Shown here: positions 1-64,000 of the stretch, piece after piece | How the letters are laid out: every line of letters begins with the position of its first letter | Numbering within the stretch: position 1 is the stretch's first letter | DNA from: Arenicola marina | Taxonomy: Eukaryota > Annelida > Polychaeta > Arenicolidae | Length of the DNA stretch: 64,000 bases | Assembly (NCBI GenBank): GCA_964019135.1 | Contig: OZ025260.1 | Coordinates: 32,544,254-32,608,253 of the forward strand | Reading direction: 5' to 3' | Made by a program: the position numbers and the translations under genes | Notes under the pieces: model-generated | The model's database searches: none | The model's input: the letters and a program-made list of their open reading frames with translations, nothing else | What the model was told of the DNA's origin: nothing

Positions 1-235
1 AGGGGGAGGTAAGTAACTACACATGTAAGGGTGGGGGTGATGGGAGGGAGGGGGGGTCACTCCACAGCGGTATGAGGGGGGGGGGTGTGTTTAACTCTAC
101 GCAGGTAAGGGTGGGGGTGATGGGAGGGGGGGGTCACTCCACAGGGGTGTATGGGGGGGTGGGTAACTCTACGCAGGTAAGGGTGGGGGTGGTGGGAAGG
201 TTGGAGGTCACTCCACAGGGGTATGAGGGGGAGGT
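1..235 (+). repeat. G-rich minisatellite with a consensus splice donor per unit
   Basis: About three units of 72-80 bp, cut by the window edge. Each runs from a GGTCACTCCACAG segment through a G-run to a donor-like CAGGTAAGGG or GTAAGG followed by GGGGGTGATGGGAGG. Donor-like sites begin near positions 8, 25, 105 and 177. The array lies upstream of the CLOCK-like exon, so it may be intronic in that gene. The short reading frame across it is low complexity and not a gene. Confidence 0.8.
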
Positions 236-1085
236 GAATAACTATGCTTACTCTATGTTTACTATCTTAGTTTACTACAAAAGTATAATAATAGATAACT
301 GTGAAGGATAGGAAGAAATCGTTCTGGATTGCTCTCTCGCACATTGCGTATAATTTGTTTACTGTTACCCGTTGTTTGTACGAACTCAACTGTTGGATTG
401 ATTGGACACCTAGCGGACTGGTCGCGTTTCCATTAATAAACACAATATATAGAGAGTATTATTACGTGGAATGAGACAACGGTAGATATGTTGATGACAC
501 ATACAAAGCACATGTCTCACCGCACACGTCAGGTCTTATCGTAAACCTAATTAGTTATAGCAAAAATTTTGAAAGAATCATATTTACCTTTCCAGATTCC
601 ACTAGAACTCGTCATTCCGCAGGTAAGCTGAGTGATTAACGGCCATTCGTTTATTGCGTTTTTCTGACATAATCAAATAATCACACCTTCAATTTGATTG
701 GTTTTCGGTGTATTTGTTGATGCCATACCTACTACAAGTTGGTTGTGTGTCAATGTCAAACATATGGATGCTGTCCACTCTTATCAAAGCAGTTTACCTT
801 TAAGTTCCGTTATATAAGTCCGTCTTTAATCATACATTTTGGGTTTCGCGACTCGCGAATTTCTAAAATTACCCGCAATGCTTCGTCTCTCTTTATACTC
901 CCATGCAGTCTTTTATAGCGTGATTATGACGGCATATCGTGTTGCCTCATTGTGGATATTGGTGATGCGGTGAGGCTGAGTAAGGGACACAAACATGGGA
1001 GGAGAGGTCATTCCCTCCATCCAGTGTCTGTAAATAATGACATAGATCGTCTAATACATTCTAACACCTTGTGATCTGGTTGCAG
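236..1085 (+). other. Probable CLOCK-like intron, 3' part
   Basis: AT-rich unique-looking sequence with no supportable exon. It ends in the acceptor CTGGTTGCAG at 1076-1085, which opens the exon that follows. I see no repeat or RNA gene in it. Confidence 0.5.
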
Positions 1086-1248
1086 CACGTGATGCAGATG
1101 TCGCCCACGCAGTACCAGTTCTACGAGCAGCTGCGGGAGAAACACCGGCAGCTGCAAGAGACCATCGTCAAGCAGCAGCAGGAGCTGCGGTGGATCTGGG
1201 ACCAACTCTTCCTCACCTGCCAGCTGGCCTCAGTCACGGACAGCCAAG
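1086..1248 (+). CDS. CLOCK: CLOCK/NPAS2-like penultimate coding exon (partial gene)
   Basis: The exon encodes 54 residues plus one base. Its core is a glutamine-rich helix with LQETIVKQQQELR, which resembles the segment of animal CLOCK and NPAS2 ([20 protein letters not shown] in vertebrates) needed for partner-dependent transactivation. CLOCK is the bHLH-PAS partner of BMAL/CYCLE in the circadian oscillator and acts in the nucleus. The exon opens after TTGCAG and closes at CCAAG before GTAAGC. It leaves one base, which joins the two bases at the start of the exon at 4711 to make an alanine codon, so the phases agree. The bHLH and PAS domains would lie upstream of the window. The last 50 or so bases of the exon are the first unit of the 70-bp array downstream. 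The assignment rests on this helix and the poly-Q tail; another Q-rich PAS protein is possible. Confidence 0.6.
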
Positions 1249-4200
1249 GTAAGCGTGACGCTGATCTGAGACCAACTCTCTCTCACCTGCCAGCTGGCCT
1301 CAGTCACGGACAGCCAAGGTAAGCGTGACGCTGATCTGGGACCAACTCTTCCTCACCTGCCAGCTGGCCTCAGTCACGGACAGCCAAGGTAAGCGTGGCG
1401 CTGATCTGGGACCAACTCTTCCTCACCTGCCAGCTGGCCTCAGTCACGGACAGCCAAGGTAAGCGTGACGCTGATCTGAGACCAACTCTCTCTCACCTGC
1501 CAGCTGGCCTCAGTCACGGACAGCCAAGGTAAGCGTGACGCTGATCTGGGACCAACTCTTCCTCACCTGCCAGCTGGCCTCAGTCACGGACAGCCAAGGT
1601 AAGCGTGACGCTGATCTGGGACCAACTCTTCCTCACCTGCCAGCAGGCCTCAGTCACGGACAGCCAAGGTAAGCGTGACGCTGATCTGGGACCAACTCTC
1701 TCTCACCTGCCAGCTGGCCTCAGTCACGGACAGCCAAGGTAAGCGTGACGCTGATCTGGGACCAACTCTTCCTCACCTGCCAGCTGGCCTCAGTCACGGA
1801 CAGCCAAGGTAAGCGTGACGCTGATCTGGGACCAACTCTTCCTCACCTGCCAACTGGCCTCAGTCACGGACAGCCAAGGTAAGCGTGACGCTGATCTGGC
1901 ACCAACTGTCTCTCACCTGCCAGCTGGCCTCAGTCACGGACAGCCAAGGTAAGCGTGACGCTGATCTGGGACCAACTCTCTCTCACCTGCCAGCTGGCCT
2001 CAGTCACGGACAGCCAAGGTAAGCGTGACGCTGATCTGGCACCAACTGTCTCTCACCTGCCAGCTGGCCTCAGTCACGGACAGCCAAGGTAAGCGTGACG
2101 CTGATCTGGGACCAACTCTCTCTCACCTGCCAGCTGGCCTCAGTCACGGACAGCCAAGGTAAGCGTGGCGCTGATCTGGGACCAACTCTTCCTCACCTGC
2201 CAACTGGCCTCAGTCACGGACAGCCAAGGTAAGCGTGGCGCTGATCTGGGACCAACTCTCTCTCACCTGCCAGCTGGCCTCAGTCACGGACAGCCAAGGT
2301 AAGCGTGGTGCTGATCTGGCACCAACTCTCTCTCACCTGCCAGCTGGCCTCAGTCACGGACAGCCAAGGTAAGCGTGACGCTGATCTGGGACCAACTCTC
2401 TCTCACCTGCCAGCTGGCCTCAGTCACGGACAGCCAAGGTAAGCGTGACGCTGATTTGGGACCAACTCTCTTTCACCTGCCAGCTGGCCTCAGTCACGGA
2501 CAGCCAAGGTAAGCGTGACGCTGATCTGGGACCAACTGTCTCTCACCTGCCAGCTGGCCTCAGTCACGGACAGCCAAGGTAAGCGTGACGCTGATCTGGG
2601 ACCAACTCTCTCTCACCTGCCAGCTGGCCTCAGTCACGGACAGCCAAGGTAAGCGTGGCGCTGATCTGGCACCAACTCTCTCTCACCTGCCAGCTGGCCT
2701 CAGTCACGGACAGCCAAGGTAAGCGTGGCGCTGATCTGGGACCAACTCTTCCTCACCTGCCAACTGGCCTCAGTCACGGACAGCCAAGGTAAGCGTGGCG
2801 CTGATCTGGGACCAACTCTCTCTCACCTGCCAGCTGGCCTCAGTCACGGACAGCCAAGGTAAGCGTGGTGCTGATCTGGCACCAACTCTCTCTCACCTGC
2901 CAGCTGGCCTCAGTCACGGACAGCCAAGGTAAGCGTGACGCTGATCTGGGACCAACTCTCTCTCACCTGCCAGCTGGCCTCAGTCACGGACAGCCAAGGT
3001 AAGCGTGACGCTGATTTGGGACCAACTCTCTTTCACCTGCCAGCTGGCCTCAGTCACGGACAGCCAAGGTAAGCGTGACGCTGATCTGGGACCAACTGTC
3101 TCTCACCTGCCAGCTGGCCTCAGTCACGGACAGCCAAGGTAAGCGTGACGCTGATCTGGGACCAACTCTCTCTCACCTGCCAGCTGGCCTCAGTCACGGA
3201 CAGCCAAGGTAAGCGTGGCGCTGATCTGGCACCAACTCTCTCTCACCTGCCAGCTGGCCTCAGTCACGGACAGCCAAGGTAAGCGTGACGCTGATCTGGG
3301 ACCAACTCTCTCTCACCTGCCAGCTGGCCTCAGTCACGGACAGCCAAAGTAAGCGTGACGCTGATCTGGGACCAACTCTCTCTCACCTGCCAGCTGGCCT
3401 CAGTCACGGACAGCCAAGGTAAGCGTGACGCTGATCTGGGACCAACTCTCTCTCACCTGCCAGCTGGCCGCAGTCACGGACAGCCAAGGTAAGCGTGACG
3501 CTGATCTGGGACCAACTCTCTCTCACCTGCCAGCTGGCCTCAGTCACGGACAGCCAAGGTAAGCGTGACGCTGATCTGGGACCAACTCTCTCTCACCTGC
3601 CAGCTGGCCTCAGTCACGGACAGCCAAGGTAAGCGTGACGCTGATCTGGGACCAACTCTCTCTCACCTGCCAGCTGGCCTCAGTCACGGACAGCCAAGGT
3701 AAGCGTGACGCTGATCTGGGACCAACTGTCTCTCACCTGCCAGCTGGCCTCAGTCACGGACAGCCAAGGTAAGCGTGGCGCTGATCTGGCACCAACTCTC
3801 TCTCACCTGCCAGCTGGCCTCAGTCACGGACAGCCAAGGTAAGCGTGACGCTGATCTGGGACCAACTCTCTCTCACCTGCCAGCAGGCCTCAGTCACGGA
3901 CAGCCAAGGTGAGCGTGACGCTGATCTGGGACCAACTGTCTCTCACCTTCCAGCAGGCCTCAGTCACGGACAGCCAAGGTAAGCGTGACGCTGATCTGGG
4001 ACCAACTGTCTCTCACCTTCCAGCAGGCCTCAGTCACGGACAGCCAAGGTGAGCGTGACGCTGATCTGGGACCAACTGTCTCTCACCTTCCAGCAGGCCT
4101 CAGTCACGGACAGCCAAGGTGAGCGTGACGCTGATCTGGGACCAATTCTTCCTCACCTTCCAGCAGGCGTCAGTCACGGACAGCCAAGGTAAGCGTGACG

Positions 4201-4499
4201 CTGATCTGGGACCAACTGTCTCTCACCTGCCAGCAGGCCTCAGTCACGGACAGCCAAGGTGAGCGTGACGCTGATCTGGGACCAACTGTCTCTCACCTTC
4301 CAGCAGGCCTCAGTCACGGACAGCCAAGGTAAGCGTGACGCTGATCTGGGACCAATTCTTCCTCACCTTCCAGCAGGCCTCAGTCACGGACAGCCAAGGT
4401 GAGCGTGACGCTGATCTGGGACCAACTCTCTCTCACCTTCCAGCAGGCCTCAGTCACGGACTGCCAAGGTAAGCGTGACGCTGATCTGGGACAAACTCT
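1193..4499 (+). repeat. 70-bp tandem array carrying splice signals
   Basis: The unit is exactly 70 bp. Donor positions run from 1249 to 4469 with 46 intervals and no net indel, giving 47 copies. Each unit contains CTGAT, a pyrimidine tract ending in CACCTGCCAG, the 25-nt block starting CTGGCCTCAGTCACGG and ending CAGCCAAG, and then GTAAGC. The first unit is the real 3' end of the exon at 1086-1248, so the array grew from the exon-intron junction. Variants include TTGG, CAACTGG, a weakened donor AAAGTAAG near 3347, and GTGAGC donors with a CAGCAG acceptor in the last third. Units 560 bp apart share variants, which shows block duplication. Confidence 0.95.
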
Positions 4500-4710
4500 G
4501 GGAGGAACTACGTGCCGCTTGTGAGGTTTTACATTAATACATTTGTTATATCCTCTCACTCTCAGCTTCATGGCTCAATAGTATTTTTGAGACCCGCATC
4601 GACGCACAATCGAATAAACTGTGGACTCTTGGATTGTTTAGTTTTACTATTACCTCTCACTATATCTTATTTTGTGTTTCGTTATGCATCGTTGTTGTGT
4701 TTCCTTGCAG
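4500..4710 (+). other. End of CLOCK-like intron and acceptor
   Basis: Non-repeated sequence between the array and the last exon. It ends in the strong acceptor TGTTTCCTTGCAG at 4698-4710. Confidence 0.7.
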
Positions 4711-5756
4711 CTCAGTTGACGGGGAGTCAGCTGGTTGTGACGTCACCCTCGGCAGTTTCCGGCGCCCCGTCGGCCACGCCGCTCTCGGGTCTGCCACAGC
4801 CGAACATGTTTCCGGGTCAGCTGCCCGACGGTGGAGATCACACAACTCAGGACCAGGGTCAAGGTCAATGTCAAGGTCAAGGTGAGATGCAGCCCCAGGT
4901 ACCTGACGTCAGCAGCGCGCCGCTGTCGCACCCGGCTAAAGCCAACCCCGGCAGGGGTTCACCCCCAAAGGGTGGCCGGGGGCGGCGGTTAGACGACCTG
5001 GGTCTGCGCTTGGCCATACCGTCGCTGGCCCCCCAGGGGATGCCGCTGGTCAGCCCCACCCCGCTGGGGCAGACCGCCCCGGCAGACTCGCCCGTCATGT
5101 CGCCCACGCGCCTGACACGCAGCCCCACGCAGTCGCACGTGGTGGACGGCGAGGCGCAAGCCCCCAGCCCCCGCCTCGCCCCAACCGCTGGTTACCCGTT
5201 GCTGGTCGCGATGGACGGTGGGGACGGGCGTGGCGGCCTGGGAGCGGGCCCGACGCCCTCCGCCGCCGCCGTCTGCCTGGAGACAGAACAGGCCGGCATC
5301 CGAGGGGTCAGTGATGACGTCACGCGGTCGGACCCGAATGCCTGGCTCACCCAGCCGCGGGCGGAGGAGGGTCTGGGTGGCCGGGGTGGCGGGGAGGGGG
5401 CGGACGGCATGGTTCAGGGAGAGGAGATGGGACCCCTGAGCAGTCCAGTCGGGATTGACCTCCTCAACCTGCGCTCCCTCATGCCCTCCGTCCTGACGGC
5501 CGGTGGGGGTGAGGGTGACGGGGGCGGGGACGTGGAGGTCTTGGGCCAAGCCCTGGCGATGGCGGAGCAACAGCCAACGCTTCAGTTAATGGCTCAGCCG
5601 CCAGTGGCGCTGCCTCTCATTGCGCAAAGCGACAACGACGCCGTCTATCTGTCATCCCCGGGAACTCAACAGCAGCAGCAGCTGCGTCAACAACAGTTGC
5701 ACCAACAGCAGCAGCAACAGTTGCAACTGCAACAACAACAGCGACGGCTTCATTGA
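4711..5756 (+). CDS. CLOCK: CLOCK/NPAS2-like terminal exon with poly-Q tail
   Basis: The open frame encodes about 348 residues after the acceptor at 4710 and stops with TGA at 5754-5756. The protein is low complexity: Ser/Pro/Gly-rich, with a Gln-Gly run (QGQGQCQGQGE, from 4855) and a C-terminal glutamine-rich tract of roughly 30 residues from about 5668. A Q-rich activation tail is typical of CLOCK and NPAS2. Strong GC and CpG richness sets it apart from its flanks. The frame continues upstream into the intron without a stop, but the acceptor and the phase match to 1248 support the start at 4711. The order poly-Q helix exon then poly-Q tail fits CLOCK; the middle of this exon has no family signature that I recognise. 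Confidence 0.65.
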
Positions 5757-6605
5757 CGCGATGCAGAGCCCAACAAACCCTGCGTTATAGGTCTCTTGCT
5801 GCCCACCAACACCACCCCCAACAGTGATTGAGGCGAGACCAGGGGCCACATTCATAATCCCCTCGTAATTTACGCACGGAAAGCGCATTTTCGTCTTAGC
5901 TTCACTAGCTCGTTGTGGTGGTGTTGATGATTAAGAAACCTTCTTCAATATAATTTTTCGCACTTTCTCAATTCAGAAAATCCATTTCTTGGGTGACTAG
6001 TTAAGTCTAAGTCTAAGTTAAGTCTAAGTCTAGTGGCGCAGCCTAAGTGGGGATTATGAGTACGGCCCCAGAAGTCTTCGTGGATCTCTCACTGTGCCCT
6101 CTCGAAGAGGTCGCCTGCCTTCCGCCTCCATCTCTACTTCTCCTCTATGTGGACTATGTGAAATATGATATTTCGCTTCTGGTCATTGCCTGGTGACTCC
6201 AGCCCCATCGTGTATTGTTACTATAGCTTGATGCACTCTTGTCCCAAGGCTAACCAGGGTCCAGGTTAGCGATACAGCGAATTGTCTTTCAAGTGCGTTC
6301 CCACCAAAGGTGGTCGCTCTCGAACCTTGTTCTTAATGTACTTTCCAGCTGTGTACGCACGACGCTGTTGGCCATGGCATGCTGAACTCTCGTCAATTTC
6401 AGAAATTCAGAGATTGTGATTCAAATGCCATGATAACCCCCCCCCCCCACCACACACACACACACGAAAGTAATGCTTGACAGCTGATGGTATTGTGGAC
6501 AGTTAAGTCGTATCCCGTCGTAGATTGTGTGGAATCGACTGACATTTATGGCCGGGTTTTTTGGGATGCTAAGCTGTCCCCAGATGCTGAACTTTAGTGA
6601 ACTGG
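5757..6605 (+). other. 3' UTR and downstream flank of CLOCK-like gene
   Basis: This follows the stop codon. It has a short CTAAGT-type repeat at 6001-6034 and a poly-C/CA tract at 6439-6465. I found no AATAAA signal here, so the transcript end is not placed. Confidence 0.45.
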
Positions 6606-6733
6606 GGCCTATTTCACGAATATAGTTCAGCCGGCTACGGGGCTTAGTCGGCTAAAATCGCCCATCATTTACATGGTAACTTTAGTCGACTATAAGCTCC
6701 GTAGTCGGCTAAACTGCGTTCGTGAAATCAGCC
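6606..6733. repeat. Palindromic MITE-like element, 128 bp
   Basis: The two halves are imperfect reverse complements. The left arm starts GGCCTATTTCACGAA and contains CCGGCTACGG. The right arm ends TTCGTGAAATCAGCC and contains CCGTAGTCGGC. The turn is near 6657-6675. It has no coding capacity. The shape suggests a foldback MITE. Confidence 0.8.
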
Positions 6734-8069
6734 ACAGACTAGATTTGTTCTTCCACTAGTCGGACCTTGCTTAGCTGTTTGAACAGCTTTAAGCACTTTC
6801 TTTGTAGTCTTGTCCCACTGTAATTGTATATTTTTAGTGGTAGATTGTGCGATGTACGAAAATGGGAATTGTATAATATCATGGTTAGTGATGGTGGTTA
6901 ATCTTAATTTACGCACCCTTTGCCTCGAATGCGATTGCAAACAGCAGGCCTAAAATGAAATCAAATTAACATGCCATTGCTGTCTCTTTTTGAAAAGGTT
7001 TTGAGCTATATGGCATAGCGATGTCAATGTAACTGCATTAGTTTAAACGTATTGTATTTACGCGATTGGAAAGAGGCATTGTCTATACAAATCCCCTTTT
7101 GTTAATGCTTTAAATTGATTGAACACCGGACAACAAGTTATTACAATTCGGCAACCGATACTCTATTGTGATACTGAGATCTTGGTAAGAAAATTGTATA
7201 TTTTCGTATGATCGTATTGTTAACCCAGCTATGTGAAAGTGACTTTCCGTGGAGCCGTGTACACTATCCAAGATGAATTGACCGGCTTCAAGACGTCCCG
7301 ATGTCATTATTCTCAAACATTTCTCTTGAACGGTTTTTCCATGTTGCTTCGGTGCTACATATTACTTGTAAAGTGATTTTTTTCCTGCAGGTTGTACACT
7401 AAACGCTAGTCATATGGTAATATATAGGTATAATGTTTTGCAACTATGTAGGTGTACTTATAATGTATCACTAGACCTATGTGTTCAATATTTGGTGCTT
7501 TGCATTCTCTCGGTAAAACTGTCTCGTCTCATCAAAATATGGTATTGAAGGCTGTGAAAATGCGTCCACACTAACAACTGCCATGCTAAAAAAAACGGGT
7601 TCCGTAGTTACGGTTGCCATGATTTGTAAGATTTGTCAATGTTTGGGTTGTTTAGCTGGATCTATAGTCCAGCTGGTTTGACCTCAAACCGTCGCGGGTC
7701 GTCGGTGGAGATGTGGTCCAGACAAAACAGACATATATGGTGGGCCGACCATTCTATTGTGTTATAGATACATGCCCTCCACCCCCCCCCCCCTCACCAC
7801 CGCCATTACACCCCCCAATCTACCCTTTGCGTTGTTGATTTCAGAGCTGATGTATCGATAGCTCTCCAGTTTGTTTATCTGGTCTAGACGAAATGAGTTC
7901 TATTCTGCTCACTAACTCCGCATGCCTCTTTTTGTATGCAGGTCATATGGTTATTTAAAGGACGTGTCGATTTCACTATTGACTCCAGTTATGGCAATCG
8001 AATGAGCTGTACTTCTATTTATTTTTCATGGTAGCATACGTAATTGTGCTTTGTCGGTCACATGTCCTG

Positions 8070-8073
<4 letters not shown>
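6734..8073. other. Intergenic, no gene seen
   Basis: AT-rich sequence with a poly-C run at about 7780-7794. Short reading frames lack conserved motifs and splice support. Confidence 0.5.
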
Positions 8074-8109
<36 letters not shown>

Positions 8110-8419
8110 GTAGATGATGGTAAGCTTATATATATATATATGTATAAAGTTACGTACAAAGCACAAGTGCTCAGCCCGCTAACAGTGAAGACTGGTTATC
8201 CTCCAAGTTAACTTGTCCGGTTCTGTTTGTGCAGTGTATGTGGTGATCAGTATATTGTAGTCGGGAGGATACAGTAATTATATATAAATGCTGCATAAAC
8301 GATGATGCATAATTACACAAATATTAGACATACACCACACACAATGATACACAGATCTAATCATACATATATCATACAAATAACAAACACATACCGTAGA
8401 TGATGGTAAGCTTATATAT
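8074..8419. repeat. (TA)n microsatellites and a duplicated 27-mer
   Basis: TA runs lie at about 8074-8106 and 8128-8142. The segment ACCGTAGATGATGGTAAGC followed by TTATATAT occurs at about 8107 and again at about 8393, 286 bp apart. Confidence 0.8.
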
Positions 8420-9160
8420 GTTATACAGTCCTAATGTAAACGTGATACATTACACATGCCGAATTGGAGGAGGATGCAGAAATGTCTTGTTGGACCAAGT
8501 TATTCTTGCCTTAAAACTCGATGCGATGGGGTCCTTTTGGACCAGCACTCAAGGGTAATACTTGTACGAAACCACGCGTCAACGGTTAGCTTTGGGCGTA
8601 ATGTGTTAATCATATCATTGTTACAATGTCTTTCCGTGTTGAGGTTCACTGTGAAAGTATGTGCTGTGGTTTCCTACCGATAAGCTGTGAAAGTGTAGCC
8701 CCGTTCAGGCAGTCACCATAGCTAGATATAATTATGATACTTATTTTATTATATATTTATATACAGTTGAAACATTCCAGCTGTATAGATCTACTTGGAA
8801 AGATATTATGGGAGCAACGGTGTTACCAAATTTTTTGCCATTGAAATACCCCCTCCCCCCCCCCCCCCCGTTCGGAATGTTCCCCTCACACACACACACA
8901 AACGTTAAGAAGTTTTGGGCAACGTAAGCTTGTACTATGGGTTTTAAACCATCGACATGAAAAGGTTGAAGCATCGGACGTAGGCCAATCAGTTAAGGTC
9001 AACTCATGTTTCTAGGTGTGTGTAATGCGGGACCAGTCAATTTGAAATCGAGGCTCCCAATCTCACATGATATCGGTCTGTGTTTAATAATGACGTCGTG
9101 CCATGAAGATCTCAGAATCGAACACGACAATATAAGGGTACACCGTCCATTGTACTCAGT
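8420..9160. other. Intergenic, no gene seen
   Basis: Unique-looking sequence with a poly-C run at about 8852-8870 and a short CA run. No exon or RNA gene can be supported. Confidence 0.45.
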
Positions 9161-9169
9161 CAACAGTTA

Positions 9170-9912
9170 TTCATCTGTGGTACTTTTCGTCCATGGAACT
9201 ATTCATCTGTGGTATTTTTCTTCCAAGTATTAATATTCCATGGTACTATTATTCCATGGTACTATTTGTCCATGGTACTATTTGTCCATGGTACTATTCG
9301 TCCATGGTAATATTTGTTCATGGTACTAATATTCCATGGTACTATTCGTCCATGGTACTATTTGTCCATGGTACTATTCGTCCTTGGAATAATTCGTCCG
9401 TGGTACTAGTTGTCTATGGTACTATTCGTCCATGGTACTATTCATTTGTCCATGGTACTAATAATGGTTCATGGTACTATTCGTCCATGGAACTATTCAT
9501 CTGTGGTACTTTTCGTCCAAGAACTAATATTCCCTGGTACTATTTGTCCATGGTACTAATATTCCATGGTACTATTTGTCCATGGTACTATTCGTCCATG
9601 GTACTATTCATTTGTCCATGGTACTAATATCCCATGGTACTATTTGACCATGGTACTAATATTCTATGGTACTATTTGTCCATGGTACTATTTGTCCATG
9701 GCACTATTCGTCCATGGTACTATTCGTCCATGGTACTATTTATTTGTCCATGGTGCTATTTGTCCATGGTACTGTTTGTCCATGGTACTATTCGTCCATG
9801 GTACTAATATTCCATGGTACTATTTGTCCCTGGTACTATTCGTCCATGGTACTATTCGTCCATGGTACTATTCGTCCGTTGTACTATTCGTCTATGGTAC
9901 TATTCGTTCATC
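9170..9912. repeat. 16-bp tandem array (CCATGGTACTATTYGT)
   Basis: About 45 loosely conserved units of CATGGTACTATTYGTC. Sixteen is one more than a multiple of three, so three units make 48 bp and the same 16-residue pattern (MVLFVHGTICPWYYSS and variants) is open in all three plus frames. That explains the overlapping long reading frames here. There is no evidence of coding. Confidence 0.9.
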
Positions 9913-10237
9913 GTGGCGTCTTTTAGACGTTTTGTCGTCTTTTGTGTATTCTCATCACCGCGATGGTCAGAAAGGAAGATCTAAACTACCTTTAACATTG
10001 GACTACAATACGTTGCATGGAGTACATCGGGCTTGGTAACAGAAACAAATATCCCTTTGACCATTTGTCTGGTGCGTATACCCAGGTGCCCAGCAAGCTG
10101 GCAAATCGTCTCTGTGACAATTCGTCCCCTTTATACTTCCAACAACATATGTAATGAAAAAATTGCCCCTCGAACCACTCCTCTTATATATCAAATATCA
10201 GAATAAAGTTGAACTAGTAGTGCCTATCAACTTCGCT

Positions 10238-10372
10238 GAAGATGGTTATAAGATAAAAGTGGTTATACGATGAAGATGGTTATACCATGAAAATGGTTAT
10301 ACGATGAAGATGGTTATACGACGAAGATGGTTATACAATGAAGACGGTTATACGACGAAGATGGTTCTACCA
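10238..10372. repeat. 17-bp tandem array (GATGAAGATGGTTATAC)
   Basis: About seven units of GATGAAGATGGTTATAC with single-base variants. Confidence 0.85.
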
Positions 10373-11867
10373 TCGGGTCTGGGGCCCAAATTACTGCACA
10401 CCACCTCTAATGGCATAATATGGACGACAATGTGCAAAGTCTTCTAGGACTGATTGAGTGATGGCCTTATATCGTTGCCTGCATATAATATTTTTTATGT
10501 TGGTCTTAAATATAAATAGCGTAAAGAACAAGTCGAATATACTGTTTGGCATAACAACCACTTCCATTGACAATTGCTTTGCTGACGATACTTTACCTGG
10601 TGACGTAACAGGCTGTTCCTTTGTGATTTCATATCCTAGGTCAGCAGGATTCTTAAGTTTCAATGAATCCCGCACTTTGCTACTAATGTTTACATAAGTG
10701 ACTCGTGGCCGTTGACATATAAGAGCCGAAAGCAGTTAAATGTCGTATTTTGTCTTAGCTGTGAATAGATCTCATTGAATATTGTCAGTCATTGAATATT
10801 GTCAGTCATTGAATATGCGCTGTGTACCTTTTACTCCAACATATCTGTCTATTGGTTATACATGTATATTGTCAAATTTGATGAATATTTCAAGAAGATT
10901 CTCTTTACAGAGATCATATTACATAATTAATCAACAGAGATATTCTATTCCAGCATGTAATGTTAAAGTCAAAGAATCTGCATTTGTTTATTTATACATA
11001 AAGTGTATGTTCAATGAAAACATATATACAGTGTGGTAACGTGTATTCGCCACGTCTCGTTCGTTAGTTTCATGCGGGTTCGTAAACGTAAAGTTAATTA
11101 GTAAATCACTTCAACTATTTTATGTTGTGTGACAACAGTGACGATACTACTGTTGTACACCGCTATACAAGTGTTGTTGTTACATAAAATATCAAAGACA
11201 TTCATGTAAAATCTTGTTTCTTAATTACAACGGAGCTGCTGGTTGTTGAATTACAACATATATATTGCCTTATATATTACATCTGAAACCCTGTGTTCTA
11301 AATTTGTGGGGGAAACAATCTGCATCGTAGCTCCTTCGAAATGTTGCCGAGAAGTCTTGTTGCTGCATTGTGGATTGCCAGCTGGTAGTGTGCATGCGGC
11401 ATGCAAAATAAAATCTATTTGGAACCTAAGTGAACTCTGCACTTGGGTAACACTAGGAAAAAATGCAGCTCATAGGAAAAGGTGGAGGTTTGCGCTAAGC
11501 CCAAGAAAAAAGAACATACATGTCTTAACAAAATTAACACTAAAACAGAGCGAACATATGAGTAACTTTAACATTAACTTTAACTTTAGCTAATTCGTAT
11601 AGACACCAGATCAGCACACTAAACACCAAAACGATCAATAGAGATATAAGTTTAGATTTTTGGCCAATATAAAAACCGTAATAGAAACACATAGACCAAA
11701 GTCGCGCACGTTTATTATCATGGATTTATCTAAAAATTCAAATAAATACGATTCTAAATGTCAATTTATACAAGTTCACTATCAATGATACCCACCCAAA
11801 ACTAATGATTTACTTTCTTACGGCTTTCATTTTACATAGACAATACATTTACCCCAATGTTCGTGGG
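10373..11867. other. Intergenic, no gene seen
   Basis: AT-rich. A 17-mer, CATTGAATATTGTCAGT, is repeated at 10773, 10790 and partly at 10807. No supportable exon was found. Confidence 0.5.
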
Positions 11868-11925
11868 ACCGCCCGATAGCTCAGTGGGTTAGAGCGCTCG
11901 CATTGAGCCTAAGTGCTGACGCCCA
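11868..11925 (+). repeat. tRNA-like SINE head (truncated)
   Basis: ATAGCTCAGTGGGTTAGAGC is an A-box-bearing tRNA head, almost identical to the head of the fuller SINE at 59963. It is cut off at the TA-flanked element that begins at 11928. It does not close into a tRNA cloverleaf, so it is not a tRNA gene. Confidence 0.7.
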
Positions 11926-11927
11926 TA

Positions 11928-12722
11928 GGGCTGTACAGTTCTCGCGGGTTCTATTTCCGGTTTACGTCTTTTGGGGACCAACAAAAAAACACGTGCTCTT
12001 AGAACGAGTGCGCATCACGCTGGTGCCTTGCTGCAACTGCGTGACGCCCACTCATTGTAGTCAACGTTTTTGTGTTGGGAACCGGCCAGCTGCGCGGTTT
12101 GTGCCTAAAGAATCGAGTGGGTGTGAAACTATTTTTTGTTTGCTTTGGTCCAGGCATTGTTAACTATAAAATCATAATATAGTTAAAGACAAGACATTTA
12201 TCTCTCCATAATGCATGTGGTCCGTTCGATGAGACCGTTGGAAGCGTTGTATTTTGAGCCAAATCATCGATGTTTATAGTTCTACGACAAACGGAGCACC
12301 ATTGTCCTCACCTGCTCAGTCCATATAAGGAGCGTTGTTACGTAACCATAGATACCGCGCGCAGACACGCGCGTCATGATGATTATCACGTCATACGACA
12401 TGGAAAACTCCGCGCAGCACATCAGATCGCCTGACCCTGACAGTCACTCATGAGACAAGCGCATTCTGGTTTATCAACTGCCTAACCGCTCATACATTAC
12501 ATAAATCTACTCGGATGGTTATAATTTGGATATGCACAGAACTTCAGTGGTTAGTTCTGCTTCCAAGGACAGCTTTAGCCGATCTTGTGTGTGAGGCGAG
12601 GGAAGGCAAACAACCGGAAGGTAGGCAACACGTACAGGCCGTTGATGCTAGGCATTGACGCAGAGCATAGGTATCCCCGTCTCGTGGGGTCTCGATAAAA
12701 TCCCGAAGTGACTGTACAGCCC
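11928..12722. mobile_element. Non-autonomous TA-flanked DNA transposon, copy 1
   Basis: This 795-bp element begins GGGCTGTACAGT and ends with the reverse complement ACTGTACAGCCC. TA directly flanks both sides. A second copy in opposite orientation lies at 46793-47584. There is no transposase frame. TA flanks suggest Tc1/mariner or PIF/Harbinger (TWA) mobilisation; the superfamily is inferred, not shown. Confidence 0.8.
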
Positions 12723-12815
12723 TATTGGACGCGTTCGCGGCGCGGCGACGGAACTGACGCGGCGACGGAACCGAGGCGGCGCGCCTACTGCACGCGGTGG
12801 TCGCGCGGTGGGTGA
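12723..12815. repeat. GC-rich dispersed repeat, copy 1
   Basis: A very CpG-rich block containing GGCGACGGAACTGACGCGGC. Much of it matches 21234-21390 in reverse complement. It abuts the right end of the TA-flanked element. Confidence 0.65.
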
Positions 12816-14757
12816 CCGTATAGCAGCTGTCTGAATTAACGGCTTAGGCTATTTTTAGATATTGGCGGTATTTTGAAACAAATGAAAGAAAGATTCTTCT
12901 GATAAGGACGCACTCACGCTGTTAGCAACGGGAAGACGTCGCAAAAGGAAGAGGTATTGGATTCATCGCACTCTTCAAAGAAGACTGGCACTGAGAGAAT
13001 ACCACAGGCTCATACAGGAGTTAAAATTGCAAACAATGAGAGGTTTCGGACCTAAGCTTACTTCAGAATGACGCCAGTGCAATTTCAGGAGTTGCTGGAT
13101 CTGGTTGGGGGAGCCCTGTATCATGTCTCCACCAACTTTCGCGCGTCCTTGTGTCCGGAACAAAGGCCTTTGCCGCCGACCGACGACCGAAAAATAGGGC
13201 TATAAAGTCTCGTTCGCTTAGACATCCGGTTTACTCATTTTGGGGAAAACAAACGAAGCACGTGTTTTGAACGAGTTTAGAATCTCTGCGCACACTGCTA
13301 TCCTGACTATCTGTGACGTAGGGGTGACGTGTATGTTACGCAAAGAGAGAGACTGGGAACCAGACTACCTGCGCAAAAGCCAGGCGCCGAGGGGTGGGTC
13401 CATTGCGGAAGGCCTAGCGTTATGATTAAGAACATTTAAGAAATATAGCTTCACAAAACGGATAGATGACATATTTTTTATTCGTTTGCGCCATCACAAT
13501 GACGAATATTTGTTACGACGGGGCAATACGACTGAGAAACTAACGTGTTTTTGCATTTCCTACGAAAACGAGGCATTATGATGTCACACAGATTCTCCCC
13601 GGTGACAACGTTGGCGCAACGCTTCAAACAGAAAACTTACAAAAATTAAGAAACTATGTCACTTCGTGATCCAAAAGTGATACGAAAACATCCAACTGGT
13701 CTTATTTTATCTTTCCATGTGGTTTAATTACGCACCCCTGCGTTGTTACTCCATGCACTGCACATTTTGACAGCGGAATGGGTAATATTGAATTAAGGTA
13801 GATGCATCGATTACATTTTTTTCAGACAAACCTTTTAAAAACAAAATAACTTAAAAAAAAAAAAGAAAGTTATGTGTATCCCAAATGATAAAATAGCATT
13901 TTATAGCATTAAAATAGTCTTCTACCTACTTTTTCGTAAAAATTACTTTTAATAGGTCAGGGGTCACATCTAAGTTATAATGGCTGTCCATGGACAATTT
14001 GGGAATTTGGACACGAAATATTCAACAGAAAAAAAAACGGCTTAGACAAAATTAATAAAAAATTGTCTGGAACAAGCTTGCTCATTGCATGTTCAAATAA
14101 GGTGAAAAAATAAAGGTCTTTTACCTCGTTTTTTCGCAAAACGACTATGAACATGGAAAAAGTATAGGTAATTCTGAGGGTGGAAATAGGAAAATGCTGA
14201 ATTTGAGACACTACCAGTACTCAATGAGATATTTAGTTTTATCAAATGAAGAATGAAGAAAACATATAGGCAACCACACTCTCTGTTTATAATAGAGAAT
14301 TACCGTATTCAGTATTCACATATAGGCTTACACGCAATATTTTCGAATAGAGTTCGAAATACCAGGAGCTGTGACATAGTACACAACCAATGTCAATGTC
14401 ATGTCAATAATATTGCCTTGCTTTGCACGGGCTATGCGTATATGTGTTGCAGAGTATTACATACTAATGCAATAATCCCAACAGTTGAACAATTACCAAC
14501 TGCCATTGCAGCGTCAAGATACCACGTTATAATACAGCAGTACAGTACAAAGTGACACTGCGGGCGACAATACATCATTCGCCAGATGGCAGCAGCATAG
14601 TCGCCGCGTAATCCACCAGATGGAGCCACAGTGATGCCGAGAACTTAAGTCGATCACTTGCTCTCGCCATTTTTGTTACCGCGGAGGCACGCGAAACTGT
14701 GACGTCACTCGCTGTTTGGTGAACTTGCGAAATCCCAGGTGTAGGGCTAAATCTAGA
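12816..14757. other. Intergenic, no gene seen
   Basis: Mostly AT-rich. The stretch at about 13228-13320 (TTTTGGGGAAAACAAACGAA, then an ACACGTG-like and GAACGAG motif) resembles the interior of the TA-flanked element and may be a decayed fragment. Confidence 0.4.
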
Positions 14758-14759
14758 AC

Positions 14760-14880
14760 GTTATTACTGACAGAAGTTGAAAACTTCTGTCAGTATACTG
14801 CTATGTTCGGTTTGTAAATTTATTACTGACAGAAGTTGAAAACTTCTGTCAGTATACTGCTATGTTCGGTTTGTAAATTT
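14760..14880. repeat. Tandemly doubled 29-bp palindrome
   Basis: ACTGACAGAAGT and its exact reverse complement ACTTCTGTCAGT are separated by a short TGAAA-type loop. The 59-bp unit occurs twice, at 14761 and 14820. The arm matches the CTTCTGTCAGTA that ends each 3.3-kb repeat, so this marks the 5' boundary of that family. Confidence 0.85.
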
Positions 14881-17800
14881 ATTTATTTATTTGTTTTTTT
14901 GTTTGTATGTTTTTGCGCTCGATCTAGGGCGCATGGTTAGAGTTACGGTTGTCAAAGTTCACCAAGTGATAGATATATGAAATAGCTCGGCTAAGTTCGT
15001 TATTGGCATATGTAGGTCAAAGGTCAAGGCCACAGCGATTTTTTGAAAAAAAAGTTAAGAACGCGTCTATCTCCCTTAATATTAGGTCTAGAGACTTCGG
15101 GTAAGTTTCAGAATGTGCTACTATTTAAGGCGCATCTTTCAGCCGTTGATCACTTTTTGACGCGTCATACTCATTTTCGAGCTACATGACGTTTTATGTT
15201 TTCCGAAAAACGCCAAAGATGACCTTGAACGGTTGTGCTGCGATTTGACCACTTTAGGTTAAAGATATCACTCTGGTGTTCTGGCCTCTCATAAAAATAT
15301 AAATGAAACTGGCCCCTGTGAAATCTGAGATTTTTCGCATGCGTCATATGACGTCAGGATGACGTCACTTTTGGTACATACAAAAAATCGTAAAAAATCG
15401 GAAAAAAATGTTAAAAATACAAAAATGGCGCCGTATGGTAGGGAAAAAGATTCCTAGTTCAGCAGAATAATAAAAACAATATGTTCCAATCTTACTTCCG
15501 GTTCCAAGGGTGACGGCAATTCCCTATGGGACCTCCCATGTTAAAGCCCTCAATCTCTCAGGCTGGGGAAATTTTGTTTGCCCCGTATTTCATAGGTGCC
15601 TGCATCAAACAGTTTCGGGAATTTTTCGTTGGTTAAACAAGGTACCCAGTAACCATGGTCCTTACTAGAGGGAATGCGGATAATAACTGACGTCACAGGA
15701 TTTGTTTGAAATTTTCCCTATTGTGAAAGATAGGGATTTTTGGGGCTTGCAGGGGCTCCCACGGGCGTCCTATTGAAGCCAACGCTCTATGTTTTCAGTT
15801 GTTGATGGATAGTAGTAGGATGAATCATTAACTATAAACACGGCGACATAGCCGTGTAACTTTTCGGTATATAGTCGAACGCGTTTAACATGGGACCCTA
15901 TGGAGATAATCAAACTTCCTTCAATATGACGTACTTCCGTTTATGCAATCTCACTTTGCTTTACCTCGGTGCGAGATCTGGACGTGTACAAGAGACTCAG
16001 GGTAGGCTGACGGCAAAGGTTAGTCTCAGTTTCGTTTCCATGGCAACCGAAGATTTTCCCAATGATAAAGTATACAAATTCCCTCTAACTTAGCAAATTC
16101 GTCAAAAATCTGAAAAACTAGCTAGACCTTCGATCTTTGCGTATAATGGTAGGGTAGATATGTCTCCAGATTATTATTGGCAGTAAAGCATTATTATCCT
16201 TCTCATCTTAGCTGCAGAGTCTTTTCTTCGTCTGCTCGTTTTTCATTTATCCGCAATGGTGAACAATAGCAATTTTCGGAAATTGGGTGAACTTATATCT
16301 GAAGGACTAACAGTCCTACCGCCGTTCTAATCAACGTTTTGGATTGAGGGCACAAATGTTTGTGTTTAGATATTTGGACATTGTCGTGCGTCATGCCATG
16401 ACGTCACCATGACGTGATGACGTCTTAATTTGTTGAAGGCCATTCCTCGGCTATAATACGTCACAGCGACTTCCGGTTGATTTGACGTTATACCTCATAC
16501 TAAGGCACAACTGGCGCCATGCGTAACTTTTTTTGCGGTACTGAAACGTGTGCGTCAAAAATGACGTCCAAGTTTACATTACCCGACGTAATTGCAAAAT
16601 CGTTTCATTTACACCTAGTTAGGCACTAGCTACGATCACTATAAGTATATAAGCAGGTAACATGGAAATTTAGAAGCCAAATTGTTTATTTTTGGTGAGC
16701 GTCAGTGACGTCATGTGACGTCACGTTGACGTTTCCATGGTAACGGAACTAGGCCCAATGATAAAGTATAGAGATTCTGGCCAAATTGGAAAATTCGTCA
16801 AAAATCAGAAAAACTAGCTAGACCTTCGATGTTTGCGTATAATGATAGGGAAGATATGCCTCCAGATTACTATTGGCAGTAAAGCATTATTATCCTTTAC
16901 ATCTTAGCTGCAGAGTCTTTTCTTCGTCTGCTCAATTTCCATTTATCCGTAATGATGAAGCATAGCAATTTTCGGTAATTAGGTGGAGCTATATCTGAAG
17001 GACTAACAGTCCTACTGCCGTTCTAATCTGCGTTTTGGATTGAGGGCACCAATGTTTGTGTTTAGATGTTTGCACATTTCCGTGCGTCACGCCATGACGT
17101 CACCATGACGTGATGACGTCATAATTGTATAACCTCTATTACTCGACTATTATCCATCATAGCGACTACCGGTTGATTTGACGCTGTACCTTATATCAAG
17201 GGACAACTGCCGCGATGCGTAACTTTTTTTGCGGTACCGAAACGTGTGCGTCAAAAGTGACGTGCTCCTCGCGTTAAACGGCGTATTGAACTTGAAAGGG
17301 CCATAACTCGGTTAAGCCCAGATTTGGCATGAAGCGAGAGGCAATTGTATAGTTATCTACGGTAAATGGCGATAGAATTGCTCTAGGGCGCTTAGTTTGG
17401 CCGCCAGAGCGCTCGCAAGAGGTGCACCCCCCTTTGCTGAAGCTCCCATTATGAGTCAACGGCGATATCGAGCGGCAATGACTCTGCTTTGCGATGGCCG
17501 CCGTTTGCTTAAAAGCGACGCTAGAGAGTCGGGACTGGTTTGAAAGGACGGGCAAACGTCGACTTTGGTGAGGAATCCGCATTCGCTTCTAGCCTAGCAC
17601 GCTTAGTTTTGACGCTGGAGGGCTCCGTAATTTAGCAATGATGAGTCCGAGAACAGGCATTAGGGCGGGTCCAAGCACACGTAGAAAGTCGGGATTTGGC
17701 CGAATTCACTCAAAATGGCGCCCTCTATCTGGGAAAACAGCCCGCGTTGAACAGCAGCAGTTAGATTGTGCTATTCCAGCATCCGCATCGTAGAGGTCCA

Positions 17801-18170
17801 ATTTGGGCCAAAATGCGCTTTCAGCGAGCCCAATACGGCTATCAGTGGGCAGTGTGGGCTAGAACGCCTTCGGATATTGGCATTATTGATCCCAAATTGG
17901 CCATTTTGGCCATATTTAGCCCAAATTGGCCGCTGAAGGCCGTAATTATTCCAATTCGCCCGTTTATAGCGCTATTTAGCCCACGTTGTTCGTTCAAGTA
18001 GCTGTTTAACCAAATATGCCCACTGAAGGCATCATGTAGTCAGCATGAGGCAAAATCAGCTTATAGTATATGTGTTTCTGCATGTCATCGCCTGTACCAT
18101 ATTTTCGGCGCATGAACGGTGATCTGAAGATGAAGTCACTTCTGTCAGTACCTCAGCCTACGGCTGTCTT
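14881..18170. repeat. 3.3-kb non-coding repeat, copy A
   Basis: This copy runs from TTTTTGCGCTCGATCTAGGG (about 14910) to CTTCTGTCAGTACCTCAGCC (about 18139). The same start recurs at 18200, so the period is about 3290 bp. It holds an internal direct repeat (about 16096-16560 and 16795-17256), many TGACGTCA-type palindromes, a tandem AGGTCA at 15013, and a segment rich in AAATTGG and TTGGCC at 17795-18010. No long frame or transposase is present. It may be a large non-autonomous DNA element. Confidence 0.85.
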
Positions 18171-20967
18171 GTTTATTTGTTTTTTTGTTTGTTTGTATGT
18201 TTTTGCGCTCGATCTAGGGCGCATGGTTAGAGTTACGGTTGTCAAAGTTCACCAAGTGATAGATATATGAAATAGCTCGGCTAAGTTCGTTATTGGCATA
18301 TGTAGGTCAAAGGTCAAGGTCACAGCGATTTTTTGAAAAAAAAGTTAAGAACGCGTCTATCTCCCTTAATAATAAATCTAGAGACTTCGGGTAAGTTTCA
18401 GAATGTGCTACTATTTAAGGCGCATCTTTCAGCCGTTGATCACTTTTTGACGCGTCATACTCATTTTCGAGCTACATGACGTTTTATGTTTTCCGAAAAA
18501 CGCCAAAGATGACCTTGAACGGCTGTGCTGCGATTTGACCACTTTAGGTTAAAGATATCACTCTGGTGTTCTGGCCTCTCATAAAAATATAAATGAAATT
18601 AGCCCCTGTGAAATCTGAGATTTTTCGCATGCGTCATATGACGTCAGGATGACGTCACTTTTGGTACATACAAAAAATCGTCAAAAATCGGAAAAAAATT
18701 CTAAAAATACAAAAATGGCGCCATATGGTAGGGAAAAAGATTCCTAGTTCAGCAGAATAATAAAAACAATATGTTCCAATCTTACTTCCGGTTCCAGGGG
18801 TGACGGCAATTCCCTATGGGACCTCCCATGTTAAAGCCCTCAATCTCTCAGGCTGGGGAAATTTTGTTTGCCCCGTATTTCATAGGTGCCTGCATCAAAC
18901 AGTTTCGGGATTTTTTCGTTGGTTAAACAAGGTACCCAGTAACCATGGTCCTTACTAGATGGAATTCGGATAAGAACTGACGTCACAGGATTTTTTTGAA
19001 ATTTCCCCTATTGTGAAAGATAGGGATTTTGGGGGCTTGCAGGGGCTTCCACGGGCGTCCTATTGAAGCCAACGCTCTATGTTTTCAGTTGTTGATGGAT
19101 AGTAGTAGGATGAGTCATTAACTATAAACACGGCGACATAGCCTTGTAACTTTTCGGTATATAGTCGAACGCGTTTAACATGGGACCCTATGGAGATAAT
19201 CAAACTTCCTTCAATATGACGTACTTCCGGTTATGCAATCTCACTTTGCTTTACCTCGGTGCGAGATCTGGACGTGTACAAGGGACTCAGGGTAGGCTGA
19301 CGGCAAAGGTTAGTCTCAGTTTCGTTTCCATGGCAACCGAAGATTTTCCCAATGATAAAGTATACAAATTCCCTCTAACTTAGCAAATTCGTCAAAAATC
19401 AGAAAAACTAGCTAGACCTTCGATCTTTGCGTATAATGGTAGGGTAGATATGTCTCCAGATTACTATTGGCAGTAAAGCATTATTATCCTTCTCATCTTA
19501 GCTGCAGAGTCTTTTCTTCGTCTGCTCGTTTTTCATTTATCCGCAATGGTGAACAATAGCAATTTTCGGAAATTGGGTGAACTTATATCTGAAGGACTAA
19601 CAGTCCTACCGCCGTTCTAATGAACGTTTTGGATTGAGGGCACAAATGTTTGTGTTTAGATATTTGGACGTTGTCGTGCGTCATGCCATGACGTCACCAT
19701 GACGTGATGACGTCTTAATTTGTTGAAGGCCATTCCTCGGTTATAATACGTCACAGCGACTTCCGGTTGATTTGACGTTATACCTCATACTAAGGCACAA
19801 CTGGTGCCATGCGTAACTTTTTTTGCGGTACTGAAACGTGTGCGTCAAAAATGACGTCCAAGTTTACATTACCCGACGTAATTGCAAAATCGTTTCATTT
19901 ACACCTAGTTAGGCACTAGCTACCATCACTATAAGTATATAAGCAGATAACATGGGAATTTAGAAGCCAAATTGTTCATTTTTGGTGAGCGTCAGTGACG
20001 TCATGTGACGTCACGTTGACGTTTCCATGGTAACGGAACTAAGCCCAATGATAAAGTATAGAGATTCTGGCCAAATTGGAAAATTCGTCAAAAATCAGAA
20101 AAGCAAGGTAGAGCTGCGATCTTTACGGCACTTAGTAAGGCTGAACTATCTCCGAACATACGTGCGCTCAGAATTGACGTCGTGTGCTTAGTCTGGGAAC
20201 CATGGCGCCGCAAAAGGTGCACCCCCTTTTTGCTGAAGCTCCCATTATGAGTCAACGGCGATATCGACCGGCAATGCCTCTGCTTTGCGATGGCCGCCGT
20301 TTCCTTAATAGCGACGCAAGAGAGTCGGGAATGGTTTGAAGGGACGGGCAAACGTCGACTTTGGTGAGGAATCCGCATTCGCTTCTAGCCTAGCACGCTT
20401 AGTTTTGACGCTGGAGGGCTCCGTAATTTAGCAATGATGAGTCCGAGAACAGGCATTAGGGCGGGTCCAAGCACACGTAGAAAGTTGGGATTTAGACGAA
20501 TTCACTCAAAATGGCGCCCTCTATCTGGGAAAACAGCCCGCGTTGAACAGCAGCCGTTAGATTGTGCTATTCCAGCATCCGCATCGTAGAGGTCCAATTT
20601 GGGCCAAAATGCGCTTTCAGCGAGCCCAATACGGCTATCAGTGGGCAGTGTGGGCTAGAACGCCTTCGGATATCGGCATTATTGATCCCAAATTGGCCAT
20701 TTTGGCCATATTTAGCCCAAATTGGCCGCTGAATGCCGTAATTATTCCAATTCGCCCGTTTATAGCGCTATTTAGCCCACGTTGTTCGTTCAAGGAGCTG
20801 TTTAACCAAATATGCCCACTGAAGGCATCATGTAGTCAGCATGAGGCAAAATCAGCTTATAGTATATGTGTTTCTGCATGTCATCGCCTGTACCATATTT
20901 TCGGCGCATGAACGGTGATCTGAAGATGAAATCACTTCTGTCAGTACCTCAGCCTACGGCTGTCTTG
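18171..20967. repeat. 3.3-kb non-coding repeat, copy B (internally shorter)
   Basis: A head-to-tail copy of the preceding repeat, nearly identical over most of its length. It lacks about 0.5 kb where copy A has its second internal repeat. At about 20100-20210 it instead carries a unique segment (AGGTAGAGCTGCGATCTTTA onward), and it rejoins copy A at GGTGCACCCC. It ends TCTGTCAGTACCTCAGCC at about 20939-20956. It has no coding capacity. Confidence 0.85.
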
Positions 20968-21233
20968 TTTTTTAGTTTTCGAGGGTTTTGAAGACGGATT
21001 TTTTCTTGTATATTCCCAAAGTTCTGCGCTTCGTCGCCTCCAAATATTTTAACGTACGTCTCCCATAGCCATGTTTAGTGAAATGGTACTCATAGTCTTT
21101 AGAATAAACTTGGAAAGAAATTGACTTATAGCTGCCTAGCTATACTTCAACATGGAACACGTGTGTTTGTTTGTCCCTAAAACTGAAGTCTCGCGGCCTG
21201 ATCGCGAGAACTGTATAGCCCTATAGAACATGT
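20968..21233. other. Spacer with decayed transposon end
   Basis: Contains GAACTGTATAGCCCTATAG at about 21208-21226, a degenerate version of the ACTGTACAGCCCTA terminus of the TA-flanked elements. Nothing else is recognised. Confidence 0.4.
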
Positions 21234-21390
21234 CATTTCTCACCGCGGTACCTCGACGGTACCGCGACGGCGCCGGTGCCGTCCCGCTGACGCGTGCAGT
21301 GGGCGTTAGCCAAGCGCAACTCAACTGTCCTATTTTTCCGCGCCGCGTCAGTTCCGTCGCCGCGCCGCAAACGCGTCCAGTGGGCGTTAG
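21234..21390. repeat. GC-rich dispersed repeat, copy 2 (inverted)
   Basis: Shares GCCGCGTCAGTTCCGTCGCC and flanks with 12723-12815 in reverse complement. It also holds the palindrome CGCGGTACC...GGTACCGCG near 21243. GTGGGCGTTAGC is repeated within it. Confidence 0.6.
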
Positions 21391-21394
21391 CACT

Positions 21395-21590
21395 AGCGGC
21401 ACGTGGAACGGTGGTTCGAGCCGCGCTGTGGGCTTGTCGGTGTGGTCACAGGGTAAAGATCACTTGTCCTTCTTCACAAAGAGTAGGAGTTACTCCAGGG
21501 ACATGGCTCTGCTCTTCTCTTCCTTCTCTCATTGACTTGATTGAATTGATTAAAGCGCCCTGAATATACAACCTACCAACCAACACATTT
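21395..21590 (+). repeat. tRNA-derived SINE, 5'-truncated
   Basis: Has the B-box-like GGTTCGAGCC, then the family body (GGTCACAGGGTAAAGATCAC, CTTCACAAAGAGTAGG, GGGACATGGCTC) and the tail AAGCGCCCTGAATATA. It matches the SINE at 59963-60215. The A-box head is replaced by the GC-rich repeat. Confidence 0.75.
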
Positions 21591-22870
21591 TCGCCGGTTT
21601 TTGGCGGGTTTTTTTTACCGTGTATGACGAAATTTACAACATTTAACATATGAAAACTGACACCGGCCCTTCCTATCCAGCATATTTGGATCCGACCCTG
21701 AAACCGACCCCCCCCCCCCCCCCCCCCACTATCCACATTTTCTGGATCGGCCCCTGCAGTTTACCGCCATCACGTGTGATCACACTATGTATAGGCGAGT
21801 CCACATATCGTCCACCCATCCGTCTATCCGGCCAGTGACTGTACCTTGGCTTGTGACAATGGCGACGTGTGTGTGGACTGGTGAAGGGGCCAAGAGGGTG
21901 GTCGAAACGTGGTACCCTGGCATGTTACCCTTCGGACCACGTTGCGCCCGACAACAGACATCGGACAGAAGGAATACATAGTTGTTTTGTTTCTGTCGCT
22001 AACATTTATGATACTTGGCGGAAATTATCGTTGTTCAATCGGTGAGTGTATGTATTAAGATAGAACAGTCACCGATAGTAACGGTGTTAATAGATGCCAA
22101 TTTTCGATTCGATCCATCGTGTTTCGTGTGAACTCTGGTATACTTTGATATGGGTCACTGCGATTAGATGGGTAGTTTATGTTTTAGCATGACGTTATAT
22201 ATCAGGGGCTCAGGGCAGTCACGGTCACCTAGCGACTTAACTTTGCAAAGGGCGGATCTAGGAATTTGGAAGGGGGGGGGGGTAAAATGAGCGCGGGTAG
22301 CCACCATTTTTTTGTTAGGAGTCCTTAACATCCCTAAACAAGCCGCTTTGATCCGCCTCTGGATTGCATCTACAAAATGTCACTTTCCGATGTATGTCGT
22401 CAGAAAGCCCGACTTTTACAGTGTATGCTCAAGTTCCCAATGTGGGTTGCAACCCCCATAGCTACCCCCCCCCCCACCCCCACGCCTAGATCCGCCCCTG
22501 CTTTACATTCTTGTATATTTCTGTGTACAAACAACACGCATATACCTCCAGAAAAATGGGTCAAATTCAAGTCCGTATTGGTTTTTACGCTCAAGATGCA
22601 GAAAGTGTAACCCCTAGAATGCGACCCATCTACATGTATATCATGCAACAGTTTTCCGATGTACCTCATTTTACTGGTTTAAACATTCAATTATAAGAGC
22701 AATGCCTCAATCAAAAACGTATTAGTAATCCATAGTATTACGTCTATATGTTCATATAACTAGCTGGTAGGCCTTATACGCATTCAAGACCATATATATA
22801 TTATGGTGTTATAGTCTCAGGCGATATGTCTCCACAGATATATCTACGTATCTGCTTAGATCCATCCAAA
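21591..22870. other. PTER: Upstream region of PTER
   Basis: Intergenic, with poly-C tracts at about 21708-21727 and 22465-22475 and a poly-G run near 22276. No other gene is supportable. The PTER promoter and 5' UTR should lie at the right end; no clear TATA box was identified. Confidence 0.45.
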
Positions 22871-25800
22871 ATGGCGCTCAGCAACATAACCGGCAAGGTT
22901 CAAACAGGTATGTGGGTTAATTCTTACATTTTAACATTTGGGCTCAATGATGCCAGAAGATAGAACTTAGCGGAACACCAATGTTCTGGACGGTGATATT
23001 GTATGCGATGGAAACTCTATTGAAATCAATTATTCCATATGAAATATCACAATGATAAGTACCACAATATATGATTGTAGCAGTGAGAGACTAGTGAATC
23101 AAACCATTCCTACTGGCCTCGGCTAGACGGATCACTGCAGAGAGAGTGGCCGGCTCGACATCTATCAGGGAGATCAACTCTCGCTGGGGACCAAACCGGC
23201 CCCACCGTTACACTTTACTTAATCAGGGTCAATGTCACAACACACATCTCGAGGTATAACTAGCTCGATAACTATAGCTATATTACTGCATGGTTTGTCT
23301 TTAAACGCCAGCGTCGCGGCAGCCACAATGGCGGCAAAACTGACCATGGCATGTTTGTTTTCGGTATTTAGTGCTATGTTTAATTGAACCTGGCCAGTTG
23401 GGCATGACGCTGACCCACGAGCACCTCAACTTGCGTGCAGACCCCCTACCCCCATCACCCTGCGACGAAGCCAAGGTTACCATGGAAATCACTCTGCAGA
23501 ACCTCGGCTGGATACGGCAACACCCGTAAGTAATCAGTAACTGCACGGTGACCCGGTCACAAGTCTAACATCATATATTTTGCATCTTAATTATTTCGTT
23601 CTACCTTGTACTGTATTAAAGAAACAGAAAGCCTATATGCTTTATATATCATGGTGCTAATTGACGTTTCTAATGTAAGGAACCAAATTACTCATTCATG
23701 CCTGTGTTCTTTATAATGCAAGTTATCATGAATACTTCCAAGCCCCCGTGAAAACGATTGGCTATATGCTTACATATTTGACATTTATAGGGTCTATTTA
23801 GCCTTGGAAAACGAATGTGCACAATATGATGACGGCACTTAGAGGTAGAGTGCACGCATGTTGCCTGCGGTCACTTTGAAAAATCGCGGGAAATCCTGTT
23901 GCCATGTCTAAGATACCCCCAACCGCCACAGCCCCGCGAGGCTGTTCATATATCGAACAAAAATCTGCATGGCATCTGCACGAACAGCATAAACGTAGAC
24001 TGTTGGACGGCAAGTTAAATATTTATATATGATAATGCCGCTTATGTTATTAATTAATGAAGGTACAGTCACAAATCCAACTTGTCGCTGCAAGGAACAG
24101 AAGACGCAATAATGTGGGAAATGTTGGATTTCAAGGTAACGTCATTCAGAGATATGTCGTCGCAATCTCGCGTTGTCTTGCGCGATCTTATGCTGTCATT
24201 TCTTGCGTAGGTCTATGCCATGGGTAATCCTGGGCGTAAGATAGAATTGAAATTTAAATCATGGGTGTTTTAGGTCAAATGTAGTTTGAAACAATCGAAA
24301 CCATGCCGCTCATGTGGGTGTTACGTGGATCTGTATCTCAGACTGCTTATAAGAACTGCGAGGCTATCAAATAGCATCGACATGGGGAATAAGTGATTGT
24401 CCCGACCTTTATATGCTTGTCAGTTGTTTGTGTGCTTCATATTCAGAAAAACGGCGGCTGTAGTGTCGTTGAAAACTCTACCCATGGTCTTCACCGGGAT
24501 ATTAAAGTTATTAAGGATATAGCTGAGAAATCTGGCGTGAACATCATAGCTGGCACAGGTTGGTGTTCGTTCAAAGCATCAGGCACCTTTGGATGTCCTG
24601 TCAACCCATGAATAGGACAAAATCTAATTATTGAGCTTACCTCCCTTTTTGGTTTGCGCAACGTGCAACCACACATAATTATTTATTAGTTAATGGCCAC
24701 GATTCGGCAATTGCTACAAGCATATTATAGCACTCATGCCCGCTCCCCCACCCAAACAAAATAACGATTAAGTTCAGTCTTTCTGGTCCGCTCTCGATTT
24801 GAAAGATCACAATTAATTATGCCTGAATATATATTTTTTTTAATTTACCCAGAAACATAAAATTATTTGTCATTGAAAATGTTAATACCGTCTATTTATA
24901 GAAAGACAATCGTTAGAAAATACGTCAATGCATATTTAACAGAAAGGTGCTGAATTTGTTCAGTATGTTGTACTGACTGTCACATGCCCTATACTCAGAT
25001 AATAACAGTTATAGGTCATGACGTTCAGGTTATTATGTTGATGTCACCCACCCGCCTGACATGGGGGCCCGAACGGAGAAGTCGCTCTGCCAGGAGATGA
25101 CGCAGGACATCGTGACAGGCGTGGGGGACACTGGGATAAAATGTGGAGCCATCGGAGAGATTGGCTGCTCTTGGCCGCTCACGGGTACAATAATTCATCC
25201 ATATTTGCTAAATATATACATAGCTAAATATCTTTGGAATTAATATTTACATTTGATATTACATAGTTATAATTGAGTCTTGAAGATAATGTTATCTGTA
25301 GTCTTTTTTTATTAGATGTATAAATCTATGATTGACTGTGCACTATAGGCTTACGTCTTGACTGTACATAGTTGCCGCAATATAGTGCATCCTAATTTTT
25401 TCATTTGATACTCATGGCATTTTATATAGTGATGCATAAATCGATTTAAAGACGGAGACTACCGTTACATCCAACAGTTAACGATCAGATCAATGTGTCA
25501 GGGATTTTACACCCATTAATAAAACCATTATTTTCAGCCAATGAAAGGAAAGTCCTTCGCGCTTCTGCCGCCGCCCAGCAGGCTCTGGGAGCTCCGGTCA
25601 TAATACACCCCGGTCGGTGTAGCAAGGCGCCAGAAGAAATAGTGCGTGTTCTGGCGGAGGCCGGCGGTGATGTGGCCAAGACCGTGATGTCCCATCTCGA
25701 CAGTAAGAAGTTTCGTCACATCCGACTCCAGCTCTCATGACAGGTGCACGTTGAACGAATGTTCATTAGATCCAGTCACGAACCAGTGTGTTCTGTTTTA

Positions 25801-27366
25801 CGTTCAGTGCCACTTAACAGCGATGCATAATTTCAGTTCATGAAGCGAAAAGTTACATGAAGTTGTAGTAATTAAAAGACGGTATATTTGCGAAGGTTTA
25901 CGATCATACCGAGTTCATTCGCTGCTAATTTAATTCATCTATGGATTATGATGACCAGGAATAACAGACACTTGGGCTAATGTGCATTGTTGACTTTTAG
26001 TATGTACCGACGTTAAATAAGGTATTATCTTATCTTATCCTGTTACAATTGAATGGCTTTTCCGCGGTAATTATCGTCTGAGTCTGATTGGCATTTCAGG
26101 GTCTCTCCACACTGACGCCGACATCTTGGAGTTTGCCGAACTCGGCACATACTGCGAGTACGACTTTTTCGGCATTGAAGTCTCCCACTATCAGTTCCAA
26201 TCTGCCGACGTCATCGACATCCCGAACGATGCCGAGAAGATCCGCAGAGTTCGGTGTCTGATTGACAACGGGTTCCAGGAGAGAGTCCTCCTGGCCCACG
26301 ATATACACAGCAAGCACCGTCTGGTGAGTCAAACGGGGAGACGTAGCCACCGTATTCATCAACCACACTCAGGCTGTGACGCCAATAGACTTCCGCTATT
26401 TTTTTATTTATCGAGCGATTATTGCGTTCAAACTAAATAAAAGTATTCACCCACGAGGTCGATTTTCTGAAGTAAGAATGTGATAAAATCAGATTGAATA
26501 TGATTTCTGGATCATGAGTACCACGACAACGAGCTGGAGAGGATAAGTGGCAATTAAATGCACGTTTACGTGGTGATTATAAATACGGCCCCTGTACTTA
26601 ATTGATTGCCTGTTATACAAGCCGACGTGGATGACTAATAACGATGTGAATGACTGGCGTAACCATGTAGTAAACGTCCACAATAATCTCGCATCAAACA
26701 TATAAGCCAAGGGCGAAGCCAAGGTTTGGAAACAAAAAAGGGAAGAGGCTTTGAGGGGAGGGGAGGGGACGAATGTCGGTAGGGCGAGGTCTCCGAAGTA
26801 TTCCAGTGTTATAATGATATAATGTCTAACGATATAATGATATAATGTCTAACGATATAATGTCTAACGATATAATGTCTAACAATATAATGATATAATG
26901 TCTAACGATATAATGTCTAACGATATAATGATATAACGTCTAACGATATAATGATATAATGTCTAACGATACAATTAAAATACTGGTAGACAACGTAGTA
27001 CAATTCTACTGAATTAAAGCTGGCTATCTTGGTCTAAACTTTCTTGTATAATGCACGTCGTTAGCCGCTTCCAGAACTTAAACAGCCATATATTGATATA
27101 CTGTAAGCTTAATTATGCGTAAGGCAAAGCGCATGCATGGTATTTATGTACGCTTTTTAATGAGAAACATACTAATCTAATGAATTTGTTCGACTAGATA
27201 CCTTTGTAGCAAAAGAAAAGATCTGTTTCAGACTAAGTATGGAGGCCATGGATTCAGCCACATTCTCCAGAACGTCGTCCCGAAAATGCGGGAGCGGGGC
27301 ATCAGCCAATCAGCGATAGACGGGATCCTGGTGGACAACCCCCGACACTGGCTCACCTTCAAGTAG
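22871..27366 (+). CDS. PTER: PTER, phosphotriesterase-related amidohydrolase (complete, 8 exons)
   Basis: Coding exons: 22871-22907, 23372-23525, 24069-24135, 24447-24558, 25029-25184, 25538-25702, 26100-26323 and 27232-27366. All introns are GT/AG and all phases close, giving 1050 nt, or 349 aa, the usual vertebrate PTER length. The family is an amidohydrolase TIM barrel with two metals. The metal ligands are in place: HxH at 28/30 (LTHEHL), Glu at about 167 (IGEIGCSW), His199 (VIIHPG), His228 (MSHLD) and Asp298 (LAHDIH). As in other PTERs, Glu stands where bacterial phosphotriesterase has carbamylated Lys. The C-terminus [12 protein letters not shown] is characteristic. Mammalian PTER has been reported to hydrolyse N-acetyltaurine; the same activity here is inferred. 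No signal peptide is seen, so it is probably cytosolic. The start is chosen because [12 protein letters not shown] aligns with the family N-terminus. Confidence 0.96.
26812..26970. repeat. AT-rich 15-bp tandem array in PTER intron 7
   Basis: Units of GATATAATGTCTAAC alternate with a shortened GATATAAT. It lies between the exons ending at 26323 and starting at 27232. Confidence 0.9.
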
Positions 27367-27545
27367 CTGAGTAAGGAGGACGCCGAGTCCAGGGGAGACG
27401 TGGGTCCGGAGCCTGTCAGGTCTCAAGCAGAGGAAGCACTCCGAAACCGTGGCGGCGGAGAGGGCGGGAGGCGGGGCGGACTATCCGATATTTTCACTAA
27501 CAGTCTTGGAATTGCGCGTACGTTTGATATATAATAAATGAATTA
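27367..27545 (+). other. PTER: PTER 3' UTR
   Basis: Short GC-rich then AT-rich trailer from the stop codon to just beyond the poly(A) signal at 27533. Confidence 0.7.
27533..27538 (+). promoter_or_regulatory. PTER: Poly(A) signal AATAAA for PTER
   Basis: Canonical AATAAA 167 bp after the stop codon, the first such hexamer downstream. Confidence 0.7.
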
Positions 27546-29874
27546 TTGAATGTGGTGTTTTCAGTATGCGATCTTTGTTCCGGGATATATAGATATGGGC
27601 TGAATTGGGCCGATGGATGTGAAATACCGCTGCACCGATATGAAGTTTGTATATGGAACCACAAGTTATGCACGTTCTGTGTACGTCGCCACGCCCTCGA
27701 TCGCCACGCCTCAGTTACATATATACATGGGGCTGTGCTCAAGATCACAGTTATAAACGAAATATGGAGCATGAGTTCGAAAAACACAGATGTACCGAAA
27801 AGTCCAGTTCAGACACGTGGCCGGGTTTCCTTTATATATAAATGCATATGTTTACAATTATACCCACAATATGGCATTCCGGCTCTTTTGGATTCCTTAT
27901 TCAACCTGACTCCTATTATTCCGGTTCACAGTTCACGAGTTCACAAGACATGTTCGTCATCATAAAGGTTATCGGGCTGTCTGCATTAAAGGGTATCTTC
28001 TCGTGGCACCGTTACAATATTGTTACCGAATGGTCCACCAGATTGCACCGCATTTCATCAGCTACCTACGATAAGGTTCACTAGATATATAGCGGTAAGC
28101 TACTATGTGGGTGCATCCATGAAAGTGGTACCAACATTGTGACATCGCACTCGGAAAATAAAAGTTGTAACAGCTGCACAAAATTTGTGGATTTAAGGAA
28201 TCAGTGTCTATATCATCGAAAAAAACAACAACGGGAAGACGGTTCTTATTTTTGTCACGTTTCATGAATTTTTCACATTTTTTTCACAAGTGACGGACGT
28301 AACTCTGACACTAAAGAAAGCGCTTCGAAGCTGCTTCGGGGTCATTTTATTGCAAATTTTCGCTTTACTTTGTAATGTTGAAAATCTACATTACGAAAAT
28401 GAACATTAAATGATCTGGCGCAATTTACAATATTATATACATGGTTTTCTTATGTTCCAAATTGTCCATTTCCATCGTGTATACACACGTTTCTCCACGA
28501 GAGTAAATATATATACGAGCGTTGCGCATAAATGCATGCCTTGCGAATGATCCGGACTTTATGTATAGACTAAATTTTTTTCCGGTTCCGTTGGAAAACC
28601 CATATATACTTTCATTTTTCATTGGTTTTGCCTAGATCGCGATCTAGCTATGCAGGTTTAGTTCATAGCGTACGATATTTGCAAATCAGTATAGGACGAA
28701 TAATTCTATTCGGCGGCAAAAGCCACACCGCACCATCAGGCATGTACCACTCACCGTGCTCGGTCGGGGTGGGATGTTGGGGAAGATTAAGGTCTGAACA
28801 GCCCAGTATTTTTGGCAAAAGTCGCGTTGAATGTCTACCAAATTAAAAACAGTTCTGCGTAGCTGTAGTACAAAGGGGCCGTGCATGCTGAAAATTTGCG
28901 TCCATAGAGTGGGTTTGCCTGGGATGAAACATCCGGGCGAAACACCGAATAACAATAAGTATGCCATCCGTAACTTAGACATAGATCTGCGTATGCCCCG
29001 CCACTCTCACTGTGATCCAACAGGCCACTAAATCAAGCTAAATATACCACTATCTAAGATTACACATAACAGCGGGAAGTTTATAAAGCGGAAGCGCCAC
29101 GTAGCGGGTGTAATGGTTTGACGTCATTGCAAGTCTGAGCGTCTATAAATAACTTTCGAAGGGTGATCCCCAAGGGAACCCCGTCTTTCCGGTCTGTGAA
29201 GACTAAAGTCTAAAACTTTATTTTAAATCACTCCAGCACGCTTATCAAAGGACACCGCAGTGTAGATGTCCGAATCAACGCATAGAATTGTTGTTCTGAA
29301 GAAGCATTTAACTACAAACCAGGTTTGTCACTGCCGTACTACAGTGTTATTAGCTTAAAATCCCAATGAGCACAGGACAGTTTTCGACACGTGAGTGGAA
29401 TAGCCACTTCGCCCTGCGTCTATCCACACCACACTGTCCACAGCCACAGGCACTGGTGCCGCAGATCGACTGACACAGGCCGGTGGGATGGGGGGGGGGG
29501 TGCAGTGATCCACACTGACCACAGTGGGTGGGGCAGGACGGCTACACTCATGATGTCATATAAAGAGAGACCTATGAGTGTAGCCCCCCCACTCCCCGGC
29601 CACCCCACCCGCCATTGAGGCTCTTCTGGTCTATCCAAACCGTGGCTATTGTGGTTTCGTTGGTTGGGTTCGCACCAGATCAAGGCAGGGGGGTGGGGGG
29701 GGGGGGGGATCACACTCCCACAGCTATCATCTTGGTTAATATATGTGGTTTAGGGCAAGGGGGGGGTAAGGGGGCACAATAGTGTAACATACAAATAACT
29801 ACAACCATACTAGACTCTGTGTAGCCACTGTGTAGGTGCGTGACATCTCCAACTTGGGAGCGTCACCCTGGAGG
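27546..29874. other. Intergenic between PTER and the urate hydrolase gene
   Basis: No exon is supportable. It contains short G and C runs around 29490-29510, 29585-29612 and 29688-29708. Small frames lack conserved motifs. Confidence 0.5.
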
Positions 29875-30302
29875 GCCATGGATTCCTGAGCATAGCCTGC
29901 CGTCCAAGAGCAGAGGGTGGTGATAAAGATTTAATGGATTTCACAAAACTGAGATGAAGATGTCACATATCTGTTACATATCAATGTCCAGGATACATTT
30001 ATGAACAGTCAGGCAAGACCTCAAACGCTACTCGCAAATTCATCAGCCAACAAGATATCCACCAAAACAAACCTTCTGCCACTCCCTGCCATTTCAAAAA
30101 TATTGCAGAAGTTTTGGTGGATGTTTTATGGGATGAATTTGCGAGTAGCACTTAAGGCCTTCAATCTTTGCGCCTAACTCTTCATAAAGGTATCCTGGAC
30201 ATGAATATGTGACATATATGTGGTGTTTTCATCACATTTTTGTGAAATCCCGAAATCTTTGTCACCACCCTCAGGTCCGTCCTGTGGCCGGCGGGCCATG
30301 TT
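29875..30302. repeat. Foldback palindrome of about 430 bp upstream of the hydrolase start
   Basis: Left-arm elements such as GTGGTGATAAAGATTTAATG, TGTCCAGGATAC and TACTCGCAAATTCATC reappear in order as reverse complements on the right (GATGAATTTGCGAGTA, GTATCCTGGACA, CTTTGTCACCACCCTC). The centre is near 30085-30110. There is no coding frame. The shape is a MITE or foldback element. It ends about 140 bp before the start codon at 30446. Confidence 0.85.
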
Positions 30303-30445
30303 ACAGGGCTAACACACTTTGAGCTTGAAATTTGTGTCTGTAGATGAAAATCTCTTTCCCACAGGTTTTGTGAATAGAAAATGTTTTTATAATTGTGGTT
30401 ATCATGGTTATACTTTGTCAGACCTCCGACATAGCCCCTCAAGCG

Positions 30446-32157
30446 ATGTCATTAGGCAGCCCAGTGACATCCCATGTACTGGATACAGCCAGGGGCGCAC
30501 CAGCAGCCGGTCTGCCTATCACCATTAGCTTCCAGTCAGCTGATGGGTCATGGAAGCAAATAGGACAGGGGTAAGTTCTTTAACGTATGCAACTGTAGTT
30601 ATACATCTATTAAAGTTGCATATCATGCTCTTTATCGCCAAAACTAAGCCCAGGTGACATATATAACAAATGTATCTATCCTGGGACACCACAGAACTAA
30701 CCTATGATGTTTACCACTAAGTTGAAAACGTGTGGTAAATTGATATCACAGCAAGGCTAAGAGCCTCTATTTTGGCAGTCTGGTATGCATGGATTACAGA
30801 CAAAAGAAATCTTGGACTGATTCTTATTTGTATTTCAACTACTTTAGTTTTGGTGAGAAAGAGCTTGATATGCAACTTTAAGTTACCGGTGCTTTGGTTA
30901 ATAATCATATGTAACTCTAAATAGTAAATCTGGTTTCTTGTTTCATTGATAAAAACTGAAATCCTATTCCATTTGTGTGTTCACTGGAACAATTACTGCA
31001 TGAAAACATTATCACATGCCAGAGAAGAAGACCTGTATGCATGTTTCTTCAAAGAATGGAATGATAATCAGTGATATCATGAGAGCTCACTCAAACATTC
31101 ACAAGAAAATGAAGGTCATGGGTCAATATACCCATGTGGTATGGCTCTTCAAAACATCAGTCAACAATACTGGCTGGGAAAGTCACAATAAATACCAGCT
31201 TGGTGATTTTTGCATTATGAAAAGCATATTTCAATAGCTGAATGAAATTGTATAAAACGGTATAAAACCCGCTAGTCCTGTAGTATAGGAGGTCAGTCAA
31301 CTGTATACATGCACATATATTTGGACCTCAACACCTTGAAAATGGCCTTATACATGGCTTTCAATGGCCCCTCTAAGCAGGGGTTGTTTCCTCTCTCACT
31401 CTGAGAGTGAATCTGCAGTGTTGCAAACGCTGCCGTTAGATGGCGATATCGCATGGTAGGCGTATGACCGGATTCTGACTCACTCTGTACGAATTGTTTT
31501 TGAGCAAGCAACAACGTGGCTGGGCATAGTGCAGCCGTATCTATCTATACGCTGAGCGAAGTCCTTAAGCAGAAACAGCAGGTTACCATAGTGCAGTTTA
31601 ATCATTGGTCATTGCATTGCTCTCCTTCCCCCTTTCAATTAGTGAAACGAATGCCGATGGGCGATGCCCCGCCCTCCTGACCCAGGAGCAGTTCCCTGCC
31701 GGTGTGTACAAGATGAAATTCGACACCGGAGTCTACTTTGCCGCCATAAAGACAAAGGGCTTTTATCCCTTTGTAGAGGTATGTACCAATGATATTTCCG
31801 TGATGTCTAATGTCATATCGTAAGTAAGATCCAGTCTTATTCACGGTTAAACGCTAGCAGTTGGCCCTATTAAATGCACCCCCACTGTCCTAAAGAACCG
31901 CCGGACAAAATGGGTCGAAAATGTTCAAGTTACTAAATTCTAACACAATTTTTCTTCTAAATACGACCTCCCCCAGTCTCAGTTAAGACAAATATTGAAA
32001 CGATACTGTATAGATGTTTATCATAGCATTCTGCATGCTTGACACGTGTTTTTTGTTTCCTCTCCAGGTGGTGTTTGAGATTGAGCGTCCGCTGGAGCAT
32101 TACCACGTGCCTCTGTTGCTCAGCCCTTACGGGTACTCCACCTACAGGGGGAGCTAG
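30446..32157 (+). CDS. 5-hydroxyisourate hydrolase (complete, 3 exons)
   Basis: Exons 30446-30570, 31643-31778 and 32068-32157 join in phase (2, then 0) to 351 nt, or 116 aa. The enzyme is the transthyretin-like hydrolase that converts 5-hydroxyisourate to OHCU in urate breakdown after urate oxidase. It forms tetramers and is often peroxisomal. Family marks in order: SHVLDTARG with His10, TNADGRC with Arg49, [35 protein letters not shown] with His98/His100, and the C-terminal YRGS at 113-116 that distinguishes the hydrolase from thyroid-hormone-binding transthyretin. The ATG at 30446 gives the short N-terminus usual for the family. No PTS2-like extension precedes it in this exon, and the C-terminus is not a PTS1. 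An upstream non-coding exon or alternative start cannot be excluded. Confidence 0.95.
30571..31642 (+). other. Intron 1 of the hydrolase gene
   Basis: Runs from donor GTAAGTTC to acceptor TTTCAATTAG. I see no nested gene or strong repeat. Confidence 0.75.
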
Positions 32158-32345
32158 CGAGCTACCAGTCTTTACAATGCACCGAGGACTCGAGACAGAA
32201 CAGAGCTGCTACTCAATCCCTCCGGGAATGTTGCCGCTCCAGAGACATCTAATGTTATGTGTAGCTTGCCACTTGACATAGACTTATTACGCAGAGCCAG
32301 AGACGGCAACCCAAGGCGTTCCGCGATCACAGGCTTGCTTGGCAC

Positions 32346-32394
32346 TGTGGCTGTAGACGGGCCCTGTCAGATTTTTGCCCGTCCTACAGCCACA
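32346..32394 (+). promoter_or_regulatory. Hairpin in the hydrolase 3' UTR
   Basis: TGTGGCTGTAGACGGGC (32346-32362) pairs with GCCCGTCCTACAGCCACA (32377-32394) along 17 bp with one bulged base and a 14-nt loop. It would form a stable stem in the mRNA. Function is unknown. Confidence 0.6.
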
Positions 32395-32860
32395 GAACTG
32401 GGGCTAGGGTTCCGCCAGATCTGGGGGAGGCGCCTTGTTGGAACAGTTAACACCAGAACACTCTCCCGCAAGGAGGCTCTACAGTCGGTCAATATACGGT
32501 GAGAAGTTGTCGAGTCCTCTGTCGGAAGAGTTTATTCATGCGGGTGACATCACTACACAATCTGCGCGTCCCCGCTCGTTCAGTTTACTTTTTGTTGAAA
32601 TAGTAACTTTAAAGTTGTACGGCAACAATGGCCTTGCTCAGAGTCAAAAAGATATTAACAGGCTTAGAAGTGAGATTTAACCATGGCTGACTTGTACTCA
32701 CGGTATTAACTACACATTCCACGGCTGAGCACAGTACCTCCCCCTGATGTTATCGCCATGGGGGTCAAATTCTGTCTGATTTGTATTTGTAGCAGATGAG
32801 TAATATGTATAATAGAGTCTACAAAATGAACTCGACGTACGGTAACTGTGATATATATTG

Positions 32861-32866
32861 AATAAA
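32861..32866 (+). promoter_or_regulatory. Poly(A) signal AATAAA of the hydrolase gene
   Basis: Canonical hexamer about 700 bp after the stop. It sits three bases from TTTATT (32870-32875), the same signal on the other strand. Confidence 0.6.
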
Positions 32867-32869
32867 CGC

Positions 32870-32900
32870 TTTATTTTCCCACTGAACTAGGGCTTTTATT
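32870..32900 (-). promoter_or_regulatory. DDX11: Candidate poly(A) signals for DDX11
   Basis: TTTATT at 32870-32875 and 32895-32900 read AATAAA on the minus strand, about 570-590 bp past the DDX11 stop codon. If either is used, the two convergent transcripts overlap or abut. Confidence 0.45.
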
Positions 32901-33463
32901 TCATCTTACTTTTCACATTATATAATCACAACTGTCTTGGAGAATCGAATACCTGATAATGATGATAGTTGAATACAATGAAGCGATAAAAGTAACGAAT
33001 TACACCTTTAATGAATCTTGTTACGATGGATGATAGCATACGAGTATGATACAAATACATATCACATGTATAAACGAATTACTATACAGCTTGCAATAAT
33101 AGTCTTCACATTCAATACAATTTCTGCATTAGAACACGTGATCAGACATTTCCGTTCCGCAATCATATAATTAACCCTATTATATATTACTATATATAAC
33201 ATTATATAAACTATATTACATATTATAGTGGCGAGCGGTTCCGATTGTTGATTCCAGGTGAGGGTGGGGGGGGGGGGGGTAAAGGTTACTAGACGGGCGT
33301 TCGTGTACTGGAGAGCTTGTTATTTCCACGTAACCCGAACAATAGTGTGAACGAGATTCACGTACGTTTTGAGGTGATTCAAGTTTAGCACGTGGTTCTG
33401 TTTGAATTGCTTTGCGCTGATACAACATTGGTAAGATATGTACAGTCCACCGCTTCCCTGATG
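32901..33463 (-). other. DDX11: Probable DDX11 3' UTR
   Basis: AT-rich, with a poly-G run near 33266-33280 (plus strand). No other gene is seen. Confidence 0.45.
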
Positions 33464-33493
33464 TCACGTCACCAACTTCGGCTCCGAGAAAAA
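33464..33493 (-). CDS. DDX11: DDX11 last coding exon
   Basis: After acceptor TTATTCCAG the exon encodes FFSEPKLVT and TGA, in the place of human FHREKSASS. The short, divergent tail makes this the least certain DDX11 exon, but the frame and position fit. Confidence 0.75.
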   Translation of the reverse strand, partial: FFSEPKLVT

Positions 33494-33883
33494 CTGGAAT
33501 AAAAGAATATTCGAATAATTTAATGTTGACAGGATAATAAATGCCTGACTACAAGTATCAAACATGAATTGAAATAAATCGTGAAAAGCATATTTGATTG
33601 TTTTAATGATTGTTCTAAAAAGATAGATACTATAAAATTTCTGACCACAAGTATGAAAAATGAACTGGAATAAATCATAAAATAAGGTTACGATGACAAT
33701 TGTTAAAACATCGAATCCGGATGACAGATGCAGAAAAGAAATTGACAAAATCTTCAAAATGAACGTTTGAATGGTTTACTTAAAGAATCCTCTGGACCAC
33801 AACTTATAGCTTAATGATATTACCTTATTATTCATCATATGTTCATTGACAAACAAAAATCAAAAAGTAAGCTTGAAGCTCCC

Positions 33884-33935
<52 letters not shown>

Positions 33936-36900
33936 ACCCGATGTGTGTTACCTTTCTGACCGCACCAAATGCCGGTCCGAACCTGTCCTCGGTGCGGAGG
34001 GAGCCGGCAATCCAGGCCGGCAGCTTGTGCTTCATGCCGGGCCGCAGGTAGCGGTGGTCCAGCAACAGAATGACTGCGTAGTCACCCTTGTGGCGGATGG
34101 CGCGCCCTGGCGACCAACATGGGAATTCAATCAATTTTTACCATTCTATTCTTCGTAATATTTACTAATATTGCAATGAAAAATGACATTTTTGTGCGAA
34201 GGAATGCTCTACTACGCAAAGACACCTACCGGGGCAATAAAATGGGGCTCAATTTTGGTTTGCTTTTTGGTTTTTATTCTCCGAAAAGCGGATAAAACAC
34301 ATTGAGAATTTCTGTATACAACTATGCAAACTTGAGAACGTCAGATCTACATATTAGCGATTACATCATATCCTGGGTCCCACTTGTCTTTAAAATGTTA
34401 TCAAACTTGCCTCAGATGCAGCTGCCAAGGCGCGAACCCGTGACCTGTTGGTCTGCGGCTCGGCCTGCCTACAGACTGAGTCACGGAGACCCACTCTACT
34501 CACATGGCCAAAATGGTGGTTATCTGCTCATGATTTAATCGTATTCGGAAGATAAATGATGTCAGATATATTCGACATACAAACGATAAGTTGAAATCTC
34601 TTCAATGGATGGATGGATTGAATTTTTATTCCAACATTTTGCAAACAGGAGTAAAACTGGGCCAAGGAACAACTGGGGAAATGACATGAGAGGATGAAAC
34701 GTCCCCAAAGACCACCAGCGGTGTTTGTACTTACCAATACTTTGGTTGACGGCCTTCATACAGAGATTCTCATAGTGGATTTGTCCGGCCATTTTGCCGT
34801 CAGCATTGCGGGGCTGAAGGTAACAAAGTGAGATTATACTGCCGCGGTTGTGCATGAAATCAGTTTATGAACAGTTACAGGTAATCCCGCATCATTTTAA
34901 TTATTATAGTGCCCTTGTGTTGCTCACTACAAAACTCAAGATAAGACCAAGGATCTCTTGAGAACACAATGTTTCATCTATTAAACTACACTTATCCACA
35001 CATTGCGCACCATAATTTTTTTACATCATTACTTCCTTCTCTGATGAGGGAATAAGTAAATATTTCTGCTCTATTAATTATTCAAAACTATTTTCGGCAA
35101 CGTAATGTTCCATTTTATATTAGAGTTGTACAGACGCCACGTGTTAGGAAAGAAACATTTGCATTGATATCATCATTAAAACTTTTGAAATATACAGTTA
35201 AGTGGATTTATAAAAGTACACTATGACCTGTAAGGTTATATTGCGTTAATGAGACAAAGTAGTAACATCTGTAACCTCTTGTCGAAGGCCATGTATATGT
35301 ATCTTACATAAACCTGTGGAACCTCCAAACCCCAGCATGATTATTGTCTGATAGCGCTCAGTAGAGAAAGCCCAAAGCCGAGAAATAGAGCACGACTAAG
35401 GTTTCCCCAGCATGGAGCCATTTCCGGCATGACGGTTACCATGGTAGCGTTGAGGTAATCGGTCTTCTCCTTGAGTTCCGGGGAGTGGAGGTTGGGGTAG
35501 GGGAGCCCTATCATCACCACACACCTGCGAGGTCAAGATTAAGGATTATCGACCGCAATGATTCGATGTCTGGTTACATAACAAAGATGTACATTATTTG
35601 GTAAATACAGTTCTAATTTATATAAATGTTTCGAAAACAATTTTGCAAACGAAGTAGTGCCATCGGCGAGTATTGTATTGTTGATGTTGATGTTGTCATC
35701 AAATAGGGGAAATCTCATACAATGGTAGAGACATAGGGACATAGGCCCCTTAATACTGACCATTTTCTAATGCAAACGACATGAGATTAGACATGTGTTA
35801 GACGTGTGAATGAGATAAGGTGAGGAGCAATTCTCGCACCTGCCCATGTCGTCCGAGAAGTTGATACCTTCACTCATCTTGCCGCCGACGACACACATCA
35901 GTAACGACCCGCTGAATGCAGAATACTTGTTGTTGATGTGCTTCTAGAAACAAACAAACATAATACCCGTAAACAAATAGAATACCCGTAAACACAAGTG
36001 CGCATTGATATTTTTTTATCATAATCATAGCATAATTGTTTCTAAAAAGCGCGAATTACGTACTGCGATAAATATGGAAGTCATATCGATAGGCAAGTTA
36101 GCGAGGCATTATTTCGACTTCGATCATCTTGTAGCAGCAGAATTAGTCACACCTTGAGGCTTGGAGCTGCTGACGGCAGACTACATAAAGGGTCAATGAT
36201 TCGATGGACCCCACACGCTAAAGGGTTAATGATTTGAGGGACCCCACCAGCTAAAGGGTTATTGACCCCCTCCCCCCCAGCTAAAAGGTTAATGATCAGA
36301 TGGACTCCACCAGTTAAAGGCCTATGCCCCCCCCCCCCAGCTAAGGGTTAACGATCTGATGGAGTCCATCAGCTAAAGGGTTAATGACCCCACCAGTTAA
36401 AGGGTTAATGACGCCAACAGCTCTGACCTTTATGAACGAACTGTAATCCTCCAGCACCTGCTCAACCTGACTCGCCTTCTTCGGTTCCCGATACAACTGA
36501 AGTACAAACAAATATAGACGTAGATTTAGACTTTATAATTACAAACAAAAATTAATTACGCTTCGAAGACATCTTGGCGTCAACTAATTTCCGCGTTGTC
36601 GAAACGATCCAATGGTTACGAATTGATAATTTCTTCTGCCGCTCTCTGAAACAGGTTATTGTAAACTGATTGCTGATGATATTGGTCAGTAACTGATGTA
36701 TTATAAACTGATCTTATGTTACGCATGGACTTAATTTGGCAGCAGCGGACGCCGTACCTATTGCGACTGCTGTTATAGCTAGTTGGAATGGCACATGGCA
36801 CGTAGCCTGAGAGCCAGCAGCCGCGATGTGACTCCGTCAACCATTATGGTTGGTTGGTTATTCAGGACGCTTTAACCACTTTTGGACATATGGCATCAAT

Positions 36901-39900
36901 GAGATAAAGAAGGGAGAGTGAAGCCATGTCCCCGGGGGTAGTAACCCCCTACTCTTTACGAAGAAAGACATCGAATCTTTATCCTGCGACCACACAGACA
37001 TGGCCATAGCAGGGCTCGAACCACCGATCCACGTGCCGTTAGGCTCTCAGGTGGCCAGCACTCCATGCGAGCGCTCTATGGATAAGTCAAAGTATTATCA
37101 AGACGTCCAACGCTGTTTTGTTCAGCTTTGCTTGATCATAACGACATCGTAATGCAACATACTTTGTAGGGACGCATCATGATAGCTTTTCGCATTCCAC
37201 TTCATTAATTCGGCAGAACGTATCATTAGTATGAAACACTTGAGGTTACTTTCCACCCCGTCTAAACAAACGTGTAGCATCGCACGGGAAGGCTGCATGG
37301 TGATTTTTAATTAACTTTCTGACGCTCGTCGTAAGACAATAATCTTTCCATTTCCATTCTTCAATTGTGTTTTATTTCGGTGTGTAACCTTATATGTACT
37401 TTGAACTTCGAGTTCGAATAAAGATATATATATATATATATACCTTCTTCTTGGCGGTGATTTTCTTGAGGAAGCCCTCCTTCTCCCAGTGGGCGTGCAC
37501 TGTTCGCTCGTACTCGTACGACGGGAAGAAGCAGACGACTCCCCCAGGGACGATGTTACACACGTTGTACACCACGCGACCCAGCTCGTCCATCTGCATA
37601 CAAAACATGCACTAATTAGCATATATTAACATATATTATTATCGCGATTTTGTAATCGTGCTAACTGGCGACTGTAGCGTTAGTTGGTCATCAAAGTTAC
37701 TAATACAGCAAATTTCCCCATGATAAACAACTTCAATATTTTACTTGGAAACCATCTATCTGATTGACGATTCCATAGAATCATTAATTAAGTTGCATGA
37801 TATGTTGTAGCGACATTTAGGTGCTACGATGCAGAGTGACAGTGTGGCTTTGCCACGTAATAGGATCGCAGACTTCATTACGCACGAGGCAACGTTAAGA
37901 TCAGATGATAGATCCAATCATTATACAACTTGAAAATCATTGTAAAGTAAAAATTGCTGTATGAGCAGCTTTGACAGCTTGTAACATTAAGAGTCCATCT
38001 TGCATATTGTATCATAACGGCCCCCAGCCTCGCGAGGACGCTAGGAAAACGTTGTTGGTTTCGCACAAACACATTGTAGAAAATCTATTTAGAATATCAA
38101 GTTTGCATCAATATATATAAACACAAGCTTCAATAAAGATCCGCTGTTCGAAATCAAAGTATTGTCGCCTCCAGCACCAGTTCATCAAAGCGCATTTGAA
38201 CAACTTCACTCATAGATTTATATGCAATAGTATAGCAGATGACAAAGTAGCAGGGTTACACAGAAACCACCTACATACATTAACACATTGTAGGAAATCA
38301 ATTTAGAATATCATGTAGTAAACGCCTGTTGGGCATAAATTTGCATCAATATATATAAATACAAGCTACAATAGATATCCCCTGTTCGAAATCAGAGTAT
38401 TGTCACACCAGCACCAGTTCATAAAAGCGCATAATAATTTAATTTACTCCCTATATTAATAAGCAGGACAACAGCAATTTAACACGAAGGATGTAGAGTA
38501 TGTACTGTTCAATGACCCGTGAATCATTTGACCACTAATAGGTCTACAGTGGGATCTAAGTGGCGACTGAGCTTAGCCAAGTTGCACAACTGCGACACTC
38601 AATACGAGATTACCGTTTGAAACTCTTCGAGAACAAGCCACAAATGATCTACCAGGGCAAATTGTAAGTTTTTACGTGTAAACAATTATTTTTCTGATCC
38701 TATGAACACCACGTTTACCATCAACATCACCCCTCCTAACGGTCCCCAAAATATGTTTTCTCTTACTGTAGTATGACAAATGAGGTCAGACAATTTTAAT
38801 TATCAAAACAAGAAATTCTGCTCTTTCCTCATTGTTATCGTCAGTATTATAATTGTGGGTGTACTGTTTGTTAAATTATAGCAATAAAATAATCACTATA
38901 TATATACACACACCCATATATTCAAAATTCACATTTTGATTATTGGCTGTTGATCAATGCGAGGTATCGATCGGTTCAAACAAATCAACAACTTGTTGTC
39001 GACGTGAGGGTATCAGTCAGGCGGCCAGCGAGTGCAGCGCGACCTGGCGACCGCTGGAGTAAACACACGTGACCTGAAGCGACCTCTCGTGACCTCACGA
39101 CCGCGTGCACCACCACAGCAGCAGTCGCCACCGACGCTGGTGTGGCACTAGCAGGCGGGGCGGGGGGGGGGCGGGTTTGAGATGACTGTGTGTGTGGGTG
39201 GGGGGGGGGGGTGCGGGTTTGAGATGACTGTGTGTGTGTTGGGGGGGGGGGGGGTTGAGATGACAGGGTGGGGAGTGGCGGCGTGGGGACTGCATAATGA
39301 ACGGCGAGGAAGGTCAAGAAGAGAGGTACTCTCGGGGATGGCAAACGGGGAGGGGGGGGGACGGGGAGAGGCTACATCCAGGTAGGAAGGGGGTGGGGGG
39401 GCGGTTATGGGTCCGGGCGATGAGGGGGTGTTGTTGATGAAGTACTGAGAGCCCCACGAACTCCCTCCCGGGCAGAGCGCGTTTCGCTGACACTCTGCCC
39501 CAGAGAGAGATACCCCCAGAGACGGGAGAGTGAGGGCCCTCGTGCAATGCGTCCCCACACCGGATGTGGATTGACAGTTGGCGTCCTGACCCCGCCCCCC
39601 TCCCGCCTCCCAACCCCTTCCCAGTCCGCCAGGGGGTCTGAAAGGGAAGTGCTGTCCCCATCAAGGTCAAGGGACGGACCAGGGGACGAGGTGGGAACGG
39701 GGGGGGGGGGGGGGTGGACAGGGAGCGACCTAGTCGGGGTAAAATATGACAGATGGTAGGATAGGTGGACGGATATAGATAGATTGGTTTTTAGACTGTC
39801 TTTGTGCAGCAATGACAAATCGAGACACACGGGCCGTGTCCGGAGTGGGAATGGGGTGGGGCGGGATGGGGATGGGGTGGGGATGGGGAGGGGGTGGGTG

Positions 39901-42900
39901 GGGTGGGCGGGATGGGCATGGGTGCAGGCACTGACTGATGCTGACAAAGAGACAGAATGAGAGAAGGCAAATATTGGGAGAGATGAAAAGACAGAACGGT
40001 GGATGGAGCGATGCACCGGTACTAAGTACAGCGAGACTCACCCCTACCACCCCGACCCCCACATCCCAGCCCTGAACCCCGGAGGATGCAGTAGGTACGA
40101 GGAGGAAGTGAATGGGGGTGGGCAGATTGGGGGGGGGGGAGGTGGGGGCAACAGCGTTGCATCCAGCATTACAAAAGCAGAATAATGGATGGATCGGTGT
40201 CTTAGGCCACATTTGTGCACAAGTGGGACAAAGTTCAGACGCTTTTAGCTGGATGGTTTAGATATACTTTTGACACATAGTGAAAAAATCCCCACCCCCC
40301 CACCCTCCTAGTTGATGAAACAGCGTGATTTCCCCCCCGTAAGCTCTAGTATTGCCGAGCCTAGCCACGCAACCTCAAAGGCTCGTTGCTTGNNNNNNNN
40401 NNNNNNNNNNNNNNNNNNNNNNNNNNNNNNNNNNNNNNNNNNNNNNNNNNNNNNNNNNNNNNNNNNNNNNNNNNNNNNNNNNNNNNNNNNNNNNNNNNNN
40501 NNNNNNNNNNNNNNNNNNNNNNNNNNNNNNNNNNNNNNNNNNNNNNNNNNNNNNNNNNNNNNNNNNNNNNNNNNNNNNNNNNNNNNNNNNNNTCGCATGA
40601 CAATTCGACGAGAATGACTGGGAAACAAAGTAAAGAAGCATTATTTATAGACCTTTAAGGACGTACAATGAATAATTACAAGTTTTAGGCCAATCTTGTG
40701 CCCCCCGGGGCCAAGCCGGATCGGGGAGAAGGAGGCTCGAACCCGCAACTGGTTAGCTACAAGTTACGAGAGTCTCCTACTTCGCGGCCATGGTGAGTCC
40801 CCAGTGATCACCCGTCAGAGGTCTCCCCCACACCTGGGGGGGGGGGGGGGGGGTAGCCATGTCGCGTGTCGATTTTAAGAAAAGGTCCATGTCGCGTGTC
40901 GATTTTAAGAAAAGTTCCATGTCGCGTGTCGCTAAGTCTTATGTCGCATGTCGATTCTAAGACAACCCCAATGTCGCGTTGTCGATTTTAAAAATCGCCG
41001 TGTCGCCGTGTCGAAAAAGCCCCTCTGGGGCCCTACACCTCCTGTCTGCCCCAGACCTCCGCTAGGTCTCCCCCAGGCCTCTTCAAGTCTCCCCGAATCC
41101 TTCTCCTGGGTCTGCCCCAGGTCCCCATCCAGGTCTTCTCCAATCCTCCCCTAGGTCTCCCCCAGGCCTTCCCCCGGGTCTGCCCCAGGTCTTCCCCAGG
41201 CCTCTCCAAGTCTTCCCAATCCTCCCCTAGGTATCCCCGAGGCCTTCCCCCGGGTCCGCCCCAGACCTCCCCTAAGTCTCCCCCAGACCTCCCCCAGGTC
41301 CCTCAAAGTCTTCCCCAATCCTCCCCTAGGTTTCCCCAGACCTCCCCCAGGTCTCTCAAAGTCTCCCCCAATCCTCCCCTAGGTTTCCCCCGGACCTCCC
41401 CCAGGTCTCCCCCCGACCTCCCCCAGGTCTCCCCCGGACCTCCCCCAGGTCTCCCCCCGACCTCCGCCAGGTCTCCCCCGGACCTCCGCCAGGTCTCCCC
41501 ACAGGTGTTCCCCAGGCCTCCCCAATTCTCCCCCAGGCTTCTCCCCAGGCGGCTAACGGGTCATAGCCCTCCACCGGGCCGCAGCGGGTAGCCGACCGCC
41601 AGCGTGCTCGCACCTATACCGATCGACGGAGGTCATGAACTCTACTTGCCCCCCACCCCACCCCGCCCCGCCCCACCCCACCCCCTCCGCCGTCCCCAGT
41701 CAGTCTCTATCCCTGACTTTGTCTTTGTCTCCGCTCCGTAATTTGCCCGACACGGCACGGCAGCCCCGGGGGCCTGTGTCCCCTACATGCTCCCCTCGTC
41801 CCACCTGCGACCCCTCCCGGCCCCGCTGTGACCCCCCGCGGGAGTCATCCCCTGGTCATGCCAGAGTCACCGGAGGGTCGAGATGAGGGGAGGGAGAGGC
41901 GGGAGGTTGTGACCCCGCGGCCCTTATGTGCACTTCATTGAACTCTCCTCTCAGTTACCCCCCCCCCCCCCCCACCACCACACACCGCTGACGGTACAAT
42001 ATAAACCGATAATAAAATTAAAGCTAGCTTGGCGATGAAATTAATAGCTCTCATTAGGCCTTCCCATAGCACATGTTTTCCCCGCTTCCACACCTCGCAC
42101 TAGTCATTTCGAATGCACTTTTATGATTTTTGTTCATATGCATTTTGGGGAAAACTATCGAGTTGTAGTGAAATTGTTCGCAAGATTCTGAACGACTCGC
42201 GTACCATTTTGGCAATTTTGTTTTTAAGGCGCTTTCGCTGGGCCGATATCTCCCAATGGCAAAAGGAAATTACACCCAACTTTCGCGCTTGCTACGCCAT
42301 TTGAAGAAACTGTAATCAAGGTTTCGCTCATTTAAAGGTTGTTACAACGGTCGCTTTAACTTCACCAGTGGGTGGGGGGGGTGGGCGGGGATTCTCAGAT
42401 AATATTTCGTCATAGAATGACTCAAAACAAATTAATGAAAGTTGAGAAAGTGTCAACCAGAAATATATTTTACATTCTACATTGTTTATGGCCTACATTG
42501 TTTCAACGGGAAGGCCAAGATGGACGGACGAAGGGATGAGTTCGCGGGATGTGGAGGAGGGTTATGATTCAGGTGCTGAGACCCGGAGCGGTGTGTTGGG
42601 GGTTGGGGCGGGTGTGGATAGCTGTATAGATAGGCGCTGCTCTTGAACAGGAGGCGGGGGCGAAGTAAAGATGGGGTGGGTGGGTGGGAGAGTGGTAGGA
42701 CCGAGCGTGTCTGGTCTGCACTCAAGATCGGAAATATGGAAACAGTCGAAGAGTCGCTGTGAGGTGTGACTGTGGGGCGCAGTCGGCGGGGAGGAGGGAG
42801 GTGGGGGGGGGGGACATTTGTGGCGAGGGGAGGGAGAAGTGAGTGACAGATGGAAGGACAAATAATATCGCGACTAATAATGCAACTAAGATTGGTAATA

Positions 42901-45900
42901 AATAAATTAAGTTTATGCCACTTTGTGCATTCAGACCAAAGCAAGGAACCACGGGGACAATGAGACGAAACGAAAAAATAAAATGGTATAAAAATGCTAA
43001 TAATAGTGCAACTATCTCCTCTCACAAACTAATGATGATTTCATAAAATTATACCTGCATCAAAGTTTCAATAATTTCTCGATAGTTATTACTTCTTGTC
43101 AAGGGTTAAGCAAGGAGCAAGCGCAGTAGCTGAGGGTGGGTACTGTGCAGACAAGCCACAACACCAAAGAACGACAGAGAAATGGATGAGTATGAAGTAA
43201 CAATGATGGACAGAGGGCGGAAATATTCGGACGGATACAGCATTGGCTGGCATCAGAGAGTGAAGTGTGTCTGTGGGGAGGGTGGGACGGGTTGGGGCGT
43301 TCACCCTGGTGAAGCGGTGACGAGGGGAGCAGCAAGGGAGTGGAGTGGTAGACATGTTGGCTGCGCATGCGCTCAAACTCAATTGACCAATAGGAGAAGC
43401 TATAACACCCGCATACACGCAACGTCTAACTATTAAATAGAAGGTGATTGTTAATTTTTCCTATAATACTAATCCATGCACAAAAGTCGATCACGTTTGG
43501 GGTCAACAAAGGGACAAATGAATTATCCGGTTTATATCCCACAGATCCCTATATAGTGCCCCCCCCACCCCCCATCACCTGCATAATGCGGTTACTCAGA
43601 GAAAAAAAGGACACAATATCGATGAACACATCAGTTGTAATATAGCAAATTCGCAAAAAAAAAATCACAAAAACGAAATTAAACGAGGAAAAATTGCTTA
43701 ATTTCCAAAATTCCATTTCATATTTTCATTACTGGTCTGTGTTTCTGGTGATATTTCGCGCTTGCTGTTCGTCATATTATGTACTTTCATAACCAGTACG
43801 AACAGTGCTATAAAATCAATCTAAAGAATAATAAATATAAGTATTAACAAGAAACACGTCGATTTTATATTTGTTCATAATTTAACGGCCTGCTGGATCA
43901 AGAGGAAGGCCGGGATCGACTGACGAAGGGGTGAGTTCACATACGGTTGGGTGGCGTTAAGAACTTTTTACGGGTAGAGGGTTGGAACTTCGGATGGGGG
44001 AGGGGACGGATGGGTGGTGGAGTAAGGGGTGTGATGGTACATATATTAAAATCTAAGCAAAGTTTTAGGCCATGAGCAATTAAGAATCGACGGCGGATTT
44101 GCTTGTCTCAACTTGAGCATCTTGAGGCGTGGAGGAGCCTCTATATATGACACCCCCCCCAAACCAGCGAGACTTCAGTGCATGGAGACTCAGGTCACTC
44201 ATATTTTGTTACCGTGAGTACTGTACCAATCGCCGGCCTAGTTACTAGGCATTCATATTTCAGTTATGAAGACATATGATCTGGGTTCATTAGGGGAGAG
44301 TCTTGTCGGTCACGGGGAGGCGGGGCGGGGTCGGGGCCGGGTCGGGGCGGGGTCGGGGCCGGGACGGTGCGGGGTCGGTGCGGGGCCAGGGCCCGGGTAA
44401 GGTTAAACGCGGCGCCAACGTGGGGATAGCTTGCCTCCTCCGGCGGTCTCCGGGCGGCCAGGGGGTCCCCTCAGGTGGGCGTCGTACCCAGGAGCGGCTA
44501 CCTGGCGTGACCCCGCTCCTGACCCCACGGCGGCGGGGGCAGGCAGAGGCCGGATGGGGTCCAGGCAAAGGTCGCTCTCGGGGTACGTGGGGTTGGGAAG
44601 AGGAGTGGGGGTCAACCCCCGGTCCTAACCTACGTGAACAAAGTCGGGGGGGGGGGGGGCAAGCGTCGAGAAGACCAGGTCAGCGGTGGCGATGGGGTCG
44701 CTACATTTTCCAGCTTACAAATTAATTAACAACATACTAGTGGAAGAGCCGCCTCAGCCACCCCTCCCCCCCCACCCCGCCCCGCCCCGCCGAGGCTTAG
44801 ACCACTGATGACAATTTATAAGCCAGCCCAGCCAATTTTCCCGATCAGCAGGTGCTACTTGTAATCATACTAATCAGCAATCATTTTATAGCTATTATAA
44901 TAGCTCAGCGACTCACCCATCCCTGATCGATCGGGGACACGTACACAAGTATTGGGCGATAATCGAGGACAATAGCGACAGCTACGAGATGAAGAAAACA
45001 CGTGGCCGATAGGCGGGAAAGTAGGAATCACCATGGCAATCAGAGGCTGAATGAACGCAAGTGGTAACGGGTGGGGGCAGATGAGGGGTAGTGTGGGGAG
45101 GTGGGGAGGGGAGGATGGGATTAACAAAGAACGCACAGACTACTCTGGTTAGTATAGCACGACCAAGGTCGCAACATCCGCTGACCTTTGGTCAGACAAA
45201 GACACATGGTGAAGGTCAATCAAGGACATTCGCCCGCGTCCTCAACCAAACATAGGTCACGGCTGCAAGCTTGCTGTCGTCGTCCACCACAACCACTGCT
45301 ACTGTCTGTCACTCATTACCATCGCTTTTCACCATATTCCATTCTATTTTCTAACACGTTCTTGGATTGGGGTTTTATGCCACCTTTGTGCACACCTGGG
45401 TGGAGCCTGGACAATGCGCTCCTGGGACAATGAAAGGAAAGGATGAATCGACTCCAGACAACTGGGGTTGTGAACCCGCAACCAGTCCGCATGCAATCGC
45501 GTACGCTACCTCTATGGTAGCAGCCCCCTCGGGTGAGGTTTGAACCCGCAACCATTTGGCTAGCAGTCGACTGCGCTTCCTCTCTATGAGAGCGGCTCTC
45601 TCGGTCAGTCAGCGACCTAGTCAACCCAAATAAATTTAAATATATCTCATCGAGTCTTGATTGATCGCCTTTTCCCAGTCAACTTCAACGCTTCAATTTA
45701 CTACATAAATACGATATAAATATGGTGTGGTATAGCGTCCTATGTTCTCATTTTCTTACATGACAATGTATGTATTTAGGTCCATTTAAGTTGTATAAAT
45801 ACAAAACATAATGTGCATGTTGTACAAAGAAAATGGTTAACCCAACCGGTCCATTTCAAGTGGAAAGTGTGGCTTCCGCGCTGACTATGTAATCACAATT

Positions 45901-48900
45901 TAGAGATCGCAGTCGGGGGATTGCCTTTTAAAATTTAGCACGAATATGAGGAGAATTCATATGAGAAATGTGCAACTGACCATTTATTGCTTAAGATAAT
46001 CCTATAACTTACAAGAACTAAAAACGAGACTCGAAATTTTTTCGGTCATATGAGTAGTAACAGGCGCGCGGAATCCGACCGTTCTTGTGTACTACGTCAT
46101 CAAACTGCGGGCAGTGTTAACACATACCGAACAATGAGCCCAATTTAGCCTTCACGTGCATAAAAGCGGCCTATAACGCCAGCAGTCCATTTCATTTCTT
46201 CACAATAAGAACCTTAGAGCGCACATTTTGACGCGGTTTACATTATGCCCCGGACACGTTATGACACGCCTCAAGTCTAGCTACGAGCACGTTATGACTT
46301 CAACCTGATACTGCCGTTTCGCACTAAAGTGAAGGAACGGTTTCTTAGGGGCCACATTGGTCTATACATATGCTAAGGGTTGAGGAACCTCTCGGGACAA
46401 CGAGATGAAACGATAAAACGGTCCCAGACACGGGTGGGCTTGGAACCCGCGTATAGTATTTTCGCTGCTCGTAAAAATACGATTTGTCGTTAAGTTAGCA
46501 TGTAACAGATACGGTTACGAGTTTGCAACTCTTAGTGACACGACCCCCTGCAGTCGGGCATGCAACCCCCTCAACCACCGCGACTCTCGCCAAAGCAATG
46601 GTGGTCATTGCAGCAAGTAACAGGGGACATATCTGACCAGCTTTAAACCACTGAACGGTTACGGAAGCGCACAAAGAAATCTCTTCTCTAAGTCAAATGC
46701 TTCATTGTTCGCTAATTTCGGGAATCTACTTGCAGTTTGACGTCTCTGGCCACATCAGTCGCGTCACGCCCAGGATCTAGCTGTGCCTTATAGGGCTGTA
46801 CAGTCACTACGTGATCTAATCGAGACCCCACGAGACAGGTATACTTATGCTCTACGTCAATGCCTTGCATCAACGGCCTGTACGCGCTGCCTACCTTCCG
46901 GTTGTTTGCCTTCATTTGCTTCACACGCAACATCAGCTAAAGCTGTACTTGGCCGCACAACTAACCACTGAAGTTTTGTGCATATCAGAATTATAACCAT
47001 CCAAGTAGATTTATGTAATATGTGAGCGGTTAGACAGTTGATAAACCAATGCGGTTGTCTCATGAGTGACTCTCAGTGTCAGGCGATTTAACGTGTTGCG
47101 CGGGGTTTTCCATGTCGTATGACGTAATAATCATCACGACTCGCATGTCTGCGCGCGGTATCTATGGTTACGTAACAACGCTCCTTATACGGACTGAGCA
47201 GGCAAGGACAATGGTGTTCCGTTTGTCGCAGAAATGTAAACATCGATGAGTTGCCTTCAAATACAACGATCTAACAGTCTCATCGAACGGACCACATGCA
47301 TTATAGAGATATAAATGTCTTATCTTTAACTATATTATGATTTTATAGTTAGCAATCCCTGGACCAAAGGAAACAAACAACAGTTTCACCCCCACTTGAT
47401 GCTTCACGCACAAACCGCGCAGCTGGCCGGTTCACAACACTCAAACGTTGACTACAATGAGTGCGCGTCACGCAGCTGTAGCAAGGCACCAGCGTGATGC
47501 GCACTCGTTCTAAGAGACCGTGTTTTTTTTTGGGTCCCCAACAAACCTAAACCGGAAATACAACCCGCGAGAACTGTACAGCCCTATTACCCACCATTTC
47601 AGTGGTATTCCTCCGCTGGTAGGTGAAGTCCAGCTGGACGCCAGAGGGACCGTGACCCAATGCCAGCGGAAGGAGCTGCTCCTTAGGTATCACGTGACCT
47701 GCAACGGACAATACAGTAAATACAATTATTCTCCGGAAGGTAATTTTATTTACACCCGCTGCTGAGACCCTGTTGTAGTAACAAGTTGACGGAGGAAACG
47801 GAGAAAAGAAGATAAAAGAAGAAGAAAGTTCATTGCTGAGAAAAATACATTGTTTCGCAGGAAGAATATCTTGTCGTCAAATGACCAATTGCAGCTAATT
47901 CTACTATCGTCAGTGGTTGGTTTCCAGCACAACATACAAGCCAGGCTGGTTCCAGCTGTCATTGCACCCTGAGGCGCCCTCTGTCTGGCGATTGTTTTCC
48001 TGCGGGGAACAAGGTTTTAACAGTCCTTTCTGTTACCTGGCTGGTTTCCGGCCAATCATGATGTCTACATCAGCGTGCGGGGAACAAGGTTAATATAAAG
48101 TGGTTTCTGTTACCTGGCTGGTTCCCGGCCAATCATGATGGCTATATCAACGTGCGGACGACGGTTATTGGTAGAAACCAGGCTTTTTTTCTGTGTTGAC
48201 CTTTGCCGTAGCAGTCACAATGAGTAACTTACCACAGGAGTATTCCAGAATGCGCTCTGGCGCGACACCCGCGGCGAAGAACAACTGCTCCTTAAACTCG
48301 GAAATCTGCAATAAAACAACAATGGAGGTCACATGTCGCAAATAACAATAACTTCCTTCCATGCTTGTCAGATCAATAGTGGACAATACCTGGCGGAACA
48401 GAACACCAACATTTTAAAAGGATCAAAATCCAAAATGGCCGCCATCCCGTGACAAACCATCACAATATATCCTCACATCTATCGGTTTGTAGTCGCGAGA
48501 AAGGTAAATTGGCGCCAATACATGCCATTCGATGTTATTGCATAATGGCTGGGCGGGTGATTGATTATAAGCTATAATCCTCTCTTGGTTCGTCTTAAAT
48601 AGAAGATAATTCGACTTTGTATCGGCAATATAAGTAAATCACCAAGTTTGGAAGCGGTCTATCCCCCCTTTCTCATTATAAACCTGAGATAGCTCCCCTT
48701 CACTTACCGGTTCCATCGCCCCCCCCCCCCCAACCCCTCCACTCACCGGTTCCATGGTCCCCCCAGCCACGATGACGGCCCGCGCCTCCGACACGATATC
48801 CCCGAAGTGCACTGCGGGATTGAGCAGCAGGAACTTGAGACTACACATGCTCAGCAGGTCTGCAACGAGAGACACCTGTCGTGTTGAGATAAACTCAAAG

Positions 48901-51900
48901 CATAACTCATCAACTTGTTTATTAAATACAAAGGTACGTAAGCCCCATGCAGGGACTACAGTGTATTGTAGTACGAGGACTGACCTTTCTTCGTAACAAC
49001 GGACCTTTCTTCTTAACGACTGACCTTTTTTCTTATCAACAACTGACCTTTGTTCTAAACGACTGACATTTTCTTCGAAACGACCACTGACCTTTCTTAT
49101 TAACGACCACTGACCTTTCTTCTAAACGACCTCTGACCTTTCTTATTAACGACAACTGTCCTTTCTTATTAACGACCTGACCTTTCTTCTTTACAACCAC
49201 TGACCGTTCTTCTTAACGACCTCTGCCCTATCTTATTAACGACCACTGACCTTTTCTTATTAACGGCCACTGACCTTTTCTTATTAACGACCACTGACCT
49301 TTTCTTATTAACGACCACTGACCTTTTCTTATTAACGACCACTGACCTTTCTGATTAACGACCAATGACCTTTCTGATTAACGACCACTGACTTTTTCTT
49401 ATTAACGACCACTGACCTTTTCTTATAGACGACCACTGACCTTTCTTCTTAACGACCTCTGACCTATCTTATTAACGACCACTGACCTTTTCTTATTAAC
49501 GACCACTGACTTTTGCTTATTAACGACCACTGAGCTTTCTTCTTAACGACCCCTGTACTTTCTTATGAACGACCACTGACCTTTCTTATTAACGACCACT
49601 GACCTTTCTTTTTAACGACCAATGACCTTTCTTATTAACGACCACTGACCTTTCTGATTAACGACCAATGACCTTTCTGATTAACGACCACTGACCTTTC
49701 TTATTAACGACCACTGACCTTTCTTAATAACGACCACTGACCTTTCTTCTTACCGACCACTGACCTTTCTTATTAACGACCACTGACCTTTCTTCTTAAC
49801 GACCACTGACCTTTCTTATTAACGATCAATGACCTTTCTTATTAACGACCACTGACCTTTTCTTAACCACTGACCTTTTCTTATTAACGACCATTGACCT
49901 TTCTTCTTAACGACCACTGACCTTTCTTATTAACGACCAATGACCTTTCTTATTAACGACCACTGATCTTTCTTATTAACGACCACTGACCTTTCTTATT
50001 CACGACCACTGACCTTTCTTATTAACGACCACTGACCTTTCTTATTAATGACAACTGACCTTTCCTCTTAACGACCATTGACTTTTCTTATTAACGACCA
50101 CTGACCTTCCTTAATAACGACCATTGACCTTTCTTATTAACGACCACTGACTATTCTTATTAATGACCACTGACCTTTCTGATTAACGACCAGACCTTTC
50201 TTAATAATGACCACTGACCTTTCTTCTTAATGACCACTGACCTTTCTGATTAACGACCAGACCTTTCTTAATAATGACCACTGACCTTTCTTCTTAACGA
50301 TCATTGACCTTTCTTATTAACGGCCACTGACCTTTCTTATTAATGACCACTGACCTTTCTTCTGAACGACCATTGACCTTTCTTACTAACGACCACTGAC
50401 CTTTCTTATTAACGACCACTGACCTTTCTTATTAACGACCACTGACCTTTCTTATTAATGACCACTGACCTTTCTTCTTAACGACCATTGACCTTTCTTA
50501 TTAACGACCATTGACCTTTCTTATTAACGACCACTGACCTTTCTTATTAATGACCACTGACCTTTCTTCTTAACGACCACTGATCTTTCTTATTAACGAC
50601 CACTGACCTTTCTTATTAACGACCACTGACCTTTTCTTATTAACGACCACTGACCTTTCTTATTAATGACCACTGACCTTTCTGATTAACGACCAGACCT
50701 TTCTTAATAATGACCACTGACCTTTCTTCGTAATGACCACTGACCTTTCTGATTAACGACCAGACCTTTCTTAATAATGACCACTGACCTTTCTTCTTAA
50801 CGATCATTGACCTTTCTTATTAACGGCCACTGACCTTTCTTATTAATGACCACTGACCTTTCTTCTGAACGACCATTGACCTTTCTTACTAACGACCACT
50901 GACCTTTCTTATTAACGACCACTGACCTTTCTTATTAACGACCACTGACCTTTCTTATTAACGACCACTGACCTTTCTTATTAACGACCACTGACCTTTC
51001 TTCTTAACGACCACTGATTTACGACCACTGACCTTTTTTATTAATGACCACTGACCTTTCTTCTTAACGACCATTGACCTTTCTTATTAACGACCACTGA
51101 CCTTTCTTATCAACGGCCATTGACTTTTCTTATTAAGGACCACTGACCTTTCTTATTAGGGACCACTGACCTTTCTTACTAACGACCACTAACCTTTCTT
51201 ATTAACGACCACTGACCTTTCTTATTAATGACCACTGACCTTTCTTCTTAACGATCATTGACCTTTCTTTTTAACGACCAATGACCTTTCTTATTAACGA
51301 CCACTGACCTTTCTGATTAACGACCAGACCTTTCTTAATAATGACCACTGACCTTTCTTCTTAACGATCATTGACCTTTCTTATTAACGGCCACTGACCT
51401 TTCTTATTAATGACCACTGACCTTTCTTCTGAACGACCATTGACCTTTCTTAGTAACGACCACTGACCTTTCTTATTAACGACCACTGACCTTTCTTATT
51501 AACGACCACTGACCTTTCTTATTAACGACCACTGACCTTTCTTCTTAACGACCACTGATTTACGACCACTGACCTTTTTTATTAATGACCACTGACCTTT
51601 CTTCTTAACGACCATTGACCTTTCTTATTAACGACCACTGACCTTTCTTATCAACGGCCATTGACTTTTCTTATTAAGGACCACTGACCTTTCTTATTAA
51701 GGACCACTGACCTTTCTTACTAACGACCACTAACCTTTCTTATTAACGACCACTGACCTTTCTTATTAATGACCACTGACCTTTCTTCTTAACGATCATT
51801 GACCTTTCTTTTTAACGACCAATGACCTTTCTTATTAACGACCACTGACCTTTCTGATTAACGACCAGACCTTTCTTAATAATGACCACTGACCTTTCTT

Positions 51901-54900
51901 CTTAACGATCATTGACCTTTCTTATTAACGGCCACTGACCTTTCTTATTAATGACCACTGACCTTTCTTCTGAACGACCATTGACCTTTCTTACTAACGA
52001 CCACTGACCTTTCTTATTAACGACCATTGACCTTTCTTACTAACGACCACTGACCTTTCTTATAGACGACCACTGACCTTTCTTCTTAACGACCTCTGAC
52101 CTATCTTATTAACGACCACTGACCTTTTCTTATTAACGACCACTGACTTTTGCTTATTAACGACCACTGAGCTTTCTTCTTAACGACCCCTGTACTTTCT
52201 TATGAACGACCACTGACCTTTCTTATTAACGACCACTGACCTTTCTTTTTAACGACCAATGACCTTTCTTATTAACGACCACTGACCTTTCTGATTAACG
52301 ACCAATGACCTTTCTGATTAACGACCACTGACCTTTCTTATTAACGACCACTGACCTTTCTTAATAACGACCACTGACCTTTCTTCTTACCGACCACTGA
52401 CCTTTCTTATTAACGACCACTGACCTTTCTTCTTAACGACCACTGACCTTTCTTATTAACGATCAATGACCTTTCTTATTAACGACCACTGACCTTTTCT
52501 TAACCACTGACCTTTTCTTATTAACGACCATTGACCTTTCTTCTTAACGACCACTGACCTTTCTTATTAACGACCAATGACTTTTCTTATTAACGACCAC
52601 TGATCTTTCTTACTAACGACCACTGACCTTTCTTATTCACGACCACTGACCTTTCTTATTAACGACCACTGACCTTTCTTATTAATGACAACTGACCTTT
52701 CCTCTTAACGACCATTGACTTTTCTTATTAACGACCACTGACCTTCCTTAATAACGACCATTGACCTTTCTTATTAACGACCACTGACCTTTCTTATTAA
52801 TGACCACTGACCTTTCTGATTAACGACCAGACCTTTCTTAATAATGACCACTGACCTTTCTTCTTAACGATCATTGACCTTTCTTATTAACGGCCACTGA
52901 CCTTTCTTATTAATGACCACTGACCTTTCTTCTGAACGACCATTGACCTTTCTTACTAACGACCACTGACCTTTCTTATTAACGACCACTGACCTTTCTT
53001 ATTAACGACCACTGACCTTTCTTATTAATGACCACTGACCTTTCTTCTTAACGACCATTGACCTTTCTTATTAACGACCACTGACCTTTCTTATTAATGA
53101 CCACTGACCTTTCTTCTTAACGACCACTGATCTTTCTTATTAACGACCACTGACTTTTCTTATTAACGACCACTGACCTTTTCTTATTAACGACCACTGA
53201 CCTTTCTTATTAATGACCACTGACCTTTCTGATTAACGACCAGACCTTTCTTAATAATGACCACTGACCTTTCTTCTTAATGACCACTGACCTTTCTGAT
53301 TAACGACCAGACCTTTCTTAATAATGACCACTGACCTTTCTTCTTAACGATCATTGACCTTTCTTATTAACGGCCACTGACCTTTCTTATTAATGACCAC
53401 TGACCTTTCTTCTGAACGACCATTGACCTTTCTTACTAACGACCACTGACCTTTCTTATTAACGACCACTGACCTTTCTTATTAACGACCACTGACCTTT
53501 CTTATTAACGACCACTGACCTTTCTTATTAACGACCACTGACCTTTCTTCTTAACGACCACTGATTTACGACCACTGACCTTTTTTATTAATGACCACTG
53601 ACCTTTCTTCTTAACGACCATTGACCTTTCTTATTAACGACCACTGACCTTTCTTATCAACGGCCATTGACTTTTCTTATTAAGGACCACTGACCTTTCT
53701 TATTAAGGACCACTGACCTTTCTTACTAACGACCACTAACTTTTCTTATTAATGACCACTGACCTTTCTTATTAATGACCACTGACCTTTCTTCTTAACG
53801 ATCATTGACCTTTCTTTTTAACGACCAATGACCTTTCTTATTAACGACCACTGACCTTTCTGATTAACGACCAGACCTTTCTTAATAATGACCACTGACC
53901 TTTCTTCTTAACGATCATTGACCTTTCTTATTAACGGCCACTGACCTTTCTTATTAATGACCACTGACCTTTCTTCTGAACGACCATTGACCTTTCTTAG
54001 TAACGACCACTGACCTTTCTTATTAACGACCACTGACCTTTCTTATTAACGACCACTGACCTTTCTTATTAACGACCACTGACCTTTCTTCTTAACGACC
54101 ACTGATTTACGACCACTGACCTTTTTTATTAATGACCACTGACCTTTCTTCTTAACGACCATTGACCTTTCTTATTAACGACCACTGACCTTTCTTATCA
54201 ACGGCCATTGACTTTTCTTATTAAGGACCACTGACCTTTCTTATTAAGGACCACTGACCTTTCTTACTAACGACCACTAACCTTTCTTATTAACGACCAC
54301 TGACCTTTCTTATTAATGACCACTGACCTTTCTTCTTAACGATCATTGACCTTTCTTTTTAACGACCAATGACCTTTCTTATTAACGACCACTGACCTTT
54401 CTGATTAACGACCAGACCTTTCTTAATAATGACCACTGACCTTTCTTCTTAACGATCATTGACCTTTCTTATTAACGGCCACTGACCTTTCTTATTAATG
54501 ACCACTGACCTTTCTTCTGAACGACCATTGACCTTTCTTACTAACGACCACTGACCTTTCTTATTAACGACCATTGACCTTTCTTACTAACGACCACTGA
54601 CCTTTCTTATTAACGACCACTGACCTTTCTTCTTAACGACCACTGATTTACGACCACTGACTTTTTTTATTAATGACCACTGACCTTTCTTCTTAACTAC
54701 CATTGACCTTTCTTATTAACGACCACTGACCTTTCTTATTAACGGCCATTGACTTTTCTTATTAACGACCACTGACCTTTCTTATTAATGACCACTGACC
54801 TTTCTTATTAAGGACCACTGACCTTTCTTACTAACGACCACTAACCTTTCTTATTAACGACCACTGACCTTTCTTATTAATGACCACTGACCTTTCTTCT

Positions 54901-57900
54901 TAACGATCATTGACCTTTCTTTTTAACGACCAATGACCTTTCTTATTAACGACCACTGACCTTTCTGATTAACGACCAGACCTTTCTTAATAATGACCAC
55001 TGACCTTTCTTCTTAATGACCACTGACCTTTCTGATTAACGACCAGACCTTTCTTAATAATGACCACTGACCTTTCTTCTTAACGATCATTGACCTTTCT
55101 TATTAACGGCTACTGACCTTTCTTATTAATGACCACTGACCTTTCTTCTGAACGACCATTGACCTTTCTTACTAACGACCACTGACCTTTCTTATTAACG
55201 ACCATTGACCTTTCTTACTAACGACCACTGACCTTTCTTATTAACGACCACTGACCTTTCTTCTTAACGACCACTGATTTACGACCACTGACCTTTTTTA
55301 TTAATGACCACTGACCTTTCTTCTTAACGACCATTGACCTTTCTTATTAACGACCACTGACCTTTCTTATTAACGCCCACTGACCTTTCTTATTAACGAC
55401 CACTGACCTTTCTTATTAACGACCACTGACCTTTTCTTATTAACGACCACTGACCTTTCTTACTAACGACCACTAACCTTTCTTATTAACGACCACTGAC
55501 CTTTCTTATTAACGACCACTGACCTTTCTTATTAATGACCACTGACCTTTCTTCTTAACGACCAATGACCTTTCCTATTAAGGACCACTGACCTTTCTTA
55601 TTAACGACCACTGACCTTTCCTATTAACGACCACTGACCTTTCCTAATAACGACCACTGACCTTTCCTTATTAACGACCAATGACCTTTTTTACTAACGA
55701 CCAATGACCTTTTTTATTAACGACCAATGACCTTTTTCATTAACGACCAATGACCTTTCCTATTAACGACCAATGACCTTTCCTATTAACGACCAATGAC
55801 TTTTTTTATTAACGACCAATGACCTTTCTCATTAACGACCAATGACCTTTCTTATTAACGACCAATGACCTTTCATATTAACGACCAATGACCTTTTTTA
55901 TTAACGACCAATGACCTTTCTTATTAACGACCACTGACCTTTCTTATTAACGACCACTGACCTTTCTTCTTAACGACCACTGATTTACGACCACTGACCT
56001 TTTTTATTAATGACCACTGACCTTTCTTCTTAACGACCATTGACCTTTCTTATTAACGACCACTGACCTTTCTTATCAACGGCCATTGACTTTTCTTATT
56101 AAGGACCACTGACCTTTCTTATTAAGGACCACTGACCTTTCTTACTAACGACCACTAACCTTTCTTATTAACGACCACTGACCTTTCTTATTAATGACCA
56201 CTGACCTTTCTTCTTAACGATCATTGACCTTTCTTTTTAACGACCAATGACCTTTCTTATTAACGACCACTGACCTTTCTGATTAACGACCAGACCTTTC
56301 TTAATAATGACCACTGACCTTTCTTCTTAACGATCATTGACCTTTCTTATTAACGGCCACTGACCTTTCTTATTAATGACCACTGACCTTTCTTCTGAAC
56401 GACCATTGACCTTTCTTAGTAACGACCACTGACCTTTCTTATTAACGACCACTGACCTTTCTTATTAACGACCACTGACCTTTCTTATTAACGACCACTG
56501 ACCTTTCTTCTTAACGACCACTGATTTACGACCACTGACCTTTTTTATTAATGACCACTGACCTTTCTTCTTAACGACCATTGACCTTTCTTATTAACGA
56601 CCACTGACCTTTCTTATCAACGGCCATTGACTTTTCTTATTAAGGACCACTGACCTTTCTTATTAAGGACCACTGACCTTTCTTACTAACGACCACTAAC
56701 CTTTCTTATTAACGACCACTGACCTTTCTTATTAAGGACCACTGACCTTTCTTCTTAACGATCATTGACCTTTCTTTTTAACGACCAATGACCTTTCTTA
56801 TTAACGACCACTGACCTTTCTGATTAACGACCAGACCTTTCTTAATAATGACCACTGACCTTTCTTCTTAACGATCATTGACCTTTCTTATTAACGGCCA
56901 CTGACCTTTCTTATTAATGACCACTGACCTTTCTTCTGAACGACCATTGACCTTTCTTACTAACGACCACTGACCTTTCTTATTAACGACCATTGACCTT
57001 TCTTACTAACGACCACTGACCTTTCTTATTAACGACCACTGACCTTTCTTCTTAACGACCACTGATTTACGACCACTGACTTTTTTTATTAATGACCACT
57101 GACCTTTCTTCTTAACTACCATTGACCTTTCTTATTAACGACCACTGACCTTTCTTATTAACGGCCATTGACTTTTCTTATTAACGACCACTGACCTTTC
57201 TTATTAATGACCACTGACCTTTCTTATTAAGGACCACTGACCTTTCTTACTAACGACCACTAACCTTTCTTATTAACGACCACTAACCTTTCTTATTAAT
57301 GACCACTGACCTTTCTTCTTAACGATCATTGACCTTTCTTTTTAACGACCAATGACCTTTCTTATTAACGACCACTGACCTTTCTGATTAACGACCAGAC
57401 CTTTCTTAATAATGACCACTGACCTTTCTTCTTAATGACCACTGACCTTTCTGATTAACGACCAGACCTTTCTTAATAATGACCAGACCTTTCTTCTTAA
57501 CGATCATTGACCTTTCTTATTAACGGCTACTGACCTTTCTTATTAATGACCACTGACCTTTCTTCTGAACGACCATTGACCTTTCTTACTAACGACCACT
57601 GACCTTTCTTATTAACGACCATTGACCTTTCTTACTAACGACCACTGACCTTTCTTATTAACGACCACTGACCTTTCTTCTTAACGACCACTGATTTACG
57701 ACCACTGACCTTTTTTATTAATGACCACTGACCTTTCTTCTTAACGACCATTGACCTTTCTTATTAACGACCACTGACCTTTCTTATTAACGCCCACTGA
57801 CCTTTCTTATTAACGACCACTGACCTTTCTTCTTAACGACCACTGACCTTTTCTTATTAACGACCACTGACCTTTCTTACTAACGACCACTAACCTTTCT

Positions 57901-58871
57901 TATTAACGACCACTGACCTTTCTTATTAACGACCACTGACCTTTCTTATTAATGACCACTGACCTTTCTTCTTAACGACCAATGACCTTTCCTATTAAGG
58001 ACCACTGACCTTTCTTATTAACGACCACTGACCTTTCCTATTAACGACCACTGACCTTTCCTAATAACGACCACTGACCTTTCCTTATTAACGACCAATG
58101 ACCTTTTTTACTAACGACCAATGACCTTTTTTATTAACGACCAATGACCTTTTTCATTAACGACCAATGACCTTTCCTATTAACGACCAATGACCTTTCC
58201 TATTAACGACCAATGACTTTTTTTATTAACGACCAATGACCTTTCTCATTAACGACCAATGACCTTTCTTATTAACGACCAATGACCTTTCATATTAACG
58301 ACCAATGACCTTTTTTATTAACGACCAATGACCTTTCTTATTAACGACCAATGACCTTTCATATTAACGACCAATGACCTTTTTTATTAACGACCAATGA
58401 CCTTTCCTATTAACGACCAATGACCTTTCCTATTAACGACCAATGACTTTTTTTATTAACGACCAATGACCTTTCTTATTAACGACCAATGACCTTTCTT
58501 TTTAACGACCAATGACCTTTCATATTAGCGACCAATGACCTTTTTTATTAACGACCAATGACCTTTCTTATTAACGACCAATGACCTTTCATATTAACGA
58601 CCAATGACCTTTTTTATTAACGACCAATGACCTTTCCTATTAACGACCACTGACCCTCCGTTTGACGCGCAGCCGTCGTTCGTACGGACAAATGGCACTT
58701 CTTCTCCCTAGGTGTGTGACTGACCTTTCTTCTGGATGACAATCCTGCCATCCTTGTTGGTGTTGGTGAGAGCCTGCAGGAAGCCCTCGATGTGCATGAG
58801 GGGGGAGGTGAAGGCCGCCCCCGGGCCGCCCGCTCCCTCGGCGTCCGGACCAGGATCCACAGCCACAGTGT
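33464..58871 (-). CDS. DDX11: DDX11/CHL1-type Fe-S DNA helicase, C-terminal 11 exons (partial)
   Basis: Exons on the minus strand, 5' to 3': 58871-58725, 48859-48747, 48305-48233, 47698-47595, 37593-37444, 36496-36428, 35943-35840, 35524-35440, 34813-34735, 34106-33952 and 33493-33464. All introns are GT/AG and the phases close to 368 codons plus a stop. The protein is an XPD-family superfamily 2 helicase that unwinds 5'-flapped and G-quadruplex DNA and supports sister-chromatid cohesion in the nucleus. Motifs: [39 protein letters not shown] (motif IV region), [18 protein letters not shown] (V) and [15 protein letters not shown] (VI). Walker A/B and the Fe-S cysteines lie upstream of the window. 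The residues match human DDX11 throughout, rather than FANCJ or RTEL1. The gene is stretched by two introns of nearly 10 kb full of repeats. Confidence 0.95.
33494..33951 (-). other. DDX11: DDX11 last intron with (TA)n tract
   Basis: AT-rich intron. A (TA)n run at about 33886-33931 lies 20 bp inside the donor of the exon at 33952-34106. Confidence 0.8.
33952..34106 (-). CDS. DDX11: DDX11 exon with motif VI end
   Basis: Encodes [20 protein letters not shown], then LPAWI and [10 protein letters not shown]. Starts with two bases (phase 1) and ends in phase 0. Confidence 0.95.
34107..34734 (-). other. DDX11: DDX11 intron with SINE fragments
   Basis: A tRNA-like minus-strand segment at about 34418-34500 has an A-box-like TGACTCAGTCTG and a B-box-like GGGTTCGCGCC. 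It does not form an acceptor stem. The stretch at 34600-34730 (GGATGAAACGTCCCC) resembles dispersed repeats at 45420 and 46400. Confidence 0.55.
34735..34813 (-). CDS. DDX11: DDX11 exon, [12 protein letters not shown]
   Basis: Encodes [15 protein letters not shown], the start of helicase motif VI. Ends in phase 1 before GTAAGTAC. Confidence 0.95.
34814..35439 (-). other. DDX11: DDX11 intron
   Basis: AT-rich; nothing recognised. Confidence 0.7.
35440..35524 (-). CDS. DDX11: DDX11 exon, [11 protein letters not shown]
   Basis: Encodes [20 protein letters not shown] and continues to NATM, matching human CVVMVGMPFPN. Donor GTAACC. Confidence 0.95.
35840..35943 (-). CDS. DDX11: DDX11 exon, helicase motif V
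   Basis: Encodes [20 protein letters not shown] and the following G and partial R codons; ends in phase 2. Acceptor GTTTCTAG. Confidence 0.96.
36180..36420. repeat. Minisatellite next to a DDX11 donor
   Basis: Irregular units of CCAGCTAAAGGGTTAATGA with GATCTGATGGACCCCA spacers, around 25-50 bp, with C-runs. It reaches to about 20 bp inside the donor of the exon at 36428-36496. Confidence 0.85.
36428..36496 (-). CDS. DDX11: DDX11 exon, [12 protein letters not shown]
   Basis: Encodes 23 residues beginning [15 protein letters not shown], matching human EPKSAHQVEQVL. Both ends are in phase 0; donor GTCAGAGC. Confidence 0.93.
36849..37080 (-). repeat. tRNA-derived SINE (reverse), in DDX11 intron
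   Basis: Shares the family tail (GGTTGGTTATTCAGGACGC on plus), body (GTAACCCCCTACTCTTTACG) and B box (GGGCTCGAACCACC) with the SINE at 63516-63770. The A-box head is incomplete. Confidence 0.8.
37423..37443. repeat. (TA)n tract forming the start of a DDX11 intron
   Basis: The donor on the minus strand reads GTATATATATAT, so the intron opens inside the microsatellite. Confidence 0.85.
37444..37593 (-). CDS. DDX11: DDX11 exon, motif IV region
   Basis: Encodes 50 residues, [20 protein letters not shown] then CFFPSYEY and VHAHWEKEG, in phase 0 at both ends. Acceptor TTGTATGCAG. Confidence 0.96.
37594..38980 (-). other. DDX11: DDX11 large intron, right-hand AT-rich part
   Basis: Contains a diverged tandem duplication: 38070-38195 is repeated at 38284-38430 (shared TTTAGAATATCA, TTTGCATCAATATATATAAA and CACCAGTTCAT). 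No nested gene. Confidence 0.65.
38981..40392. repeat. G-rich low-complexity block in DDX11 intron
   Basis: The plus strand has many runs of 4-13 G (39160-39260, 39345-39400, 39695-39720, 39850-39915, 40105-40145). GAGATGACTGTGTGTG is repeated. The long C-rich/proline-rich minus-strand frames are by-products of this composition, not genes. Confidence 0.75.
40393..40592. other. Assembly gap (200 N)
   Basis: Exactly 200 N, a conventional placeholder for a gap of unknown size, so distances across it are not reliable. Confidence 0.99.
40680..40800 (-). repeat. tRNA-like SINE fragment, second family
   Basis: On the minus strand it contains GTTGCGGGTTCGAGCCTCC (B box) preceded by TAGCTAACCA. It resembles the fragments at 45460-45625. 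Confidence 0.55.
40850..41000. repeat. 30-bp tandem array (CCATGTCGCGTGTCG)
   Basis: Four to five decaying units of CCATGTCGCGTGTCGATTTT followed by AAGAAAAGGT. Confidence 0.85.
41025..41570. repeat. C-rich/pyrimidine minisatellite
   Basis: Units built from CCTCCCCCAGGTCTCCCC and CCTCCCCTAGGT in 20-60 bp blocks. The minus-strand frame with [12 protein letters not shown] repeats is a translation of this array. Confidence 0.85.
41571..45140. other. DDX11: DDX11 intron, C/G-rich and AT-rich patches
   Basis: Simple-sequence patches: poly-C at 41958-41973 and 44764-44775, G runs at 42370-42390, 42800-42812 and 44645-44660, and GGGGCGGGGTCGGGGCC repeats at 44320-44395. Copies of a diverged dispersed unit (GATGGACGGACG, GGGATGAGTTC) occur near 42520 and 43900. 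No exon or RNA gene is supportable. Confidence 0.5.
45355..45625 (-). repeat. tRNA-like SINE, second family, partly doubled
   Basis: Two B-box segments on the minus strand (GTTGCGGGTTCAAACC near 45536-45552 and GTTGCGGGTTCACAACCCC near 45465-45483) follow tRNA-like heads. The tail (TTTATGCCACCTTTGTGCAC) is shared in diverged form with 40205 and 46350. Confidence 0.55.
45626..46792. other. DDX11: DDX11 intron, mostly unique
   Basis: AT-rich with a fragment of the second SINE family at about 46350-46455. Nothing else recognised. Confidence 0.5.
46793..47584. mobile_element. Non-autonomous TA-flanked DNA transposon, copy 2
   Basis: A 792-bp reverse-oriented copy of 11928-12722 with GGGCTGTACAGT at one end, ACTGTACAGCCC at the other, and TA on both sides. 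The two copies keep the same internal landmarks (CCGGTTGTTTGCCTTC, TGAGCAGGCAAGGACAATGG). It is inserted in DDX11 intron sequence ten bases from the exon ending at 47595. Confidence 0.85.
47595..47698 (-). CDS. DDX11: DDX11 exon, HVIP
   Basis: Encodes [20 protein letters not shown] and then [15 protein letters not shown], aligning with human [20 protein letters not shown]. It joins the previous exon in phase 1 and ends in phase 0. Donor GTGGGTAA is followed directly by the transposon. Confidence 0.95.
47990..48160. repeat. Doubled 75-80 bp unit in DDX11 intron
   Basis: TGCGGGGAACAAGGTT, TTTCTGTTACCTGGCTGGTT and CCGGCCAATCATGATG each occur twice in the same order. Confidence 0.85.
48233..48305 (-). 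CDS. DDX11: DDX11 exon, [10 protein letters not shown]
   Basis: Encodes [20 protein letters not shown] and EYSC plus one base, matching human VSDFREQL and EFSCG. Confidence 0.95.
48747..48859 (-). CDS. DDX11: DDX11 exon, [10 protein letters not shown]
   Basis: Encodes [20 protein letters not shown] then [10 protein letters not shown]; phase 1 start, phase 0 end, donor GTGAGTGG. A poly-C run lies just downstream on plus. Confidence 0.96.
48960..58660. repeat. 9.7-kb minisatellite, 23-bp unit, in DDX11 intron
   Basis: Roughly 420 copies of ATTAACGACCACTGACCTTT followed by CTT. Point variants (CAATGACC, CATTGACC, AATAATGACC, a 20-bp short unit GACCAGACC, a CTGATTTACGACC insertion) recur in blocks, showing layered duplication. 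On the DDX11 sense strand the unit reads AATAAGAAAGGTCAGTGG, which contains the 13-base junction AAGAAAGGTCAGT found at the end of the exon at 58725-58871. There are no coding frames. Confidence 0.97.
58725..58871 (-). CDS. DDX11: DDX11 exon, SPLMHIEGF (most 5' exon seen)
   Basis: Encodes 48 residues. A Gly/Ala-rich linker leads to [20 protein letters not shown] and GRIVIQKK, matching human [20 protein letters not shown]. Acceptor TCTCATTCCAG. The donor GTCAGTCAC is followed within 70 bp by the 23-bp array. Confidence 0.95.
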
Positions 58872-59109
58872 CTGGAATGAGATGAGACGCGTCATGCAAG
58901 GGAGAAAAAAATATCTCCAGGACTCCCTTTGGCCGACCAGGCTATAACAGGCCCGAAAGTTATTAAATTATGCCAGAAATACGCCCAACGCAATGCCTTG
59001 ATGAAAATGATTCTCTCCACAATATAGTTGCCATAGAAACTCTAACTATTGTTCCTATTGTTCTTATCAAGTACCAAATGATGACAGAATATGAGTCGAT
59101 GCCATGGTG
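58872..59109 (-). other. DDX11: Probable DDX11 intron
   Basis: No exon or repeat recognised. Confidence 0.5.
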
Positions 59110-59268
59110 TGTGTTTTAATCAAAAGGGCAGGTCTAAGGTAGTCATCGGGTATTAATTATTGAGACTGAGCCACGAGTATGTACAGGGTGAAACGACAGT
59201 TGGTTCCGAGTCATGCTGGAGCACAGAACCGATGAACGCCGGACCTTCCCGACTGATCCAGGCGAGTC
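59110..59268 (+). repeat. 159-bp inverted repeat, left arm
   Basis: From TGTGTTTTAATCAAAAGGGC to CCAGGCGAGTC. Near-identical to the reverse complement of 60766-60924. Confidence 0.9.
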
Positions 59269-59962
59269 AGATCCCTTATCAGGATGAGATCCAGGACAAT
59301 CCGTTCGACATGGTGTTCTGGATTCACCAGTTATCGCGAGAATAACGGAGAAATTAAAACAGGGGGAGAAACGAGAACTGGAAGTTTAATCGATATGGGA
59401 TTTGTCACAGGTTGTGAAATTATTGTCGGATCAATAAGAATAAGCGGAAGACTAATAATGCGTTGATTTGAGCCAATACTGTACGCAGCACACAGATCAA
59501 CGCTTCGGCCGTCCTTGGATAAGCCAGACCCCAAACACTGCATTAATCACCCAATCTCCATCAGAGCTCCTCAACACGTTTACATGTACTATTGTAGTCG
59601 AAAGGCATTGCTGAACACGGGCCATTTCAATTCACCTTATCTGGCCTTGTTTACCAGTCGCTTTTAACCCGTAAGCGCTTAAATAGAAACAAATATTTAT
59701 GTACCACAGGAGTTCAGACAGCTTTGGGTTAGTAATGGGTTATGTTGCCTTGGCAACAGCCGTTTCTGCTGCTACGTGAGGCATCCTGTAATTAAGCAGA
59801 GAGCAGAGTAAATATAGACCACGCGGAGCAAGCCGGCCTTGTTCTCTTGTCAGCGGCCTCCCGGGGAACTACTACCACATTACTATCACATCGCTATCCC
59901 CACTCAAGTACAGTAGTGAGTTACTACGCCTTCGACACGGGCACAAATCCACTCCTAATGGC
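59269..59962. other. Spacer inside the inverted repeat, left part
   Basis: No gene recognised; two small overlapping frames have no family features. Confidence 0.4.
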
Positions 59963-60215
59963 GGGGCCGCCCCATAGCTCAGTGGGTTAGAGCGCTCGCC
60001 TTGAGTGCTCTGGCCACCTAGGAGCCTGACGACGGCACGTGGGTCGGTGGTTCGAGCCCCACTGTGACCATGTCTGTGTGGTCGCAGGATAAAGATGCCA
60101 GGTCGTTCTTCGCAAAGAGTAGGGGGTTACCCCCGGGGACATGGCTCCACTCTTTTTTTCCTTTTCCCATTGACGCGATGACCAGATTTCGATAAACGCC
60201 CTGAATATAATCACG
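59963..60215 (+). repeat. tRNA-derived SINE, most complete copy
   Basis: The head ATAGCTCAGTGGGTTAGAGC (A box) and GGTTCGAGCCCC (B box) are spaced wider than in a tRNA. They are followed by the body GGTCGCAGGATAAAGATGCC, GGGACATGGCTCCACTC, and the tail ACGCCCTGAATATAATCACG. It is the best reference for the copies at 21395, 36849 and 63516. An insertion between the boxes rules out a functional tRNA. Confidence 0.85.
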
Positions 60216-60765
60216 ATGAAATGTCAACCAAGGCCACTAGATTGCATAATTGTTGCTCGAAACAACATAACATCAACAGTGCCTGATCACATATGCGAAA
60301 AGCCATGTCTGAAAGATATACCTTCTTTTCTTTTTACGAGTAGTTCGACGTCATGAGGCTGCGGTGGGTCGTTGCCATGGCGACTGTAAAACCACGTGAC
60401 GGCTGCTTCCTGTAGCCCCTCCCCTCACCCCCTCCCACGTCAGCACACACCGACCAACCGACGTGCAAAAAGCTATTTTTGTCGCTCTGGCGCGAAAGTA
60501 CCGATGTGTCATTATGGCAGTGTCTATCCACTGTAACAACGATATACATGCATAATATACACCGACCAGCACCTCACGATCTGCCCCACTCCCCCGTTTA
60601 TTTCTGCGAAAATGTGTGAAATATTCCACTCATTCTTCTGTGGAGGGTTAATTCTTCCTTGAGTGATGACGAAGGCAGTAAATAAAGGGTTAATGCTACA
60701 GGAGCCAGTCTATTCCTACACCATGTCCGTCGGGTACTTCGGACGCACATCCTTATAACTTCCCG
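60216..60765. other. Spacer inside the inverted repeat, right part
   Basis: Nothing recognised. Confidence 0.4.
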
Positions 60766-60924
60766 GACTCGCCTGGGTCAGTCGGGAAGGTCCGGCGTTC
60801 ATCGGTTCTGTGCTCCAGCATGACTCGGAACCAACTGTCGTTTCACCCTGTACATACTCGTGGCTCAGTCTCAATAATTAATACCCGATGACTACCTTAG
60901 ACCTGCCCTTTTGATTAAAACACA
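60766..60924 (-). repeat. 159-bp inverted repeat, right arm
   Basis: Reverse complement of 59110-59268 with very few differences. The arms enclose about 1.5 kb with one SINE and no transposase. Confidence 0.9.
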
Positions 60925-61199
60925 TAGCCAACGTCTTCACTATGTCAGTAATTGACATATTTTATAAGAAATACTGAAGCGCTCATAGACGAGCCACCCT
61001 CCCCACCTACCCACACCCCCTAAAATCGAATCATATTAATCTTTCGAATCGATATCCACCCTCCTCACGTTCTTAAGCTTCCCCCATGGCATTCGCGCGG
61101 GGTAGGGTGCTATGGGGGGTGGGGGGGGGGGCGTGGCCCAGCTTGGCACTGAATATACATAGGCCACAGAAACATGTATCCAATCATTGGCAAGTAGAT

Positions 61200-62165
61200 G
61201 TATACCTGCAAATATAATCCTCTAACTGACAGTAGCTGAGTGCTATGTAAATTAGACGACAGTCATGTTTCTGGCTTGATACTAACGGAAGCTGGGTGCG
61301 TCTATATAAGTTAGAGGACAGTCATGTTTCTGGCTTCTTACTAACGGAAGCTGGGTTCGTCTATACAAGTTAGACGACAGTTATGTTTCTGGCTTCTTAC
61401 TAACGGAAGCTGGGTGCGTCTATATAACTTAGACGACAGTCATCTTTCTGGCTTCTTACTAACGGAAGCTGGGTGCGTCTATATAAGTTAGACGACAATC
61501 GTGTTTATGGCTTCTTACTAACGGAAGCTGGGTGCGTCTATATAAGTTAGACGACAGTCATGTTTCTGGCTTCTTACTAACGGAAGCCGGGTGCGTCTAT
61601 ATAAGTTAGACGACAGTTATGTTTCTGGCTTCTTACTAACGGAAGCTGGGTGCGTATATATAAGTTAGACGACAGTCATGTTTCTGGCTTCTTACAAACG
61701 GAAGCTGGGTTCGTCTATATAAGTTAGACGACAATCGTGTTTATGGCTTGTTACTAACGGAAGCTGCGTCTATATAAGTTACACGTCAGTCGTGTTTCTG
61801 GCTTCTTACTAACGGAAGCTGGGTGCGTCTATATAAGTTAGACGACAGTCATGTTTCTCGCTTTTTACTAACAGAAGTTGGGTGCGTCTATATAAGTTAT
61901 ACGACAGTCATGTTTCTGGCTTGTTACTAACGGCAACTGGGTGCGTCTATATAAGTTAGACGACATTCGTGTTTATGGCTTGTTACTAACGCAAGCTGCG
62001 TCTATATAAGTTAGACGACAATCGTGTTTATGGCTTGTTACTAACGCAAGCTGCGTCTATATAAGTTAGACGACAGTCGTGTTTCTGAAGCTGGGTGCGT
62101 TTATATAAATTAGACGACAGTCATGTTTCTGGCTTCTTACTAACGGAAGCTGGATGCGTCTCCAC
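61200..62165. repeat. 59-bp array with a TATA-like motif per unit
   Basis: About 16 units of GCGTCTATATAAGTTAGACG followed by ACAGTCATGTTTCTGGCTTC and TTACTAACGGAAGCTGGGT. A few units are shortened by 5-15 bp near 61765, 61990 and 62045. Confidence 0.9.
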
Positions 62166-62750
62166 AACAATAATGTTCACTTTCTGGGGTTGAACGAGCA
62201 CGCCAACAAGCTAATACGAGTGTTTCATATATTCTGTGATGAAGGCCGGGACGTTAATTCTTCACCAAACGTTCGCAACAAACGTATAACTCCAGCAACA
62301 TTCCAGGGAATCCCCCCTCAGGCGGTGGAGCGGGATACCCAAAGCTGTCCATTAATAGAATAATTCGCGTCGAGGAATGACCTCACCAATCCACGCGAGA
62401 TGGGAAGACAATGGCTCGAGTTGGAAACGCCAGCCAAACTTGATGTAGCGCCATAGCGAGTCGCCGCAGCGTTATTAACTTCACATCAAAACTGTAAGAA
62501 TATTCTCTAGTTACGGGCGAGGGTGACCATGCAGGCCTGGGAGGATGCTCGGGGGGGGGGGGGGCTGGGGCTCTGCCCTGGCCTGCAGTAGCCTACCATG
62601 GGACCAGGTCTGGCTGGGTGAGGGCGGTTTAAACGGGCGGGCGCCAGGGGCATTACACCGAGAGGTCCGGAGCCATGGGCCGTCTGTGCGTTCCTGCATG
62701 TTGATAACCAGATTGCCAACAGTAATATGTCGTATCTGTTGTCGTGTGAT
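62166..62750. other. No gene seen
   Basis: Unique-looking sequence with a poly-G run near 62551-62563. Confidence 0.4.
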
Positions 62751-62752
62751 AG

Positions 62753-62960
62753 CTTGTCCATGGCGTATCTAGACCTCTTTTATTGTCCCATATCATGGCA
62801 GTGAATCCGCTTGTCCATGGCGTACCTAGACCTCTTTTATTGTCCCATATCATGGCAGTGAATCCGCTTGTCCATGGCGTATCTGGACCTCTTTTATTGT
62901 CCCATATCATGGCAGTGAATCCGCTTGTCCATGGCGTATCTGGACCTCTTTTATCGCCAC
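62753..62960. repeat. 57-bp tandem array, four units
   Basis: Unit begins CTTGTCCATGGCGTATCTAG and ends ATCATGGCAGTGAATCCG. Because 57 is a multiple of three, the minus strand shows a 19-residue peptide repeat, which is not evidence of coding. Confidence 0.9.
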
Positions 62961-63501
62961 CATATGACAGACCTGAGGTCATCCATGTCAACACAGCGTC
63001 ATTGGTGCCGACCTCCGGCGTGTAACGTTGATAGATGAATGGATAGGGGTTCAGCTCACCTTTGTGAACGCAAACCCAGAAGCAAGGCAAGGAATGCATA
63101 CAACTGACAGTGGTCTCCACACTGTTGCTGCATCATCAGAGACGGAACACATCACAAACTGTATATGAAGTGCGTGAGATGTTTTGACTTGAAGCTGTAG
63201 CGCTCGCGGCAGTTTAGGGGGTGGGGGATGGCTCCCTAGCTCAGCTGTGAAGCGGGGTTGGGCCGCAGAATCACGGGTCATATATGCATCTGGGGCAACT
63301 TTCATCCAATCCCATGTCATCGTCCCAGGAGGCATGACTCAGCAACATTTCATTTCTTTTCCCGGTTCGGCTTACGGAGAAGTACACAGAGCGTAGTAGG
63401 GAAGTAATCGACATGTGTTTCGAAAGGAATTGTAAACCAAATTGTCCACCAAAAAAAAGATACAGTACAGGGTCGGGCAAAGTTCCCAACACTCGCATGA
63501 T
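62961..63501. other. No gene seen
   Basis: No supportable exon or RNA. A G-rich patch lies at about 63216-63228. Confidence 0.4.
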
Positions 63502-63515
63502 ATTCTGGCAGATTT

Positions 63516-63770
63516 GTTGGTTGGTTGGTTGTATATTCAGGACGCTTTAACCACTTTTGGTCATATCGCGCCAATGGAGGAATTGACGAAGGAAGGGTGA
63601 GTGGAGCCATGTCCCCCAGGGGGTAACCCCCTACTCTTTGCGAAGAAGGACATGGGATCTTGATCCTTCGACCACACTGATATGGCCACAGCGGGGCGCG
63701 AACCACCGACCCACGTGCCGTTAGGGTCTCAGGTGACCAGAGCTAACCCACTGAGCTTTCGTGCGGCCCC
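63516..63770 (-). repeat. tRNA-derived SINE (reverse) with target-site duplication
   Basis: On the minus strand the head has the A-box AGCTCAGTGGGTTAGC and the B box GGTTCGCGCCCC. The plus-strand left end is GGTTGGTTGTATATTCAGG. ATTCTGGCAGA at 63502-63512 and again at 63772-63782 is an 11-bp direct repeat, the mark of retroposition. Confidence 0.88.
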
Positions 63771-63782
63771 AATTCTGGCAGA

Positions 63783-64000
63783 ATAACGTACACAAAGAGG
63801 AGGCCAAGTATTTGACAGTGCGGCATCGATCCGGGCATTATCAGAGAGACAGTACCCACAGGGTTCCTAGCATAAGTACATTTTTTAATTGTAGATACCC
63901 CCCCCCTCCCACGCATAAGACCCGACCCGACTTACCCTGCTCAGATAATGACCTAACAACTCCTGTACATCCCTCCATTTCTGTCATTCAGAAAGACTTC
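63783..64000. other. Window edge, no confident gene
   Basis: Poly-C at 63899-63908. The final 60 bases have splice-like signals but no convincing exon. Confidence 0.35.

Follow-up and report, generated by a model that had tools for sequence, protein, structure and literature searches.

The window (the whole 64,000-nucleotide stretch of DNA that was analysed, to which all coordinates refer) carries on its forward strand the end of a gene that is probably CLOCK. We identified a penultimate exon of 163 nt (1086..1248, + strand), open in the frame read and ending after the first base of a codon, which encodes a coiled coil like that of CLOCK exon 19. A terminal coding exon (4711..5756, + strand), preceded by the acceptor TTTCCTTGCAG, encodes a Q-rich C-terminus and closes with a TGA stop. 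With 1248 joined to 4711 the frame stays open for 402 codons, to the stop ending at 5756, and the intron so defined (1249..4710, + strand) would be 3,462 nt long and would hold the entire intronic part of the tandem array described below.

The assignment to CLOCK is based on an alignment of residues 11-43 of the exon peptide to residues 16-48 of the 51-residue CLOCK chain of PDB entry 5VJI (phmmer E-value of 0.11 against the whole PDB), which we take to be exactly CLOCK exon 19. This match is weak by itself, but the preliminary description of this DNA had named CLOCK beforehand, and the local score of the comparison was reached by none of 5000 shuffled peptides. Likeness between coiled coils in general is a caveat, as the same search ranked three 4D2 chains (designed helical bundles) above 5VJI and two hemerythrin chains below it. 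Protein searches for CLOCK relatives returned no match at an E-value of 0.001 among 7984 candidates scored (targets of 221-703 residues, a range that leaves out the longer CLOCK proteins), and none at an E-value of 1 among 12 candidates of a second search, in which longer CLOCK proteins also lay outside the length range. The bHLH-PAS domains expected upstream in a CLOCK gene would lie beyond the left edge of the window.

Tandem Repeats Finder reports an array at 1193-4499: the period is 70, the copy number 47.2, and matches and indels amount to 96% and 0%. Unit-by-unit registration resolves it into 47 full, gap-free 70-bp units (1193..4482, + strand) and 17 bp of a 48th copy at the far edge (4483..4499, + strand), in agreement with the 47 in-register units of a preliminary description of this DNA. 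Unit 1 (1193-1262, + strand) consists of the last 56 nt of the exon (1193-1248) and the first 14 bases of the intron. Thus, the repeat unit spans the exon-intron border, which we place from the reading frame and the splice signals, and 46 further full copies follow unit 1. The earlier proposals that the first unit is the genuine exon end, that donor and acceptor motifs recur in register, that 45 nt separate neighbouring units and that the gene is a probable CLOCK all hold.

Across the 47 full units 18 of the 70 positions are variable, and 24 unit types were distinguished. Each unit carries a 25-nt block, the 22-nt core of which occurs 47 times within three mismatches and was not found in 100 shuffles. 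In unit 2, for example, 1291..1318 (+ strand) holds an acceptor-like CAG followed by the 25-nt block at 1294-1318. The motif CTGAT runs across unit junctions, occupying positions 69-70 and 1-3 (all invariant), and its adenosine lies 29 nt upstream of the acceptor; exonic unit 1 lacks it because the two bases preceding 1193 are TG. Unit 1 is coding and is identical to intronic units 4, 6 and 9. If put in its place at the exon, 43 of the 46 intronic units would preserve both the frame and the border sequence AAG/GT. An Rfam search at gathering scores gave no matches.

The window also contains a complete PTER gene (N-acetyltaurine hydrolase, 351 residues; 22871-27366), modelled in eight exons with consistent phases. 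Its protein is at most 57% identical (Saccoglossus) to any of the 120 matches listed of 1614, and 54% identical to that of Branchiostoma belcheri. In a tree with 20 matches chosen from those 120, PTER was placed in no group. The 54% identity suggests that the host is probably outside Branchiostoma; a lancelet host is unlikely, although a paralogue could mislead here. The seven homology-based PTER introns (311-908 nt) served as a local yardstick for splice scores, all of which derive from a matrix built on vertebrate frequencies. On this matrix the PTER donors score 2.30-10.08 and the PTER acceptors -1.23 to 8.61.

A donor GT is present in all 47 units, within AAG/GT in 46 and AAA/GT in unit 31. 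The genuine donor, AAG/GTAAGC (intron bases 1249..1254, + strand), scores 11.19, which is the 99.9th percentile among 3154 GTs outside the array, and recurs every 70 bp: 41 of the 47 donors share its score, five GTGAGC donors score 10.63 and that of unit 31 scores 8.04. The acceptor-like AG is found in 44 of the 47 units, being replaced by CAA in units 10, 15 and 23. The splice signals earlier ascribed to every unit need correction here, those three units being without an acceptor AG. In the other 44 the acceptor scores range from 5.69 to 8.93, with a median of 6.79 (also the score in unit 2) at the 96th percentile of 2813 AGs; all exceed the score of the exon's own acceptor (5.39) and fall short of that of the terminal one at 4711 (9.36). 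All but one of the 47 array donors outscore all seven PTER donors, and all 44 array acceptors outscore five of the seven PTER acceptors. A further acceptor downstream of the array, at 4566, scores 8.8, and its use would shift the frame.

Each unit owes its donor to the exon border, and its acceptor-like stretch is coding in origin. The acceptor likeness is less telling, because comparable AGs are common and the motif is the exon's own coding sequence for LFLTCQ. We counted 79 AGs as good as the array acceptors on the + strand in the 47.6 kb outside 13 arrays (chosen from 57 Tandem Repeats Finder rows and set aside for background counts), or about 9% per 56 bp. Exons of 25 nt and introns of 45 nt are generally poorly recognised in splicing. 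The intron between adjoining units would be 45 nt, far below the seven PTER introns, and that from one unit to the next but one would be 115 nt. Splicing of a 45-nt intron is nevertheless conceivable, since human introns of 43 nt are reported to be spliced (PMC4463651).

Other splice-like signals were noted in the window. The minus strand of 1193-4499 has 45 donor-like sites scoring at least 9, since CTCACCTGCCAG reads as a donor-like sequence on the opposite strand. Built on a 23-bp unit, a 9.7-kb array (48979-58655) has 258 minus-strand donor-like sites scoring at least 7; repeats can therefore bear splice-like signals by chance. Upstream in the CLOCK gene, a 72-bp tandem repeat (17-231, 2.8 copies) lies among strong donors (GAG/GTAAGT at 9; CAG/GTAAGG at 105 and 177), and a possible 27-nt microexon (596-622) has an acceptor scoring 7.9 and the donor CAG/GTAAGC scoring 11.3. 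An AATAAA at 4613, between the array and the terminal exon, is a possible intronic poly(A) signal.

We computed the products expected from use of the array sites. Among donors 1-6 joined to the acceptor at 4711, the full open frame is obtained from donor 1 only. Donor 2 shifts the frame, which then ends after 135 codons. Donors 3-6 lead to a stop at codon 79, and later donors keep that stop. By the 50-55 nt rule for nonsense-mediated decay, the products of donors 3-6 are predicted to be degraded, since their stop lies at least 66 nt before the last junction. Inclusion of 25-nt cassettes shifts the frame by 1 for each: one cassette yields 120 codons with an altered tail, two yield a stop at 73, just inside the terminal exon, and three restore the frame (427 codons, with 25 extra residues). 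In every case computed, for 0-6 and for 46 cassettes, the stop falls in the terminal exon. Stray splicing at the array is probably low in level and mostly frame-breaking.

Variation among the 47 full units, from which the partial 48th copy was left out, gives no sign of constraint. Donor positions hold 2 distinct variants against 2.2 expected and acceptor positions 7 against 5.4, with no depletion in either, and the changes that the variants make to splice scores fall within the null (p of 0.35 and 0.61), although with 18 distinct variants all of these tests are weak. In the exon frame, 5 variants are synonymous and 9 are not (3.9 synonymous expected), which does not indicate coding constraint, and units 2 and 5 contain a stop codon when read in that frame. 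Stable hairpins that would hide donors or drive expansion were considered and rejected: four folds gave z of -0.08, 0.53, 0.05 and 0.99, none beyond shuffles. Hiding of donors by folding was likewise rejected, the median donor accessibility being at the 49th percentile of the array.

Units 15-21 (2173..2662, + strand) recur in the same order as units 23-29 at an offset of 560 bp (seven identical unit types in a run at lag 8), and this is likely a recent block duplication. Units 39-47 at the far end (3853..4482, + strand) are diverged, with 3.78 differences per unit versus 1.42 elsewhere (0 of 20000 permutations, for a split picked after viewing the units); some of them have better acceptors (TTCCAG) and GTGAGC donors. 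Homogenisation of units except at the cluster edge, a feature of mirage minisatellites (see below), is seen here in the diverged far edge and the repeated seven-unit run. The exon-side edge is not diverged, given the identity of unit 1 to units 4, 6 and 9. Either sequence is exchanged between the exon end and the array, or the exon-side part of the array is young. Overall the array looks neutral, with splice signals that are not spared, ordinary folding, an unconstrained frame, block duplication and a diverged far end.

We conclude that the array is very probably a mirage minisatellite, with the first donor joined to 4711 and the array leaving within one 3,462-nt intron. We propose that a segment straddling the exon-intron boundary (56 nt of exon and 14 nt of intron) was duplicated in tandem, and that unequal exchange or similar turnover would then have amplified it to 47 units. 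In normal pre-mRNA the first donor would be spliced to the acceptor at 4711 and the array removed within a single intron. We infer this pairing because it combines the shortest exon with an open frame, and later donors shift the frame or meet a stop. Since every unit resembles the exon at its end, adding or losing units in register would keep the exon end and its donor, so that array length could change with the gene unbroken. Later donors or 25-nt cassettes are probably used at a low, stray level. Removal of the array in splicing is most likely harmless, and some splice-site competition within it is plausible.

The preliminary description saw in the units a set of competing splice cassettes, with competing sites on each side of the terminal exon. 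The latter wording is loose, as the array lies only upstream of that exon. As for the cassettes, the splice signals are indeed inherited by the units, but variants are not depleted in them, the AG is lost in 3 of 47, one donor is weakened and the lancelet precedent described below points the other way. A working splicing regulator, in which copy number sets the shares of full-length, frame-shifted and truncated CLOCK, is on balance unlikely. It would draw on donors that score high in all 47 units but one and on acceptors above the exon's own in 44 (both on the vertebrate matrix), on the computed set of distinct CLOCK tails, with each 25-nt cassette shifting the frame by 1 and three restoring it, and on the fact that skipping at least one unit would leave introns of at least 115 nt. 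As precedents, two downstream repeat units of IFI6 are reported to be used as donors (PMC4526556), and TERT splicing reportedly responds to a 38-bp VNTR in an intron (PMC11830802). Weighing against a regulator are splice signals that are not spared among variants, the lack of the acceptor AG in three units, the poor recognition of such short exons and introns, the 311-908 nt of the PTER introns and the lancelet mirages, for which mRNA is reported as undisturbed (PMC3087553, PMC3902484). The comparison of splice scores with PTER works in the other direction, since on strength alone (vertebrate matrix) the array sites would be usable, which speaks against a mirage with undisturbed splicing. The lancelet cases compared for unit number (BflGb6 and PGBD5) also have only 3-6 units, and 46 extra donors may behave otherwise. 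A more specific version of regulation, in which the number of cassettes modulo 3 would define C-terminal classes (intact or lengthened, altered in the tail, or truncated just after the coiled coil) and length differences between individuals or cells would shift both their mixture and circadian timing, appears quite improbable. Its products would perhaps be stable, stops being in the terminal exon for the cases computed (0-6 and 46 cassettes).

It is very unlikely that the copy number is in part an assembly artefact and the true array shorter or longer. The assembly does have a scaffold gap (a run of N at about 40400-40600), the identical seven-unit runs at 15-21 and 23-29 could be a misassembly, and the draft version of one lancelet mirage was apparently assembled aberrantly, according to a supplement legend (PMC3087553). 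However, the ordered arrangement of the 24 unit types suggests that the greater part of the array was truly read, and the boundary duplication is independent of the exact number of copies. Stepwise removal, with each 70-nt repeat spliced from its GT to the next AAG/GT, in the manner of introns gained by AGGT duplication, or with the repeat serving as a ratchet point, receives next to no weight from us. Removal of whole units would leave the message unchanged, since AAG/GT is present in 46 of the 47, and the AGGT duplication model has been described (PMC4974935, PMC3443670). Against this, the AAG/GT acceptors score -1.14 (median of 46; 43rd percentile, vertebrate matrix), and such removal is not required of an intron that has a good terminal acceptor.

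If the mirage reading is correct, a boundary-spanning minisatellite is able to reach 47 units in a gene not expected to bear mis-splicing, and the locus provides a natural experiment on how the spliceosome chooses one donor among 47 near-identical ones. The exon end shares its sequence with a non-coding reservoir, three intronic units matching the exonic unit exactly. The array would also sit at the border whose donor mutation gave the classic mouse clock mutant. Since the host is probably not Branchiostoma, the mirage phenomenon may extend beyond that genus. We noticed no report of a CLOCK mirage in literature searches that had other aims, and do not take this as absence.

A minisatellite with multiple splice donors in IFI6 (6-16) was reportedly described by Turri in 1995. 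Its repeat units are reported to serve as splice donors (PMC4526556). Both arrays are minisatellites of donor-bearing units, but donor use is reported in IFI6, whereas here the donors are predicted only. In intron gain by AGGT duplication, a duplicated AGGT segment creates potential splice sites (PMC4974935, PMC3443670), and a 24-bp segment is noted to occur in several copies in fission yeast genes (PMC4974935). There an exonic segment becomes an intron, whereas here the duplicated segment already held the border and its copies are intronic. That model depends on a usable acceptor at the duplicated AG/GT, and here this site has the low score given above (-1.14, vertebrate matrix). In the mouse Clock-delta19 mutant, an A-to-T change in a splice donor is reported to cause skipping of exon 19 and removal of 51 residues (PMC1802832), the number also present in the 5VJI CLOCK chain. 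The array lies on the donor side of the corresponding exon. In Clock-delta19 a single base is changed and the skip keeps the frame; here, in contrast, an intact donor has been multiplied, and 163 nt, the length of the exon, is not divisible by 3.

The closest likeness is to the lancelet mirages, minisatellites across exon-intron boundaries known from Adh3 and the globins BflGb6 and BflGb9 (PMC3087553), and from TnC and PGBD5 (PMC3902484). The data there suggest undisturbed mRNA and length instability (PMC3087553, PMC3902484); the present window represents one haplotype. The unit there likewise spans the boundary, and AG and GT signals occur in many, not all, of the published repeats (here GT in 47 and AG in 44 of 47 units). 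Those compared for unit number are shorter: two haplotypes of BflGb6 have 6 and 3 units and PGBD5 has an imperfect triplication, versus 47 units here. The present array lies in a probable CLOCK gene, and its splicing is predicted from DNA sequence. Thus, boundary-spanning minisatellites have already been described in lancelets, and what would distinguish this one is its size (47 units), its place and a host that is probably outside Branchiostoma.
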